Origin: Tyzzerella sp.
GTDB lineage: Bacteria; Bacillota; Clostridia; Lachnospirales; Lachnospiraceae
DNA: 64,000 nucleotides
Reading direction: 5' to 3'
Assembly (NCBI GenBank): GCA_017410145.1
Contig: JAFQRJ010000030.1
Span: 1-64,000 of the forward strand
The stretch's first letter is position 1. The number at the start of each line of letters is the position of its first letter. The translations under genes were made by a program, and so were the position numbers. The notes under the pieces were generated by a model that was not told the origin of the DNA, did not search any database, and saw nothing but the letters and a program-made list of their open reading frames with translations. This document shows positions 1 through 64,000 of the stretch, piece by piece.

Positions 1-1392
1 GAATACGAGGGCAGCTATACGCTCAAGGTCGAAATCCACGAAGGCTATACCGCTACAGAGGATTTCAAGATCATCATCTCAAACTGGGAATGCGGTCAAC
101 AAGCAGGTGTTGAAGAAACCTATATGAATGCCATTGCCGACCAGATTATTGAGGTGCGGGGCGTTGCAGACATCACTCCACCTGCTGCTGAAATCAAAGT
201 TAAAGAAAACAAGTGGACTTCCTTCTGGAATAACCTTACCTTTGGTCTGTTCTTCAAGGAAACGCAGGATGTTACCATTACCGCCGATGATGCCGGCAGT
301 GGTGTAAAGAGCATTCAGTATTACCTTTCCGATGGAGAATTGGAGTTCGACGAGGTAAAGGCGATTTCAGATTGGGTAGACTATAACGGCACATTTAAGA
401 TCGATCCCAACAACCACTATGTTGTTTACGCCAAGATTACCGACGATACAGGCAACACCCTATATATAAATTCTGATGGTATTGTCTTGGACAACATTGC
501 ACCTACGCTTGAAGGTATTGAGAATGGAAAAACCTATTACGGTGACCTTACCGTCATCAAATCTGACGAGCAGTTCTACGACATCAAGACTGTAACACTT
601 GACGGAGAACCAATGGGCTTTGCCGAAGGTACTTACGGTCTTATTCCTGCCGACAATGCGGAGCATATTGTTGTCGTTGAAGATCACGCAGGCAACAAGA
701 TCACCTATACTGTGACGGTTATGAAGAACTATACCGTAACCTACAAGGCTGACGGTGAGCCGATTTCTACCGAAACCGTTGGACACGGCAAGGATGCAAA
801 CCTTCCCGCTGTTCCTGCAAAGAACGGATATGTTGGCAAGTGGGACAGCTACGGCAAGAACATCACCGATGATACAACAATTACGGTGGTTTACACTGAA
901 ATTCCTGCTGTAAAGCCCGATGAGGTGAAGCCGGAGGATAAGACCGACCTCGAAGATGCCAAGGCAAAGCTTGAAGAAATGCTGAAGGACGACGGCTACA
1001 CCGAGGATGACAAGAAGGACATCCAAGATGCCATTGACGATATCGACGATGCCCTTGAAGTAATCGGCAATGTAGAAGCAGTCGAAGAACTCATTGACAA
1101 GCTTCCCGACACCATCAAGAAGGACGACGAAGCGGCTATCAAGGCGGCAGATGATGCTTACAATGCACTTTCCGACTACGAGAAATCTCTTGTAGACGAG
1201 GATGCAAAGAAGGCACTCACCGATGCCAAAGCAGCTTTGGCAGAGCTGAACAAGCCCGCTGACACCGACAGTCCTCAGACCGGTGACAACAGCAATATGT
1301 TTCTTTGGATCGCACTTCTCTTCATCAACGGTGGTGCAGTTATCACACTGACCGTAGTTGACAGAAAGAGAAGAATGGCAAGCAATAGATAA
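1..1392 (+). CDS. Cell-wall-anchored surface protein, 3' part (5' end outside window)
   Basis: The frame is open from base 1, so this is the C-terminal 463 residues of a longer protein; the ATG at 124 is internal. Visible parts in order are Ig-like or bacterial-repeat beta domains, a short repeat of the InlB/MucBP type around bases 730-900 (YTVTYKADG ... NGYVGKWDSYG), and a charged helical stalk rich in D, E, K and A around 930-1255. The end is a sortase sorting signal: SPQTGD at about 1267-1284, a hydrophobic segment (MFLWIALLFINGGAVI) and a basic tail (DRKRRMASNR). The variant signal matches the SPKTGD end of the surface protein at 6803. The protein is presumably coupled to peptidoglycan by a sortase; its ligand is unknown. 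Codons ending in G or C (GCC, GAC, AAG, ATC) are much commoner than in following genes, which suggests a different origin. A perfect terminator follows. Confidence 0.8.
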   Translation, partial: EYEGSYTLKVEIHEGYTATEDFKIIISNWECGQQAGVEETYMNAIADQIIEVRGVADITPPAAEIKVKENKWTSFWNNLTFGLFFKETQDVTITADDAGSGVKSIQYYLSDGELEFDEVKAISDWVDYNGTFKIDPNNHYVVYAKITDDTGNTLYINSDGIVLDNIAPTLEGIENGKTYYGDLTVIKSDEQFYDIKTVTLDGEPMGFAEGTYGLIPADNAEHIVVVEDHAGNKITYTVTVMKNYTVTYKADGEPISTETVGHGKDANLPAVPAKNGYVGKWDSYGKNITDDTTITVVYTEIPAVKPDEVKPEDKTDLEDAKAKLEEMLKDDGYTEDDKKDIQDAIDDIDDALEVIGNVEAVEELIDKLPDTIKKDDEAAIKAADDAYNALSDYEKSLVDEDAKKALTDAKAALAELNKPADTDSPQTGDNSNMFLWIALLFINGGAVITLTVVDRKRRMASNR

Positions 1393-1407
1393 ATAGAGAT
1401 TAACCCT

Positions 1408-1442
1408 AAAGGGCGATGACAGAATCAGTCATCGCCCTTTTA
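1408..1442 (+). terminator. Rho-independent terminator of the surface-protein gene
   Basis: A perfect 13-bp stem, AAAGGGCGATGAC (1408-1420) with GTCATCGCCCTTT (1428-1440), closes a 7-nt loop and ends in Ts. Confidence 0.85.
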
Positions 1443-1502
1443 ACATCTCAATTTGAAATTTTAAAAACAATTGGAAATTCTACTCATAATTTCTACAAAA
1501 AG

Positions 1503-1520
1503 TGTGATACTAATATCACA
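1503..1520. promoter_or_regulatory. Palindrome upstream of spoVT, possible operator
   Basis: TGTGATA-CTAA-TATCACA is a perfect 7-bp inverted repeat lying 30 bp before the spoVT start codon and just upstream of its SD (AGAGGAG, 1535-1541). A weak promoter-like pair lies before it (TTGGAA at 1471, TACAAA at 1494, 17 bp apart). The position fits a repressor or autoregulatory site. The binding protein is unknown. Confidence 0.4.
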
Positions 1521-1549
1521 TTAAAATTGCAAAAAGAGGAGATTTATAT

Positions 1550-2098
1550 ATGAAAGCAACAGGTATTGTACGCCGCATAGACGATTTGGGACGTGTGGTT
1601 ATCCCAAAAGAAATCAGAAGAACCCTTCGCATCCGTGAAGGAGATTCCCTTGAAATTTTCACAGACAGACAAGGGGAAATCATTCTAAAAAAATATTCTC
1701 CTATAGGAGAACTTTCCCATTTTGCAAAGGATTATGCAGAAAGTCTTGCAAATACGCTTGGAACTACCATTTGTATCACAGACCATGACCAAGTGATTGC
1801 AGCAGCAGGTTATGGGAAAAAAGAGTTGCAGGATAAATACATCAGTAAGCGTTTAGAAAGTGCGATTGCCGAAAGGGAACAAATTTTGGCATATCAGGGG
1901 GAAAGAAAGTTTGTTCCAATTACAGAGGAAACGCAAAATGATTTCTACGGACAGATTATCAATCCGGTTATCTGCGAGGGAGATGTATTGGGCTCAGTCA
2001 TTTTATTGGAAAAGCAAGATAAGAAGAAACTAGGGGAGATGGAGCAGAAGGTAGTAACATGTGCATCTAATTTCTTGGGAAGACAAATGGAACAGTAA
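1550..2098 (+). CDS. spoVT: Stage V sporulation protein T (AbrB-type regulator)
   Basis: This 182-aa protein matches SpoVT in length (B. subtilis 178 aa) and layout. Residues 1-52 form the AbrB swapped-hairpin DNA-binding domain (MKATGIVRRIDDLGRVVIPK, then EIRRTLRIREGDSLEIF). The rest is a GAF-like domain that in the family controls tetramerisation. SpoVT adjusts forespore sigma-G-dependent genes, so the host is expected to sporulate. The start is fixed by AGAGGAG 8 nt upstream. The gene looks monocistronic or translationally linked to the next gene: a hairpin with a T run (2110-2149) sits between them. Confidence 0.93.
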   Translation: MKATGIVRRIDDLGRVVIPKEIRRTLRIREGDSLEIFTDRQGEIILKKYSPIGELSHFAKDYAESLANTLGTTICITDHDQVIAAAGYGKKELQDKYISKRLESAIAEREQILAYQGERKFVPITEETQNDFYGQIINPVICEGDVLGSVILLEKQDKKKLGEMEQKVVTCASNFLGRQMEQ

Positions 2099-2109
2099 GC
2101 ATAATTTGT

Positions 2110-2149
2110 CCCTCTTTCTCATACATTGTGGTAGAGAAGGAGGGATTTT
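2110..2149 (+). terminator. Hairpin after spoVT that also contains the next gene's SD
   Basis: CCCTCTTTCTC (2110-2120) pairs with GAGAAGGAGGG (2134-2144) through one G-T wobble over a 13-nt loop and is followed by ATTTTT. The 3' arm contains AAGGAGGG, the ribosome binding site of the gene starting at 2151, so the hairpin may both end spoVT transcripts and mask translation of the following gene. Confidence 0.65.
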
Positions 2150-2150
2150 T

Positions 2151-2522
2151 ATGCGTAGAAAAGACGTGGGAAGAAAAGTCATGTGGGTGCTCAAATCACT
2201 GTTGGCGTCTTATATTGTCACAGGCATCCTGCTGCTTGTTTTGACTTTTCTTGTATACAAATTCAAATTGGACGAGCAGATTGTAGTGGGTGGAATCGTT
2301 TCTATCTATATTATATCAACGTTTATGGGTGGTTTCATTATTGGAAAGTTGACAGAGGTCAAAAAGTTTTTATGGGGAATGGGAATTGGAACAATCTATG
2401 TATTGTTATTGTTTGCCATATCATACGGTGTTTACAGAGAGTTTAATACAAATGGCCTAAATACCGTATCAACAATTATCCTCTGTGTAGGCGGTGGCAC
2501 CCTGGGTGGAATGCTTTCTTAA
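2151..2522 (+). CDS. TIGR04086 family membrane protein
   Basis: A 123-aa integral membrane protein with four predicted hydrophobic segments: about residues 13-35, 42-63, 71-90 and 100-122. The last is glycine-rich (CVGGGTLGGMLS). Length, topology and the N-terminal MRRKDVGRKVMWVLKSLL resemble the TIGR04086/YrzE family of spore-forming Firmicutes, whose function is unknown. The ATG at 2151 is preferred over an upstream in-frame ATG at 2061 because AAGGAGGG lies 6 nt before it and the upstream start overlaps spoVT. Confidence 0.75.
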   Translation: MRRKDVGRKVMWVLKSLLASYIVTGILLLVLTFLVYKFKLDEQIVVGGIVSIYIISTFMGGFIIGKLTEVKKFLWGMGIGTIYVLLLFAISYGVYREFNTNGLNTVSTIILCVGGGTLGGMLS

Positions 2523-2531
2523 AAAAGGGTA

Positions 2532-2560
2532 TTGACAATAAATCTGGTTTATACGAAAAT
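2532..2560 (+). promoter_or_regulatory. Possible promoter for the GH106-like gene
   Basis: TTGACA at 2532-2537 is a perfect -35 box. The best -10 at 17 bp spacing is only GAAAAT (2555-2560), so the assignment is tentative. The position, about 60-85 bp before the GTG at 2619, is suitable. Confidence 0.3.
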
Positions 2561-2618
2561 CGGCTTAAGAGATATTTGTGAATGCTATTGTATAGCAAAA
2601 AGAAAGGAATTAGTTGAC

Positions 2619-5492
2619 GTGCAACATTTAAAACAATATTTCAAGTCAGAAAAATGCAAGTCCTATCGACCAATTCCCTTTTGGTCATGGAATGATAAAC
2701 TAGAACCAGAAGAACTGATTCGACAAATTCAATGGATGAATAAGAATGGAATGGGTGGCTTTTTTATGCATGCTCGTTCCGGACTTCAGACGGATTATAT
2801 GTCTGAAGAATGGATGCATTGTATCGAAGTGTGTTCCCAAGAAGCACAAAACTTAGGCATGCAAGCGTGGGCATATGATGAAAATGGATGGCCGAGTGGT
2901 TTCGCCGGAGGAAAGTTGTTAGAAGATGAAGAGAATCGGGACCAGTATATATTACATACTATCGGTGCATATGATGAAGAGGCTACAGTCAGTTATTTAA
3001 TTACTGATACGCAAATGCTCCGTGTGGGTTCAGGGGAACAAGAAGGTGAGTACCTGAATCTTTACATTAAAGTGTCTGTATCTACAGCAGACATTTTAAA
3101 TCCGGAAGTTGTGAGCAAATTTATTACATTGACCCATGAACGATATAAAGAACGTTTTGGAGACAAATTTTCGCAGGAGATAGAAGGGTTCTTTACAGAT
3201 GAGCCTCAGTATTATCGACCACACACCCCATATACTGTTATGGTGGAGCAATACTGGAAAGAAAATTACAACGAAGACATTTTGGATTCGTTAGGTCTTC
3301 TTTTTGTGGAAAAAGAGGGGTATCGTAAGTTCCGTTATCGTTACTGGAAAGCAATGCAGGAATTGATGCTGAACGCATTTGCAAAAATGACATATAATTG
3401 GTGTGAGGAAAACGGAGTCAAGCTCACCGGACACTATGTGGAAGAGAATTCTTTGGGCTATCAGATGACTTGTTGTGCCGGTGTTATGCCATTTTACGAG
3501 TATGAACATATACCGGGAATTGATTCACTGGGTGCATATGCATCTGAATGGGGAGCTATTCCATCCAAACAGGTTGGAAGTGCGGCAGTTCAATTAGGAA
3601 AAAAACGAGTGATGACGGAAACCTTTGGGTGTTGCGGTTGGGATATTTCCCCGATAGACTTGAAACGTCTTGCAGGTTTGCAATATGTGAATGGTGTCAA
3701 CATGATGTGCCATCATTTAATTCCTTATACGGAAAGAGGAAACCGAAAATATGATCATCCGGCCCATTATTCAGATGTAAATCCTTGGGTCAAAGAAGAA
3801 TATAAGAGTTTCAATGACTATTTTACCCGTTTGGGCTATTTGCTTGGAGAAGGAAAACAGCATGTAAACGTAGCTCTGTTTCACCCGATTCGTAGTGCAT
3901 ATTTTAATTACAAACGGGAACTTGACGCGGAACAAGGCTTTGGCGTGTTGGAATTAGATGATAATTTGAGGAAAACTTGTCGTTTACTTGCTTCGCACAG
4001 TGTGGATTATCATTTTGTAGATGAAACTTTACTTGCAAAATATGGTACAGTTCAAGGTGGCAAGTTAGGATGTGGTCAGTGTACTTACGAATATCTGGTT
4101 TTCCCAGATGTTATTACTATGGATAAGTCTACGGAGAAATTATTACATTCTTTCGTGGAACAGGGCGGTAAAGTGTTGATGCTTGGCCGCAAACCAAGTT
4201 ATGTAGAAGCAGATGAGTATGCATATAATTATCTGGAGAGCAATTGTACATTGGCTGAGATTATTGCTGCGCAACCATTCCGGACTACCATACGTGATAC
4301 CGAGTTGTATACAACCTATCGTACCATGGAGGAACATGCCCTTTTGTATGTGACAAATAATTCTGCAGATGTCAGCTATACGCAGACCTTTGATTTCGGA
4401 GGAGAGGTACACTCTTTTGTAAAATGGAATTTACTGGATGGTACGATGCAACGGGTTCCACTTACTATTACGTTAAAACCAGGTGAAGATGCCATTCTTA
4501 TCCCGGATAAAAAATGTGCAGATGTGCAGAACAAATTGGCACAATATGAATTACGTTTTGAACATGCGGAGATAACATGGAAACAAAATTATCTCCCTGT
4601 TGATTATATCTCGTATTCGAAAGACGGAGTGGAGTTTTCAAAACCATGGCCATGTGCTGCATTATTCCAGAAACTTTTAAAAGAGCATCATGAAGGACAA
4701 ATTTATTTAAAGTATGAATTTGACGTAGATGTGATTCCGAAAGAAATATTTGTTCGTGCCGAAAAGAACAGGACGGATGTAAGAGCGTGGTTTAATGGCA
4801 CATTACTTACAGAAGAATTGCCGGCAGAAGTATTTTATGCCAAACGATATGATATTTCAAAATTAGTACGTAAAGGTAAGAATGAATACATCCTTGAAAT
4901 GAACTGGCACGAGGATGAATTGGTGTATTATGCGTTGTTTGGAGAAAATGTTACGGAAAGCCTAAGGAATTGCATTGTGTATGATTCGGAATTGCAACCG
5001 ATTCAGATAGAAGGCAGGTTTGGCGTATATCCGCAGACAGGATATTACAATAGTGAAGATGGTTATTTTATTAAAGGGGATCACTTTTATATTGGCGATT
5101 TACCAGACACAGTGTCAGATATTGTAGTAGACGGTTTTCCGTTTCTTGCAGGAGATTTTATTCTGAAACAGGACGTTCTGTTTGATAGTTCGGAAGTTTT
5201 GTTAAGTATACCGGGGAATTATCACGTGGCGGAAGTAACAGTTAATGGCGATTTTGCAGGAAAGTTGTTATTTGAAAAGGAACTGGATATTTCTCATGTA
5301 GCTGTAAAAGGTGAAAATGCCATTGAAGTAAAATTTACGGTGAGTAACCGCAATCTTTACGGACCACACCATTATGGTGGTTTTATTAGTGACGGCATTA
5401 CACCTTGGACCTTTGAATTATATAACACATGGGACGAAGATGAGAGTTATATGTATCGGAAGGATTATAGTTTTAAAAAGTTCTATGAGTAA
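2619..5492 (+). CDS. GH106-like glycoside hydrolase (putative alpha-L-rhamnosidase-type)
   Basis: A 957-aa cytoplasmic protein without a signal peptide. The N-terminal half is a TIM-barrel glycosidase of the group usually annotated as GH106-like: FWSWNDKLEPEELIRQI, GGFFMHARSGLQT, AYDENGWPSGFAGG. Acidic candidates for catalysis are in GFFTDEPQYY and MTETFGCCGWD. The C-terminal half contains beta-sandwich regions, probably galactose-binding-like. Substrate specificity cannot be read from sequence; rhamnosidase is a family-based guess. I chose the GTG at 2619 because AGAAAGGA (2601-2608) precedes it and the frame upstream overlaps a TTGACA box. The gene is convergent with the AraC regulator across a bidirectional terminator and is probably part of the same glycan locus. 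Confidence 0.65.
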   Translation: MQHLKQYFKSEKCKSYRPIPFWSWNDKLEPEELIRQIQWMNKNGMGGFFMHARSGLQTDYMSEEWMHCIEVCSQEAQNLGMQAWAYDENGWPSGFAGGKLLEDEENRDQYILHTIGAYDEEATVSYLITDTQMLRVGSGEQEGEYLNLYIKVSVSTADILNPEVVSKFITLTHERYKERFGDKFSQEIEGFFTDEPQYYRPHTPYTVMVEQYWKENYNEDILDSLGLLFVEKEGYRKFRYRYWKAMQELMLNAFAKMTYNWCEENGVKLTGHYVEENSLGYQMTCCAGVMPFYEYEHIPGIDSLGAYASEWGAIPSKQVGSAAVQLGKKRVMTETFGCCGWDISPIDLKRLAGLQYVNGVNMMCHHLIPYTERGNRKYDHPAHYSDVNPWVKEEYKSFNDYFTRLGYLLGEGKQHVNVALFHPIRSAYFNYKRELDAEQGFGVLELDDNLRKTCRLLASHSVDYHFVDETLLAKYGTVQGGKLGCGQCTYEYLVFPDVITMDKSTEKLLHSFVEQGGKVLMLGRKPSYVEADEYAYNYLESNCTLAEIIAAQPFRTTIRDTELYTTYRTMEEHALLYVTNNSADVSYTQTFDFGGEVHSFVKWNLLDGTMQRVPLTITLKPGEDAILIPDKKCADVQNKLAQYELRFEHAEITWKQNYLPVDYISYSKDGVEFSKPWPCAALFQKLLKEHHEGQIYLKYEFDVDVIPKEIFVRAEKNRTDVRAWFNGTLLTEELPAEVFYAKRYDISKLVRKGKNEYILEMNWHEDELVYYALFGENVTESLRNCIVYDSELQPIQIEGRFGVYPQTGYYNSEDGYFIKGDHFYIGDLPDTVSDIVVDGFPFLAGDFILKQDVLFDSSEVLLSIPGNYHVAEVTVNGDFAGKLLFEKELDISHVAVKGENAIEVKFTVSNRNLYGPHHYGGFISDGITPWTFELYNTWDEDESYMYRKDYSFKKFYE

Positions 5493-5536
5493 AAAACAGC
5501 AACCATACTCAAACTGGAGTGTGGTTGCTGTTTTTT
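5491..5536. terminator. Bidirectional terminator between convergent genes
   Basis: AAAAAACAGCAACCATACTC pairs with GGAGTGTGGTTGCTGTTTTTT over a 5-nt loop. The A run and T run make it work on both strands. It overlaps the stop codon of the GH106-like gene. Confidence 0.85.
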
Positions 5537-5548
5537 GTATGTAAATTT

Positions 5549-6421
5549 CTATTGCATTTTTTTGCAATGACTGGAATTCATTTGTTGATATTTTTTTGGA
5601 TTCACGCCAAAGTGGGAACAGAACACCTTTGTAAAGTGGGAAGGACTGGAAAAGTTCAGAACATTTGCAATGTCCGTCACACTTTGTTTCTCAATAGAGA
5701 GTAGCTGTGCTGCGTATTCCATTTTCTTTTTGTTCGAATATTGGACAATCGTCTCTCCTGTTCTTTCTTTAAATGCCTGAATCAGTGCTACCTTGTTAAT
5801 CGGGAAATATTTATAAATTTCATTCACGGGATCCCCAATATATGTATAACTGTCCAAACGTTCTAATAAAACAGAAGCGTAATAGATTGCTGAATTACCA
5901 GCATTTTCCTGTTTCGGAGTAGTGCTTTGGACTGGCATAATTAAATTTGTAAGAGCCGTCATCATAAACAAGTAGGCGAGTTGATCTTGATATTTTCGAT
6001 TCTCATTACTGCAAAGTTTAATAGCAAGGTCTTGTAAGAAACGGTTCTGAGATTCAGGCAGATGACGCTTGCTGTAACTACCAAGAGAAGATAAAGGGAT
6101 TTTTGGAAAAAAATCTGCAAATTGTTTTTCAAAATAGTTGCTTTCAACAAGGAATGAAAAATGGATACTCATAGGTGCGTCCGTTAAGATGGCATGTGTT
6201 TCATCTTTTCGGAAAAAAATAAGCGTATCATTTGGTAATGTTTCCTGTTGTCCTTTGTAATCGTTTATGAAACTTCCTCGCGTAATTAATGAGAATTCAT
6301 AAAAGTCACAATGGGTATGTAAGTCTGCATTTTTGCATGGAGCAAATAAAAATGCGTATGTGGGATTTTTTGAAGTGGAATATTCTTCCATAAAGTGTTG
6401 AATTGCTCGTATTTTTCCCAT
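5549..6421 (-). CDS. AraC-family transcriptional regulator
   Basis: A 290-aa protein. Residues 1-150 resemble the cupin-like sugar-sensing domain (LHTHCDFYEFSLITRG, NDTLIFFRKDETHAI). Residues about 190-285 hold the two helix-turn-helix motifs (VALIQAFKERTGETIVQY and VTDIANVLNFSSPSHFTKVF), ending in the characteristic FGVNPKKYQ. The start has AGGAGGGT 6 nt upstream. It is transcribed away from the small peptide and surface-protein operon at 6639, the standard arrangement for a local activator, so it most likely controls the glycan locus and perhaps the GH106-like gene. The inducer is unknown. Confidence 0.88.
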   Translation of the reverse strand: MGKIRAIQHFMEEYSTSKNPTYAFLFAPCKNADLHTHCDFYEFSLITRGSFINDYKGQQETLPNDTLIFFRKDETHAILTDAPMSIHFSFLVESNYFEKQFADFFPKIPLSSLGSYSKRHLPESQNRFLQDLAIKLCSNENRKYQDQLAYLFMMTALTNLIMPVQSTTPKQENAGNSAIYYASVLLERLDSYTYIGDPVNEIYKYFPINKVALIQAFKERTGETIVQYSNKKKMEYAAQLLSIEKQSVTDIANVLNFSSPSHFTKVFCSHFGVNPKKYQQMNSSHCKKMQ

Positions 6422-6465
6422 GAGTAACCCTCCTGTTTTTGTATATTTTAATAGTTCACATTGTT

Positions 6466-6471
6466 ATTATA
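6466..6471 (-). promoter_or_regulatory. -10 box of the araC-type gene
   Basis: ATTATA on the plus strand reads TATAAT on the minus strand, 45 bp before the regulator's start. No good -35 is visible at standard spacing. Confidence 0.4.
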
Positions 6472-6539
6472 ACACAAAAATAACAAAAAAATGGCAAGAA
6501 GTAAAAAAAACGTGATTTTTTAATAAAATAGCGAGAAAT

Positions 6540-6590
6540 AGGAGGTGAGAATTTTGTATAATTACAAAAAATGCAAAATGATATCATGAG
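6540..6590 (+). promoter_or_regulatory. Leader with orphan SD, TATAAT and mini-ORF
   Basis: AGGAGGTGA (6540-6548) is a near-perfect SD with no recognised gene. It precedes TTG at 6555, which could open an 11-codon peptide ending at TGA (6588-6590). TATAAT at 6557-6562 overlaps it and could instead be the -10 box for the operon starting at 6639, though no -35 box fits; an AraC-dependent promoter would tolerate that. The two readings exclude each other if the SD must be in the mRNA. Confidence 0.3.
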
Positions 6591-6638
6591 GTTAAGTTGC
6601 AAAAAAATTAAGGGCCAATGAAGGAGGGAGAATGTAAG

Positions 6639-6758
6639 ATGAAAAAGTATGAAGTGCCTGAGATGGAGATTCTAGTGCTTGGCGCAGTAAGCATAGTAAC
6701 ACAGAGTATGCTAGACAACATTGGTGATGAACCGGAAGAGGACAGTGGAGATTTCTAA
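6639..6758 (+). CDS. Small acidic peptide, Y-x-x-PEME family (39 aa)
   Basis: ATG at 6639 follows AAGGAGGG (6621-6628) and opens a 39-codon frame. The N-terminal part reads MKKYEVPEMEILVLGAVSIV, followed by TQS, and the tail is acidic (EPEEDSGDF). A second peptide with the same pattern starts at 63916 (YQEPEMEII ... VSVITDS). Both sit directly beside a very large secreted protein gene. There is no signal peptide, transmembrane segment or cysteine. I know of no assigned function; a RiPP-type precursor, a leader or regulatory peptide, or a small partner of the surface proteins are all possible. It is probably the first gene of the operon, since no terminator lies before the next gene 44 nt downstream. 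Confidence 0.75.
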   Translation: MKKYEVPEMEILVLGAVSIVTQSMLDNIGDEPEEDSGDF

Positions 6759-6802
6759 GAATCCCAAGTACGCAAATCATAAACGAGGAAAGGATGTGTG
6801 TT

Positions 6803-9800
6803 ATGAGAAAAATAACAAAACAAGTATTAGCAGCAGTATGTGCACTGGTTTTAGTGTTGGGAAGTGGCCTATCAATGAGTAGTTGGGCTTTTGATACAGA
6901 TGCAACTGCAGAAAAGAGAGAATGGATTTTGTATTCGGGAAGTAAAGAATTTGAAATTAGGGACAATGGAGACTTGGTTGTAGAGGTGAGTAATGGAAAT
7001 GTAACGATTCCGGATAATGTAAAAATGAGCGAGCTGAGCCTTTCCATTACAATGTCTATTCCAAATGAGGATGTTTTAGTTTCTCTGAAAGATGGAGTGA
7101 TAGAACTCGCACAGGACACCTGTGATGTAGCGGAAATTAGTTGGAATTTCGCAGGACAAAGTTTGAAAGTCGGAGAAAATGTTATCGAGTTCGAACTTAC
7201 AGAAGCTATAGATACTGGCGGAGGAGTAGCATTTGATATAGATAAGACTATCAATTGGTTCCGCATTTATTCTATGACGAATTCGAATGGAAGTACTGCA
7301 ACACTGAAAGAAGTAAAATTGGTGGACGGCAGAGTGCCTGGTTTTTTGTTTGGAGAAAAGAAAACTTATGATACATATTTGCAGTTGACAGATTCAATTG
7401 ACAGTACACCACAGTCAATTGAAGCAAGTGTAAAGATGCAAGGTGGCAGTACAGCGGCAAATGGATGGTTACTTTCAGCAGGAAATAGTATAAAAATCAC
7501 ATCAGGACAAGTGTTGACAACTGGTACAACAGTAGAAAATGATGCGCCAGGAGCAGGAATGACATATTCTGTTTTTGATGCAACAAGTGGGGCACAAACC
7601 TATTGGGCAGATAATTCGAAATTAGATATTGATGCAAGTAATTACGAATTAAGTGACTTGGCAGTTGAGTTTTGGGTGTATTCTAACGAAACGGGAATTA
7701 TGTCAGCAAGCGGTGATAACCAAATGCGTATTTCAAGTAGTACAGAAGGTCTAGGAGCAAAATTTTTGTATTATTCAATGCAATCCATTCATGTACAACA
7801 AGGGTGGAATCACATATCATTGCCACTCGATACTTGGAGTAAAGTGGATGACACGTTTACAACGAGTGATATTCAGAGAATTGGTTTCACACCATATATG
7901 TTATCAGAAGGAAGTTGCAGATACATTGGAGATATCAAACTTGTTGTGATGACACAAGATGAAGAAGGTAGTGGAGAACCGGAAGATGAAGGCATTAAAT
8001 GGACGCTCCGTGAAGGTTCTTCAACCAAAACTTCATCTGGACATACGTTAACAACAGGGGTAACCACAGATGCCGACGCACCAGGGGCAGGAATGAAATA
8101 TACAATCTTAGATGCCAGCAACAATGAAGTGTCGGGATTTGGAACACTTGACAATAAGTTTGGAATCAATGCAGGTGAGTATGCTATGTCAGAATTGGCA
8201 GTTGCATTCTGGGTGTGGTCAAATGAAGCAGGAACACTCGGAACAGGAGATCAGTTTCGTATCGGAAGTGGCGAGTACCTAGGATCGAATGCCTTGATTT
8301 ACTACTATAAAGATATTCCAGTAGAAGCAGGATGGAATTATATTCAATTACCGCTATCTGATTGGGGAACGGACATTAAAGGAAGTTTTTCAGTAAGCAA
8401 TATTAATTGCTTTGGATTTACAGCATACAAGTTAGCAAAGGGACAGGTACGTTACTTTGGTGATTTTGAGTTAGTTGTTATACCACCACAAACAGAATGG
8501 ACACTTCGCCCGGGAACTGATACAACAATATGGTCAATAGGTTCTGGACATACACTTACAACTGGAAAAACTACGGAAGGAGCTGCCCCTGGAGCTGATG
8601 TCAATTACATGATTCTGGATGCAAGTAGCAAGGCAGTAAGTGGTTTCGCTACACGAAACACGGGATTGGGAATTAATGTAAGTGACTATGAACTTAACAA
8701 ACTTGCTGTAGCATTTTGGGCATATGCAGATAAGGCAGGAACACTTGGAACAGGTGATCAATTCCGTATTGGTAGTGCTGACTACTTGGGAAGTGATGCG
8801 TTAATATATTATTTCAATCAAATTCCGATAGAAGCAGGATGGAATTATATCGAGTTACCTTTGGATGAATGGGAAACAGATATTAAGCAGAACTTTACAT
8901 TGAGTAATATTAAAACGTTCGGTTTCACAGGATACAATTTGGAACAAGGGAATGTTCGATATTTCACTGATTTTAAACTTATCGTGAAAAAGGTAGAGCC
9001 GATTACATCTCAAGTTCTTCGTGAGGGTTCTGATATTACAAATACAACCGGACACACACTTACAACTGGCACAACGGTAGCAGGAGACAAACCAGGAGCA
9101 GGAAAGACTTATTCTATCTTTGATGCAAGTAGTAATGCGATTTCAGGGTTCCATGCACAAAAAAGTGGTTTGGGTATTGATGCTAGTGCAACTGAACTCA
9201 GCGATTTGGCAGTTGCATTCTGGATATATTCCAATAAAGCTGGAACACTTGGGACAGGAGACCAATTCCGTATTGGCAGCGCAGACTATGTATCAAAAGA
9301 TGCATTGATTTATTATTTTAATCATATTGAAGTGAAGGCAGGATGGAATTACATTAAATTGCCTTTGGATACATGGCAAACAGATATTAAAGGTAATTTT
9401 ACAACAAGTAATATTAATTGTTTCGGATTTACGAATTACAATCTGGCAGAAGGCGAGATACGTTATTTTACTGATATCAAGTTGATTAATATGAACTTAG
9501 TAGAGGACGAGATGCCGGCTGTTCAGGTGACTATGACAGAGAATGTTACCACATTAGGAGGTAACTACATGGTCTTCTCGAATACAAATGCAGAGGACGA
9601 GAATACATATGCACTCTTTATTACAGCAGCAGGATATCCTTCACTTCTTTACGGGACAACACAATTTACATTGACTCAAGATGTTCGTACAGGTGAATGG
9701 GTAGATATCGCAGCAGTAAGGGATGACGATGGTTACATTTCCTTCTATATCAATGGTGAGATTGCTGCTAGAAGTGACGTGGCAGTTGCAGAAATAGGCA

Positions 9801-11434
9801 CACCAACTACCGCACATTGCATTGGTGCGGACGGTATTGGCGGACAAATTATGGATGGTCGTATTGCAGATGTTCGTCTATGGAACGATGTAAGAACGGC
9901 AGATGAAATCAAGAACAATCTGATCGAAAAGGAAGCTGGGGTAGTTGGAAACGGATTGAATGAAAATACAGAAGGTTTACTTGGAAACTGGTTCTTAATC
10001 GGAAATATTCAAGACGTTTTAGAAACAGTTCCAGATGCATCAGCAAATGCAAATAATGCAGTTTACCGTGGTTCACGTGCCGATGACTGGATTGATTATG
10101 AGATACCGGAAGAAATCGGAGAAGATTATTGGTCCATTATATTTATTCCGGATATACAAAATCTTATTCGAACACATGAATACAATAAGACATGGTTAGC
10201 AATCGGACAATGGATTGCTGACAATGCAAATGCAGAAAACATCCAACATGTTATCGGTGCGGGAGATAGTTCTTGGAACGCAACGGAAGATGAATTTAAT
10301 CGTGCAATGGCAGGCTTCAGCAAATTTGATGACCTTGTACCAACTAATGTCATCATTGGTAACCATGATTACCAATGGGGCACAACAGAACGTGTAACAA
10401 CCATGTATCAAAAATATTTTGGAGAAGATGCGATCAAGTCTTCGGCCGCATCTACGACTTATGTGGGATATTTTGATGATCCGGCTGGGAAGTCAACCAC
10501 CGAAAATTCATACTACAGATTCAGTGTGAACGGAACTAAATGGATGATTCTTCAATTGGAATACCATCCTCGCGTAAGTGTGATGAAATGGGCACAGGAA
10601 ATTTTGGAGAAACATGCAGATGATAACGTCATTGTTACCACGCACGCATATCTTGACGGGTGGGGTGAATATGCATCCAATACATATATGGAGTATACAC
10701 AGAACGATGCCAACGATGGGGGTTCAATCGGTGAAACCGGTGAGGCGATCTGGCATACATACCTGAAAGACTATACAAACGTTAAAATGATTCTTTGTGG
10801 ACACAGACACAATGGAACAGGTTCTGTTGTTGAGCGAATTGAAACAAACGTAGCAGGAGAAGAAGTACCGGCACTTATGATTAATGCACAAGATGTGGAC
10901 GCTGGAGATGGTAGCACAAATATCAAAGAGCAGGCGTATTACGATGACAAACCAATAGGAATGCTTGGAATTCTTCGTTTCAGCGCAGATGGAACAAACG
11001 TAGCATTGCAATATTATGCACCAACATCAGAAAAATCCTTTAGCCCGGAAGACCCATTTGGAAATGAAGATTCTAATAACCTTGCATATGAACTTAGTGT
11101 AGAGGTGTGTTCGCATACAAATACGATAGAGAAGGTTAATGTAGACGCGGCAACAGGTTCTACAAATGGATATACAGGAGACGAATATTGTACAGATTGT
11201 GAAACAATGGTGTCAATGGGTACAATCCTTCCGGCAACAGGTGAAAAACAAGAAACACAGCCAGAAGCAGAACAAGGGACAGAGCAAGGTGGAACACAAA
11301 ACGATAATACCAACAAAGATGAAAGTCCGAAAACAGGTGATTCATCAAATATGATGATTTGGTTTGCGATTTTTACCGGTTCAGTTGTAACAGCATATTG
11401 TGTTCAAAATAAATGTAGAAAAGAGGAAGAATAA
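6803..11434 (+). CDS. Sortase-anchored surface protein with metallophosphoesterase domain
   Basis: About 1543 aa. ATG at 6803 is preferred to 6794 because AGGAAAGG (6787-6793) abuts the earlier ATG and is 9 nt from this one. Parts in order: signal peptide (1-30); N-terminal beta domain; four carbohydrate-binding-like beta-sandwich modules of about 165 aa at residues 219-384, 397-559, 564-729 and 734-896 (LAVAFWVWSN, GTLGTGDQFRIGS, GWNYI-LPL); a LamG-like domain (904-1092); a calcineurin-like phosphoesterase (about 1106-1429); and a sorting signal SPKTGD near 1508, hydrophobic stretch and CRKEEE tail. The phosphoesterase keeps FIPDIQ, GAGDSSW, IGNHDY, VTTHAY and CGHRHNG, so it should bind two metals; the first motif has Gln where His is common. 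Likely role: binds a glycan at the wall and removes phosphate or cleaves a phosphodiester. Substrate unknown. Confidence 0.8.
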   Translation: MRKITKQVLAAVCALVLVLGSGLSMSSWAFDTDATAEKREWILYSGSKEFEIRDNGDLVVEVSNGNVTIPDNVKMSELSLSITMSIPNEDVLVSLKDGVIELAQDTCDVAEISWNFAGQSLKVGENVIEFELTEAIDTGGGVAFDIDKTINWFRIYSMTNSNGSTATLKEVKLVDGRVPGFLFGEKKTYDTYLQLTDSIDSTPQSIEASVKMQGGSTAANGWLLSAGNSIKITSGQVLTTGTTVENDAPGAGMTYSVFDATSGAQTYWADNSKLDIDASNYELSDLAVEFWVYSNETGIMSASGDNQMRISSSTEGLGAKFLYYSMQSIHVQQGWNHISLPLDTWSKVDDTFTTSDIQRIGFTPYMLSEGSCRYIGDIKLVVMTQDEEGSGEPEDEGIKWTLREGSSTKTSSGHTLTTGVTTDADAPGAGMKYTILDASNNEVSGFGTLDNKFGINAGEYAMSELAVAFWVWSNEAGTLGTGDQFRIGSGEYLGSNALIYYYKDIPVEAGWNYIQLPLSDWGTDIKGSFSVSNINCFGFTAYKLAKGQVRYFGDFELVVIPPQTEWTLRPGTDTTIWSIGSGHTLTTGKTTEGAAPGADVNYMILDASSKAVSGFATRNTGLGINVSDYELNKLAVAFWAYADKAGTLGTGDQFRIGSADYLGSDALIYYFNQIPIEAGWNYIELPLDEWETDIKQNFTLSNIKTFGFTGYNLEQGNVRYFTDFKLIVKKVEPITSQVLREGSDITNTTGHTLTTGTTVAGDKPGAGKTYSIFDASSNAISGFHAQKSGLGIDASATELSDLAVAFWIYSNKAGTLGTGDQFRIGSADYVSKDALIYYFNHIEVKAGWNYIKLPLDTWQTDIKGNFTTSNINCFGFTNYNLAEGEIRYFTDIKLINMNLVEDEMPAVQVTMTENVTTLGGNYMVFSNTNAEDENTYALFITAAGYPSLLYGTTQFTLTQDVRTGEWVDIAAVRDDDGYISFYINGEIAARSDVAVAEIGTPTTAHCIGADGIGGQIMDGRIADVRLWNDVRTADEIKNNLIEKEAGVVGNGLNENTEGLLGNWFLIGNIQDVLETVPDASANANNAVYRGSRADDWIDYEIPEEIGEDYWSIIFIPDIQNLIRTHEYNKTWLAIGQWIADNANAENIQHVIGAGDSSWNATEDEFNRAMAGFSKFDDLVPTNVIIGNHDYQWGTTERVTTMYQKYFGEDAIKSSAASTTYVGYFDDPAGKSTTENSYYRFSVNGTKWMILQLEYHPRVSVMKWAQEILEKHADDNVIVTTHAYLDGWGEYASNTYMEYTQNDANDGGSIGETGEAIWHTYLKDYTNVKMILCGHRHNGTGSVVERIETNVAGEEVPALMINAQDVDAGDGSTNIKEQAYYDDKPIGMLGILRFSADGTNVALQYYAPTSEKSFSPEDPFGNEDSNNLAYELSVEVCSHTNTIEKVNVDAATGSTNGYTGDEYCTDCETMVSMGTILPATGEKQETQPEAEQGTEQGGTQNDNTNKDESPKTGDSSNMMIWFAIFTGSVVTAYCVQNKCRKEEE

Positions 11435-12702
11435 TGAAAGCAAAAAGAATTATCTCGATTATGATGGCGACTACGATGGTACTTGGTTTAGCAGCATGTG
11501 GTTCTGTAGGAACTTCATCAACTGACGGCGATAAGAAAGTGATTCGTGTAGCGACATGGCGCAAAAATGACCAAAAATATTACGAAGAAATCGAACGTCG
11601 TTTTGAAGAAAAATATCCGGAATATGATGTACAGTTAGAGTTTAATGCCGATGAAGTATCTTATGAGCAAAATGTCAATACTGACCTCGTTTGTCGTACG
11701 GCTCCGGATGTATTTGACCTTCATGCAAGTGGTCAGATTCAAATGTACGGTGATGAAGGCTTGATTCTTGACCAAAGTGATATGGAATGGACAAAAAACA
11801 TCAATGAAAATGCAAAAGCAACATGTACATGGAATGGAAAATCATATGCGTTTCCGGTAAACTACAACTATTTTGGATTCTTATACAACAAAGAAATTTT
11901 TGACGCTGAGGGTCTTACAGTTCCAAAAACACCAGAAGAATTGGTGACAGTTGTTAATAAATTAAAAAAAGCTGGATATAGTGGAATTTCATACTCTGGA
12001 ATGACAAACGGTACAAAGCTTGTAGATGCAGCGCTTATTATTGAACTAGGCACAGAAAAATACAATGAATTGTTGCAAGGTATGGATGATGGTACTGTAA
12101 CAGATTTTCTTTCCTATGAAGGTGTGGAAACAGCATTAAAGACAGTACAATATTATACACAGAGCGATATCTGGTATAAAGGATATAAGGATACAAGTTA
12201 TGAGCCGTCGTTATCATTGTTTGCTCAGAAAAAAGCAGCTATTGTATTTTGCGGAGCATACTTGTATGGTGAAAAAGATGAATTAATGCCAGGAATTGAC
12301 GCAGGATTCTTCCCGATACCAACATATTCTAATAGCGGAGTGTCTTACGCAGAAGTTGGCCAGTGTTCATGTATTAGTGCCACATCAAAAAATATAGAAG
12401 GTGCAAAACTTTGGGTAGAGTTTCTTGCAACTCCTGAAATTTCAGAGTATCTCTGCACAAGCAGTCGCACAATGTCCACTTTGGAAAGTGCAGTGCCGAC
12501 ATTTGAAGAAGCAGAAATGTTACTAAATTCTTGTACAGGGTATGGATTATTTAAGAGTTTCTACACAGAAAATGCGGAATATTATGATACAGAATTGAAA
12601 GATTTAAAAGAGGGTATTTTTTATTATGGAGATGGCTATCAAGAATGGGTTGACGTTCTAAACAAGCGTCTAAAAGATGCTGATATTATTAACCTTAAGT
12701 AG
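11434..12702 (+). CDS. ABC transporter sugar-binding lipoprotein
   Basis: A 422-aa family 1 extracellular solute-binding protein. The signal ends in a lipobox (VLGLAACGS), so the mature protein is a lipoprotein on the outer face of the membrane. The rest follows the MalE-like pattern (VATWRKNDQKYYEEIERRFE, NYNYFGFLYNKEIF, GAKLWVEFLATPEISEYL). Its ATG shares one base with the preceding TAA, indicating translational coupling to the surface phosphoesterase. Two permeases follow at once. It should deliver oligosaccharides released outside to the importer; which sugar cannot be told. Confidence 0.9.
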   Translation: MKAKRIISIMMATTMVLGLAACGSVGTSSTDGDKKVIRVATWRKNDQKYYEEIERRFEEKYPEYDVQLEFNADEVSYEQNVNTDLVCRTAPDVFDLHASGQIQMYGDEGLILDQSDMEWTKNINENAKATCTWNGKSYAFPVNYNYFGFLYNKEIFDAEGLTVPKTPEELVTVVNKLKKAGYSGISYSGMTNGTKLVDAALIIELGTEKYNELLQGMDDGTVTDFLSYEGVETALKTVQYYTQSDIWYKGYKDTSYEPSLSLFAQKKAAIVFCGAYLYGEKDELMPGIDAGFFPIPTYSNSGVSYAEVGQCSCISATSKNIEGAKLWVEFLATPEISEYLCTSSRTMSTLESAVPTFEEAEMLLNSCTGYGLFKSFYTENAEYYDTELKDLKEGIFYYGDGYQEWVDVLNKRLKDADIINLK

Positions 12703-12723
12703 TGATTAGATGGGAGAAATATT

Positions 12724-13647
12724 ATGACACAAGATAGAAAGGTAAAGTTGAAAAAGAAGTATAATATGGTATGGAAACATGTAATATGGCTCTTACCATT
12801 TTACGGTGTTTGGTTTTTGTTTAGTGTTTACCCACAACTTGAGGTTTTCCCGATGTCTTTGTATGAATGGAATCCTGTTACAAATGTGAAAGAATATGTG
12901 GGGTTGCACTATTACGAAATGATGTTTGGATTACGATTGGACTCTACCCTGCAAAATACATGGAACACAATATTATATGTAATTTACTTGCTTGGTATTC
13001 AATCAATACTGGCAATGATTTTGACAGTAGCACTCAGGAGAAACACAAGACATAATCGATTTTTTAGAGCATTCTTTTTTATGCCAATGGTGTTTTCGGG
13101 TTCTATGGTATGTTTGACATGGTCATATATGTATGATGCAAACTTAGGTGTTATCAACAACATTTTAGCATTGTTTAACCCTGAGAAATATCCTGGCGTT
13201 TCATTCTTTGGTATAAATGCTATTGCAGTTTTATGTGCTGTTATTGTACATATTTGGCATAATATGGGACATCCGATTACGATTTTGACCTCTGGTTTCA
13301 ATACGGTCGAAGAAGATTTGGCAGAGGCAGCTCAAGTGGATGGTGCTACAAAATGGCAGAGCTTTTGGAAAATTGAAATACCGTTGATGCTTCCAACAAT
13401 CATGCGTATGGTTTTGCTTACAATTCTGACAGGAGCTATGGCAAGTTCATATCAGGTACTGTTAGGAAATCTAAGTGCAGTTGCTGATTATGATACGTTT
13501 GGATCCCTTTTGTATAAGAGTATATTGTCTGCAACAGATTATGGTCCGGTATGTGCGCTATCAGTGTGTATGTTCTTTGTAGTTGGTGGCATTACATTAA
13601 TTCAATTTGTAGCTTTGAGAAAAATAGAAGACAAGATTTTGGGATAG
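12724..13647 (+). CDS. ABC sugar transporter permease (MalF/UgpA type)
   Basis: A 307-aa protein with six predicted membrane helices and the cytoplasmic EAA loop that docks the ATPase (EAAQVDGATKWQSFWKI). It belongs to the CUT1 carbohydrate importers and pairs with the next gene (13-nt gap). No ATP-binding subunit is encoded in this locus; CUT1 systems of Firmicutes commonly share an MsmX/MsmK-type ATPase encoded elsewhere. Confidence 0.9.
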   Translation: MTQDRKVKLKKKYNMVWKHVIWLLPFYGVWFLFSVYPQLEVFPMSLYEWNPVTNVKEYVGLHYYEMMFGLRLDSTLQNTWNTILYVIYLLGIQSILAMILTVALRRNTRHNRFFRAFFFMPMVFSGSMVCLTWSYMYDANLGVINNILALFNPEKYPGVSFFGINAIAVLCAVIVHIWHNMGHPITILTSGFNTVEEDLAEAAQVDGATKWQSFWKIEIPLMLPTIMRMVLLTILTGAMASSYQVLLGNLSAVADYDTFGSLLYKSILSATDYGPVCALSVCMFFVVGGITLIQFVALRKIEDKILG

Positions 13648-13660
13648 GAGGTGCAGGTAG

Positions 13661-14515
13661 ATGGATAAGAAAAATAAAAAATCAAAACTAAAATCAGTGC
13701 TCAATCCATTAAATCTTTCGGGAAAGGCATTTGTTTATGTGTATGCATTGATTTTAATTATACCACTTACATTTGCAATTATAACAGCTTTCAAAACACG
13801 TGCAGAATTAACACTTAATCCAATTGGATTTCCAGAGTCATTTAGCTTTGACAATTTTGTTACAGCATGGATTGATGGAGATTTGTTAAATGCAACTAAA
13901 AATAGCGTAATTATTACAGGTGTTTCACTACTGATTCAAACAGCTACAATCATATTTGCAACCTTTCATTTGGATTGCATCCGAGATACAAAGATTGGGA
14001 CATTCATGTATATGTTACTGATTTCATCGATGTTTATTCCAAGCGTATGCGCTGTTACTGGTCTTGCACTTCGTAGAAGATTAGGTTTGTATAATAATTT
14101 GATCGGTGAAATCATTTGCGGTTCCACATTGAGTGCATTTGGCGTATTTATCGTAAGCGGTGCCGTAAGGTCACTACCAAAAGAAATGAGAGAAGCGGCA
14201 CAAATGGATGGAGCAGGCGATTTTTATTATATGGCAAAAATTATGACTCCGCTTGTAAAACCTGCTATTACAACTGTTGCATTACTTAATTTTACATCTA
14301 AGTGGAACGATTCACTTGGGGCAATTCTTACACTTAGGGATGAAAAACTTTGGACTATTCCAATGTCCTTGTTATTGAACTTCAAAGGGCAATATTCGGT
14401 AAGGCATGAAATTATGTTTGCAGGTCTGATTATGACGTCAATTCCGCTTATAATAGCTTATTGTGTTTGCCAGAAACACTTTGTTGCGGCGTTGACGGGA
14501 AGCGTGAAAGGATAG
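13661..14515 (+). CDS. ABC sugar transporter permease (MalG/UgpE type)
   Basis: A 284-aa second permease with six hydrophobic segments and the EAA loop EAAQMDGAGDFYYMAKI. It has AGGAGGTG about 11 nt before the ATG. It completes the membrane channel with the previous gene and the lipoprotein at 11434. The next gene starts 10 nt downstream, so the operon continues into extracellular glycan-binding proteins. Confidence 0.9.
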   Translation: MDKKNKKSKLKSVLNPLNLSGKAFVYVYALILIIPLTFAIITAFKTRAELTLNPIGFPESFSFDNFVTAWIDGDLLNATKNSVIITGVSLLIQTATIIFATFHLDCIRDTKIGTFMYMLLISSMFIPSVCAVTGLALRRRLGLYNNLIGEIICGSTLSAFGVFIVSGAVRSLPKEMREAAQMDGAGDFYYMAKIMTPLVKPAITTVALLNFTSKWNDSLGAILTLRDEKLWTIPMSLLLNFKGQYSVRHEIMFAGLIMTSIPLIIAYCVCQKHFVAALTGSVKG

Positions 14516-14525
14516 GAGTGAAATT

Positions 14526-16724
14526 ATGAAAAAGAAAATAATTTTAGGGCTCTTATGTTTGATTGTTGCGGCTTCTTGCATAGCATGTAATAACTCTTCG
14601 AAGACGGAGAGCGAAGTTGTAACTTATGATCCGATGGATAATTGGAAAGACTATAAAGTTGATCCAAGAGGTAAATATCCGGCAGAGAGCACTGCCACGG
14701 GCGAAACAAAGCCACAGATTGTTGAAACAACATATGATACAGAAGAAGTAGTAGTTGCTGACATCATTCCAACTGAAATGGGATATGCAGTCGACCCGAC
14801 AGGTCAGACTGATAGCACAGATGGTATTCAGGCAGCACTTTATGATTGCTTTGCAGCAGGGGGCGGAACAGTATACTTGCCTGCAGGAAATTATGTGGTT
14901 ACAGATACCATTTATGTACCATCATATGTTACCCTTCGAGGCGACTATCAGGATGCAGATGAAGGCACTGATTATGGTACAGTTATTAGCATTTGGGCGG
15001 ATTCAAAAGATTCTACATCAGAAGGAACGTTTGATATGAGTGGATGTTCTGGTGTTATTGGTGTGACAGTATATTATCCTTTACAATCGCTATACGAGGT
15101 AATTCCATATCCATATGCTTTCTATTTGGCGCAGGGAACGGATGGCCGTGTGGTTACATTAAAGGATATTACAATTATCAACGGATATCGTGGGATCGGT
15201 ACACAGTATGAAGAAAACCATGAATGCTTGATGATTGAAAATGCAAAAGGAACGTTTCTTGAAACAGGATTTGGTCTTAACAACGAGTCTGACGTAGGCC
15301 ACTTTTCTGATATTACAATCAGTAGTAAATACTGGTTGGAAGCTTCAAAAGACTATATGAACAAACCAACAGAATATGCAATTAATACGCATATGAAAGA
15401 GAAAACCACAGGTTTCTTAATCACTGACATTGACTGGCCAACTTTCCATAATATCAAAGTTGATGGTTGCGCTTATGGAATGACAGTTAAGAAAGGTTAT
15501 CGTGGATATTTTGTAGGTGAAATGATAGATGTTGAAATCACGAACTGTACAAGCGCTATTCGCATTGAAGCAACTGATGAACGCTGGGGATCCATTATCT
15601 CTCGCGCTAAACTTGAAGGTGAGATTGTCAACGTTTCCAAAGGTGTTTTGAAACTAACAGACGTAACACACGAAGATGAATTGAAAGAATTTGTGGAAGG
15701 TAGTGTGTCATTTGAAGATTACGATTTAAGTTCATATGATATTAAGTTCAATACAACCTATAAAAAACCGAAATCAAATTTGATTATCGTTGATCTGAAA
15801 GAGAGCATCCGATTAGATGCAAGTGTGCAGATTCAGAAAGCGCTTGATGAAATGGGAGCACAGGGCGGTGGAGTTGTGTATATTCCAGGTGGAAACTATC
15901 GCCTTGACAATCCAATCACAGTACCAGCAGGTGTAGAACTTCGTGGTGCATCTTCTGTTCCAAACCGTGAGCAGAATAGTTATCCAGCGGGGACGATGTT
16001 TATGTGTTACTATGGCGATGATGCAAATGTAAATCCAGACACAGACCAAGCATTGGTCACATTAAATGGTGATTATGCAGGAATCAGTGGAATTCGTTTC
16101 ATTTATCCAGAAAACGGTGTTGACGACACAGATTTAAAAACAACTTATACCATACGTGGTAAAGGTAAAGGCGTATATGCAGTGAATTGTTTTATCCTCG
16201 CAGCAGGATACGGTGTAGATTTCAGGAACTGTGATGAACATTATATTGAACAGATATATACATGTTGCTGGTTTAATACATATCGTCTTGGTGGAAAAGA
16301 CGGTGTAATTCGTGATTGTGTTCAGAATGGAAATATGGTTACAAGAACAAATGCAGAGGGTCTTCCGGAGGATTGGCCGGAAGAGTCGGAGATGAAAGAT
16401 CGTGTTACGCTTCCGATTCTCGTTAAATATGTAGAAAATGTAATTGTGGAAGACGCAGTAAATCAACAGATTATAGGTGTGTTCGCGTATGCTACAAAAA
16501 GAACTATTGTCAATAGAAATTCCACAGGTACATTGGCGGCAAACGTTGGTTCGGATTGGTTGGAACAGGGTGTTTTCTTCACACAAGATGGTGGAGACAT
16601 GACTGTTATCAATAGTATGCAGGCGTTTGGGACTTCCTATGATTGCATTAAGGGAAAACTTACAATGTACAACCGAATTACAATTGATGAACCACACGAG
16701 AGATTTGAAGAAGTAGAGAAATAA
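14526..16724 (+). CDS. Pectate-lyase-like beta-helix lipoprotein
   Basis: A 732-aa lipoprotein (lipobox AASCIAC, residues about 16-22). Two right-handed beta-helix units are visible. Each opens with the pectate-lyase-superfamily N-terminal pattern GGGTVYLPAGNY...VTLRGDYQD (residues about 115-145) and GGGVVYIPGGNYRLDNPITV...ELRGAS (about 445-475). The family includes polysaccharide lyases, rhamnogalacturonases and phage-type depolymerases; the catalytic residues cannot be assigned. The whole protein is paralogous to the last 750 residues of the giant at 19474, with shared stretches such as NGYRGIGT, SSKYW and FMCYYGDDA. It probably cuts or binds the polysaccharide at the cell surface. Confidence 0.75.
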   Translation: MKKKIILGLLCLIVAASCIACNNSSKTESEVVTYDPMDNWKDYKVDPRGKYPAESTATGETKPQIVETTYDTEEVVVADIIPTEMGYAVDPTGQTDSTDGIQAALYDCFAAGGGTVYLPAGNYVVTDTIYVPSYVTLRGDYQDADEGTDYGTVISIWADSKDSTSEGTFDMSGCSGVIGVTVYYPLQSLYEVIPYPYAFYLAQGTDGRVVTLKDITIINGYRGIGTQYEENHECLMIENAKGTFLETGFGLNNESDVGHFSDITISSKYWLEASKDYMNKPTEYAINTHMKEKTTGFLITDIDWPTFHNIKVDGCAYGMTVKKGYRGYFVGEMIDVEITNCTSAIRIEATDERWGSIISRAKLEGEIVNVSKGVLKLTDVTHEDELKEFVEGSVSFEDYDLSSYDIKFNTTYKKPKSNLIIVDLKESIRLDASVQIQKALDEMGAQGGGVVYIPGGNYRLDNPITVPAGVELRGASSVPNREQNSYPAGTMFMCYYGDDANVNPDTDQALVTLNGDYAGISGIRFIYPENGVDDTDLKTTYTIRGKGKGVYAVNCFILAAGYGVDFRNCDEHYIEQIYTCCWFNTYRLGGKDGVIRDCVQNGNMVTRTNAEGLPEDWPEESEMKDRVTLPILVKYVENVIVEDAVNQQIIGVFAYATKRTIVNRNSTGTLAANVGSDWLEQGVFFTQDGGDMTVINSMQAFGTSYDCIKGKLTMYNRITIDEPHERFEEVEK

Positions 16725-16739
16725 GAAAGGGGAAACGTT

Positions 16740-19436
16740 ATGGATGAAAATAATAAAAAAGTAAAAAGTAAAAAACCCCTTGTCATAGCAATTATTGTTG
16801 TTGCTGTTTTGGCGATAGGAGCGAGTATTGCATTTCTATTTATGAAAAAGCCAGAAGTGGTAGAAAAAATCATGAAGCCGATTACGAAAAGCATATATGA
16901 AGCGAAATCTGTAGATTTAGGGCAACCGAATGATGATGTGGGTGTCATGATTCTTTCTTGCGATACGACTGATGATTTGAGTGATGCAAGAAACATTGCT
17001 GTTACAAATCGTGTAGACAGATATGTGGAAGGAACAGGAGCATTTACAAATAGTTCTTTTGATGTAGTAATTGGACAGGGTGTTTTCAGAAAAATGATTG
17101 ATATATCTGAATATAAGAGTGTACACATTTCCATTTATGTCAATGATGTATCAAAACTGCAGGATTCCATTTGGTTTGAGCTTACTAGTGGAGTTACCTT
17201 TGATGAAGATGAAATCTCATGGCTGATTCCACCTTCCGCATTCCAAGATGGATGGAATGAATTCTATCTTGATATTGAAAATGCGTTTTATACAGGTGAG
17301 CCAGATTTGGAAACACTTTTCTACTTCCGTATGTTTAGTATTGGATTAGAGTATGGTACAACAATCATCTATGATAACATTTATGCAACAAATACAGAGG
17401 GAACGATTTATCAGCCTGATGTAAAGATGGAAAAGGTAGAGCCTGATGAGTGGGAAGAAACAAAATCATCAGAGGGTAAGATGATTATGAGTTGCAACAC
17501 CGTAAATATCTTCGAAACACTTACCGATACAACCGTTACCATTGAAAAAGGTGAATTCGTAGAAGGAACTGGGGCATTCAAATTAGGTGTTAATCACAAT
17601 TCGTATGGTAAATTTGTTGAAGTAAGAGATATTTCAGCATACAAAGATGGATACATTCACATAAATGTTTATGTGAATAATGTGTCGCATTTGACTAATA
17701 CGTTTAACTTAGAACTCTCATCGGGTGGAGTATATGATAAGGATGAATATCAATGGGTTATTGAACCTTCTGCACTAAAAAGTGGCTGGAATGAACTTTG
17801 GCTTCCGATAACTGATGGAAGCAAATTGGGTAATCCGGATTTGCGCGCTATCAATTTCTTCCGTGTGTTTACAATAGCACCAACAGAGGGATATAAGATT
17901 ATCATTGATAACGTTTATGCAACCATGGACGGTGCAAGAGATTCATATAAAGAGACTGCAGCAGTAAAGGGAATGATGATTACAAGCTGTAATACAATCA
18001 ATACTTTCAGTAAATTAGACAAAGCAGAAGTAACTACTAAAAAAGGTGAATTTGTGGAAGGAACCGGTGCATTAAAGTCTACGAATCAAACCAGCTCATT
18101 GCTGGAAGTAAACTTTAAGAAAAAAGTAGATATTTCAGCATATAAAGATGGATATATGCATCTTTCTGTATATATCAATGATACATCATACTTAGGCGAA
18201 TTATTAATACTTGAGTTAACCAGTTCGGGTACATTTGATAAAGATGAATTCCATTTTGATATCGATACAAGCAGTCTGAAAAAAGGATGGAATGATATTA
18301 CAATTCCTATGAGTAAAGGTGGCTATGTTCAAAATCCTAACTTAAGTGCTATTAACTACTTACGTATCTACACATCCAGCGATGTAAAAATGCCAAAACG
18401 TGTATTTATCGTAGATAACATTTATGTAATGTCTGCAGAAGATGGCTATGTAAGTGAAGAAACAGAGGCTGTAGAAGGAAAGATGATTGCAAGCTGTAAT
18501 ACAGTAGATATCTTTAGTGTTTTAGAAAGTGTGGAAGTAACAAAAGCATCAGGTGAGTATATTGAAGGAACTGGTGCTTTCAAAACAAAGGAATATGGAG
18601 AAACTCTTTTATTTGGTATTTTTGTGGCGAAGAAAGATATTTCAGCCTATAAAGATGGATACATTCATATGTCTTTCTATGTAGATGATGTATCGAAACT
18701 GGCATCGGATGTCGTGATTGAACTTTCAAGTAGCGAAGAAGTAGATAAGAATGAGTATCAGTGGAATGTTGCGAAAACAACATTAAAAGATGGTTGGAAT
18801 GAATTATGGCTTAATTACACAACGGTATCTGTAATCGGAACACCAGATCTTAGTTCGATTAGTCGTATCAGAGTATATACAGTGGGCCACAAAGAAGGTA
18901 CAGTTATAATCTTTGATAACATCTATGCTGCAAGTAAACTTTACGCTGGTAGTGGATGTACATGTGGTGACGTAATCTATCCAGGGGATGTATTAAGAGC
19001 TAACTGTCTGTGCTATTTCAAAAATTCGTTCAACATGAAGTTGACGGGACAAAGTGTGGAAGGCGATTACTCATTGCAGGCTAAGAAACCGGAAGCAGGC
19101 ATGTACGGAACTTTCAAAAAAGCAGTTGATATTTCAGCATACAAAGAAGGATATATCCATTTAAGTATCTATATCGATGATGTGTCAAAACTAAAACATA
19201 ATGTGAACTTCGAGTTATCAAGTTCAGGAACTTATGACAAAAACGAATACGATTGGGAAATTAAGAAGAGCAGCTTGAAAGATGGCTGGAATGATATCTG
19301 GTTATCAATTAGTAAAGGCGATGTGACAGGTTCTCCAGATTTGACAGCAATCAATTACTTCCGTTTGTATACGCCACAGTGTGATTCTAAACTTGTATTA
19401 AGATTAGATAATGTATATGCGTCGTTAAAAAAATAA
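16740..19436 (+). CDS. Membrane-anchored protein with five beta-sandwich modules
   Basis: An 898-aa protein with a basic N-terminus and one transmembrane helix (residues about 13-36, PLVIAIIVVAVLAIGASIAF), and no signal cleavage site apparent; the rest should be outside. It consists of five modules of about 150-160 residues at 65-217, 245-397, 410-563, 578-728 and 735-898. Each carries SCNT (except the last), GEFVEGTGAFK, DISAYKDGYIHISVYVND, a D-K-x-E-Y-x-W turn, LKDGWNELWLPI and INYFR-Y...DNIYA. Spacing of hydrophobic strands and the GWN-LPL signature suggest CBM-like jelly rolls related to those at 6803 and 19474. No catalytic domain was seen. Likely role: multivalent glycan binding or display. 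It is in the operon, 15 nt after the lipoprotein gene. Confidence 0.7.
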   Translation: MDENNKKVKSKKPLVIAIIVVAVLAIGASIAFLFMKKPEVVEKIMKPITKSIYEAKSVDLGQPNDDVGVMILSCDTTDDLSDARNIAVTNRVDRYVEGTGAFTNSSFDVVIGQGVFRKMIDISEYKSVHISIYVNDVSKLQDSIWFELTSGVTFDEDEISWLIPPSAFQDGWNEFYLDIENAFYTGEPDLETLFYFRMFSIGLEYGTTIIYDNIYATNTEGTIYQPDVKMEKVEPDEWEETKSSEGKMIMSCNTVNIFETLTDTTVTIEKGEFVEGTGAFKLGVNHNSYGKFVEVRDISAYKDGYIHINVYVNNVSHLTNTFNLELSSGGVYDKDEYQWVIEPSALKSGWNELWLPITDGSKLGNPDLRAINFFRVFTIAPTEGYKIIIDNVYATMDGARDSYKETAAVKGMMITSCNTINTFSKLDKAEVTTKKGEFVEGTGALKSTNQTSSLLEVNFKKKVDISAYKDGYMHLSVYINDTSYLGELLILELTSSGTFDKDEFHFDIDTSSLKKGWNDITIPMSKGGYVQNPNLSAINYLRIYTSSDVKMPKRVFIVDNIYVMSAEDGYVSEETEAVEGKMIASCNTVDIFSVLESVEVTKASGEYIEGTGAFKTKEYGETLLFGIFVAKKDISAYKDGYIHMSFYVDDVSKLASDVVIELSSSEEVDKNEYQWNVAKTTLKDGWNELWLNYTTVSVIGTPDLSSISRIRVYTVGHKEGTVIIFDNIYAASKLYAGSGCTCGDVIYPGDVLRANCLCYFKNSFNMKLTGQSVEGDYSLQAKKPEAGMYGTFKKAVDISAYKEGYIHLSIYIDDVSKLKHNVNFELSSSGTYDKNEYDWEIKKSSLKDGWNDIWLSISKGDVTGSPDLTAINYFRLYTPQCDSKLVLRLDNVYASLKK

Positions 19437-19473
19437 GTGGAAGTCGTTCTATTAGAAGAAAAGGAGGGAAAAC

Positions 19474-22400
19474 ATGAAACAATTAAGAAAAAGAATTGTA
19501 GCAGTAATCTGTCTTGTTGCTATGCTCGGCGGAATTGTATTTCAAAATGGTTTTAGCCTAGACGCAAAAGCCGCAGATACAACAAGTGCTACTCGTGAAT
19601 GGTATGTATACGGTGACGATGCAGCCGACACGGGCCTTGTAGTAACAGATGCTACAAACGGTGTAACAAGCGGTAGTATCTCAGATGCAGGAGTAAATCT
19701 TCCAGAGGGTCTTACAGAGGCAAACATGGAATTACAGATTAATTTAACTGTATCAGGAGATCCTAGCGCATTAAATGGTAGTGGTGCAACCATCGAGCTT
19801 GCAAATGTAAGAAGTGACTGTGGAGAACTTTCATGGTCATATAACACTTTGGTGACAGGGGAAAACAATGTTTCCTTTGCATTTAAAGATGCATCACATA
19901 CAAATGGTTCCGTTGTTAACGGAAATGCCGTGCAAGATGATAAGACTCCGTTTGACTGGGAAGAAACAATCAACTTCTTCCGTTTCTATCAGACATCAGT
20001 AACATCAGGAAGTCTTAAGATTACAGTTAATGAAATCAAGATTGTATACACTGATGCGGGGTTGGTATTTGGCGATAACGACACTTATCTGCAACTTGAC
20101 AATGCAATGAGTACGACGCCTGGCTCTGTAGAAGCAACAGTCAATATGCCTTCAACATTAGTGGAAGGGACAAAATGGATTCTTCGTCCAGGCTCTGATA
20201 CAAATGCAAGCCACTCCATGACAACAGGTGTAACAGCAGCAGGAGAAGAGCCGGGGGCAGGCATGACATATTCTGTCTTGGATGCCACAAATGGTGCAAT
20301 ATCATCGTTCAGTACGACTCATAATACAAATTTAGGAATTGATGCAAGTGCATACACAATGGATAATTTGGCAGTTGCATTCTGGGTATGGTCTAACAGT
20401 CCGGGAACACTTGGTACAGGTGATCATATGCGCATTAGTTCTAACGTCGATAATGTATCTGGTAACTGTTTGTTTTATTATTATAATAATGTCTCTCTTG
20501 CGTCAGGATGGAATTATGTGGTATTGCCATTGGATGAGTGGGAAGATGATATCAAAGGTCAGTTTTCACTAAGCAACATTAACAGTTTTGGTTTTACTGC
20601 ATATAACTTGGCAGCTGGACAAATACGTTACTTTGGTGATTTTGAACTCGTTGTATTAGAAGAACAAAGTGGTTGGATGTTACGCTCAGGCGACAAAACA
20701 ACTACAACATCTGGTCATACAATGACAGTAGGCACGACTGGAGAAAATGATGCATCTGGAGCAGGAATGAAATATAGCATCTTGAATGGTGCTGTAGATA
20801 ACTTCGGTACATTGGATAGTGGTTATGGAATTGATGCAAGTGCATATGAAATGGATGAACTTGCAGTTGCATTCTGGGTATGGTCTAATAGCGCCGGTAC
20901 ACTTGGAAGCGGAGACCATTTGCGTATTAGTTCTAATGTAGATAATGTATCTAGTAACTGTTTGTTTTATTACTATAATAATGTCTCTCTTACGGCAGGA
21001 TGGAACTATGTGGTATTGCCATTGGATAAGTGGGAAGATGATATCAAAGGTGATTTTTCACTAAGCAACATTAATTCCTTTGGATTTACAGCATATGATT
21101 TGGCAGCAGACCAAACTCGTTATTTTGGCGATATTAAATTAATTGTCTTGGATAAGAGTGATTGGGAACTTCGTTCGGGCGCTAGCACTAAAACATCATC
21201 AGGTCATGTGTTAAAGACAGGTGTAACGAAAGCAGGAGAAGCACCAGGAGAAGGCATGATTTATTCGATTGTGGATGCAAGTAGCAGTGGAATTTCAGGA
21301 TTTGGTACACTTGATAGTGGTTTGGCCATTGATGCAAGTGCATATGAAATGGATGAACTTGCAGTTGCATTCTGGGTATGGTCTAATAGCACCGGTACAC
21401 TTGGAAGTGGAGACCATTTGCGTATTAGTTCTAATGTAGGTAATGTATCTGGTAACTGTTTGTTTTATTACTATAATAATGTCTCTCTTACAGCAGGATG
21501 GAACTATGTGGTATTGCCATTGGATAAGTGGGAAGATGATATCAAAGGTGATTTTTCACTAAGCAACATTAATTCCTTTGGATTTACTTCTTATACTTTG
21601 CCGGCAGGTCAAATTCGTTACTTTGGCAATTTTGAATTAATTGTAATAGAACCTGCTACAGAATGGACACTCCGTACAGGCGCTGATACCACAGGATCAA
21701 ATTATGCAGTTACGACAGGTACAACGACGTCTAGTGATGCACCTGGAGCAGGAATGGTATATAACATTCTCAACGCAAGCAATAGCGCAATTTCGGGATT
21801 TAGCACATTAAATAATGGTTTTGGAATTGATGCAAGTGCATACACAATGGATCAGCTTGCAGTTACATTCTGGGTATGGGCAAATGAAGCTGGAACACTC
21901 GGAACAGGAGACCAATTGCGTATTGGTAGCGACAATTATTTAAGTTCGAATGCATTGATTTATTACTACAAAGACATTCCTGTAGAAGCGGGATGGAATT
22001 ATATTGAATTACCATTAAGTGAGTGGGGAGACGATATTAAAGAACAGTTTACACTGAACAATATAAACTGTTTCGGATTTACAAGCTACAGTTTGGCAGC
22101 AGGACAGATTCGTTATGTTGGAGATTTCAAACTTGTTGCCCTTACCGATGGTGGTTCGTGGACCATGACTGACACATCTTCAACATACAACAATAACTAT
22201 GGACTTTCCTACACACCAGGCTCTGTAACAGGAACGGAAAGTCAACCGGCAGTTGGAACAACTTATGTAAAAACAGAAGTGCCAGCTTATGATGCAAGTG
22301 TAGCAAACTCTGGTAAATTTGGTTTTGAATTGCGAGAAACAATGAGTTTTGATGCTAGTTCTAATCCATCCAATTATGCAGTTGCTTTTTGGTTCTATAG

Positions 22401-25400
22401 TTCAACGGGATTAATGCCGGTAGGTCAGATAGAACTGACTAGTGCAAATACAAATGATGATAATAACGAAATACGTTGGGAACCACAAAACTTGAGTATC
22501 CAAAAAGGCTGGAATTATGTTGTATTAAATATCGCGCAGCCACAGGGAAGTGCTGGTTCGGTTGAAACTTCATCAATTAACTATATGCGTTGGTACACAG
22601 ATACAAACTACTCTCCTTTGGCACAAGATACAGTATACGCAATCGCGGATATTAACTTAATTCAAGTAGATACAAATGAAGTGGTTCAAACGCTTTGTGA
22701 AGCAGAGAACATACCGTTAGGATTAGGTTTTACATTAGAAAAAACAACTTGTACAATGCAACAAGGACCAAGTACAGGTACAGCATATATGGAAACAACA
22801 GTTCCAGGTTACACAGGTGAACAAGCAGTTTATAAGAGCTGTTTTGGTTTCTATACAACATATGGTCCAATTGATGCAAGTGAATATGAAGCTTCAAATC
22901 TTATTGTTTCATTGTGGGTATACACAGCAACAGGAAAGTTGCCAAGTGGACAGATTGAAATTAACAGTAGCGGAAAGGCAAACGATGGGGCAGAGCTTGT
23001 ATGGTTCCCGCAGAACTTTAATAGCCAGTTAAATATTGGATGGAACAAGCTAGAATTAAATCTTGGGAAACCACATCATACAGGTGGAAGTGGAATTGAT
23101 TTATCAAACATTAATTTCATTCGTTGGTATACAGACGAAAGTGAGAGCGTTGTATGTCAATCAGATACAATGTTCCGCCTTGGACAAATTACACTTTACG
23201 TAGATTCTATTGATGAAGGTTCGATTGAAGTGACGCAAAATGTATCAAGTACATCGGGAAATTACATGATTTTCTCAAACGCAAATGCAAAAGGTGAAAA
23301 TAGTCCATTTGCAATGTTTGTAACAGAAAAAGGGTATCTTGGAGTACTTTACGGAGCTACACAATTCGTATTAAAACAAAATGTTTGTACAGGCGAAGAT
23401 GTAAAAGTAAAAGTAGCAAGAAACGCTCTAGGACGGATTGTGTTCTATATCAATGATGAAGTGGTAGCAACAAGTGAAACAAAAGTTTCGGCACTTGGGG
23501 CACCTACAACTGCATACAGTATTGGTGCAGATGGTATTGGTGGACAGACATTTAATGGTACCATTAAAGATGTAAAAGCATTTAGCGATGCAACAGCTAC
23601 GAAATGTGCTGGCAACTGGCCATTAGTTGGTGACAGTATGTATGTTGTTGAAACAATGTCAGATATATCAGAAAATGGTAATGATGCACACTTCAAAGGA
23701 AGTCGTGCAGATGACTGGTATGATGTAGAAACCATTGCAAAGGATGAATGGTCATTGGTATTTATCCCAGATATGATTCAGCGCTTCTATGCGGATGAAG
23801 CATCCATGTGGTATAAGATGTCTGAATGGATTGGAAGCAACGTACAGAATGAAAATATTAAATACGTTATTGGAGATAGATTGGCTGATCAATCGCCTAA
23901 TCAGTTAGTAAGAAATGCAAACGGTTTCGAACGCTTTGACAACCGTGTGGCTTCAAGCAACTTGAATAACAGTGCAAATGGATATTACCGTTTCCAAGTA
24001 AATGGCGTAAAATGGCTGGTTCTTACACTGGAACAAGGATATGACGGAGATTCATTCATTTGGGCAAAAGAAGTATTAGCGCAACATTCATATGATAATG
24101 TAATCATCACATGCAATGAATATTACGATAGTGTATGGACTGAATTAGGAAGTTATAACGTAAAATTAATCCTTGCTGGTAAACAAGGTAATGAAGCATC
24201 AGCTGATTCACCATTCATGCTTATGGCAGCAGATGATACAGAAAATACTTACTTTAACGGAGAACAGGGACTTGGATTACTTTATGTACTTCGTTTCAGC
24301 AATAATGGAACGGAAGTAACAGCTCGTTCTTACGCACCGGTTTATGGTAAGTACTTCACAAATGCAGTTAACTATACAAAGACAATCAACGTCGTAGAAG
24401 CACCAAAAACAATGTATTCAGAACTGACAAATGCAGTGGCAGGAACGGAACCGGATAATGTACCAGAAGGATATCTGTTTGCAGGATGGTTTACAGAAGT
24501 TGATACTGATTTGGAAACTGATGCAGATGGAAATGGAGAATATGATGACTCTGTTGCGCTTGTAGCAGGTACATCCGGATCAGCTTATGCCAAATTCGTT
24601 GATAAGGATATGTTATCTGTAAAGGGTCAAGTTAAGGCAGAGACTACTGATGAGAGCAATTATTCAGACATTCGTTTTGTAACTTCAGTTGATAGATTGA
24701 ATTACAAGAAAATAGGACTTAAAATCTCATATGCAAAAGATGATGGTAGCATAAAAAATTTAGATAAAGCATCAAATACTGTTTATGAAAGATTGTATGC
24801 AGTGGGTGCTAATGGAGGACAGGCACAGCCTTATAAACCAAGTCAGGTTACTGCAGCAAGTGCTACATACTTCAAGGCATATACGGTGACAAATGTTCCA
24901 AACCGTGCATTTGACAGAGAATTCACAGTGCAAGCATATTGGATTACAATGGATGGAACAACGGTATATGGAGAACAAGTAACGAAAACGGTTCGAATGG
25001 GTTATCCAACAAACGGAGAAAACCTACCAAAGATTGTTACAACAAAATATGCAACAGAAGATGTTGTAGTAGCAGAGATTGTTCCAACAGAAGAAAAATA
25101 TGGTTATACAATTGACAACACAGGTGCAGTTGATTGTACAGCAGAACTTCAAAGAGCATTAGATGACTGCCATGCTATGGGCGGTGGAACAGTTTACTTA
25201 CCAGCAGGTACATATCGAATTGACGGACGTCTTACAATCCCATCACATGTGACGCTTCGTGGCGATTGGCAAGACCCAGATAAAGGTACAGAATATGGTA
25301 CAGTACTTAATATCCGTACAAGTGAAATAACTGCAAATAGAAATGCTGATGCTACACACAAGGCAACTGCAACTATTACAATGAGTGGTTCATCGGGAGT

Positions 25401-27279
25401 AGTTGGAATTACAGTATACTATCCAGAACAAAACTTGAGTGATGTGCAGACATATCCATATACATTCTACTTACCAGACAGTAATTGTCAGCTTGTTACA
25501 CTTAAGAACATTACTGTCCTTAATGGATACCGTGGTATTGGTACAAGTTACGAAAACCAACATGAAGCAATCGTAGTTGATGGTTTTAAAGGTACATTCC
25601 TTGATTGTGGTATGGCACTGTACAATGCATCTGACACAGGTAGAATAACAGGCGTATCAATCAGTAGTAAATACTGGAAAAATAAAGACGGTGTTGATGC
25701 AAGTAGCTATGTAAAATCAAATGCAACAGCTATGGAACTTGGTGACCTTGAGTGGGAACAATTCAGTAACTGTTCTATTGATGGTTATAATGTAGGTATT
25801 AGCGTAGTAGGTGGTTATCGCATCAACTTCTCAGGCACAATGATTGATATGGATATTACTGGATGTACAACCGGTATTACAATTGCAGATGAAAATGATG
25901 CCACATATTACGCTGGTTCTGGGGTAAAGTATAAAGACACATGGCCTCTGATAAAAGCGATGGATGCAAGATGGGGGACTGTTCTTGCACGAAGTACGGT
26001 TGAAGGAAAAATCGAGAATCATACAACCCCGACAACAAACTGGCTCCAGCAGATAACACAGAAATCTGCCCTTCTTCGGTTGACAGATGTAGAATTTACT
26101 GAAAGTCAAGTATCTGACCAGAATTATACAGGAGGATTGTTGAATTATAATAAAAATGTTCAATGGGATACAGCCGACTTATCATCTTACGATGCACAAT
26201 ATGATGCTTCTTACACAAAACCAGTAGAAAATCTCTGGGTAGTAGAAGGTATTAAAGCATACGATGGTGCGAATGTAGATGTAAGTGAACTTATCGAAGA
26301 AGAAATTGTAAAACTTCTTGAAAGAAATGAATCGGGTGGTATCATTTATATACCAGGTGGAACATATCGTCTTGATAATCAGATTCATGTTCCGGCAGGT
26401 GTAGAACTTCGTGGTGTGTCTGCAGTTGCAAACCGTGAGAAATATGATAACTGTGAAGGAACATTGTTTATGTGTTACTATGGTGATGATGCATCATCTT
26501 CACAAGCAGCAGCCGATGCATTGATTACACTGGATGGTGATGGAGCAGGTGTAAACGGAATCCGTTTCATTTATCCGGAAAATATCATCACATATGATGA
26601 AAATACAAATTCAACATACACAATCGCTGCAAATGGTGCTTCAAATGTTCATGTTGTAAACTGCTTTATCATTACATCTTCTTATGGTGTAAACCTAACA
26701 AACTGTGAGAATTTCTTCATTGAAGGTATATACAGCGCCTGCTACTTAAATACATTCAACATCAGTGGTGGCAGCGGAATCCTTCGTGGATGCTTAGCTA
26801 ACCCGAATATGGTTGCAAGAACAAGTGCTGTTGGACTTACAGCTAACTGGCCAAAAGAAGCTGCATGGGAAGAAGGAACAGCAGATTACAATAAGATTCG
26901 TGATGGATTACGTAATAATTTAAAATACATTACAGTAAGTAATTCTGCAGACGTACTTGTTCAGGATATCATTGCATATGCTGTGAATGATTTAGTGACA
27001 GTTTCTGATTCCAATACAAGTGTATTAGTAATCAATTCAAATGCAGACCATATCTCAAACGAGGGACATCAATTTGTTTTAAACAATGGTTCATTGGTTG
27101 CTATCAATGCAATGAGAGCAGTTATTGCTCAAGATTCTAGTGCAGATAGTGGAGCCGTAGAATCAGAGGCAGCTGCTTATCAACACAACAGCGGAACTTT
27201 TAAAATTTACAATTCAATTTACGTTGAGCGAGATAATGCAGATTCCGTATATGAAGCAAATTACGAGGCTACAAAATAG
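19474..27279 (+). CDS. Giant secreted protein: six CBM-like modules, degenerate phosphoesterase, beta-helix
   Basis: A 2601-aa protein with SD AGGAGGG and signal peptide (1-33, ending near LDAKAA). In order: N-terminal domain like that of the protein at 6803 (40-220); modules R1-R4 (233-397, 399-560, 563-725, 728-890); two diverged modules R5-R6 (893-1067, 1072-1247); LamG-like domain (1250-1415); phosphoesterase-like domain (1422-1635); a GWF repeat and a beta domain with YWITMDGTTVYG (1662-1845); and a pectate-lyase-like double beta-helix (1850-2601). The phosphoesterase lacks GNHD, has Asn for the histidine (ITCNEYY) and AGKQGN for GHxH, so it is predicted inactive. No sorting signal or membrane anchor is present; attachment may be non-covalent. 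R2 and R3 are nearly identical in DNA. Inferred role: large glycan-binding depolymerase or scaffold. Confidence 0.78.
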   Translation: MKQLRKRIVAVICLVAMLGGIVFQNGFSLDAKAADTTSATREWYVYGDDAADTGLVVTDATNGVTSGSISDAGVNLPEGLTEANMELQINLTVSGDPSALNGSGATIELANVRSDCGELSWSYNTLVTGENNVSFAFKDASHTNGSVVNGNAVQDDKTPFDWEETINFFRFYQTSVTSGSLKITVNEIKIVYTDAGLVFGDNDTYLQLDNAMSTTPGSVEATVNMPSTLVEGTKWILRPGSDTNASHSMTTGVTAAGEEPGAGMTYSVLDATNGAISSFSTTHNTNLGIDASAYTMDNLAVAFWVWSNSPGTLGTGDHMRISSNVDNVSGNCLFYYYNNVSLASGWNYVVLPLDEWEDDIKGQFSLSNINSFGFTAYNLAAGQIRYFGDFELVVLEEQSGWMLRSGDKTTTTSGHTMTVGTTGENDASGAGMKYSILNGAVDNFGTLDSGYGIDASAYEMDELAVAFWVWSNSAGTLGSGDHLRISSNVDNVSSNCLFYYYNNVSLTAGWNYVVLPLDKWEDDIKGDFSLSNINSFGFTAYDLAADQTRYFGDIKLIVLDKSDWELRSGASTKTSSGHVLKTGVTKAGEAPGEGMIYSIVDASSSGISGFGTLDSGLAIDASAYEMDELAVAFWVWSNSTGTLGSGDHLRISSNVGNVSGNCLFYYYNNVSLTAGWNYVVLPLDKWEDDIKGDFSLSNINSFGFTSYTLPAGQIRYFGNFELIVIEPATEWTLRTGADTTGSNYAVTTGTTTSSDAPGAGMVYNILNASNSAISGFSTLNNGFGIDASAYTMDQLAVTFWVWANEAGTLGTGDQLRIGSDNYLSSNALIYYYKDIPVEAGWNYIELPLSEWGDDIKEQFTLNNINCFGFTSYSLAAGQIRYVGDFKLVALTDGGSWTMTDTSSTYNNNYGLSYTPGSVTGTESQPAVGTTYVKTEVPAYDASVANSGKFGFELRETMSFDASSNPSNYAVAFWFYSSTGLMPVGQIELTSANTNDDNNEIRWEPQNLSIQKGWNYVVLNIAQPQGSAGSVETSSINYMRWYTDTNYSPLAQDTVYAIADINLIQVDTNEVVQTLCEAENIPLGLGFTLEKTTCTMQQGPSTGTAYMETTVPGYTGEQAVYKSCFGFYTTYGPIDASEYEASNLIVSLWVYTATGKLPSGQIEINSSGKANDGAELVWFPQNFNSQLNIGWNKLELNLGKPHHTGGSGIDLSNINFIRWYTDESESVVCQSDTMFRLGQITLYVDSIDEGSIEVTQNVSSTSGNYMIFSNANAKGENSPFAMFVTEKGYLGVLYGATQFVLKQNVCTGEDVKVKVARNALGRIVFYINDEVVATSETKVSALGAPTTAYSIGADGIGGQTFNGTIKDVKAFSDATATKCAGNWPLVGDSMYVVETMSDISENGNDAHFKGSRADDWYDVETIAKDEWSLVFIPDMIQRFYADEASMWYKMSEWIGSNVQNENIKYVIGDRLADQSPNQLVRNANGFERFDNRVASSNLNNSANGYYRFQVNGVKWLVLTLEQGYDGDSFIWAKEVLAQHSYDNVIITCNEYYDSVWTELGSYNVKLILAGKQGNEASADSPFMLMAADDTENTYFNGEQGLGLLYVLRFSNNGTEVTARSYAPVYGKYFTNAVNYTKTINVVEAPKTMYSELTNAVAGTEPDNVPEGYLFAGWFTEVDTDLETDADGNGEYDDSVALVAGTSGSAYAKFVDKDMLSVKGQVKAETTDESNYSDIRFVTSVDRLNYKKIGLKISYAKDDGSIKNLDKASNTVYERLYAVGANGGQAQPYKPSQVTAASATYFKAYTVTNVPNRAFDREFTVQAYWITMDGTTVYGEQVTKTVRMGYPTNGENLPKIVTTKYATEDVVVAEIVPTEEKYGYTIDNTGAVDCTAELQRALDDCHAMGGGTVYLPAGTYRIDGRLTIPSHVTLRGDWQDPDKGTEYGTVLNIRTSEITANRNADATHKATATITMSGSSGVVGITVYYPEQNLSDVQTYPYTFYLPDSNCQLVTLKNITVLNGYRGIGTSYENQHEAIVVDGFKGTFLDCGMALYNASDTGRITGVSISSKYWKNKDGVDASSYVKSNATAMELGDLEWEQFSNCSIDGYNVGISVVGGYRINFSGTMIDMDITGCTTGITIADENDATYYAGSGVKYKDTWPLIKAMDARWGTVLARSTVEGKIENHTTPTTNWLQQITQKSALLRLTDVEFTESQVSDQNYTGGLLNYNKNVQWDTADLSSYDAQYDASYTKPVENLWVVEGIKAYDGANVDVSELIEEEIVKLLERNESGGIIYIPGGTYRLDNQIHVPAGVELRGVSAVANREKYDNCEGTLFMCYYGDDASSSQAAADALITLDGDGAGVNGIRFIYPENIITYDENTNSTYTIAANGASNVHVVNCFIITSSYGVNLTNCENFFIEGIYSACYLNTFNISGGSGILRGCLANPNMVARTSAVGLTANWPKEAAWEEGTADYNKIRDGLRNNLKYITVSNSADVLVQDIIAYAVNDLVTVSDSNTSVLVINSNADHISNEGHQFVLNNGSLVAINAMRAVIAQDSSADSGAVESEAAAYQHNSGTFKIYNSIYVERDNADSVYEANYEATK
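20830..21598 (+). repeat. Tandem near-identical DNA repeat inside the giant gene
   Basis: The stretch starting ATTGATGCAAGTGCATATG at 20830 recurs at 21328, an offset of 498 bp, with very few changes over about 270 bp (for example GATAAT against GGTAAT near 20940 and 21438). It covers most of modules R2 and R3 and indicates a recent in-frame duplication or gene conversion. R1 near 20340 is a more diverged copy. Confidence 0.85.
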
Positions 27280-27316
27280 TTTCAGGTATATAGGGGTGTG
27301 AAAGCCTGCATATATT

Positions 27317-27341
27317 AGGGGCCCTTTAAGGGCCCCTTCTT
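27317..27341 (+). terminator. Terminator after the giant gene
   Basis: AGGGGCCC (27317-27324) and GGGCCCCT (27330-27337) form a GC-rich 8-bp stem with a TTTAA loop and a short TCTT tail. It separates the surface-protein operon from the oxidoreductase gene. Confidence 0.7.
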
Positions 27342-27385
27342 ATAACTAGGGAAAAACTTTTTATGAATAAAGGAGACAAACGGTT

Positions 27386-28675
27386 ATGTCAGAAATAAAA
27401 AAACTTTGGGCAACCATTGTTGGATACGGCAATAGAGGGCAAATCTATGCAGATTACTCTTTGGACGAGCCTTCTGAATTTGGCGTTGCAGCAATTGTTG
27501 ACCCAAATGATTTTAAATTACAAGAGGCAAAGAAACGATATGGGCTGAGTGATGACAGACTTTTCCATAATTTTGATGAGTTTGCCAAAAGTGGTGTTGT
27601 ATGTGATTTTGTAGTCAATGCTACCATGGATCAGTATCATTATGAAACGGCTATGCAAATTTTAAATGCCGGCTATGATATGCTGATGGAAAAACCAATC
27701 GTTCCAAATGAAAAGCAATTAATGGAAATTGCGAATCTTGCAAAAGAAAAAGGCGCAAACGTATTTGTATGCCATGTCCTTCGCTATACGCCATTCTACC
27801 GCAAGATTAAAGAACTTTTAAATGCGGGTACAATCGGCGAAATTATGACAATGGAGTTAAATGAGCATGTCTGTCGTCCACATTTCCTTAGTTCTTATGT
27901 AAGAGGAAAATGGAATTCAGAAGAGGCATGTGGCTCAGGATTCCTTCTTGCGAAATCTTGTCACGATATGGATTTAATTTGCTGGCTTAATAATGAGTCA
28001 GTGCCGATGCAAGTGGCAAGCTTTGGAAATCGTTCAAGATTTCTTCCAAAGAACGCACCGGAAGGAGCAGCAGAATTTTGTCATGAATGTAAATATGAAA
28101 AAGAATGTCCTTATTCCGCAGTAGACCTTTACTTAGAAAAGAATGATATGCCATTCCTTGTATGGGACAGACTAAACAAACCATTGGATGAGATTACCGA
28201 TGCAGAGAAGGCTGAATTCTTGAAACATGATATCTATGGTAAGTGTGCTTATACATGCGGTGGTGATATCGTGGACAGACAAAATCTTATTATCAGTTTT
28301 GAAAATGGTTCTCTCGCATCATTCAACATGGTAGGAGGTGCAACACTTGCAGGTAGATTTATCCATATCGTGGGAACAATGGGAGAAATCGAAGGTGTAT
28401 TGGAAACGAATAAAATCACACTACGCACCTATACAAGAGAAAGTCTCATGGGGGTAGCTGAAAGTATTGACGTTCATCCGATTAATAATGTAAAATTTGG
28501 AGGACATAGTGGTGGTGATTATGCAATTATGCATGACCTGGTACGCTATCTGAACGGAGATAAGAGTTCAATTTCCATTACATCTATTGAAGACTCTATC
28601 AATGGGCATCTTTGTGTCTTTGCCGCTGAAGAGTCTAGAAAAACACAAAGTTTTGTGGATATCAAAGACGAGTAA
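27386..28675 (+). CDS. Gfo/Idh/MocA family oxidoreductase
   Basis: A 429-aa NAD(P)-dependent dehydrogenase. The Rossmann motif is VGYGNRGQIYADY near the N-terminus, followed by the family EKP motif (MEKPIVPNEKQL). An inserted cysteine cluster (CHECKYEKECPY, then YGKCAYTCGG) could bind a metal; it lies between the NAD domain and the end of the substrate domain. Family members oxidise or epimerise sugars, inositols or glycosides, including NAD-dependent glycosidases of GH109 type. In this locus it likely acts on monosaccharides or oligosaccharides after import. The next gene starts 14 nt downstream. Confidence 0.85.
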   Translation: MSEIKKLWATIVGYGNRGQIYADYSLDEPSEFGVAAIVDPNDFKLQEAKKRYGLSDDRLFHNFDEFAKSGVVCDFVVNATMDQYHYETAMQILNAGYDMLMEKPIVPNEKQLMEIANLAKEKGANVFVCHVLRYTPFYRKIKELLNAGTIGEIMTMELNEHVCRPHFLSSYVRGKWNSEEACGSGFLLAKSCHDMDLICWLNNESVPMQVASFGNRSRFLPKNAPEGAAEFCHECKYEKECPYSAVDLYLEKNDMPFLVWDRLNKPLDEITDAEKAEFLKHDIYGKCAYTCGGDIVDRQNLIISFENGSLASFNMVGGATLAGRFIHIVGTMGEIEGVLETNKITLRTYTRESLMGVAESIDVHPINNVKFGGHSGGDYAIMHDLVRYLNGDKSSISITSIEDSINGHLCVFAAEESRKTQSFVDIKDE

Positions 28676-28689
28676 AAAAGGACAAAAGT

Positions 28690-29742
28690 ATGAAAAAAAG
28701 AACAATAATGATCTTACTGGGCATTATGGTTGTATTCGTAAGTGGCATTTTTGTAATTAGACAGATAACGGGAGTCGAAACTGTTGCAAATCCAAGTGCC
28801 CAAGTGAAAGAACTCAGCGCGGATTATTTTTACGGCAACTCAGCCCGACTTATGACTTGCAATGATATTTATTATAGAGAAAGTGTTAAACTGGAATGGA
28901 AATCAATCCGTAATGCTACTAGATATAGCGTGGCAATTGCAACGCGTGATGATTTTTCAGATAAAGTGGTCTATGAGACAGAAGAGTGCTTTTTGGAATT
29001 AGAGAACCTTTTAGCAGGGACTGATTATTATTGGGCGGTAACCGCAAATGGTAAAACTTTGACGACTCGACATTTTTACACGGCCGATACCGTGCGGACA
29101 ATTACAATAGAAGGAGTATCCAATACTCGCGACTGTGGCGGCTGGAAGACAGAAGATGGCGAAATTGTGAAGCAGGGAATGATTTATCGGGGAGCCAAGT
29201 TAGAGAATATTACCGAGGAAGGTAAAAAGACGATGTTGGAGGAGTTGGGCATAAGAACAGACTTGGATTTACGCACCAATGAAGAAACCAACGGCAGAAG
29301 TTCTGTTCTTGGAGATTCGGTTATTTATTTGAATTATAGTGGACCATATTATTGGGGCGGAAATGGTATTGCCACACAAGATTATCGTGAAGCACTACTT
29401 GGAGAAATTCGTGCATTTGCTGATGAGCATAATTATCCTATCTATGTACATTGCTCATTAGGACGTGACCGCACCGGAACCATATGTTTTTTAATCAATG
29501 CGTTACTTGGTGTAAGTGAGAAAGATTTATTTTTAGATTACGAGTTATCATTCCTGTCCTCAGCTGGAACATTAGATGCCCCAGTAGTCAGTAAGATGAT
29601 TTCAGAGTATCAGAACATGTATAATCAAGTAAAGAAATATGCTCCGGACGGAACGATGGCAGAAGCAACCGAAGAATTTATGCTCCGGATTGGGGTTACA
29701 CAGGATGAAATTGATACCATTCGTCAGTTGTTGTTAGATTAA
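28690..29742 (+). CDS. Membrane-anchored CX5R phosphatase (tyrosine phosphatase family)
   Basis: A 350-aa protein with an N-terminal signal or anchor helix (residues 4-25, IMILLGIMVVFVSGIFVI). A fibronectin type III-like domain follows (about 50-135, VKLEWKSIRNATRYSVAI). The rest is a Y_phosphatase3/LipA-like domain with NTRDCGGWKT, YRGAKLENIT and the P-loop HCSLGRDRTGT, giving a complete CX5R active site. It should act outside the membrane on a phosphoprotein, phosphosugar, phosphoinositide or phosphodiester product. Its place between a sugar oxidoreductase and a GH4 enzyme suggests the substrate is part of the glycan pathway (inference). Confidence 0.82.
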   Translation: MKKRTIMILLGIMVVFVSGIFVIRQITGVETVANPSAQVKELSADYFYGNSARLMTCNDIYYRESVKLEWKSIRNATRYSVAIATRDDFSDKVVYETEECFLELENLLAGTDYYWAVTANGKTLTTRHFYTADTVRTITIEGVSNTRDCGGWKTEDGEIVKQGMIYRGAKLENITEEGKKTMLEELGIRTDLDLRTNEETNGRSSVLGDSVIYLNYSGPYYWGGNGIATQDYREALLGEIRAFADEHNYPIYVHCSLGRDRTGTICFLINALLGVSEKDLFLDYELSFLSSAGTLDAPVVSKMISEYQNMYNQVKKYAPDGTMAEATEEFMLRIGVTQDEIDTIRQLLLD

Positions 29743-29765
29743 TTTTTGAAGAGAGGATTATTAAA

Positions 29766-31169
29766 ATGAAATACAACAATAACAAAGTAGAAAATTTAAA
29801 AATAGCCTATATTGGCGGTGGTTCTCGTGGTTGGGCATGGGGGCTTATGAGCGATTTGGCTTCTTGTGATGATATCTCAGGAGATGTTTATCTTTATGAT
29901 ATTGATTATGAGGCAGCACAGAACAATGAGATTATTGGAAATTATTATAAAGATTGTAAAGACGCAAAGTCGATTTGGAACTATCATGCGGTAGAAACAA
30001 TAGGGGAAGCACTTACAGGTGCAGATTTTGTAATTATTTCTATCTTGCCAGGTACTTTTGAAGAAATGGAGTCGGATGTACATACTCCAGAAAAGTATGG
30101 TATTTATCAATCAGTAGGGGATACTACTGGCCCAGGTGGAATCATTCGTGCAATGCGTACAATTCCAATGTATGAAGAAATAGCAGTGGCAATTAAAAAA
30201 TACAGTCCAGAGGCTTGGGTTATTAATTATACCAATCCGATGACACTATGTGTAAAGACTTTGTATCGCGTATTCCCTGAGATTAAAGCTTTCGGCTGTT
30301 GTCACGAAGTATTTGGGACTCAGAAAGTATTAATGCAGGCATTGAATGATATCTGTGGCATTAAAGTGGAAGACAGAACAGAAATTAAGGTGAACCCAGT
30401 TTCTGTAAATCATTTCACATGGCTTACAAAAGCACAGTATAAGAATATTGATTTGTTCCCAGTATATGCAGAATTTGCAAAGAAGTATGCTGACAACGGT
30501 TATGGAGAGCCAGTAGATAACAACTGGATGAACGCCTCTTTCCGTTGTAATGAAAGAGTAAAATTGGATTTGTTTAATAAATACGGTTATATCGCAGCGG
30601 CAGGCGACAGACATTTGGCAGAATTCTGCGAAGGAAAATGGTATATGAGTAGTCCGGAAGCTGTGGGGAATTGGGGGTTTGGTCTCACTTCTGTAAAATG
30701 GCGTAAATTAGACATGGAAGCTCGTTTAAAGAGAAGCGAGAGATTAAGAAACAAGGAAGAAGAAGTTAAGCTTCAATGTACCGGCGAAGAAGGTGTCCGC
30801 CAAATTCGCGCAATCTTAGGATTGGACTCATTTGTTACTAATGTAAATATTCCAAACAGGGGACAGATTCCAAATTTACCTTTGGGAGCAGTTGTGGAAA
30901 CAAACGCAGTGTTCCAAGATGGAAGTGTTACACCTGTTATGGCAGGAGAAGTTCCGGCAAATATTTACCCACTTGTAGCGAGAGTATGTGCGGAACAAGA
31001 GGCAGTGAGCAAGGCAATTGCCGATCGTGATGTGGATGCAATATTCCAAGCATTTGCAAATGACCCGCTTGTTACTTGCAACTATGACGAAGCAAAAGAA
31101 CTGTTCAAGGAAATGGTACTGAACACGAAAGAATATCTTACGTCTTATGATTTGAGTGTTCTCTCATAA
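29766..31169 (+). CDS. GH4 family NAD-dependent glycosidase
   Basis: A 467-aa cytoplasmic enzyme. The GH4 hallmarks are the NAD-binding AYIGGGSRGWAWGLM, the TNPMTL segment, the metal-binding cysteine and histidine in GCCHEVFG, and PVSVNHFTWL. GH4 enzymes cleave by oxidation and elimination using NAD and a divalent metal. Known activities are alpha-galactosidase, alpha-glucosidase, 6-phospho-glycosidases and alpha-glucuronidase or galacturonidase; I cannot choose between them. The SD is AGAGAGGA. Gene order places it in the intracellular part of the glycan pathway. Confidence 0.88.
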   Translation: MKYNNNKVENLKIAYIGGGSRGWAWGLMSDLASCDDISGDVYLYDIDYEAAQNNEIIGNYYKDCKDAKSIWNYHAVETIGEALTGADFVIISILPGTFEEMESDVHTPEKYGIYQSVGDTTGPGGIIRAMRTIPMYEEIAVAIKKYSPEAWVINYTNPMTLCVKTLYRVFPEIKAFGCCHEVFGTQKVLMQALNDICGIKVEDRTEIKVNPVSVNHFTWLTKAQYKNIDLFPVYAEFAKKYADNGYGEPVDNNWMNASFRCNERVKLDLFNKYGYIAAAGDRHLAEFCEGKWYMSSPEAVGNWGFGLTSVKWRKLDMEARLKRSERLRNKEEEVKLQCTGEEGVRQIRAILGLDSFVTNVNIPNRGQIPNLPLGAVVETNAVFQDGSVTPVMAGEVPANIYPLVARVCAEQEAVSKAIADRDVDAIFQAFANDPLVTCNYDEAKELFKEMVLNTKEYLTSYDLSVLS

Positions 31170-31281
31170 ATAAATGCATTATAAATTCGGTTGTTAAATG
31201 CAGAAAAAAAGGTACCTAACTGATGAGATTACATAATTATTACAAGTATATGGCAAATCACATATAGGAAGGATGATGTAG

Positions 31282-32289
31282 TTGAGATATTATAATTCTC
31301 ATGAGTATATCGTGAATAAAATTAAAAATCAAAAACCACTCATGGCATTTGACGAAAATGCGGATTATCAAGAGTGGAAAGTGCAGGCAAAACAGAGGTT
31401 GGAAGAGTTATTGGGACTTCCGTTTGAGAAATGCAATGATGATTTTCAAATTCTTTGTGAGAGCGATAAGGAAGGCTATTGTAGAATCGACTTTGAATTT
31501 CAAAGCGAGAAGGGATATTATATTCCTTGCAATTTGCTGTTTCCAAGTGGGACAAGCAATCCGTTGCCTACAGTAATTTGTTTGCAGGGACATTCCAGTG
31601 GCAAACATGTATCGTTGGGTGAAGCAGAATTTGAAGATGATGAGTCTACTATACTACATAGTGATTTTGCTCTTCAGGCAGTGAAGGAAGGTTATTGTGC
31701 AGTAACAATGGACCAGCGTTATATGGGGCAAACCGGGCGAGCGTCGGACGGAACACCAAGTTGTTTTGCAGAAAATCGTTCTATGCCGTCTTTATTACTT
31801 GGAAGAACGGCAATTGGAGAACGGGTTTGGGATGTGCAACGTTTGATAGATGTTATGGAAGTATATCTACAAAAATATATAGATATGGAACGTATCATTT
31901 GTCTTGGGAATTCTGGCGGAGGAACGGCAACCTTTTACGCAGCGTGCATGGATGAGAGAATTTATATGGCGATTCCTTCGTGTGCGGTATGTACCTTTGA
32001 AGAATCTGTTCTTCCTGTCTATCATTGTGCTTGCAATTACATACCGGGAATACGAAAGTATTTTAATATGGGCGATATTGGTTGTTTGATTGCACCGCGA
32101 AAATTGATTCAGGTGAATGGCGTGGAGGACCATTTGTTCTGGATAGAAGGTGCCAGAGAATGTCATCGAGTGATACAACAAGCGTATCGCAAACTGGGCA
32201 GCGAAAATCATTACCATATGGTAGAAGGGGATGGAGCACATCAATTCTTCCCTGCAGACGTATGGCCTTTAGTGGCAAAAGAATTATAA
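31282..32289 (+). CDS. Alpha/beta hydrolase, acetyl xylan esterase or dienelactone hydrolase type
   Basis: A 335-aa protein beginning with TTG at 31282: the only good SD (GGAAGGA, 31267-31273) points to it, and ATG codons just upstream run into a stop. The fold is shown by LQGHSSGKHVS, the nucleophile elbow GNSGGGTATFYAA (Ser), VNGVEDHLF (acid) and GDGAHQFFP (His). No signal peptide, so it acts inside. The likely job is removal of acetyl or other ester groups from imported oligosaccharides. A 112-nt gap precedes it, without a convincing promoter. Confidence 0.8.
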   Translation: MRYYNSHEYIVNKIKNQKPLMAFDENADYQEWKVQAKQRLEELLGLPFEKCNDDFQILCESDKEGYCRIDFEFQSEKGYYIPCNLLFPSGTSNPLPTVICLQGHSSGKHVSLGEAEFEDDESTILHSDFALQAVKEGYCAVTMDQRYMGQTGRASDGTPSCFAENRSMPSLLLGRTAIGERVWDVQRLIDVMEVYLQKYIDMERIICLGNSGGGTATFYAACMDERIYMAIPSCAVCTFEESVLPVYHCACNYIPGIRKYFNMGDIGCLIAPRKLIQVNGVEDHLFWIEGARECHRVIQQAYRKLGSENHYHMVEGDGAHQFFPADVWPLVAKEL

Positions 32290-32295
32290 TAATAG

Positions 32296-32324
32296 TTGAC
32301 AAATTTGAGATAATCAATCATATG
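32296..32324 (+). promoter_or_regulatory. Possible promoter for the GH38 pair
   Basis: TTGACA at 32296-32301 is a perfect -35 box; CATATG at 32319-32324 stands 17 bp downstream as a weak -10. It lies 55-83 bp before the first GH38 gene. Confidence 0.35.
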
Positions 32325-32378
32325 CAATATTACTGTGCAGGTAATCCGCAATGATTTATAAAAAGGGAGAAAATAGAC

Positions 32379-34766
32379 ATGGCAAAATTACATTTAATTG
32401 GTAACGCACACTTAGATCCCATATGGCTCTGGCGGTGGCAGGAAGGATTTTCTGAGATATTAGCAACCTTTCGCAGTGCGTTAGACCGAATGAAGGAATT
32501 TCCGGATTTCAAATTTACAAGTGCTTGTGCCGTGTATTATCAGTGGATTGAAAAGGTAGATCCTGAGATGTTCCAAGAGATACAGGAACGAGTGAAAGAA
32601 GGTAGATGGAATATTGCAGGTGGCTGGTTTTTACAACCGGACTGCAATATTCCGTCCGGAGAAAGCTTTGCACGTCATGGCCTGATTTCTCAGAGATATT
32701 TTCAAGAGAAATTTGGCACAATCGCAAAAATTGGATACAACGTGGATTCTTTCGGACATAATGCATCGCTTCCGCAGATTTTGAAAAAGAGCGGTATGGA
32801 AGGATATGTGTTCATGCGACCGATGCCGGAGGAACAGGGTAGAGACGAAACGGTGTTTCTGTGGCAGAGTCCAGATGGAACAGAAATTCCTGCATATCGC
32901 ATCCCGTATTTTTATAATATTGATACAACTCGCATGGAGGTGTTCGATTGGATACGGGAGAAAGCGGATCAACAGGATATGGACATGATGGCATTTTACG
33001 GAGTGGGGAATCATGGTGGTGGACCGACCATTGCCCTGCTTCACGCCATGAGCGAGAAGGAAATGGGTGAGAAGGAATATTCCACTCCGGATGCGTATTT
33101 TGAAGCAATGGACGCAAGCAGACTTCCTGTGATTGCAGATGAACTGCAACATCATGCGAGAGGGTGCTATAGTACATGTACTTCCATTAAAATGGGGAAC
33201 CGCAAATGCGAAAATAATCTCTATGAGGCAGAAGTGCTCTGCAGCATGGCAAATGAACTGGTGGGAACGAAGTATCCGAAGAAGAAATTGGATAAAGCGT
33301 GGAAGAATGTTTTGATGAATCAGTTTCATGATACACTAGGTGGATGTGCGATTAAGAAGGCGTATGAGGATGCGGCCTATCTGCATGGTGAAGTAATGAG
33401 TATTACAGAGCAGGAAATGAATCTTGCGATGCAGACCATAGCTCAAAAGATAAACACACTACACGGAGAAACGCTTCCTTATTATAAAATCGGAAGACCG
33501 GCACACTGGATGCTATGGGAAAGCGAAACCATAGGAACTCCGATTGTGGTATTCAATCCTCACACTTGGACGGTGCGAATGCCGATCGAGGCAGCTACTA
33601 TAGCAACAAAGGTGACAGATGACCGAGATGTAGAAGTACCATTCCAACTTGTGCGAGGACATTATGTAGACGGTCCTGACAACCGAATGCAGACGATTTT
33701 TACTGCAGAGGTGGAGCCAATGGGATATAAAGTATATCGCATCTTTACTGAACAAAAGAGTCAAGGAGCATTTGAAAAGAAACTTGTAGCAACAGAGCAT
33801 TGTTTAGAAAATGATTTGATACGAGTGGAATTCAGCTCAAAGACCGGTGATGTGAGTCACATTTATAATAAGAAGAAACAGTGCGTTGTGAGCACAGGAG
33901 AGTGTCGAGCAATCCTGCTGGATGAGACGGCAGCAGATACATGGGCCCACAATAAAGAGTATTTGGGGGAAATGGAAGGACAGTTTGGTTCGCCGACATT
34001 TTCAGTTATTGAAAATGGTGATGTGCGCGCAGTTCTTCGAGTAACAACCTATTACAATCAATCCGTTTTGATACGGGATTATATACTGGAGTCAGACAGT
34101 GACGTGGTGAAAGTCAAGGTAAAAGTTGATTTCCGGGAAAAACATAAAACACTCAAATTTGCATTTCCAGCAGGGGACAAGGAGACAGTTGCAAAGATAG
34201 CGTTTGGAACGATTACGAGACCGAATGGTTTAGGAGAAGAACCTTGTGGCTCATGGATTGCAACAGGGGACCTTGGAATTGCAAACGATGGCAAATATGG
34301 GTATGACACAACGAAAGACGAAGTTCGTCTTACTATTCTGCGAAGTGCGGTATACGCAGACCATTATGGAGTGCGTGATGAATTCTGTGAATATATGGAT
34401 ATGGGTGTACATGAATGTGCCTATTCATTATTCCTATATGAAAACAATGCAAAAGCAGAACGTAAAGCGGAAGAATTAAATTTTGGACTTCGTGCATTGG
34501 TTACTAGTTTTCATGATGGTCCTCTTCCAGAGAGAAATAGCTGTTTTTCATGTGATGCAGAACATATTGTAGTCACAGCGGTGAAACGCGCGGAAGATGA
34601 CAATGAGAAAGTGATTCGTTTCTATGAGGCGGATGGAGTAGAGGAAAATATCGAAATGAACGTATTCCAAAATCAGATAAAGCATCGTATTGCTCATCAT
34701 GAAATCAAAACTTACAGAACAGATGGCGTCGAACTTAATTTGATTGAATGGCAGAATGAAAAATAA
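32379..34766 (+). CDS. GH38 alpha-mannosidase (795 aa)
   Basis: A cytoplasmic zinc alpha-mannosidase of family GH38. The zinc ligands are visible in NAHLDPIWLWRW and NQFHDTLGG. The nucleophile aspartate lies in NVDSFGHNASLPQIL, and the catalytic barrel, middle domain and beta-rich C-terminal domain follow in normal order. It resembles bacterial MngB-type enzymes in length. It should release mannose from alpha-mannosides, or 2-O-glycerated or phosphorylated relatives, after import. SD AAGGGAG. A second, more distantly related GH38 gene follows 27 nt downstream. Confidence 0.9.
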   Translation: MAKLHLIGNAHLDPIWLWRWQEGFSEILATFRSALDRMKEFPDFKFTSACAVYYQWIEKVDPEMFQEIQERVKEGRWNIAGGWFLQPDCNIPSGESFARHGLISQRYFQEKFGTIAKIGYNVDSFGHNASLPQILKKSGMEGYVFMRPMPEEQGRDETVFLWQSPDGTEIPAYRIPYFYNIDTTRMEVFDWIREKADQQDMDMMAFYGVGNHGGGPTIALLHAMSEKEMGEKEYSTPDAYFEAMDASRLPVIADELQHHARGCYSTCTSIKMGNRKCENNLYEAEVLCSMANELVGTKYPKKKLDKAWKNVLMNQFHDTLGGCAIKKAYEDAAYLHGEVMSITEQEMNLAMQTIAQKINTLHGETLPYYKIGRPAHWMLWESETIGTPIVVFNPHTWTVRMPIEAATIATKVTDDRDVEVPFQLVRGHYVDGPDNRMQTIFTAEVEPMGYKVYRIFTEQKSQGAFEKKLVATEHCLENDLIRVEFSSKTGDVSHIYNKKKQCVVSTGECRAILLDETAADTWAHNKEYLGEMEGQFGSPTFSVIENGDVRAVLRVTTYYNQSVLIRDYILESDSDVVKVKVKVDFREKHKTLKFAFPAGDKETVAKIAFGTITRPNGLGEEPCGSWIATGDLGIANDGKYGYDTTKDEVRLTILRSAVYADHYGVRDEFCEYMDMGVHECAYSLFLYENNAKAERKAEELNFGLRALVTSFHDGPLPERNSCFSCDAEHIVVTAVKRAEDDNEKVIRFYEADGVEENIEMNVFQNQIKHRIAHHEIKTYRTDGVELNLIEWQNEK

Positions 34767-34793
34767 ATTATAGATAAAAAAGAGGGTGATATT

Positions 34794-37700
34794 ATGTTTT
34801 TTACAGAGGGAAAATTACGAAATAGAGCAAATGAACTAAAGTGGAGAAGATATTTTGCTCATGAACCTATCGCTCCGTTTATTGCGATGGAAGGACAACT
34901 TTCAGAAGATGAAAGTAATATCTGTATGCCGGAGAAAATCGAAGGTGGTATATTTGATTTAAACGATATATTCGAAGGAAGAGACCGGTACCTTTGGATT
35001 GAAAAGGAAGTCACATTCCCAGAAGCAAGAGAGGGGTGTGAGATTGTTGGTTTGTTTGACTTTGGCGAGACGGGGCATGGAGGAAATAATGGATTTGAAT
35101 CTTTGCTATATGTGGATGGGCATCCATATCAAGGCGTAGATACCAATCATCAGGAAGTTGTTTTCTCGAAAATGGAAGGGAAAAAGGCGACTTTAACATT
35201 CATGCTTTGGACAGGACTAGAAGGTGGTGGGCCACACCGTACATTCCATCATCGTTGTAAGATGGCACATTTTGCATATTTACATAAAAAGACAGATGAA
35301 TTGTATTATTTTGCAACTGCTATTATGGAAACACTTGAATATATCGGTGTAAATAGTGAGCATTATTCCAACCTATTGGCAGCGTTGGATCGTTCTATGA
35401 ATGCTCTTGACTGGACAGGTGATGCCTTCTATGAAACAGTAGAAGAAGCACATACAATTTTGATGTCAGAATTAGAACGTCTTGAAAAACGCACAGACGT
35501 TACTGTGCATACAGTAGGACATACACATATCGATGTGGCTTGGCTATGGCGATTGAAGCATACAAGAGAGAAAGCACAGCGTTCCTTTTCAACCGTGCTT
35601 CGTCTTATGGAACAGTATGATGAGTATATTTTTCAACAGGCGCAACCACAGTTATACAAATTTATCAAAGAAGATTGTCCGGAACTGTATGCCAAAATCA
35701 AAGAAAAAGTGGAAGAAGGCAAGTGGGAACCGGATGGCGGTATGTGGGTAGAAGCAGACTGTAATCTTTCTTCAGGAGAATCATTGGTTCGTCAGTTTCT
35801 TCATGGTACGCGTTTCTTTGAACAGGAATTTGGAAAGAAATGTGAATACTTGTGGCTACCGGATGTATTTGGCTACAGTTGGGCATTGCCGCAAATTTTA
35901 AAACAATGTGAATTAAATACATTTATGACTTCAAAAATTAGTTGGAGCCAGTACAATACGATGCCACATGATTTGTTTAAGTGGAAAGGAATTGATGGTA
36001 GTGAGATTTTGACTTATTTTATTTCAACACCGGAAGTGGGACAGGATTTCAGCCACCGATTTGTAACTTATAATGGATATGTGACACCACGGACAGTGGT
36101 GGGTAGTTGGACGAAATTCAAAGACAAATCTTTGACAAAGAATACCATGATTACTTATGGATTTGGTGACGGTGGCGGTGGTGTCAACCGTGATATGTTA
36201 GAAATGCGCCGTGCAACAGATAAAATACCTGGAATTCCGAATGTCAAGACATCTACGGCAGGTGAGTTCTTCAAGAAGATTCATAGTGATGTAGATAATA
36301 CGGATCGTTATGTACATACTTGGGATGGAGAACTTTACTTAGAATTCCACAGAGGAACCTATACAACCCAAGGCTATAACAAGAAAATGAATCGCTATTT
36401 GGAAAATAAGTTGGCACAGATTGAATGGCTTTCTTCTGTGGCATATATTCTTGGTGGTGAATACGCACAGCAGCAACTACATGATGCATGGGAATGCGTG
36501 GTATTACATCAGTTCCACGATATTATTCCGGGGTCATCCATTCATGAAGTATATGTGGACTCTCATGTAAATTATGAAAGAGCCGAAGCGCAGGCGAACG
36601 AAGCAAAAGCGAAAGCATTTGAAACATTGCTTGATGAGAAAGAACATACTTATAGCGTATATTCAACCAACAGTTTTGGCGGCAAAGAATTAGTTCTGAT
36701 TCCGCAGATGGAAGACGGCGTATTTACAGATGGTGATGGCAACGTGCTGGAAGCACAAAAATGTAAATACGGCTATGAAGTGGCAGTAGAGGTGAAACCA
36801 TTTGCGGCTGTGATTGTAAACTTTACACCGGCTGAAGAAAACGCATCAGAGAGTGTATTTACACTGAACCGAAATGTTCTTGAAACACCGTTCTATACAA
36901 TCGAATGGAATGAAGGCGGACAACTTGTTCAGATTTATGACAAAGAGACTAATCGCAATGTTTTGGCAGAAGGTTGCGAAGGTAACGTCCTTGAAATTTT
37001 CGAGGATAAGCCAATGGCCAACGATGCATGGGACATTGATATCTACCATATCGAGAAAATGCTGAAAGTGAACGCAATAAAGGCACCGGAAATGGTGGAA
37101 AATGGTCCACTCAAAGCAGTGATTCGTTCTGAGTATAAATATAATCATTCCACATTTACACAGGATATGGTTGTTTACAAGGATTCAAAACGAATTGACT
37201 TCAAGACACATGCAGATTGGCACGAGTTAAATACATTACTCAAAGTAGCCTTTTATGTGGATATTCGTACCACGAAGGCAACCTATGATATTCAGTTTGG
37301 TCATGTGGAACGACCGACTCACTGGAATAACAGTTGGGATTGGGCAAAATTCGAGGTGTGTGGTCATAAGTGGGCAGATATCTCTGAATCAGGATATGGT
37401 GTCAGTTTATTGAATGACTGCAAGTATGGGCACAGTATCAAGGATAATGCAATGAAACTAAGTTTACTCAGAAGTCCAAAGCATCCTGATACAGAAGCAG
37501 ATATGGGCGAGCATGATTTCACTTATGCATTATATCCGCATAAAGGTTCTGTGATAGAAGGTGGAACGATTGAGGAAGCAAATCGCCTGAATATTCCAGC
37601 ACAGGTGACTTCTGGTTCATTTGGAGACAATAGAAGAATTGTGACCGTATCTACAGCTGCAGTACAGATCGACGTTGTCAAGAAGGCGGAAGATGAAGAA

Positions 37701-37889
37701 TGCTTAATCGTGAGAATGCATGAATGTCGTGGCAGCAGATGTAAGGTAACAATGCAATCAGAATATCCGGTAAAACGAATTGTTCCATGTAATCTGTTAG
37801 AACATGATCAAGGCGATGCAATCGAAGGTGCAGTGGCAGAGTTTGCAATTAAGCCTTTTGAGATTAAGACATTTAAGTTGTATTTTTAA
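34794..37889 (+). CDS. GH38 alpha-mannosidase (1031 aa, Ams1-like)
   Basis: A longer GH38 enzyme with an N-terminal beta domain of about 230 residues before the barrel, as in the yeast vacuolar Ams1 class. Zinc and catalytic motifs are GHTHIDVAWLWRLKH, LPDVFGYSWALPQIL and LHQFHDIIPGS. The last third is the GH38 C-terminal beta domain. With its neighbour it would give two mannosidases of different linkage preference, strong evidence that the locus handles alpha-mannose. No signal peptide. Last gene of the locus; a hairpin follows. Confidence 0.92.
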   Translation: MFFTEGKLRNRANELKWRRYFAHEPIAPFIAMEGQLSEDESNICMPEKIEGGIFDLNDIFEGRDRYLWIEKEVTFPEAREGCEIVGLFDFGETGHGGNNGFESLLYVDGHPYQGVDTNHQEVVFSKMEGKKATLTFMLWTGLEGGGPHRTFHHRCKMAHFAYLHKKTDELYYFATAIMETLEYIGVNSEHYSNLLAALDRSMNALDWTGDAFYETVEEAHTILMSELERLEKRTDVTVHTVGHTHIDVAWLWRLKHTREKAQRSFSTVLRLMEQYDEYIFQQAQPQLYKFIKEDCPELYAKIKEKVEEGKWEPDGGMWVEADCNLSSGESLVRQFLHGTRFFEQEFGKKCEYLWLPDVFGYSWALPQILKQCELNTFMTSKISWSQYNTMPHDLFKWKGIDGSEILTYFISTPEVGQDFSHRFVTYNGYVTPRTVVGSWTKFKDKSLTKNTMITYGFGDGGGGVNRDMLEMRRATDKIPGIPNVKTSTAGEFFKKIHSDVDNTDRYVHTWDGELYLEFHRGTYTTQGYNKKMNRYLENKLAQIEWLSSVAYILGGEYAQQQLHDAWECVVLHQFHDIIPGSSIHEVYVDSHVNYERAEAQANEAKAKAFETLLDEKEHTYSVYSTNSFGGKELVLIPQMEDGVFTDGDGNVLEAQKCKYGYEVAVEVKPFAAVIVNFTPAEENASESVFTLNRNVLETPFYTIEWNEGGQLVQIYDKETNRNVLAEGCEGNVLEIFEDKPMANDAWDIDIYHIEKMLKVNAIKAPEMVENGPLKAVIRSEYKYNHSTFTQDMVVYKDSKRIDFKTHADWHELNTLLKVAFYVDIRTTKATYDIQFGHVERPTHWNNSWDWAKFEVCGHKWADISESGYGVSLLNDCKYGHSIKDNAMKLSLLRSPKHPDTEADMGEHDFTYALYPHKGSVIEGGTIEEANRLNIPAQVTSGSFGDNRRIVTVSTAAVQIDVVKKAEDEECLIVRMHECRGSRCKVTMQSEYPVKRIVPCNLLEHDQGDAIEGAVAEFAIKPFEIKTFKLYF

Positions 37890-37905
37890 ATATTTTGATG
37901 ATTGG

Positions 37906-37936
37906 GAAGCAGGGGAATTAAAGCCTCTGCTTCTGT
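37906..37936 (+). terminator. Hairpin after the GH38 operon
   Basis: GAAGCAGGGG (37906-37915) pairs with CCTCTGCTTC (37924-37933) through one wobble. The following TGTTAATTGG is a poor T run, so termination strength is uncertain. Confidence 0.5.
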
Positions 37937-38093
37937 TAATTGGGTGTTCAGGCATTTATTGTTGTTTTTGAACATACGAACATAATTTCTAAAAAACGAA
38001 GTGTTTTTTGATGGTTTTTGGTTAGATTTTAGAGAATTTTTTTGTATACGAACAATGAGGGACAAATCATCTAAAAGTTAGCTTAAATTTTGC

Positions 38094-38122
38094 TTTACAG
38101 AAGGAAAAACCAACGGCATAAT
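38094..38122 (+). promoter_or_regulatory. Promoter of recJ
   Basis: TTTACA (38094-38099), 17 bp, then CATAAT (38117-38122) form a sigma-A-like promoter. Transcription would start near 38129, ahead of the recJ SD and ATG. Confidence 0.6.
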
Positions 38123-38155
38123 AGTAACAAGATAATATTTTCACAGAGGTGTACA

Positions 38156-39874
38156 ATGGAAAAATGGGTTGTTATGCGAAAAGGCGCAGATTTTCAGAAA
38201 ATTGCAGATAAGTTTGAAGTCAATCCTATCATTGCTAGGTTGATTCGGAATCGAGATATCATCGGTGATGAAAATATAGATTTTTACCTGAATGGGACCA
38301 TCGGAGATTTGCACGACGGCATGTTAATGAAGGATATGGATAGAGCCGTTGATATATTACTTGAAAAAATACAGGAAGGTAGGAAAATCCGTGTAATTGG
38401 GGATTATGATATTGACGGTGTTAACGCCACCTACATATTGCTAGAGGGCTTACGTGCACTTGGGGCCGATGTGGATATTGACATTCCGGACAGGATGAAA
38501 GATGGTTATGGATTAAATAAGAATCTCATTGACCATGCCTATGAAGAAAATGTGGATACTATTATAACCTGTGACAATGGAATTGCAGCATATGAGGAGA
38601 TTGCCTATGGAAAGCGCCTGGGTATGACGATTGTTGTAACCGACCACCATGAAGTGCCATACGAAGAAGTAGAAGATAAAAGAAGATACATTCTTCCGCC
38701 AGCTGATGCAGTGATTGACCCAAAGCGAGAAGATTGCATTTATCCTTTTAAAGAACTTTGCGGTGCGGCTGTGGCTTATAAAGTGATTGAAGCGATATTT
38801 GAAACATCAGGCAGAGATGTGGAAGATGTAGATTATCTGATGGAAAATGTTGCAATCGCGACAGTAGGCGATGTCATGGACCTTGTGGGGGAGAATCGTA
38901 TTTTTGTAAAACAAGGATTGGAAATGTTAAAGTGTACGCAGAATCTAGGCTTGAAGGCACTGCTGGAGTGCACCAAAGTGGATGTGCAAAGGCTGAGTGC
39001 ATATCATATTGGATTTGTGATTGGCCCATGTTTGAACGCCAGTGGCCGATTGGATACAGCAAAACGAGCATTGGAGCTTCTATGTGCGAAGAATAAAAAG
39101 GAAGCAGACATCTTGGCGGGTGATTTAAAGGCCCTTAACGACAATCGAAAAGACATGACAGCTGTGGCTGTGGAAGAAGCCATTCGACAAGTAGAAGCCG
39201 GAGATATGGAACAGGACAATGTACTGGTGATTTATTTGCCGGACTGTCATGAAAGCCTGGCTGGAATTGTGGCGGGAAGAATTCGTGAGCGATATTACAA
39301 GCCAACATTTATTTTGACAAATGCCGAGGAAGGACTCAAGGGTTCCGGGCGGTCTATAGATGCTTATCATATGTATGAGGAGTTAAATAAATGTAAACAC
39401 TTACTAACAAAGTTTGGGGGACATAAGCTGGCAGCAGGATTATCATTGGAAACGTACAATCTGGAAGAATTGCGCAGAACATTGAATCAAAATGCAAACC
39501 TTTCAGAAGAGGATTTAACACCGAAGATATCCATTGACATGCAGCTTCCATTTGCTTATGTCAGTGAAGAACTTGTTGAACAGTTGGAATTATTAGAACC
39601 ATTTGGAAAAGGAAACACAAAACCGCTCTTTGTGGAAAAGGATTTGGATATTATAAGTACACAAGTTTTGGGTAAGAATCAAAACGTGCTTAAAATGCGT
39701 GTAAAGGATAGTAACGGTAGAATAATGGATGCCACCTATTTTGGTGACACTGCCGCATTTCTTGCATATTATGATGTAAGAAAGGACCAAAAAGCAGCAT
39801 TTACCTATTATCCGACCATAAATGAATATCAAGGCAGAAAGAATCTGCAAATTGTAGTGCAAAGTTTTCGATAA
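38156..39874 (+). CDS. recJ: Single-stranded-DNA-specific exonuclease RecJ
   Basis: A 572-aa member of the DHH family. The metal-binding motifs are GDYDIDGVNATYI, TCDNGIAA, TDHHEVP and GPCLNASGR. The DHHA1 and OB-like C-terminal regions follow. It degrades single-stranded DNA 5' to 3' in recombination and mismatch repair. The ATG at 38156 is chosen: AGAGGTG lies 4 nt upstream, homology begins with MEKWVV, and the longer frame would overlap the promoter. First gene of the housekeeping block shared across Firmicutes. Confidence 0.95.
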   Translation: MEKWVVMRKGADFQKIADKFEVNPIIARLIRNRDIIGDENIDFYLNGTIGDLHDGMLMKDMDRAVDILLEKIQEGRKIRVIGDYDIDGVNATYILLEGLRALGADVDIDIPDRMKDGYGLNKNLIDHAYEENVDTIITCDNGIAAYEEIAYGKRLGMTIVVTDHHEVPYEEVEDKRRYILPPADAVIDPKREDCIYPFKELCGAAVAYKVIEAIFETSGRDVEDVDYLMENVAIATVGDVMDLVGENRIFVKQGLEMLKCTQNLGLKALLECTKVDVQRLSAYHIGFVIGPCLNASGRLDTAKRALELLCAKNKKEADILAGDLKALNDNRKDMTAVAVEEAIRQVEAGDMEQDNVLVIYLPDCHESLAGIVAGRIRERYYKPTFILTNAEEGLKGSGRSIDAYHMYEELNKCKHLLTKFGGHKLAAGLSLETYNLEELRRTLNQNANLSEEDLTPKISIDMQLPFAYVSEELVEQLELLEPFGKGNTKPLFVEKDLDIISTQVLGKNQNVLKMRVKDSNGRIMDATYFGDTAAFLAYYDVRKDQKAAFTYYPTINEYQGRKNLQIVVQSFR

Positions 39875-39889
39875 CCGTACTAAAAAAGT

Positions 39890-39918
39890 TTGAAAATTCG
39901 ACAAGAAAATGATATAAT
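39890..39918 (+). promoter_or_regulatory. Promoter of apt (and relA)
   Basis: TTGAAA (39890-39895), exactly 17 bp, then TATAAT (39913-39918), located 33 bp before the apt ATG. Confidence 0.8.
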
Positions 39919-39950
39919 ATCGTATATTTTTTAATTCAGGAGTGATGAAT

Positions 39951-40478
39951 ATGAAAAAATCTATTGAAGAATATGTAAGAAGTATACCTGATTTTCCGGA
40001 AGAAGGAATTATTTTCCGTGATGTAACCAGTATTTTGGAAAATGCGGAGGGTTTACATTTGGCAATTGATTTAATGCAGGAGAAACTAAAAGATGTAGAG
40101 TTTGATGTGGTTGTAGGACCGGAATCACGCGGATTTATCTTTGGTGTACCGATTGCATATAATTTAAATAAGGCATTCATACCTGTTCGCAAAAAAGGAA
40201 AACTTCCTTGCGAGACAGTTGAGATTGAATATGATTTAGAATATGGAAGTGCTGTGATTGAAATGCACAAGGATTCTATCAAACCGGGACAGAAGGTAGT
40301 CATTATAGATGATCTGATGGCTACAGGGGGAACTATCGAAGCAATTATCAAACTAGTAGAACGCTTAGGTGGAGAAGTTGTAAAAACAGTTTTCTTGATG
40401 GAATTAGAAGGCCTTAATGGCAGAAAGAAATTAGAAGGATATGATGTAGAAACAGTGATTGCTTATCCGGGAAAATAA
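39951..40478 (+). CDS. apt: Adenine phosphoribosyltransferase
   Basis: A 175-aa purine salvage enzyme making AMP from adenine and PRPP. The signature PRPP loop is VVIIDDLMATGGTIEA, preceded by GPESRGFIFG and RKKGKLP. Length is normal for the family. ATG at 39951 is preferred to in-frame GTG/ATG codons at 39942 and 39945 because AGGAGTGA (39938-39945) overlaps them. It is followed after 21 nt by the (p)ppGpp synthetase, the usual Firmicute order. Confidence 0.96.
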   Translation: MKKSIEEYVRSIPDFPEEGIIFRDVTSILENAEGLHLAIDLMQEKLKDVEFDVVVGPESRGFIFGVPIAYNLNKAFIPVRKKGKLPCETVEIEYDLEYGSAVIEMHKDSIKPGQKVVIIDDLMATGGTIEAIIKLVERLGGEVVKTVFLMELEGLNGRKKLEGYDVETVIAYPGK

Positions 40479-40499
40479 GGCACCAGAGGGGGCATACAG

Positions 40500-42800
40500 A
40501 TGTCTGATACAAAGATTTTGGAAAATCCGTACAATGGTCTTGAGATCGTCGATGGACATGCGGTGAAAGCACCGGAACATTACCAAGATCCAAAGGAATT
40601 GTATGACAAATTAATAAGTCGAGTTCGTAAATATCATCCGTCTGATGACATTTCTATGATTGAAAAGGCGTTTGATATTGCTTATCATGCCCATGAAGGA
40701 CAATGTAGAAAATCCGGCGAACCGTATATTATTCACCCGTTATGGGTGGGTATTATTCTTGCTGACTTGGAACTTGATAAAGAGACAATTGTTGCCGGTG
40801 TTTTGCATGATGTTGTGGAAGATACTGTTATGACTGAAGAAGAGATTACGCAAGTCTTTGGTAAAGAAGTTGCGCTTCTTGTGGATGGAGTAACAAAGTT
40901 AGGGCAATTGTCCTATTCGTCAGACAAGTTGGAAGTACAGGCAGAAAATCTTCGAAAAATGTTTCTTGCAATGGCAAAAGATATTCGTGTTATTCTGATT
41001 AAACTTGCGGACCGTTTACATAACATGAGAACCTTACAGTTCATGCGGCCGGAAAAACAAATGGAAAAAGCGAAAGAAACATTAGATATCTACGCACCGT
41101 TGGCACAACGTTTAGGTATTTCAAAGTTGAAAACGGAGTTAGACGACCTTGCACTCAAATATACGAAACCGGAAGTGTTCGATGATTTGGTGAGTCAGAT
41201 TAACGCAAGGGCCACGGAACGAGAACTGTTTGTAGCACAGATTGTAGAAGAAGTTTCCAAGCATATGGAGGATGCGAACATTAAGGCCGAGGTAAAAGGC
41301 CGAGTAAAGCATTTCTTTAGTATTTATAAAAAAATGGTCAATCAGGATAAAACTGTAGACCAAATTTATGATTTATTTGCCGTGCGTATCATTGTGGACT
41401 CTGTAAAAGATTGTTATGCGGCACTTGGAGTAATCCATGAAATGTATACGCCGATTCCAGGTCGTTTCAAGGATTATATTGCAATGCCTAAGCCAAATAT
41501 GTACCAGTCTTTGCATACCACCCTTATGAGTACGGCCGGTCAGCCGTTTGAGATTCAGATTCGTACTGCAGAGATGCATAAGACTGCTGAATACGGTATC
41601 GCGGCTCATTGGAAATATAAAGAGTCAAATGATGGAAAGAAAAATGTGGAAGCACAGGAAGAAGAAAAACTTTCTTGGCTTCGTCAAATTTTGGAATGGC
41701 AGCAAGATACGGATAACCGTGAATTCTTAAGCCTCTTAAAGGGCGGTTTGGATTTGTTTGCAGAAGATGTATATTGCTTCACCCCGAACGGAGACGTAAA
41801 GAACCTGCCAAATGGCTCTACGCCGGTTGATTTCGCTTACTCGATTCACAGTGCCGTTGGAAATAAGATGGTGGGTGCCCGTGTCAATGGTAAATTAGTA
41901 AATATTGATTACCAGATTCAAAACGGTGACAGAATCGAAATTCTGACATCCCAAAACTCCAAGGGACCTAGCCGTGACTGGTTAAACATTGTTAAGAGTA
42001 CACAAGCTCGAAACAAGATCAATCAGTGGTTTAAGAAAGAGCTTAAAGAAGAAAACATATTACGTGGCAAAGAACTTTTGCAGCAATACTGTAAGACCAA
42101 AGCATTGGTATACAGTGATCTGACAAAGCCAAAATATATGCAGGTTGTACAGGCAAAATATGGTTTCAAAGAATGGGAAGGTATTCTCGCAACAGTGGGT
42201 CATGGTGGATTAAAAGAAGGTCAGGTTATCAACCGACTTTTAGAGGAATACACCAAAGACCACAAAGAAGTAATTACCGATGAGAGCATCATCGAACGTG
42301 TAAATGAGGCAACCAAGAACAAAGCCCATGTTGCCAAGTCCAAGAGTGGAATTGTTGTGAAGGGTATTGACGATATGGCTGTTCGTTTCTCTCGTTGCTG
42401 TAATCCGGTGCCAGGGGATGAAATTGTTGGTTTTGTAACTCGTGGACGTGGTATGTCCATTCATAGAACTGATTGCGTCAATATTTTGAATCTTTCAGAA
42501 TCCGAACGTATTCGTTTGATTGATGCAGAATGGGAAGCTAGTATTACAGAAGAAGTGGGGCAATACCTGTCTAGCATAAAGATTTATGCAAACAACCGTC
42601 AAGGTTTACTGATGGAAGTTTCCAAAGTATATACAGAAAACAAGATGGATATTAATTCCATTAATACCCACACGAGCAAGCAGGATGTTGTAACCTTTGA
42701 TATTAGTTTTGTTGTTGGCGGTCGCGATGAACTCAATCATGTTATTGAGAAACTTCGCCAAATACCGGGGGTAATTGATATTGAACGTACAACGGGATAG
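40500..42800 (+). CDS. relA: Bifunctional (p)ppGpp synthetase/hydrolase
   Basis: A 766-aa long RSH protein. The N-terminal HD hydrolase domain carries the metal motifs (GQCRKSGEPYIIHPLWV, GVLHDVVEDT) and looks intact. The synthetase domain follows (PKPNMYQSLHTT, EYGIAAHWKYKE), then TGS (FTPNGDVKNLPNGSTPVDFA), a zinc-finger region (RFSRCCNPVPGD) and a C-terminal ACT domain. It makes and destroys the stringent-response alarmone at the ribosome. Both activities are expected. A strong terminator ends the transcript. Confidence 0.96.
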   Translation: MSDTKILENPYNGLEIVDGHAVKAPEHYQDPKELYDKLISRVRKYHPSDDISMIEKAFDIAYHAHEGQCRKSGEPYIIHPLWVGIILADLELDKETIVAGVLHDVVEDTVMTEEEITQVFGKEVALLVDGVTKLGQLSYSSDKLEVQAENLRKMFLAMAKDIRVILIKLADRLHNMRTLQFMRPEKQMEKAKETLDIYAPLAQRLGISKLKTELDDLALKYTKPEVFDDLVSQINARATERELFVAQIVEEVSKHMEDANIKAEVKGRVKHFFSIYKKMVNQDKTVDQIYDLFAVRIIVDSVKDCYAALGVIHEMYTPIPGRFKDYIAMPKPNMYQSLHTTLMSTAGQPFEIQIRTAEMHKTAEYGIAAHWKYKESNDGKKNVEAQEEEKLSWLRQILEWQQDTDNREFLSLLKGGLDLFAEDVYCFTPNGDVKNLPNGSTPVDFAYSIHSAVGNKMVGARVNGKLVNIDYQIQNGDRIEILTSQNSKGPSRDWLNIVKSTQARNKINQWFKKELKEENILRGKELLQQYCKTKALVYSDLTKPKYMQVVQAKYGFKEWEGILATVGHGGLKEGQVINRLLEEYTKDHKEVITDESIIERVNEATKNKAHVAKSKSGIVVKGIDDMAVRFSRCCNPVPGDEIVGFVTRGRGMSIHRTDCVNILNLSESERIRLIDAEWEASITEEVGQYLSSIKIYANNRQGLLMEVSKVYTENKMDINSINTHTSKQDVVTFDISFVVGGRDELNHVIEKLRQIPGVIDIERTTG

Positions 42801-42807
42801 AGTTTAT

Positions 42808-42849
42808 GGGTCTTGGCATGATTTTTATCTTGCAAGACCCAATTTTTTT
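42808..42849 (+). terminator. Terminator of relA
   Basis: GGGTCTTG (42808-42815) pairs with CAAGACCC (42833-42840) over a 17-nt loop and is followed by AATTTTTTT. Confidence 0.85.
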
Positions 42850-42855
42850 GTATTT

Positions 42856-42966
42856 TTACGGTGAGAAATTGAAGTTGTACATTCTTCACCGTAAAATTTA
42901 ATAAAAATAGTTTGAAATGGTTGATTGTTACGGTGTTGTAACTAATTAATTAATTTGACACCGTAA
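42856..42966. repeat. Two 39-bp inverted-repeat units (TTACGGTG-N23-CACCGTAA)
   Basis: Unit A spans 42856-42894 (arms TTACGGTGA and TCACCGTAA). Unit B spans 42928-42966 (arms TTACGGTGT and ACACCGTAA). Each is exactly 39 bp with unrelated AT-rich interiors of 21 bp; the gap is 33 bp. They match the six-unit array at 49289-49649. They lie between the relA terminator and the promoter at 42994, so they are probably outside both transcripts and upstream of the next promoter. Confidence 0.9.
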
Positions 42967-42993
42967 AAGCGTTGTAAACACAATGTTTGAATC

Positions 42994-43022
42994 TTGTCTA
43001 ACAACAGGGAATAGGCTATAAT
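42994..43022 (+). promoter_or_regulatory. Promoter of the MBL-hemZ-hisS-aspS operon
   Basis: TTGTCT (42994-42999), exactly 17 bp, then TATAAT (43017-43022). The -35 box starts 28 bp after the end of inverted-repeat unit B. Confidence 0.75.
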
Positions 43023-43060
43023 AACTTAAATAATGAAAATAACTAGATAAGGAACATATC

Positions 43061-43681
43061 ATGAAAATAGAAAAATTTGTACTAGGTTCCATGGGAACCA
43101 ATTGTTATTTATTAATAAATGAAGAGACAAAGGAATTAGTTATGGTGGACCCTGCGACCTGTCCGGATTATCTGGTAAGTCATATAAAGTCCAACGGCTA
43201 CACTCCAAAAGCAATCCTGTTGACCCATGCACATTTTGACCATGTGATGGGGATTGACGGATGGGTGAAAGAGTTTGATATTCCGGTATATTTACATGAA
43301 AATGAAAAACAAATCTTAGAGGACCCACAGCTTAATCTGTCAGGAGTGTTTGGAGCAAGTTATTCTTACCACAAGGCAGAATGCTTGCAGGATAACCAAA
43401 TATTACAACTTGCTGGTTTTAAATTCAAAGTAATTCATACTCCAGGCCATACAGCAGGAGGATGCTGCTATTATGAGAAGGCAGAAGGAATCTTAATCAG
43501 CGGTGATACCTTGTTTTATCAAAGTGTTGGAAGAAGTGACTTTCCAACCGGCAGCATGTCGACTTTGGTGCGTTCCATTAAGGAGAAATTGTTCTGCCTG
43601 CCGGATGATGTGATGGTATATCCGGGGCATAATGATGTGACGTGCATTGCAGATGAGAAAATGTATAATCCATTTGTATGA
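43061..43681 (+). CDS. Metallo-beta-lactamase fold hydrolase (glyoxalase II-like)
   Basis: A 206-aa MBL-fold enzyme with the full zinc motif set: THAHFDHVMG, HTPGHTAGGCC, SGDTLF and YPGHND. Short members like this are often annotated YcbL or GloB-like and hydrolyse thioesters such as S-lactoylglutathione analogues; the true substrate is unknown. It takes the place between relA and hemZ where many Firmicutes have dtd (D-aminoacyl-tRNA deacylase), so a link to translation quality control is possible but unproven. Confidence 0.85.
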   Translation: MKIEKFVLGSMGTNCYLLINEETKELVMVDPATCPDYLVSHIKSNGYTPKAILLTHAHFDHVMGIDGWVKEFDIPVYLHENEKQILEDPQLNLSGVFGASYSYHKAECLQDNQILQLAGFKFKVIHTPGHTAGGCCYYEKAEGILISGDTLFYQSVGRSDFPTGSMSTLVRSIKEKLFCLPDDVMVYPGHNDVTCIADEKMYNPFV

Positions 43682-43761
43682 TGTATGGCGATGGCAGAGA
43701 TATGAGGTCTGCAGATGTATATACCCAAGTGTGCAAATGAGAAGCATAAAAGAGGTGTGAA

Positions 43762-45318
43762 ATGATAAAAATTCAAGTAAACGACGAGATGTTTGCCTAT
43801 GATATGTACCATATTACAAAGGCATTCTGTCCGGGAGTAGAGATAGAGCAAAAAGTAGATAAAGAATCCACACAAGCTGTGACTATTATAATGACAGAGG
43901 ATGATACATTTATTCAGTCAAGAGCATGTGGAAATGAATATGACACACAAGCATTTACACAAAGAACACTTCAAATAAATGAAAATGAATTTTCTGACAT
44001 AAAAGACCGTAAGCTAAAAAAACGTTATGTCAATCTTAAGGTCTATGCTTGGTTATCAGAAGTGACCGGCAAAGAGCTTGCATGGGGAATCATGACAGGG
44101 GTTCGCCCAACCAAACCCATGATGAAACTTATGGAAGATGGCATGACGGACGAAGAAGTGATCCATTGGATGCAAGAGAACTATTATGTGACAGATGAAA
44201 AAGCCCAACTGGGATTAAAGGTGGCGAAAAAAGAAAAAGAGCTTTTAGAGCAACTGGATTACAAGGATGGCTACAGCCTTTATGTTGGTATTCCATTTTG
44301 CCCAACGACATGTTCCTATTGCTCATTTACTTCGTATCCAATCGCAGAGTGGAAACAGCGTGTAGATGAATATTTAGATGTAATTTGCAAGGAATTAACA
44401 TTTATAGCAGAAAAGTCACAAAATAAGAAGTTAAATACAATCTATATAGGTGGTGGGACTCCGACTACCTTGGAGCCAGAGCAGTTAGACCGATTGCTGA
44501 CTCACCTTGAAACACATTTTTCTTACGCAGATTTAAAAGAAATCACAGTAGAGGCAGGAAGACCGGATAGCATTACAAGAGAAAAACTGGAAGTGTTAAA
44601 GGCTCACAATATTGGAAGAATCTCCATTAACCCGCAGACCATGCAGCAGAAGACGTTAGATATTATCGGAAGGAAACATACGGTTGAAGACATTAGGCGT
44701 GTATATGGGATGGCAAGGGAGATTGGATTTGACAATATCAACATGGATTTGATTGCGGGTTTACCGGATGAGACGGTAGAGGACATGAGAGATACCTTGG
44801 AGCAAATCAAGGAGATGGCACCGGATAGTTTGACTGTTCACGCATTAGCTATGAAGCGCGCATCAAGAATGACACAAGAACAGAAACGTAAGGAGCAGGA
44901 TGCACGAACAATGCAAACTGAAAGGTCAGAACAGGCAAAGGATACAGAGGCAGAAACCGCCAGTACACTATCGCAGATGATTGAACTTGCAAGTGATTAT
45001 GCGAAACAGATGGAATTGGAGCCATATTACCTCTATAGACAGAAAAATATTGCCGGAAATTTTGAAAATGTTGGCTATGCAAAGGTTGACAAAGCCGGAA
45101 TATACAATATACTTATTATGGAGGAAAAACAATCCATTATCGCAGTAGGTGCAGGAGCTTCGACTAAGGTTGTGCTTCCGGATGATCAAGTTGTGATAGA
45201 CCCAAAGACCGGCAATCCAAAGAAGATTGTCCGTACAGAAAATGTGAGGGACATTAGGCAGTATATCAGTCGAATTGACGAGATGATAGAGCGAAAGGGA
45301 GAACTTTTATGGCATTAA
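43762..45318 (+). CDS. hemZ: Coproporphyrinogen dehydrogenase HemZ (radical SAM)
   Basis: A 518-aa radical SAM protein of the HemN/HemZ family. The cluster motif is GIPFCPTTCSYCSFTSYP (CX3CX2C), with the following GGGTPTTLEPEQLDRLL and RISINPQTMQQKTLDIIGR typical of the group. About 170 N-terminal residues precede the radical SAM core, as in HemZ. It is assigned to anaerobic oxidation of coproporphyrinogen in heme synthesis, but many anaerobes without heme keep it in this operon, so the actual role may differ. Its last 10 bases overlap hisS. Confidence 0.88.
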   Translation: MIKIQVNDEMFAYDMYHITKAFCPGVEIEQKVDKESTQAVTIIMTEDDTFIQSRACGNEYDTQAFTQRTLQINENEFSDIKDRKLKKRYVNLKVYAWLSEVTGKELAWGIMTGVRPTKPMMKLMEDGMTDEEVIHWMQENYYVTDEKAQLGLKVAKKEKELLEQLDYKDGYSLYVGIPFCPTTCSYCSFTSYPIAEWKQRVDEYLDVICKELTFIAEKSQNKKLNTIYIGGGTPTTLEPEQLDRLLTHLETHFSYADLKEITVEAGRPDSITREKLEVLKAHNIGRISINPQTMQQKTLDIIGRKHTVEDIRRVYGMAREIGFDNINMDLIAGLPDETVEDMRDTLEQIKEMAPDSLTVHALAMKRASRMTQEQKRKEQDARTMQTERSEQAKDTEAETASTLSQMIELASDYAKQMELEPYYLYRQKNIAGNFENVGYAKVDKAGIYNILIMEEKQSIIAVGAGASTKVVLPDDQVVIDPKTGNPKKIVRTENVRDIRQYISRIDEMIERKGELLWH

Positions 45319-46568
45319 AGAAGAAACCGGTTACCGGTATGAAGGACATGCTTCCAAAAGAAATGGAAATCCGTGATTATGTAATCCAGATGATTAAAGA
45401 TACCTATAAGACATTTGGTTTTACTTCCATGGAGACACCATGTGTGGAGCATATTGAAAATCTTTGCAGTAAGCAGGGTGGCGACAACGAAAAATTAATC
45501 TTTAAGATTTTAAAACGTGGGGAAAAGCTGAAATTAGAAGAAGCAAAGGAAGAAGCAGACTTGGTAGATGGCGGGTTACGTTATGACTTGACCGTGCCAC
45601 TTGCAAGATATTATGCAAATCATGCGAATGAACTTCCTTCTCCGTTCAAGGCCATGCAGATTGGAAATGTATGGAGAGCAGACCGTCCGCAAAGAGGTCG
45701 TTTCCGTCAATTCGTGCAATGTGACATTGATATTCTTGGTGAAGCAAGTAATCTTGCAGAGATTGAGCTGATTCTGGCAACCACAGCAATGCTTGGGAAA
45801 TTAGGATTCAAGAATTTTACAGTATGCATTAACGACAGGAATTTTTTAAAAGCGATGGCTGCATACAGTGGCTTTTGCGAAGAAGATTACGATGAAGTAT
45901 TTATCATACTTGATAAGATGGATAAGATTGGTGCGGAAGGTGTAGCCAATGAGTTAAATGAGCTCGGTGGCTATACACAGGAAAATGTAGACACATATCT
46001 CGCATTGTTTGATCAGATTAGCGGTGATATTGAAGGAATTCGTTTCTGCAAAGAAAAGTTAGACGGATATTTAAACCCTGCAATCGCAGACGGCATGGAA
46101 ATGATTATTTCCAGTGTGGAAAGCGCAAAAGAAGCCGAGTTTAAAGTAAAATTTGACCCAACATTGGTACGTGGTCAGTCCTACTATACCGGAACGATTT
46201 TTGAAATCCGTATGGATGAGTTTGGTGGTTCGGTTGCAGGTGGTGGACGCTATGACAAGATGATTGGAAAATTTACCGGACAGGACACACCGGCATGTGG
46301 ATTTTCCATCGGATTTGAACGTATCGCAATGCTTCTTTTGGAAAATGGCTATGAGCCGGGAAATAAGAAAGAAAAGAAAGCATATTTAATTGAAAAAAAC
46401 ATGTCTCAAGAAGGCATTTTGAAAGTACTTGCACTAGCAAAGACAGACCGTGAAAATGGAAAACAAGTGCTGATTGTAAACATGAAAAAGAACAAAAAGT
46501 TCCAAAAGGAACAGCTGGTTGAAGAAGGTTATACAGATATCGAAGAAATCTACCAAGATAAGATATAA
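45309..46568 (+). CDS. hisS: Histidine--tRNA ligase
   Basis: A 419-aa class II synthetase. Visible parts are the N-terminal GMKDMLPKEMEIRD, motif 2 (VWRADRPQRGRFRQFVQ) and a histidine-specific loop reading VRGQSYYTGTIFEIR, where many HisRS have GLDYY. Motif 3 is CGFSIGFERI. The C-terminal anticodon-binding segment after motif 3 is short and diverged. It charges tRNA-His. Start overlaps the end of hemZ by 10 nt with SD AAAGGGAG inside hemZ, so expression is coupled. No T-box leader was seen. Confidence 0.92.
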   Translation: MALKKKPVTGMKDMLPKEMEIRDYVIQMIKDTYKTFGFTSMETPCVEHIENLCSKQGGDNEKLIFKILKRGEKLKLEEAKEEADLVDGGLRYDLTVPLARYYANHANELPSPFKAMQIGNVWRADRPQRGRFRQFVQCDIDILGEASNLAEIELILATTAMLGKLGFKNFTVCINDRNFLKAMAAYSGFCEEDYDEVFIILDKMDKIGAEGVANELNELGGYTQENVDTYLALFDQISGDIEGIRFCKEKLDGYLNPAIADGMEMIISSVESAKEAEFKVKFDPTLVRGQSYYTGTIFEIRMDEFGGSVAGGGRYDKMIGKFTGQDTPACGFSIGFERIAMLLLENGYEPGNKKEKKAYLIEKNMSQEGILKVLALAKTDRENGKQVLIVNMKKNKKFQKEQLVEEGYTDIEEIYQDKI

Positions 46569-46604
46569 AGACTTGTAAGAATATTGAAGAAAGAGGAAAG
46601 ATAA

Positions 46605-48407
46605 ATGGCAGAAACAATGAGAGGCTTGAAAAGAAGCCACAGATGTGCAGAATTAAACAAGGCAAACATCGGTGAAACAGTTACTGTTATGGGATGGGTA
46701 CAAAAGAACCGTAACAAAGGTGGTATTGTATTTGTTGATTTACGTGACCGTTCCGGTATTTTGCAACTTATTTTTGAAAATGGCGATGTAAGCGAAGAAG
46801 ATTTTGAAAAAGCAGGAAGACTTCGCAGCGAATTTGTTATTGCAGCCACCGGTGTGGTAGAAGCACGTTCCGGTGCAGTAAATGAAAATCTTGCAACCGG
46901 TGAAATCGAAATTCGTGTAAAAGAACTTCGTATTTTATCAGAAGCGGAGACACCACCGTTCCCAATCGAGGAAAATAGTAAGACAAAAGAAGAGTTAAGA
47001 TTAAAATATCGTTATCTGGACCTTAGAAGACCGGATTTACAAAAGAACTTGATTATGAGAAGTAAGGTGGCAACGCTGACTCGTCAATTCCTTGATGAAG
47101 AAGGTTTCCTTGAAATTGAAACACCAATTTTGGTAGGAAGTACACCGGAAGGGGCAAGAGACTACTTAGTGCCAAGCCGTGTACACCAAGGAAGCTTCTA
47201 TGCGCTCCCGCAATCACCACAGTTGTTTAAACAGCTACTGATGTGTTCCGGTTATGACCGTTACTTCCAGATTGCAAAATGTTTCCGTGATGAAGATTTG
47301 CGTGCAGACCGTCAGCCGGAATTCACACAAATCGACATGGAATTATCCTTTGTAGATGTGGATGACGTTATCGATGTAAACGAAAGATTGATAGCAAGAA
47401 TCTTTAAAGACATTTTAGATGTGGAAGTTCCGCTCCCAATCCAGAGAATGACATGGCAGGAAGCAATGGACCGCTTTGGCTCTGATAAGCCGGATGTTCG
47501 TTTTGGCATGGAATTAGTAGACGTATCGGAAGTTGTAAAGGATTCCGAATTCGTTGTATTCAAAGGTGCATTGGAAAATGGCGGAAGCATACGTGGTATT
47601 AATGCGAAAGGGCAAGGGGAAATGCCACGTAAGAAAATTGATAAATTGGTTGATTTTGCGAAGGATTACGGCGCAAAAGGCCTTGCATACATTGCAATTC
47701 AAAATGATGGCACTATCAAATCTTCTTTTGCTAAATTTATGACAGAGGAAGAAATGACAGCTCTTGTAAAAGCCATGGACGGAGAAAACGGTGACTTGTT
47801 ATTATTTGCCGCTGACAAGAACAAAGTGGTTTGGGACGTTCTTGGTAACCTACGTCTTGAAATTGCACGCCAGTTAGAAATCTTAGATAAGGGTGAATAC
47901 AAGTTCTTATGGGTAACAGAGTTCCCGCTCTTAGAGTGGAATGAAGAGCAAGAACGTTACCAAGCAATGCACCATCCATTTACAATGCCAATGGATGAAG
48001 ATTTGCCGCTTCTTGATACAGACCCAGGAAAAGTTCGTGCGAAGGCTTATGATATTGTACTCAACGGTACCGAGCTTGGTGGCGGTAGTGTGCGTATCTT
48101 TGACAGAGACATTCAAAACAAAATGTTTGAAATGCTAGGATTTACACCGGAGCAGGCACAGACACAGTTCGGTTTCTTATTGAATGCATTCAAATACGGT
48201 GTTCCGCCACACGCAGGGCTTGCTTACGGATTAGATCGTCTCATTATGCTTATGGCAAAAGAAGACAGCATCCGTGATGTAATTGCCTTCCCGAAGGTAA
48301 AAGACGCTTCCTGTCTGATGACAGAGGCACCTACAAGAGTAGAGCAAAAGCAATTGGATGAACTTGCAATCGCACTTGTAGAAGAGGAAAAAGAAATAGA
48401 AGAATAA
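46605..48407 (+). CDS. aspS: Aspartate--tRNA ligase, bacterial type
   Basis: A 600-aa class IIb synthetase. It has an N-terminal OB-fold anticodon domain (GWVQKNRNKGGIVFVDLRDR), class II motifs (QSPQLFKQLLM, FRDEDLRADRQPEF, GLAYGLDRLIML) and the large GAD insertion domain of bacterial enzymes (about residues 280-420). It charges tRNA-Asp. It follows hisS by 36 nt, the common Firmicute pairing, and ends with a strong terminator. Confidence 0.96.
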   Translation: MAETMRGLKRSHRCAELNKANIGETVTVMGWVQKNRNKGGIVFVDLRDRSGILQLIFENGDVSEEDFEKAGRLRSEFVIAATGVVEARSGAVNENLATGEIEIRVKELRILSEAETPPFPIEENSKTKEELRLKYRYLDLRRPDLQKNLIMRSKVATLTRQFLDEEGFLEIETPILVGSTPEGARDYLVPSRVHQGSFYALPQSPQLFKQLLMCSGYDRYFQIAKCFRDEDLRADRQPEFTQIDMELSFVDVDDVIDVNERLIARIFKDILDVEVPLPIQRMTWQEAMDRFGSDKPDVRFGMELVDVSEVVKDSEFVVFKGALENGGSIRGINAKGQGEMPRKKIDKLVDFAKDYGAKGLAYIAIQNDGTIKSSFAKFMTEEEMTALVKAMDGENGDLLLFAADKNKVVWDVLGNLRLEIARQLEILDKGEYKFLWVTEFPLLEWNEEQERYQAMHHPFTMPMDEDLPLLDTDPGKVRAKAYDIVLNGTELGGGSVRIFDRDIQNKMFEMLGFTPEQAQTQFGFLLNAFKYGVPPHAGLAYGLDRLIMLMAKEDSIRDVIAFPKVKDASCLMTEAPTRVEQKQLDELAIALVEEEKEIEE

Positions 48408-48433
48408 GATTATAAGAAAAGGATAAAAGAAAA

Positions 48434-48479
48434 GGGCTATGTGGATACACAAAAATGTGTATTCACATAGCCCGTCTTT
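48434..48479. terminator. Terminator of aspS
   Basis: GGGCTATGTGGATACACA pairs with TGTGTATTCACATAGCCC with one mismatch over a 4-A loop and is followed by GTCTTTG. It lies between convergent genes. Confidence 0.85.
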
Positions 48480-48524
48480 GTTACAGAACCTTTGGCATTT
48501 ATAGAAATTATGCCAGTGCACACC

Positions 48525-49163
48525 TTAAAATCCTAATTCCTCACCAACGAGAATCACTTTAATTCTATCTTTATGTCTGGAATGTCTGGTAATTACAATC
48601 TGTGCACACATACAATCTTGTGAGTGACAATCTCCGCAGTGTCCAAGTGTGGCACAAGGAGTGCGAGTTTCAAGTCTCGCTGCATTTGCAGGTGCTGCGA
48701 AATTACCAATGCGTGCAATTCCGGAATCCACATCTTCAACGACTTTATTCATGCCTGCAATGACAATTACCTTTTCCGGTCCGTAGATAAGGCATGCCAC
48801 ACGATTTCCGTTTCCATCAATGTTTATGAGTTCGCCATCTACAGTAATTGCATTTGAACTCATCAGAAAATAGTCACACTGTAAGGTTTGGAAGTAAATT
48901 TGTTTCTTTTCCTCAGGTGTTTTCGCTAATTCTCTGTCAATAAAAGTCAAATGTTCCGCAGATTTCACAGCATCAAGAAGTCCGACTTCTCTGATTGTCT
49001 CCGTACCGCCTTTTCCAACCGTCCCACCATCTTTCATTAATTCCATGGCAAGGGCTACCGCAGAAGCACTGTCTTCGCAGTAGAAGGCCTCAATGTTACG
49101 TTTCTTGAAATTCTTAATCATGGTATTGCCTAAGGCTTTATATGCATGTTGTTTCGGTGTCAT
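48525..49163 (-). CDS. LUD domain protein (LutC/YkgG-like)
   Basis: A 212-aa protein of the LUD family (PF02589). Seen are GGTVGKGGTETIREVGLL near residue 50, ITVDGELINIDGNGNRVA in the middle and a cysteine-rich stretch (TPCATLGHCGDCHSQDCMC) near residues 165-190. Family members take part in lactate oxidation with LutA and LutB, but stand-alone copies like this one are common in Clostridia and their role is unclear; the cysteines suggest a metal site. The start has GGAGGG 6 nt upstream. It is divergent from nifJ across the 39-bp repeat array. Confidence 0.8.
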   Translation of the reverse strand: MTPKQHAYKALGNTMIKNFKKRNIEAFYCEDSASAVALAMELMKDGGTVGKGGTETIREVGLLDAVKSAEHLTFIDRELAKTPEEKKQIYFQTLQCDYFLMSSNAITVDGELINIDGNGNRVACLIYGPEKVIVIAGMNKVVEDVDSGIARIGNFAAPANAARLETRTPCATLGHCGDCHSQDCMCAQIVITRHSRHKDRIKVILVGEELGF

Positions 49164-49193
49164 ATGTATCCCTCCGTATCTTAAATATGAATT

Positions 49194-49223
49194 ATTATAT
49201 CACAGATATATATGATAAACCAA
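49194..49223 (-). promoter_or_regulatory. Promoter of the LUD gene
   Basis: On the minus strand TTGGTT (49218-49223), 18 bp, then TATAAT (49194-49199), 31 bp before the start codon. Confidence 0.5.
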
Positions 49224-49288
49224 GACGTTACATGCAAAAACTCAATATTCAGAATTCATTGGCTGTAAATTTCTTGTTTTATATTGAT

Positions 49289-49649
49289 TTACGGTGTGTA
49301 TCGTAAATTCAGCTATTTACACCGTAATATTATTTATCTGTTTTTATATATTACGGTTCAAATGGAAGAAGTTTGATTTTGCACCGTATATAATGCCTTC
49401 AATTTAATTCAAATTATGTCCTCTTACGGTGTAATTTTTTAAATTATACAAACACACCGTAGTTCCGCTAAGAGTCTATTTAGAAACTACGGTGTGGAGA
49501 ACAAAATCTTATTTCAGAACCGTAGATGATGTATTTAATAATTTTATTTTACGGTGCGAAGGGGAAAAAATTATTATGACACCGTAGACTACCATATGTG
49601 CCCATTTTTATTACGGTGCAAGACGTAAAAATTTATTAATACACCGTAA
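49289..49649. repeat. Array of six 39-bp inverted-repeat units
   Basis: Units are at 49289-49327, 49351-49389, 49424-49462, 49487-49525, 49549-49587 and 49611-49649, every one 39 bp long. Left arms follow YTACGGTKN and right arms NMACCGTAN; the core TACGGT/ACCGTA is unchanged in all twelve arms. Interiors (21 bp) and gaps (23, 34, 24, 23 and 23 bp) are AT-rich and not conserved. This fills most of the 653-bp gene-free stretch 49164-49816 between the LUD gene and nifJ. It does not look like CRISPR, an insertion sequence or a known riboswitch. Its function is unknown. Confidence 0.92.
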
Positions 49650-49772
49650 AAAAGGATATTCTAAGCCTGGAATTTAATAAACATAATCATTCAAATAAAT
49701 CAACACTAAAATTTGTTAAATGTGGTTACAATTACATTAGAAAAACTTATAGATTTTATGAAGAAAAACATA

Positions 49773-49778
49773 TATAAT
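49773..49778 (+). promoter_or_regulatory. -10 box of nifJ
   Basis: TATAAT at 49773-49778, 39 bp before the nifJ start. No good -35 hexamer lies at 16-19 bp, which suggests an activated promoter. Confidence 0.45.
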
Positions 49779-49816
49779 ATAAGCATGAGAAAAAACATGA
49801 TAAAGGAGATGAATTA

Positions 49817-52800
49817 ATGGCTAGAAAAATGAAAACCATGGATGGAAATCACGCAGCGGCACATGCCTCTTATGCATATACAGATGTTGCAGCGATTTAT
49901 CCAATTACCCCATCCTCTGTTATGGCCGAAGCGACAGATGAATGGGCTACACAAGGAAGAAAAAATATATTTGGACAGGAAGTACAGGTTACAGAGATGC
50001 AATCAGAAGCAGGTGCGGCCGGAACAGTACACGGTTCGTTGGCAGCGGGTGCGTTGACAACAACCTATACAGCATCCCAAGGTTTGCTGCTTATGATACC
50101 AAACTTATATAAAATTGCCGGCGAACAATTACCGGGTGTATTTAATGTGTCAGCACGTGCAATTGCAAGTCATGCGTTATCAATTTTTGGTGACCATTCG
50201 GATATTTATGCCTGTAGACAGACAGGGGCAGCCATGCTTTGCGAGTCCAGTGTTCAGGAAGTTATGGATTTGACACCGGTTGCACATCTTTCTGCAATCA
50301 AAGGAAGACTGCCATTTATCAATTTCTTTGATGGGTTCCGTACATCTCATGAGATACAAAAAATCGAAACATGGGATTATGAAGATTTAAAGGATATGGC
50401 AGATATGGATGCGATCACCGCATTTAGAAAACATGCCCTGAATCCAAATCACCCTTGCGAGAGAGGTTCGGCACAGAATCCGGATATCTTCTTCCAGGCA
50501 AGAGAAGCATGTAATCCATACTATGAGGCTATGCCTGCGATTGTACAGGGGTACATGGATAAGGTAAACGAGAAGATCGGAACAAACTACAAACTATTTA
50601 ATTACTACGGAGCGGAAGATGCAGAGCACGTTATCATTGCAATGGGTTCTGTTTGTGAAACAATTGAGGAAACAATCAACTATTTAATGGCAGAAGGGAA
50701 AAAAGTCGGTGTTGTTAAAGTTCGTTTATACAGACCGTTTTCAGCAGAAGCATTGTTAGAGGCGATTCCGGAAACAGTGAAGCAAATTTCCGTATTAGAC
50801 AGAACGAAAGAACCGGGAGCACTAGGAGAACCATTATATCTGGATGTTGTGACAGCATTAAAAGGAACAAAGTTTGATGCAGTATCGGTATTTGGAGGGC
50901 GCTATGGATTGAGCTCAAAGGATACAACTCCGGCACAGATTGTTGCTGTTTATGAAAATAACAGTAAGCAGAGATTTACTATTGGTATTGTGGATGATGT
51001 GACCAATTTATCGTTAGAAGTTGGAGCACCTTTAGTTACCACACCGGAAGGTACAATCAACTGTAAATTCTGGGGTCTTGGCGCAGACGGAACCGTAGGT
51101 GCCAATAAGAACTCCATCAAGATTATTGGCGATAATACCGATATGTATGCGCAAGCCTACTTTGATTATGATTCAAAGAAATCCGGCGGTGTTACCATGT
51201 CTCATTTGCGTTTTGGTAAGAAGCCAATCAAATCAACCTATTTGATTACAAAGGCTGATTTTGTGGCATGTCACAACCCATCCTATATGAATAAATATAA
51301 CATGGTTCAGGAATTGGTTGACGGCGGAACCTTCCTTTTGAACTGCGCATGGGATATGGAAGGCTTGGAAAAGAATTTGCCGGGACAGGTAAAAGCATTT
51401 ATTGCAAATCATAATATCAAGTTCTATACTATTGACGGTTTCAAGATAGGAAAAGAAATCGGACTAGGTGGACGAATTAACACTATTTTGCAATCTGCAT
51501 TCTTTAAACTTGCAAACATCATTCCAGAAGATGAGGCCATGAAACTGATGAAAAAGGCTGCAAAGGATACCTACGGCAAGAAGGGTGACAAGATTGTTCA
51601 GATGAACTATGATGCCATCGATGCCGGCGCGCAGCAGGTTGTGGAAATTGCTGTGCCGGATTCGTGGAAAACCTGCCGGGATGAAGGATTATTTGCACCT
51701 GTTATTAAAGGCGGAAGAGAAGAAGTTATAGATTTTGTTGAAACTATTCAAAGAAAAGTAAATGCACAGGAAGGAAACAGTTTGCCTGTGTCTGCATTTA
51801 CAAAATATACAGACGGCACAACACCGTCAGGAACAGCTGCTTATGAAAAACGTGGTATTGCAGTAGATATTCCGGTATGGATTCCGGAAAACTGTATCCA
51901 ATGTAACCGTTGCTCTTATGTATGTCCGCATGCGGTTATCCGCCCGATTGCGCTTACTGAGGAAGAAGTGGCGAATGCACCGGAAGGCATGCAGACCGTT
52001 GACATGATGGGAATGCCGGGAATGAAATTTGCTATTACGGTATCCGCATACGACTGTACAGGCTGTGGTTCTTGTGCAAATGTTTGTCCTGGTAAGAAGG
52101 GTGAGAAAGCACTGGAACTTCGCAATATGGCAGAAAATGCAGGAAGACAGGTTTACTTTGATTACGGACGTGCATTGCCGATTAAGAAGGATGTGGTTTC
52201 AAAATTCAAGGAAACGACAGTAAAGGGAAGTCAATTCAAACAACCATTGTTAGAATTCTCAGGAGCTTGTGCAGGTTGTGGAGAGACACCTTATGCAAAA
52301 TTGGTGACACAACTATTTGGTGACAGAATGTATATTGCAAATGCAACCGGATGTTCTTCTATCTGGGGTAACTCATCACCATCCACACCATACACCGTGA
52401 ACGATGAAGGAAGAGGACCGGCTTGGGCAAATTCCTTATTCGAAGACAATGCAGAGTTCGGCTATGGTATGTTGCTTGCACAAAAAGCATTGCGAAACGG
52501 TTTAAAAGCGAAAGTAGAAGAATTGGTAGAAAAAGGTGACAATCCGGATGTGGTGGCAGCAGGAAAAGAGTGGTTAGATACCTTTAGCTGTGGCGCAACA
52601 AATGGTATTGCTACCGATAAATTTGTGGAAGCGTTAGAAGCGTGTGGTTGTGGATGTGGTTTACGAAAAGAGATTTTAGATAATAAAGACTTCCTCGCTA
52701 AGAAATCGCAGTGGATTTTTGGTGGAGATGGCTGGGCATACGACATCGGATTTGGCGGTGTTGACCATGTATTGGCATCCGGACAGGATGTTAACATTCT

Positions 52801-53359
52801 TGTATTTGATACAGAAGTTTATTCTAATACGGGCGGACAATCTTCAAAAGCGACTCCAACCGGCGCAATTGCACAATTTGCAGCGGCAGGTAAGGAAGTC
52901 AAGAAGAAAGACATGGCAAGTATCGCGATGAGTTATGGTTATGTGTACGTGGCTCAAATTTCTATGGGTGCGGACTTTAACCAGACTGTGAAAGCGATTA
53001 CGGAAGCGGAAAGCTACCCTGGTCCATCACTCATTATCGCATATGCACCATGTATCAATCACGGTATTAAGAAAGGTATGAGTAAGGCTCAGACAGAAGA
53101 AGAACTGGCTGTGAAATCAGGTTACTGGCATAACTTCCGTTATAATCCGGCAGCAGAAGGCAACAAGTTTACACTTGATAGTAAAGAACCAACAGAAAAC
53201 TACCGTGAGTTCTTGGACGGTGAAGTGCGTTACAATGCACTGATGCGTGCAAATCCGGAAAGAGCAGAAAAATTATTCTCACAATCCGAGCAATATGCAA
53301 AGGAAAGATATGAATATCTGAAGAAGCTGATTACGCTTTATGGAGAAGAGACCGAATAG
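49817..53359 (+). CDS. nifJ: Pyruvate:ferredoxin (flavodoxin) oxidoreductase
   Basis: A 1180-aa single-chain enzyme that converts pyruvate and CoA to acetyl-CoA and CO2 with reduction of ferredoxin, the central catabolic step of these anaerobes. The N-terminal half holds the pyrimidine-binding and gamma domains (GNHAAAHASYAYTDVAAIYP, ITPSSVMAEATDEW). Two 4Fe-4S motifs follow (CIQCNRCSYVCP and CTGCGSCANVCP), then the TPP domain with CAGCGETPYAKL, NATGCSSIWG and GGDGWAYDIGFGG. Length is typical. The SD is AAGGAGATG. Upstream lies the inverted-repeat array. Confidence 0.97.
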   Translation: MARKMKTMDGNHAAAHASYAYTDVAAIYPITPSSVMAEATDEWATQGRKNIFGQEVQVTEMQSEAGAAGTVHGSLAAGALTTTYTASQGLLLMIPNLYKIAGEQLPGVFNVSARAIASHALSIFGDHSDIYACRQTGAAMLCESSVQEVMDLTPVAHLSAIKGRLPFINFFDGFRTSHEIQKIETWDYEDLKDMADMDAITAFRKHALNPNHPCERGSAQNPDIFFQAREACNPYYEAMPAIVQGYMDKVNEKIGTNYKLFNYYGAEDAEHVIIAMGSVCETIEETINYLMAEGKKVGVVKVRLYRPFSAEALLEAIPETVKQISVLDRTKEPGALGEPLYLDVVTALKGTKFDAVSVFGGRYGLSSKDTTPAQIVAVYENNSKQRFTIGIVDDVTNLSLEVGAPLVTTPEGTINCKFWGLGADGTVGANKNSIKIIGDNTDMYAQAYFDYDSKKSGGVTMSHLRFGKKPIKSTYLITKADFVACHNPSYMNKYNMVQELVDGGTFLLNCAWDMEGLEKNLPGQVKAFIANHNIKFYTIDGFKIGKEIGLGGRINTILQSAFFKLANIIPEDEAMKLMKKAAKDTYGKKGDKIVQMNYDAIDAGAQQVVEIAVPDSWKTCRDEGLFAPVIKGGREEVIDFVETIQRKVNAQEGNSLPVSAFTKYTDGTTPSGTAAYEKRGIAVDIPVWIPENCIQCNRCSYVCPHAVIRPIALTEEEVANAPEGMQTVDMMGMPGMKFAITVSAYDCTGCGSCANVCPGKKGEKALELRNMAENAGRQVYFDYGRALPIKKDVVSKFKETTVKGSQFKQPLLEFSGACAGCGETPYAKLVTQLFGDRMYIANATGCSSIWGNSSPSTPYTVNDEGRGPAWANSLFEDNAEFGYGMLLAQKALRNGLKAKVEELVEKGDNPDVVAAGKEWLDTFSCGATNGIATDKFVEALEACGCGCGLRKEILDNKDFLAKKSQWIFGGDGWAYDIGFGGVDHVLASGQDVNILVFDTEVYSNTGGQSSKATPTGAIAQFAAAGKEVKKKDMASIAMSYGYVYVAQISMGADFNQTVKAITEAESYPGPSLIIAYAPCINHGIKKGMSKAQTEEELAVKSGYWHNFRYNPAAEGNKFTLDSKEPTENYREFLDGEVRYNALMRANPERAEKLFSQSEQYAKERYEYLKKLITLYGEETE

Positions 53360-53379
53360 TTAATGGATGGACTAAAATT

Positions 53380-53856
53380 ATGGATATAAAAGCAAAAAGA
53401 GTACAAGATTCTATGGCAGAAACCGTGCATATTGTGCGACCAAATCACTTAAACGGAGCAAATCGTTTGTTTGGTGGAATTCTTATGCAATGGATTGATG
53501 AGGTTGCAGGTATCGTGGCAAAGCGTCACGCAATGATGAATGTTACAACTGCATCTGTTGACAACTTACGCTTCATGAAGGGTGCATATCAAAACGAGAT
53601 GGTAGTTATCGTAGGCAGACTTACTTATGTAGGGACAACCTCAATGGAAGTGCGTGTGGATACCTATGTAGAAAACAAAGAAGGAGTCAGAAAGGCAATC
53701 AATAGTGCATATTTTGTTATGGTTGCATTGGACGAAAATGATAAACCGGTGCCGGTACCTCAATTAATTATTGAAACAGAAGAACAAAAAGTAGAATGGG
53801 AAAGTGCAAAGAAACGCAGAGAAATTCGAAGCCAAAGGAAAGTAGAAGGGTTTTAA
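53380..53856 (+). CDS. Acyl-CoA thioesterase, hotdog fold
   Basis: A 158-aa protein of the YciA/BFIT group of acyl-CoA hydrolases. The hotdog helix and active-site region read NRLFGGILMQWIDEVAGIVA, followed by TASVDNLRF. It releases free CoA from acyl-CoA in the cytoplasm. The lysine- and arginine-rich tail is common in this subfamily. It starts 21 nt after nifJ and is probably cotranscribed with it. Confidence 0.88.
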   Translation: MDIKAKRVQDSMAETVHIVRPNHLNGANRLFGGILMQWIDEVAGIVAKRHAMMNVTTASVDNLRFMKGAYQNEMVVIVGRLTYVGTTSMEVRVDTYVENKEGVRKAINSAYFVMVALDENDKPVPVPQLIIETEEQKVEWESAKKRREIRSQRKVEGF

Positions 53857-53876
53857 TCCTTCTACTTTCTATTTTT
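53838..53876. terminator. Bidirectional terminator overlapping two stop codons
   Basis: GAAAGTAGAAGG (53838-53849) pairs perfectly with CCTTCTACTTTC (53858-53869) and is followed by TATTTTT. The ends of the thioesterase and of the convergent hypothetical gene lie within it. Confidence 0.85.
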
Positions 53877-54143
53877 GGCCATCATCGAAGAAACCATCTG
53901 TACGGTCTGATCAATCTGCATTTGTTCTTGTGGAGATTTTCCTTCTTTTAGTATGTTTAAAATCAGTGTAATCTCATCGGTAGAAAATCGGATGCCTTTT
54001 CGATTGGCTGATGTAATGAGAGACATTAAGACAGGGGCAAGAGAGTTGCCGCTTTTACCTGCTGTTTGGTGTGCTGCTGTCTTAATCAGCTCCAATTTTA
54101 TCGGGTCCATATCTTTTAGTAGAGGATTGTTCATCCAGTCCAT
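53862..54143 (-). CDS. Conserved hypothetical protein, 93 aa
   Basis: A 93-aa soluble protein starting MDWMNNPLLKDMDPIKLELI and mostly alpha-helical, with HQTAGKSGNSLAPVLMSLIT in the middle and KEGKSPQEQMQIDQTVQMV near the end. No domain is recognised. The ATG at 54143 is preferred to one at 54191 because AGAAGGTGA lies 8 nt before it. The start overlaps the upstream gene by 62 nt in another frame, so the two are surely cotranscribed and probably work together. Confidence 0.7.
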   Translation of the reverse strand: MDWMNNPLLKDMDPIKLELIKTAAHQTAGKSGNSLAPVLMSLITSANRKGIRFSTDEITLILNILKEGKSPQEQMQIDQTVQMVSSMMAKNRK

Positions 54144-54540
54144 CAATTGTTTCACCTTCTTTCTGCGGTTCAGTATGTTCCTCCTGTGCAAACATCCCCA
54201 TCATTGACATGGGGTCAAAATCCATATCAGATATATTCTGCATTTCCTGCATCATACTCATCATATTCATCATATTCTGCATCTGATCAAAAGATTCAAG
54301 GTCAGATGGAGATAAATAAGGTTTCAGTCCATCGAAAATATCTTCGGGAGATGAACTGCGTTGTCTCATATTTCGGAAAAAAGACAACGTGTGCTGAAAT
54401 TCCAGAAATTTCACATAGACAGCTATCATGCGCTGGCTTTGCGGAGGCATAAACGGAATTAACAACTTGATCATTTGTAAAGACTGCGTTGATATGTATT
54501 GATCGAAAGGTGTCATCATCTGAGAAAAATCATCCTTCAT
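54082..54540 (-). CDS. Conserved hypothetical protein with Met-rich C-terminal half, 152 aa
   Basis: A 152-aa soluble, mostly helical protein. The N-terminal part (LQMIKLLIPFMPPQSQRMIA, FLEFQHTLSFFRNM) is amphipathic. Residues about 85-117 are strikingly methionine-rich (QNMMNMMSMMQEMQ, PMSMMGMF), and the tail is acidic. No family or function is recognised. It overlaps the following 93-aa gene by 62 nt. The start is followed by a normal helix and preceded by GGAGGCAG on the minus strand. Confidence 0.7.
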   Translation of the reverse strand: MKDDFSQMMTPFDQYISTQSLQMIKLLIPFMPPQSQRMIAVYVKFLEFQHTLSFFRNMRQRSSSPEDIFDGLKPYLSPSDLESFDQMQNMMNMMSMMQEMQNISDMDFDPMSMMGMFAQEEHTEPQKEGETIDGLDEQSSTKRYGPDKIGAD

Positions 54541-54646
54541 ACTGCCTCCAAAAAAACTAACGTTGTGAAAATATATGAATTAGATTTGTGAAATATGAGT
54601 ATGTCTCTGCCCATTCCACAGAACTTTCGTGTGAAACAGAAACGCA

Positions 54647-54677
54647 AAAGGCCTCTGCCACAAGGACAGAGACCTTT
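54647..54677 (-). terminator. Probable terminator of the cysteine-rich protein gene
   Basis: AAAGGTCTCTG pairs with CAGAGGCCTTT with one mismatch when read on the minus strand. The T run is short (TTTT). Confidence 0.5.
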
Positions 54678-54715
54678 CGGTGAGATAGGGAACACCTAAC
54701 CTCTTTACTTACCAA

Positions 54716-54982
54716 TTAGCAGCACATATCGTCGCAGCCACATCCGCAGTTGTTTCCGCCTCTGTTGCCACCGAATCCGCCACAGCAGAACAACAAGATG
54801 ATAATCCATAAGCAGCTGTCATCGCCACATCCGCATCCGCCACGGTTTGAACCCCAAGAGTTACCGCCACAGCAGAAAAGAAGTAAGATGATCCAGATAC
54901 AAGAGTTGTTGCCAAATCCGCATCCACAGCTATTTGATCTTTCGTTTACGCATCCACAGTTTGTTGCATTTAAATCGCTCAT
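54716..54982 (-). CDS. Chorion-class high-cysteine (HCB13-like) small protein
   Basis: An 88-aa protein built from a twofold repeat. Each half has a Cys/Gly-rich stretch (NCGCVNERSNSCGCGFG; RGGCGCGDD), then SCIWIILLLFCCGG or SCLWIIILLFCCGG. It ends NNCGCGCDDMCC. Such proteins are annotated in Clostridia as 'chorion class high-cysteine HCB protein 13'. The two hydrophobic stretches are long enough to span a membrane. Related small proteins are often linked to spores or the cell surface, but that is inference here. ATG at 54982 is chosen because GGAGG is 9 nt upstream (3 nt for the ATG at 54988). Confidence 0.75.
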   Translation of the reverse strand: MSDLNATNCGCVNERSNSCGCGFGNNSCIWIILLLFCCGGNSWGSNRGGCGCGDDSCLWIIILLFCCGGFGGNRGGNNCGCGCDDMCC

Positions 54983-55112
54983 AATCATAAGCCTCCATGT
55001 GATTTATATTTACACTTCATCATATGTAAGGAGGCTTATCCATGTGAACAATTATTTTTAGCACGTAATAACACAAAACACATATCCTAATAAAAAAGGA
55101 ACCTATTAGTAT

Positions 55113-55955
55113 ATGAAGCGTGTTAAAAATTTAGTACATTGTCAATATAATCAAAAAAATCAGTTACTTGGAAAAGGAATTACGGTTGCCGTAATGGATA
55201 CAGGCATGGCGCTTCATCCACAGCTTAAAGCAAATGCAATGTTCTTTCGCGATTTTGTAAATGGCAGACAGGGATTTTATGACGACAATGGCCATGGAAC
55301 TCATGTATGCGGCATTATCGGAAGCGCACAAATAGGGATGGCACCACATTGCAAATTAATTGCATTAAAGGTGCTAGATGAAAATGGTGGTGGCGATATT
55401 GTCTGTAGCATGAAAGGGTTCCGCTGGATTTTGGAAAATCAGGAAAAGTATAATATCCGAATTGTAAATATATCGATGGGAATGAAACCAGGTGTCAATC
55501 TGTGGGGAGAGGAACGCATATTGCGAGCAGTGGAAATGCTTTGGGATATGGGACTCATCGTGGTTGCTGCAGCGGGAAACTTGGGTCCAAGCGAAGGGAG
55601 TATCACCATTCCGGGACTTAGCAAGAAGGTTATTACGGTTGGGACCGCTGACGTCATGAACTCGGGCAGAGGTTCCCTGCAAAAACAGATTTTAAAACCG
55701 GATTTGGTTGCCCCAGGCGCAAATATTGTTTCGTGCAATTCTAAATTTCAAGAAGGAAACTTATATGCTAAGAAAAGCGGAACCTCTATGGCAACGCCGG
55801 TTGTAAGCGGTGCGGTTGCACTTTTGCTTTCAAAAGAACCGAATCTGACCAATGAAGAGGTAAAAAAAAGATTAAAGAAAAGCTGTGACAATTTAAACAT
55901 GCCTGTGATAAGACAGGGGAGCGGTATTTTGAATGCGCAGAAACTATTGTCATAA
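55113..55955 (+). CDS. S8 family subtilisin-like serine peptidase (intracellular type)
   Basis: A 280-aa protease with the complete subtilisin triad: VAVMDTGMALHP (Asp), NGHGTHVCGII (His) and KSGTSMATPVVSGAVA (Ser), plus the oxyanion Asn in VAAAGNLGP. There is no signal peptide and only a short N-terminal extension, so it resembles intracellular subtilisins or AprX rather than exported ones. It is divergent from the cysteine-rich protein gene. A role in sporulation or protein turnover is likely but not shown. Confidence 0.9.
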   Translation: MKRVKNLVHCQYNQKNQLLGKGITVAVMDTGMALHPQLKANAMFFRDFVNGRQGFYDDNGHGTHVCGIIGSAQIGMAPHCKLIALKVLDENGGGDIVCSMKGFRWILENQEKYNIRIVNISMGMKPGVNLWGEERILRAVEMLWDMGLIVVAAAGNLGPSEGSITIPGLSKKVITVGTADVMNSGRGSLQKQILKPDLVAPGANIVSCNSKFQEGNLYAKKSGTSMATPVVSGAVALLLSKEPNLTNEEVKKRLKKSCDNLNMPVIRQGSGILNAQKLLS

Positions 55956-55957
55956 TT

Positions 55958-55999
55958 AAAAATTGCCACTAGAGAAATTATTTCTAGTGGCAATTTTTT
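55958..55999 (+). terminator. Terminator of the S8 peptidase gene
   Basis: AAAAATTGCCACTAGA (55958-55973) pairs with TCTAGTGGCAATTTTT (55983-55998), ending in a T run. Confidence 0.88.
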
Positions 56000-56194
56000 A
56001 CAAAAAAGGGATTAATATGGGCTTTTTTAATCGAAAACAATAAAAAATCACTATATAGACATAAAAAATAGCAAAACATTTTTATGATAATCTTGTAAGA
56101 TAATAAATAGATAATTAAAAAGTTTTTGTGCAATTTTACAATTTCTATTTGGAAAAAATAGGAAAATTTATTGGGAGGTGAAAATTTTACTGAT

Positions 56195-57136
56195 ATGAGC
56201 AAAAAAAATATTCAATCAAGTAAAAACACAATGCAATCAAAGATAAAAAAGTTTTTTAGCGGTCAAACGGGATTTTTATTTTTTATGTTGGCAATTCCTA
56301 TCATAAATTGGCTTGTGTTTTGGTTGTATGTGAATCTTAATTCGATATTATTAGCATTCCAAAGGGCATCTGGGGGATGGACCTTGGATAATTTTGTTCA
56401 TTTCTGGCAGAGTCTCACTATTGAAGGAAACGAAATGAATATATCGGTAAGAAACACATTTTTGTATTTTTCTTCAAACCTGCTGATTATTATGCCGATT
56501 GCTCTTATGATTAGCTACTTTCTATTCAAACGAATTAAAGGATATAAAGTATTCAGAATTATTTTTTATCTGCCATGTATTTTGTCTCCGGTAGTGCTGA
56601 CAACAGTCTTTAAGCAAACAATTAAGCCATGGGGGCCGGTTGGAGTTCTTGCTCAAGAATTGGGCTTTGATTATCCTGCGAGTGGATTGTTAGGTCAAGC
56701 GAGCACCGCAACATTAACCATTATTATTTATACTATCTTAGTTGGCTTTGGTAGTAACATGCTTATATTTAGTGGTGCAATGTCAAGAATACCTAACGAA
56801 GTACTAGAATCAGCAAAACTAGAAGGGTGCGGTCCATTCCGTGAGATTATTAGTATTATTTTGCCACTGATATGGCCGACAATTTCATCCGCCATTGTCT
56901 TGGCAATGACAGGATTGTTTACCGCTAGTGGACCTGTTCTGCTCCTGGTGGATGGGTTTAATGAAACTTCAACTATTTCTTATTGGATCTTTAATAAAGT
57001 AAACGGAAATGGATATGGTGGCGGTGGCCAATACAATTTGGTTTCTGCGGCTGGATTGTGTTTTACTGCTGTTGCGATTCCTGTAATTCTTTTTGTACGT
57101 TGGATTATGGACAAAGTAACAGATGCGGAATATTAA
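56195..57136 (+). CDS. ABC sugar transporter permease (MalF/UgpA type), second locus
   Basis: A 313-aa permease with six hydrophobic segments and the EAA loop ESAKLEGCGPFREI. The ATG at 56195 is preferred: the longer frame begins with a TTG that is part of the SD itself (GGGAGGTGA, 56173-56181). It is only distantly similar to the permease at 12724. No binding protein or ATPase precedes it; the 239 bp upstream hold the S8 terminator and AT-rich DNA without a clear promoter. Confidence 0.88.
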   Translation: MSKKNIQSSKNTMQSKIKKFFSGQTGFLFFMLAIPIINWLVFWLYVNLNSILLAFQRASGGWTLDNFVHFWQSLTIEGNEMNISVRNTFLYFSSNLLIIMPIALMISYFLFKRIKGYKVFRIIFYLPCILSPVVLTTVFKQTIKPWGPVGVLAQELGFDYPASGLLGQASTATLTIIIYTILVGFGSNMLIFSGAMSRIPNEVLESAKLEGCGPFREIISIILPLIWPTISSAIVLAMTGLFTASGPVLLLVDGFNETSTISYWIFNKVNGNGYGGGGQYNLVSAAGLCFTAVAIPVILFVRWIMDKVTDAEY

Positions 57137-57149
57137 AGGTGGTGATTGG

Positions 57150-58052
57150 ATGAGAATTAGAAAAAAAGAACCTGAAGATGTCGGGTTATTGTTTAAGCGT
57201 ACGAAACAAGAAAAATTGATTTTTGCTTTCTTTTTTCTACTTTTTGCTATTTATGCATGTGTTCTGATTTTTCCATTTATTTGGTTATTCTTATCCTCGC
57301 TGAAGGGTGGAATAGAATACGAATTGGATAATGCATTAAAACAAGCTTTTGCGTTGCCGGATGTTGCACAATTCAAAAACTATTTTGATGCTTATAGCAA
57401 ATTGCAATATGACGGAACAAATTTATGGGGTATGACATTTAACAGTATTTGGTATACTGCGGTGGTTACATTAGAAGGTGTGTTCTTTAGTTCAGTAACC
57501 GGATATTGTTTGTCAAAGTATAATTTCAAACTGAAAAATCTTATTTATACGATAGCTGTTTTTTCAATGACTATTCCAATTGTAGGTACGCTTGGAGCTA
57601 GTTTTAAGTTAGCTGCAGATTTACATATTTATGATAGTCCTTTGCAACCGATTCTATCGTGTGCCGGAGGTTTTGGTTTTAACTTTTTAATCATGTATGG
57701 ATTCTTTAAAAACATCTCATGGAACTATGCTGAAGCTGTTTTTGTGGACGGAGGAAGTCACTTCACTGCCTTTTTCAGAGTTATGTTGCCTTTGGCTAAA
57801 ACGCCTATGATGACCTTGGGAATTATGTCGGCGATAAATTGTTGGAATGATTATACATCTGTGATTTTGTTTTTGCCTAGTTACCCTACAATTGCTGCTG
57901 GACTTTATTACGTTGAGCGTGAATTAACCAGAGGGTATATGCCGATTTATTTCGCAGCATTATTTGTATCTATGTTGCCGATTATAATTATCTTTGCATG
58001 TTTTTCAGACAAGATTATGAAAAATTTCACCATGGGTGGACTTAAAGGATAA
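57150..58052 (+). CDS. ABC sugar transporter permease (MalG/UgpE type), second locus
   Basis: A 300-aa permease with six membrane helices and the EAA loop EAVFVDGGSHFTAFF. AAGGTGGTGA before 57150 fixes the start (an ATG at 57123 would overlap the previous gene). It pairs with the permease at 56195. The next gene is a giant secreted repeat protein, mirroring the first locus. The binding protein is probably beyond the window end. Confidence 0.88.
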   Translation: MRIRKKEPEDVGLLFKRTKQEKLIFAFFFLLFAIYACVLIFPFIWLFLSSLKGGIEYELDNALKQAFALPDVAQFKNYFDAYSKLQYDGTNLWGMTFNSIWYTAVVTLEGVFFSSVTGYCLSKYNFKLKNLIYTIAVFSMTIPIVGTLGASFKLAADLHIYDSPLQPILSCAGGFGFNFLIMYGFFKNISWNYAEAVFVDGGSHFTAFFRVMLPLAKTPMMTLGIMSAINCWNDYTSVILFLPSYPTIAAGLYYVERELTRGYMPIYFAALFVSMLPIIIIFACFSDKIMKNFTMGGLKG

Positions 58053-58085
58053 TAAAAAATAAAGTGAAAGAGAGGAAAAACAAAA

Positions 58086-61000
58086 ATGAAAAGAAACATG
58101 AAAAAAGTATTGGCGCTTCTGCTTGCAGTTGCAATGATTGCGACTACAGTTTCTGTGGATGGAATCCGGAGTGTGGAAGAAGCACAGGCAGCTGCAATTG
58201 GTATACAACCGGATGAAAGCTTTGACAAGATTACGTTTAGTGATTTTGGAAGTTTAGATGCGACTTATGCGAATGGTCAAACGGGAGAAGGACGAGCGAA
58301 GGGGAGAGATACACTTGACAAGACAGTGATTCGTGGAGAAGTTTATGTAGGAAGTGTCAGCAATAAATTGCAGTTCTTCTTAGGAAATAAGGATCACGCT
58401 TGGGGTGGATTAGCTGTGGAAATATTATCAGCCACAGACATGACTGTAGCTTGGGGCAACGGATATGGACTTTCATCAGATGTTGCAGGCGTCGATTTTG
58501 TTGGTGAAAAGTTCAATCTTATGATGAGCTTAGAATTGGTAAACAATGACAACGGTGGGGAACTGAATGATTTGAAAGTAGGAGTTTGGTTCAACGGAGT
58601 ATTGTATAACCAAGAATACTTTTATTTTAATAATGTCGGAGCGCAATTCGGTAATTACTTTTTGGTGTGGAGTCATGGGCAAGGAGATAGCATAACAATT
58701 GACTCTGTATATGAAAAACTAGATGAGAGTTTTGACAGGATTACGTTTGCGGATTTCAATATTCCAGATGGTACTTATGCAGATGGGGCAAACAAAGAAG
58801 GAACACCGAATGGAAGAGCGACACTTGACAAGACGGTAATTTGCGGAGATGTCTATGTGGAGAGCCTAAGCAACAAATTGCAGTTCTTCTTAGGAAATAA
58901 GGAACACGCATGGGGCGGATTAGCTGTGGAAATATTATCAGCCACAGACATGACTGTAGCTTGGGGCCAGGGATATGGACTTTCTTCAGATATAGCAGGT
59001 GTAGACTTTGTTGGTGAGAAGTTCAACCTTATGATGAGTTTAGAATTAGTTGACCATAATGATAGCGACGGGACACCAGATGATTTAAAGTTGGGTATGT
59101 GGTTCGAAGGAGTATTATATAACCAAGCGTACTTTTATTTTGATAATGTAAAAGACAATTTCGGTAATTACTTCTTGGTATGGAGTCACGGTTCTGGAGA
59201 TAGTATAACAATAGACTCTGTATATGAAAAACCGGATGAAAGTTATGAAAGAATTACGTTTGCGGATTTCAATATTCCAGATGGTACTTATGCAGATGGG
59301 GCAAACAAAGATGGAACGGCGAATGGAAGAGCGACACTTGACAAGACAATCATCTGTGGAGATGTTTATGTGGAGAGCCTAAGCAACAAATTACAGTTTT
59401 TCTGGGGTAATAAAGAACATGCTTGGGCTGGCGTAGCTGTGGAAATAATATCAGAAAACGAAATGAGAGTAGGCTGGTCACACACAGGCGTCACAAACTT
59501 CCTTGAATCAGATATTGCAGACGTAAAATTTGTTGGTGAAAAATTCAACCTTATGATGAGTGCAGAACTGGTAGATCATGATGATAGCGATGGGACACCA
59601 GATGATTTAAAAGTAGGAGTTTGGTTCAACGGAGTATTATATAACCAAGAATATTTTTATTTTGATAATGCAAAAGACAATTTCGGTAATTACTTCTTGG
59701 TATGGAGTCATGGTTCTGGAGATAGAATAACAATAAGTTCGAATCAACCAGATGAAACTTTTGACAAGATTACATATGGACATTTTGAGATTGCGGATGG
59801 TACTTATCCTTATAATCCAGGTGAACTTGCTGTACAGGGTAAAGTGAGTGAGAGAACAACGCTCGATAAGACGGTGCTTTACGGTGATATTCTTGTACAA
59901 GGTGGCGACAATAATGAAATCATCTGGGGTGGTGTTGGCCCATGGAATGGTCTTCGCATGAAACCGAGCTCAGATGGAACCATGGAAATGAAATGGATGA
60001 ATTCGCACGACAGGATTATTGGAGATGTCATCACACTTCAATCAAGTACTGCAGGTGTGGACTTCCATGGTCAGGAATATAGTCTCATGATGAGCGCAGA
60101 AGTCATTAACAATGATAAAGATGTAATTGCAGACGATTTGAAACTTGGACTTTGGTTTAATGGAAGACTTTATAATCAAGAGTATTTCATTCTCGAGGAT
60201 GTAGGAACCATTTTTGGAAATCATTTATCTGCATGGTGTCCGAGTGAAGGAGACTCGGTGACATTGGGCTCTGAGCAACCAGATGAAACCTTTGACAAGA
60301 TTACATTTGCTCATTTTGGAATTTTGGATGGAACATATTCTTATAATGGAGACCTTGTTGTAAAGGGAACTGCGCCAGGCAAAACAACACTTGATAAGAC
60401 AGTTATCAGTGGTGATATTCAAATGGAAGGTAACGATGACACGGAAATCATTTGGGGCGGTGTTGATACTGGTTGGAATGGCCTTCGTATGAAGCCAAAA
60501 TCTGACGGGACGATGGAAGTCAAATGGATGAACGCTAGTGATCAGGTGGTAGGAGAAATATATACACTTCAATCAAAAATCGCAGGTGTAGACTTCCTTG
60601 GTGAAAAATATAACCTTATGATGAGTGCGGAACAAATCAATGGTGGAAATGATGTAAAGATTGGCATCTGGTTCAATGGAGCACTTTATAATCAACGGTA
60701 TTTTGTTATTAGTAATGTAGGTACCATCTTTGGAAACTATTTCTCAGTATGGTGTGCGAGTGAAGGTAATAAGGTAACATTTGGTTCAGAGCAAGCGTTA
60801 TTGGAACAGCCGAATAAAGATTTTAAATGGATTACCTATTCATTATTTGGCGTAGACGATGGTAAGTATGAATATAACAATGGAAACATGTCAGTAGATG
60901 GTACTTATCGTAAAGCAGACACGTTGAATAAAACTGTTATTTGTGGAGACGTAGAGTTTTCGGGTACAAGTGGATTCCAATATATTATTGGTGGTACAGA

Positions 61001-63893
61001 TGAGCAGGATGTAGGTATCTGGAAAGGCATCAGCTTGAACGTAGATAGTGCTGACCAAATGAGAATTGTTTGGTGGCATGGAGAAAATTATATTGGTGTT
61101 GATACTCTATCATCCACTGTCGCAGGAGTGGATTTCATAGGTGACAGCTTTAATTTGATGACAAGCATTGAAGTTACGGATGCTGACGGGGATAGCGTAA
61201 ACGATGTGAAACTTGGCATTTGGTTTGACGGAATGTTATATAAACAAACCTATTATGTTATAAGTGGCGTAGGTGATTATTTAGGCGGAAGACTTGGAGT
61301 TTATGTACCTAATCAAGGTGATTATGTAGTACTGAATTCTATGGAGGAATATGCAGAGAGACCAAATTCCGAATTTGACAAAATCACATTCTCAGACTTT
61401 GGTTTAGCAACAGATGTTTGTGAAAGCACAGTCGAAGCAAGTGCTTCAAAATATGCAGACAAGAAGTTTGATAAAGTTGTATTCTCAGGAGATCTTCGAT
61501 TGTCGGATGCAGGTGACCATACAATCACATACGGTGGTACAAGCGGCGAGAATGGATTGAAACTGAGTATTACATCAGCAAGTGATGCTTCGCTAGTATG
61601 GGTTAATGGACAACAGCAACAAACCATCGGAAGCTTTACTGCTACAGAAGCAAGATTGTCTTCATTTATACATCAGGCATTCAATCTAAAAATTAGTACA
61701 GAACTGATTGACAATAATGGTGATGGAAACAAAAACGATATTAAAGTAGGTATTTGGTTTAATGATGTGCTTTGGGAAAATGGTGAAGAGAAATACACAA
61801 TCATTTCGGATTCATCAGATTCTCTCGGTAACTATATCAACATTAAAGTAGCAACAGGTACATCTGTATTAATCCGTAATGATGCAGAATATCAAGCAAA
61901 TCCTTACTACTATGAAGAAATCGCAGAATATCGTTCACCTAACGTTGCACCGGAAGCACCGGAAGGTTATGTGTTTGGTGGATGGTATGCGGATGCAGAG
62001 TACACGGAGTGGCTTGGCACAGAGATAGTAAGTGGTGATGCTTGGGCTAAATTCGTAGAAGAAGATGTTTTAACTGCGAAACCACAGATTAAGTTGACAA
62101 AAGATGCCGGGGGTAATGTTATTGTTCCGACAGATTCGACATCACTTCGTCTTGCAACGACAGTAGACGATTTGTTATATAGAAGAATTTCCTTCTATCT
62201 TTCAAAAGAAACAGCAATAGATAGCGATACTTATAATGAAAATGAATTTAATACAGCTACAACCGATGAAAATGGAAGAATGGTGTATGAAAAACTGTAT
62301 TACATTGGAGAGAACAAAGATACAACAGCAGGAACAGAAAGTTACAAACCGACTATCTTCTCATGGCAGTCAGATTACTTTAAGACATTTACATTGACAG
62401 GTATTCCGGCTAGTGATTACAAGTTAAACATCAAAGTAGTTCCATACTGGATTACAATGGACGGAACGGAAGTACGAGGAAAAGAGTTGATTACTTGTGT
62501 GGCTGATTATGTTCCGGGAATCAATACATCAGAGGCAGTTTCAATAGATTTTCTCGGAGAAAACACCATGCCGATTGCAGGCTACAACGGTCCGAACCGA
62601 GCAACACATGCAACGGACACCATGTTGTTCCCAGACACCGTTACTGATGAGTATTTCAAAATGGTTGCAGATGCAGGAGTGAATGTCATTATCGGTACAA
62701 ACCTAGATTATGCAGCAGACCCAGACATGGTGAAGGATGCATTGGCATTGGGTGAAAAATATGGTATTGGAATTTATGTAAAGGATAGTAGCATTTATAA
62801 CATGAAAACAGCAGATGCTGTAAGAGCCCAGATTTCAAACTATTCGAATTATGAATCGTTTGCCGGAATGTTCATTGTGGATGAGCCGGGAACAGAGAGT
62901 TTTCTAAAAAATACTGAGAATGGATATGCTCCTGACTATACATTGTTAGTGGGAATTTTAGAAGGTTTGGGTATCACATATTATGCAAACATGTATCCGA
63001 TTGTAGATGCAGACAAAGAATGGTGGGAAAATATATTTGGTGCACAAGGTATCAATGATACGGACAAAAATGCTTATAAAACATATATTAGCGAGTTCAA
63101 TAGTGCGCTGAATACGAAGGTGATGTCATATGATTATTATCCATTTGATGAGAAACGAAAGAATGATAGTGGTGAATATGATTTGAGTCTGTACTTCTGG
63201 AACATGGCAACTGTCCGTGAACAAGCTCAACTTCTTAACAAGCCATTCTGGGCATATGTGCAGGCCGGTTCACAGTGGAATGATGAACAAAACTATATGA
63301 CATCTACAACACCGTATTATCCGAGTGAGTCACAGTTTAACTGGAATCTAAACACTTCGCTTGCATTTGGTGCGCAGGGTATTCAGTATTTTCCACTTGT
63401 TCAAGTGAACTACTATGCATATGGCTCTGATGCAGCGCATTGGGATTTTGAGCGTAACGGTCTAATCGGTGCATGGGGCAACAAGACACAGTGGTATGAT
63501 TATGCACAAGATGCTAACGCACATATTGCAGCAATTGACAGTGTCCTGATGAATTCATATAGCGAACAAATTATTGCCAGTGGTAGTGCACAAAGTACTA
63601 CAAGTGGATTAACAGATGTGACAACAGATGCATCATACGGAGTATTGAAGACTGTATCTGGGGATGCTCTGGTTGGATACTTTGATTATTGTGGTAAGAC
63701 AGCTCTCTATGTTGTGAATTACCAGATGTTTGAAGGAGAAGCGACAACGACTCAGAATGTTACATTGTCATTTGATAGTGCACATAACATCACAAAGATT
63801 GAAAATGCAGAGACAACGAAAATAAGTGAAAATACAGATACTTTAACGCTGACTATGGAACCAGGAGAAGGTATTCTCCTCGTAATCGAGTAA
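58086..63893 (+). CDS. Giant secreted protein: seven beta repeats plus TIM-barrel-like domain
   Basis: A 1935-aa protein with signal peptide (1-36, ending AQAAA). Seven repeats of about 170-180 aa begin near bases 58224, 58731, 59244, 59758, 60291, 60822 and 61374. Each carries FDKITFSDF, a TLDKTVI-GD strand, VAGVDFVGEKFNLMMS, KVGVWFNGVLYNQ and FGNYF. They look like LamG or CBM beta sandwiches. A GWY repeat and the YWITMDGTEVRG domain (1290-1476) match the giant at 19474. The last 440 residues resemble a glycosidase TIM barrel (FIVDEPGTES, MSYDYYPFDEK, FWAYVQAGSQW) with a beta-rich C-terminal part. No cell-wall anchor. The family is not recognised; a glycan-cleaving role is inferred. Confidence 0.75.
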   Translation: MKRNMKKVLALLLAVAMIATTVSVDGIRSVEEAQAAAIGIQPDESFDKITFSDFGSLDATYANGQTGEGRAKGRDTLDKTVIRGEVYVGSVSNKLQFFLGNKDHAWGGLAVEILSATDMTVAWGNGYGLSSDVAGVDFVGEKFNLMMSLELVNNDNGGELNDLKVGVWFNGVLYNQEYFYFNNVGAQFGNYFLVWSHGQGDSITIDSVYEKLDESFDRITFADFNIPDGTYADGANKEGTPNGRATLDKTVICGDVYVESLSNKLQFFLGNKEHAWGGLAVEILSATDMTVAWGQGYGLSSDIAGVDFVGEKFNLMMSLELVDHNDSDGTPDDLKLGMWFEGVLYNQAYFYFDNVKDNFGNYFLVWSHGSGDSITIDSVYEKPDESYERITFADFNIPDGTYADGANKDGTANGRATLDKTIICGDVYVESLSNKLQFFWGNKEHAWAGVAVEIISENEMRVGWSHTGVTNFLESDIADVKFVGEKFNLMMSAELVDHDDSDGTPDDLKVGVWFNGVLYNQEYFYFDNAKDNFGNYFLVWSHGSGDRITISSNQPDETFDKITYGHFEIADGTYPYNPGELAVQGKVSERTTLDKTVLYGDILVQGGDNNEIIWGGVGPWNGLRMKPSSDGTMEMKWMNSHDRIIGDVITLQSSTAGVDFHGQEYSLMMSAEVINNDKDVIADDLKLGLWFNGRLYNQEYFILEDVGTIFGNHLSAWCPSEGDSVTLGSEQPDETFDKITFAHFGILDGTYSYNGDLVVKGTAPGKTTLDKTVISGDIQMEGNDDTEIIWGGVDTGWNGLRMKPKSDGTMEVKWMNASDQVVGEIYTLQSKIAGVDFLGEKYNLMMSAEQINGGNDVKIGIWFNGALYNQRYFVISNVGTIFGNYFSVWCASEGNKVTFGSEQALLEQPNKDFKWITYSLFGVDDGKYEYNNGNMSVDGTYRKADTLNKTVICGDVEFSGTSGFQYIIGGTDEQDVGIWKGISLNVDSADQMRIVWWHGENYIGVDTLSSTVAGVDFIGDSFNLMTSIEVTDADGDSVNDVKLGIWFDGMLYKQTYYVISGVGDYLGGRLGVYVPNQGDYVVLNSMEEYAERPNSEFDKITFSDFGLATDVCESTVEASASKYADKKFDKVVFSGDLRLSDAGDHTITYGGTSGENGLKLSITSASDASLVWVNGQQQQTIGSFTATEARLSSFIHQAFNLKISTELIDNNGDGNKNDIKVGIWFNDVLWENGEEKYTIISDSSDSLGNYINIKVATGTSVLIRNDAEYQANPYYYEEIAEYRSPNVAPEAPEGYVFGGWYADAEYTEWLGTEIVSGDAWAKFVEEDVLTAKPQIKLTKDAGGNVIVPTDSTSLRLATTVDDLLYRRISFYLSKETAIDSDTYNENEFNTATTDENGRMVYEKLYYIGENKDTTAGTESYKPTIFSWQSDYFKTFTLTGIPASDYKLNIKVVPYWITMDGTEVRGKELITCVADYVPGINTSEAVSIDFLGENTMPIAGYNGPNRATHATDTMLFPDTVTDEYFKMVADAGVNVIIGTNLDYAADPDMVKDALALGEKYGIGIYVKDSSIYNMKTADAVRAQISNYSNYESFAGMFIVDEPGTESFLKNTENGYAPDYTLLVGILEGLGITYYANMYPIVDADKEWWENIFGAQGINDTDKNAYKTYISEFNSALNTKVMSYDYYPFDEKRKNDSGEYDLSLYFWNMATVREQAQLLNKPFWAYVQAGSQWNDEQNYMTSTTPYYPSESQFNWNLNTSLAFGAQGIQYFPLVQVNYYAYGSDAAHWDFERNGLIGAWGNKTQWYDYAQDANAHIAAIDSVLMNSYSEQIIASGSAQSTTSGLTDVTTDASYGVLKTVSGDALVGYFDYCGKTALYVVNYQMFEGEATTTQNVTLSFDSAHNITKIENAETTKISENTDTLTLTMEPGEGILLVIE
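58224..59740 (+). repeat. Three near-identical in-frame DNA repeats (period about 510 bp)
   Basis: The string CAGTTCTTCTTAGGAAATAA occurs at 58371 and 58881 (offset 510), and its counterpart CAGTTTTTCTGGGGTAATAA at 59394 (offset 513). Long stretches around them are almost unchanged, showing recent duplication of the first modules of the gene at 58086, while modules 4-7 are more diverged. Confidence 0.8.
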
Positions 63894-63915
63894 TTCGGGA
63901 TTGGAGGGAGATAGC

Positions 63916-64000
63916 ATGATGAATTATCAAGAGCCAGAAATGGAAATTATTAGATTTGAGTCAGTCAGTGTCATTACAGATTCAACATTGTATGTACCAG
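63916..64000 (+). CDS. Small peptide of the Y-x-x-PEME family, 5' part (cut by window end)
   Basis: ATG at 63916 (or the adjacent 63919) follows GGAGGGA (63903-63909). The visible 28 codons begin MMNYQEPEMEIIRFESVSVI and continue TDSTLYVP. Tyr, PEMEI, the VS-h-h-T-x-S block and its spacing match the peptide at 6639. It starts 23 nt after the giant gene and is probably in the same operon. It could also be the N-terminus of a longer protein, since the end is not in the window. Confidence 0.65.
   Translation, partial: MMNYQEPEMEIIRFESVSVITDSTLYVP

Follow-up and report, generated by a model that had tools for sequence, protein, structure and literature searches.

Dispersed intergenic arrays of helically phased, mirrored half-sites in a Tyzzerella lineage: candidate BIME-like protein-binding elements with terminator-like edge units

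What kind of element occupies the gap between a LUD-type gene and nifJ in the gut bacterium Tyzzerella sp. (NCBI family Lachnospiraceae), and is it peculiar to this locus? In the 64,000-nt window (the whole stretch of DNA that was analysed), six 39-bp units were found in this gap at positions 49289-49649 (array 1). The flanking genes, named as in the sequence-only reading that preceded this work, encode a 212-aa LUD-type protein (48525..49163, minus strand) and a 1180-aa NifJ-type protein (49817..53359, plus strand), and both have their 5′ ends towards the array. Units 1-6, to which no strand was assigned, are located at 49289..49327, 49351..49389, 49424..49462, 49487..49525, 49549..49587, and 49611..49649, and the successive gaps are 23, 34, 24, 23, and 23 bp, the gap before unit 3 being longer by approximately one helical turn. 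Each unit is bounded by two arms (TTACGGTG and CACCGTAA in unit 1). The cores TACGGT/ACCGTA are intact in 12 of 12 arms, and TACGGTG is matched in full in 10; the left arm of unit 2 (TACGGTT, 49352) and the right arm of unit 4 (AACCGTA, 49524) contain one mismatch each. The arms alternate in orientation, so that the direct repeats around unique spacers of a CRISPR array are absent. Another two units, at 42856..42894 and 42928..42966 (likewise without strand), form a second array with a 33-bp gap, which begins ~56 bp past the stop codon of a gene that by eye is RelA/SpoT-like (766 aa). The coordinates, gaps, and invariant core given for array 1 in the sequence-only reading all hold; the 9-bp arms described there hold as a consensus and not as identical arms (two of the 12 seven-base arms are mismatched), and the element proved to be more widespread than had been noted.

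The genome of the window (G000) is a 1.89-Mb draft of 32 contigs with 68% completeness. The pattern TTACGGTG-N21..25-CACCGTAA has four matches in the window against 0.00 expected (100 shuffles), and TACGGT-N25..29-ACCGTA has 60 in the genome against four for the reversed-pattern control. Fifty of these relaxed pairs are among the matches listed and eight further pairs are the window's own units. Because the control predicts about four chance matches, two of the pairs, C3:23177 (cores 28 bp apart) and C19:23951 (a lone unit), were taken as probably fortuitous and excluded, and the array set comprises 17 multi-unit arrays, or 18 counting one lone unit. When the spacing was left free, the inward pattern TACGGTG-N10..40-CACCGTA gave 42 matches (reversed control 0), with 23 or 24 bp between the arms in 41 and 22 bp in one. 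The arms are thus well in excess of chance in the window (shuffles) and in the genome (reversed control), for which the sequence-only reading had asked, and all 42 inward pairs have a 22-24-bp space. Among the arrays fetched from G000 and a relative, G009, with one mismatch allowed per pair, the step is 36 or 37 (23-24 bp between arms) in 79 of 83 inward pairs.

The outward pattern CACCGTA-N15..45-TACGGTG gave 35 matches in G000 (control 0), with gaps, counted by hand, of 15 (1), 24 (1), 25 (8), 26 (5), 34 (1), 35 (9), 36 (9), and 45 bp (1). These gaps form a lattice of ~10.5 bp (vector strength 0.93 at 10.5 bp), and the best period in a scan of 7 to 14 bp is 10.2 (0.937). As a guard against regularity produced by tandem duplication inside arrays, the first gap alone was taken from each of the 17 arrays; the vector strength at 10.5 bp is then 0.935, which was reached by none of 200,000 uniform draws. 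In the arrays fetched from G000 and G009, the ten longest unit-to-unit steps (46 twice, 48, 57, 58, 78, 79, 89, and 109 twice; the gap is the step minus one) also keep phase, with a vector strength of 0.91. The units therefore all lie on one side of the helix, and the helical-phase argument that had been made for the window is borne out genome-wide by 35 of 35 outward pairs. The sites are in helical phase, as in cooperative-binding arrays, and the lattice fits the predicted cooperative binding of a protein on one DNA face.

In a symmetrised profile of 72 units, each arm reads YTACGGTGYRAA and is followed by A-rich sequence towards an A/T dyad, the dyad base being A or T in 94%; the conservation figures of the arms are inflated, since the arms were the search key for the units. 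Pairing of the interiors beyond the arms (67 units) amounts to 255 matches against 262 ± 11 in re-paired controls, and the idea of uniform hairpins was therefore dropped except for edge units (see below). Interiors of different arrays are alike at a mean of 9.46 of 23 positions, against 9.45 ± 0.03 for a column-shuffled null (72 units). This null also explains the seeming excess over a letter-shuffled null (9.44 vs 8.26 of 23), and copying between arrays was rejected as a candidate. A 16-mer comparison of interiors with 258 kb of G000, cores excluded, gave two matches. When six of the 17 arrays were searched against the whole of G000 and G009, the best non-self match was 40 bp of another array (E = 3.7e-5; 85% identity, arms included); an orthologous G009 unit, recovered at E = 5e-7, was set apart from the non-self matches. 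Likeness is slightly greater among interiors of the same array (9.90 vs a column null of 9.46 ± 0.20; p = 0.023), and two within-array pairs (L029 6182/6255 and L026 6084/6157) resemble true duplicates, so the within-array regularity may partly stem from tandem duplication. Recognisable tandem duplications of ~73 bp were seen at L026:6084-6193 and L029:6182-6291, and arrays are therefore able to grow by duplication.

All 18 curated arrays of G000 are intergenic, between tandem (11), convergent (5), or divergent (2) gene pairs; the placement and the facing gene ends were determined from simple ORF calls, by hand and eye. Two of the 18, array 1 among them, have no facing gene 3′ end. The neighbouring genes look housekeeping by eye (RelA/SpoT-like, gltX, uvrD, luxS, atpC, prfA, clpB, mraZ, rimP, nifJ, and others), and neither a shared pathway nor a recurring gene class was seen by eye beside the 18 arrays. 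Rpn or PD-(D/E)XK-like genes (named by eye) were noted near arrays at L085:1070-1948 in the relative G008 and at L041:7912-8856 in G009.

Units nearest a gene 3′ end were examined on the transcript strand (30 cases from 26 arrays of three genomes, among them the single array of G008 and seven of G009's eight array places, C28 being excluded) and compared with 118 internal unit-strands. Orthologous loci were entered separately and the cases are thus not fully independent; the pairing test was devised after four perfect hairpins had been noticed. Interior pairs (of nine) number 5.40 in edge units vs 4.08 in internal units (permutation p = 0.00015), 4.85 vs 4.08 when the four perfect hairpins are removed (p = 0.014), and 5.19 vs 4.08 in G000 alone (p = 0.0021). 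The next eight bases contain 4.17 vs 2.52 T (0 of 20,000 permutations), and the hairpin energy is -15.3 vs -10.6 kcal/mol. The opposite strand of the edge units has 4.50 interior pairs and 2.61 T. After exclusion of five doubtful cases (distant gene end or tRNA; n = 25), the values are 5.68 pairs (p = 0.00005) and 4.44 T (0 of 20,000). A stable hairpin followed by T, as in intrinsic terminators, is thus supported in statistical terms for edge units and not for internal units. Given this folding and T bias on the transcript strand, edge units probably act as terminators, a feature that is new here and had escaped the sequence-only reading. Array 1 faces no gene 3′ end and, because it is located between divergent genes, cannot display such behaviour.

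Complete interior pairing on one strand, G.U pairs included, is found in four of 85 units (three in G009 and one in G000, two of them orthologous; null 0.0036 each), and these fold at about -24 to -26 kcal/mol. Near-perfect one-strand hairpins of 17-18 bp, formed through G.U pairs and with upper stems unlike in sequence, were observed in G009 at L042:5709-5750, L042:6657-6697, and L086:5428-5468. Array 1, taken as RNA, folds better than its shuffles (z = -5.65), and its folding energy therefore leaves an RNA role some weight. No Rfam family was matched by window positions 49150-49830 at E up to 1, and loci L079, L082, L029, and L042 yielded two tRNAs only.

The element is dispersed and lineage-specific, array 1 being just one copy. 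TACGGTG-N23,24-CACCGTA occurs 41 times in G000, eight times in G009, four times in G008, and not at all in the other seven genomes of the genus, so that arrays are present in three of 10; one match was found in one of 51 other genomes of the family and order. A family survey of 397 genomes (two from the genus) returned G000 plus eight genomes with one match each, which is the background level. The relaxed pattern gave 13, 5, 1, and 0 matches in G009, G008, G007, and G002 (controls 0, 2, 5, and 1). In a collection of 85,000 species, a three-arm pattern retrieved three stretches, all from Tyzzerella sp. RGIG1712 (G000 possibly lies outside this set), and none was retrieved from viral contigs. 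A phage or plasmid origin was rejected, as array 1 gave short matches only (E = 0.1 at best among the best 10 of 47 phage records and E = 1 at best among the best 10 of 239 plasmid records). A possibly related intergenic element, with the arms TTGGAC/GTCCAA, was observed in G002 (L044 and L077-L084; 10 pairs, control 0; 0 or 1 in each of the other nine genomes of the genus) and is likewise present between gltX and uvrD. Its steps are mostly 36-38, 65-67, and 14-15 bp, with no single helical lattice; it includes near-identical copies, and one unit that was folded forms a complete hairpin including G.U pairs.

The same sites were sought in G009, G008, and G007 for 15 arrays, gltX-uvrD and LUD-nifJ included. 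At seven loci, one or more relatives have both flanks; the other eight, with one flank only, are uninformative. At six of the seven (RelA-MBL, LUD-nifJ, luxS, atpC, clpB, and mraZ; whole gaps scanned), no unit is present in any relative with both flanks, and gltX-uvrD has five units in G000 and one in G009, with neither G008 nor G007 having any there. Further unequal pairs are potD-rluD (one unit in G009 vs four complete units and two lone arms in G000) and rluD-kinase (one vs five), and dgt-rplT carries an array in both genomes (names by eye). G009 and G007 keep both LUD and nifJ, with no arm between them. The sequence-only reading had stated that flanks kept without arms in close relatives would refute it, and this is the situation here, so that its interpretation is upheld in part; the array is therefore not a conserved control element of LUD or nifJ, and its site is dispensable in these relatives. 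The LUD-nifJ gap measures 653 bp in G000 vs 192 in G009 and 119 in G007, and the RelA-MBL gap 260 bp vs 62 (G009), 191 (G008), and 81 (G007); those of clpB (756 bp) and mraZ (475 and 586 bp), which partly hold other genes, are not shorter in relatives. Some stray arms count against a simple picture of empty sites, although none makes a unit: G007 has one CACCGTA in its luxS gap, and one-mismatch arms occur in the gaps of atpC (G007) and clpB (G009, 756 bp). In G008 (L103), the gap between the RelA-like and MBL-like genes, which in G000 holds a two-unit array, has a lone exact TACGGTG 15 bases in. The simplest reading of this pattern would be array gain in the G000 lineage, repeated loss being the alternative.

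Among known systems, REPs and BIMEs are some of the closest in form. Like the Tyzzerella arrays, they are dispersed, intergenic, regularly spaced, and alternating in orientation; they are treated as sites to which proteins bind, and a part in chromosome organisation and in termination has been suggested for them (PMC2817692). REP palindromes have a common sequence and many start with GTAG (PMC2817692). The Tyzzerella arrays differ from them in sharing the arms only, and not the 23-bp interiors, in place of a common 20-40-bp palindrome, and in a distribution that does not match that of an associated RAYT (Y1_Tnp) gene. Neisserial intergenic mosaic elements with dRS3 repeats are likewise intergenic arrays in which other DNA is enclosed by short, conserved inverted repeats, but dRS3 has a short spacer and flanks repeated RS families, whereas the spacer here is 23-24 bp and the unique linkers keep to helical turns. 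Paired uptake sequences (DUS/USS) are fixed short motifs whose inverted pairs at gene 3′ ends serve as terminators; the Tyzzerella motif has far fewer copies (60 relaxed pairs in the 1.89-Mb draft), and internal units are not terminator-like. Arrays of Lrp-type regulators consist of sites repeated at ~31 bp, in helical phase and bound cooperatively; the sites are about three turns apart, as in Tyzzerella, and the motif is different. No array of the present form was seen among the papers listed in literature searches, a weak negative given that subscription journals were thinly covered.

Three other explanations deserve weighing against these data. If the arrays were RNA elements, the units would be transcript hairpins (terminators or processing sites) and an array a stack of terminators, as suggested by the folding and T tails of edge units, the four fully paired units, and the z of array 1. 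Internal units, however, are unpaired beyond the arms and lack T tails, the helical linker lattice has no reason at the RNA level, array 1 sits between divergent genes, and the Rfam search, which covered window positions 49150-49830 and four loci, recovered nothing but tRNAs; we hold this explanation to be unlikely. The extra DNA relative to empty syntenic sites, and the three places where one G009 unit corresponds to four or five complete G000 units, could point instead to a selfish BIME- or MITE-like repeat spread by an arm-recognising transposase, in which case the phasing would reflect the transposase complex. Empty sites at six of seven loci are what a copied MITE would leave, but the shared internal sequence of such an element was seen neither beyond column composition nor in the six of 17 arrays queried, where the 40-bp match was the best. 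Likewise, a RAYT-type REP finds no support in the unshared interiors or in the distribution of Y1_Tnp, the RAYT family: G000 has a fragment with an internal stop (G000:C9:43619-43828), G009 a full-length match without stops, G008 none found, and six array-less genomes carry it, G000 and G008 being only 68% and 65% complete. A selfish repeat therefore appears quite improbable to us.

The recurrent half-sites, fixed spacing, and helical phase would also suit an operator array through which an ordinary transcription regulator acts on the flanking genes. Against this, five of the 18 arrays are flanked by convergent genes, a setting in which promoters are not expected, the flanking genes have no pathway in common by eye, and syntenic relatives do without the array; of the three explanations, we give this one the least credence.

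We lean, with some reserve, towards lineage-specific, BIME-like arrays that a putative sequence-specific protein binds cooperatively and whose edge units would also serve as terminators. The 39-bp unit would then be a bipartite site, in which two mirrored YTACGGTGYRAA half-sites stand about three helical turns apart around the A/T dyad, and a single putative symmetric protein (a probable dimer or tetramer) would occupy both arms from the same DNA face. With units at whole helical turns, the bound proteins would touch one another and build a cooperative nucleoprotein track; both the protein and its cooperativity are what we infer from half-sites and lattice. The unit nearest a gene 3′ end would form an RNA hairpin followed by T and so end that transcript, and the whole element would act as a boundary between transcription units, with a terminator at its edge and a protein lattice inside. 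The lattice speaks for a protein on double-stranded DNA and the edge behaviour for transcript ends, and the predicted boundary element fits both.

A bolder form of this protein-array reading is possible, though we consider it rather doubtful: the arrays may be a sequence-specific chromatin element, on whose phased, mirrored half-sites a putative protein polymerises to give insulator-like boundaries with intrinsic-terminator edges, and which has been gained at new sites within the genus, not as recognisable copies. If that were true, the inner DNA of the arrays would have no traceable origin. Apart from this bolder form, linkers that follow the helical turn in 17 separate arrays are evidence, at the sequence level, of a higher-order complex of protein and DNA at gene boundaries, in a clade represented here by drafts alone. 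The arrays would also be a case of alternating, interspersed repeats maintained for the phasing of proteins, with neither a common palindrome nor a RAYT transposase. An array fragment would make a clean bait for the protein, and the corresponding loci of related species, some carrying an array and some not, would provide a natural series on boundary function.
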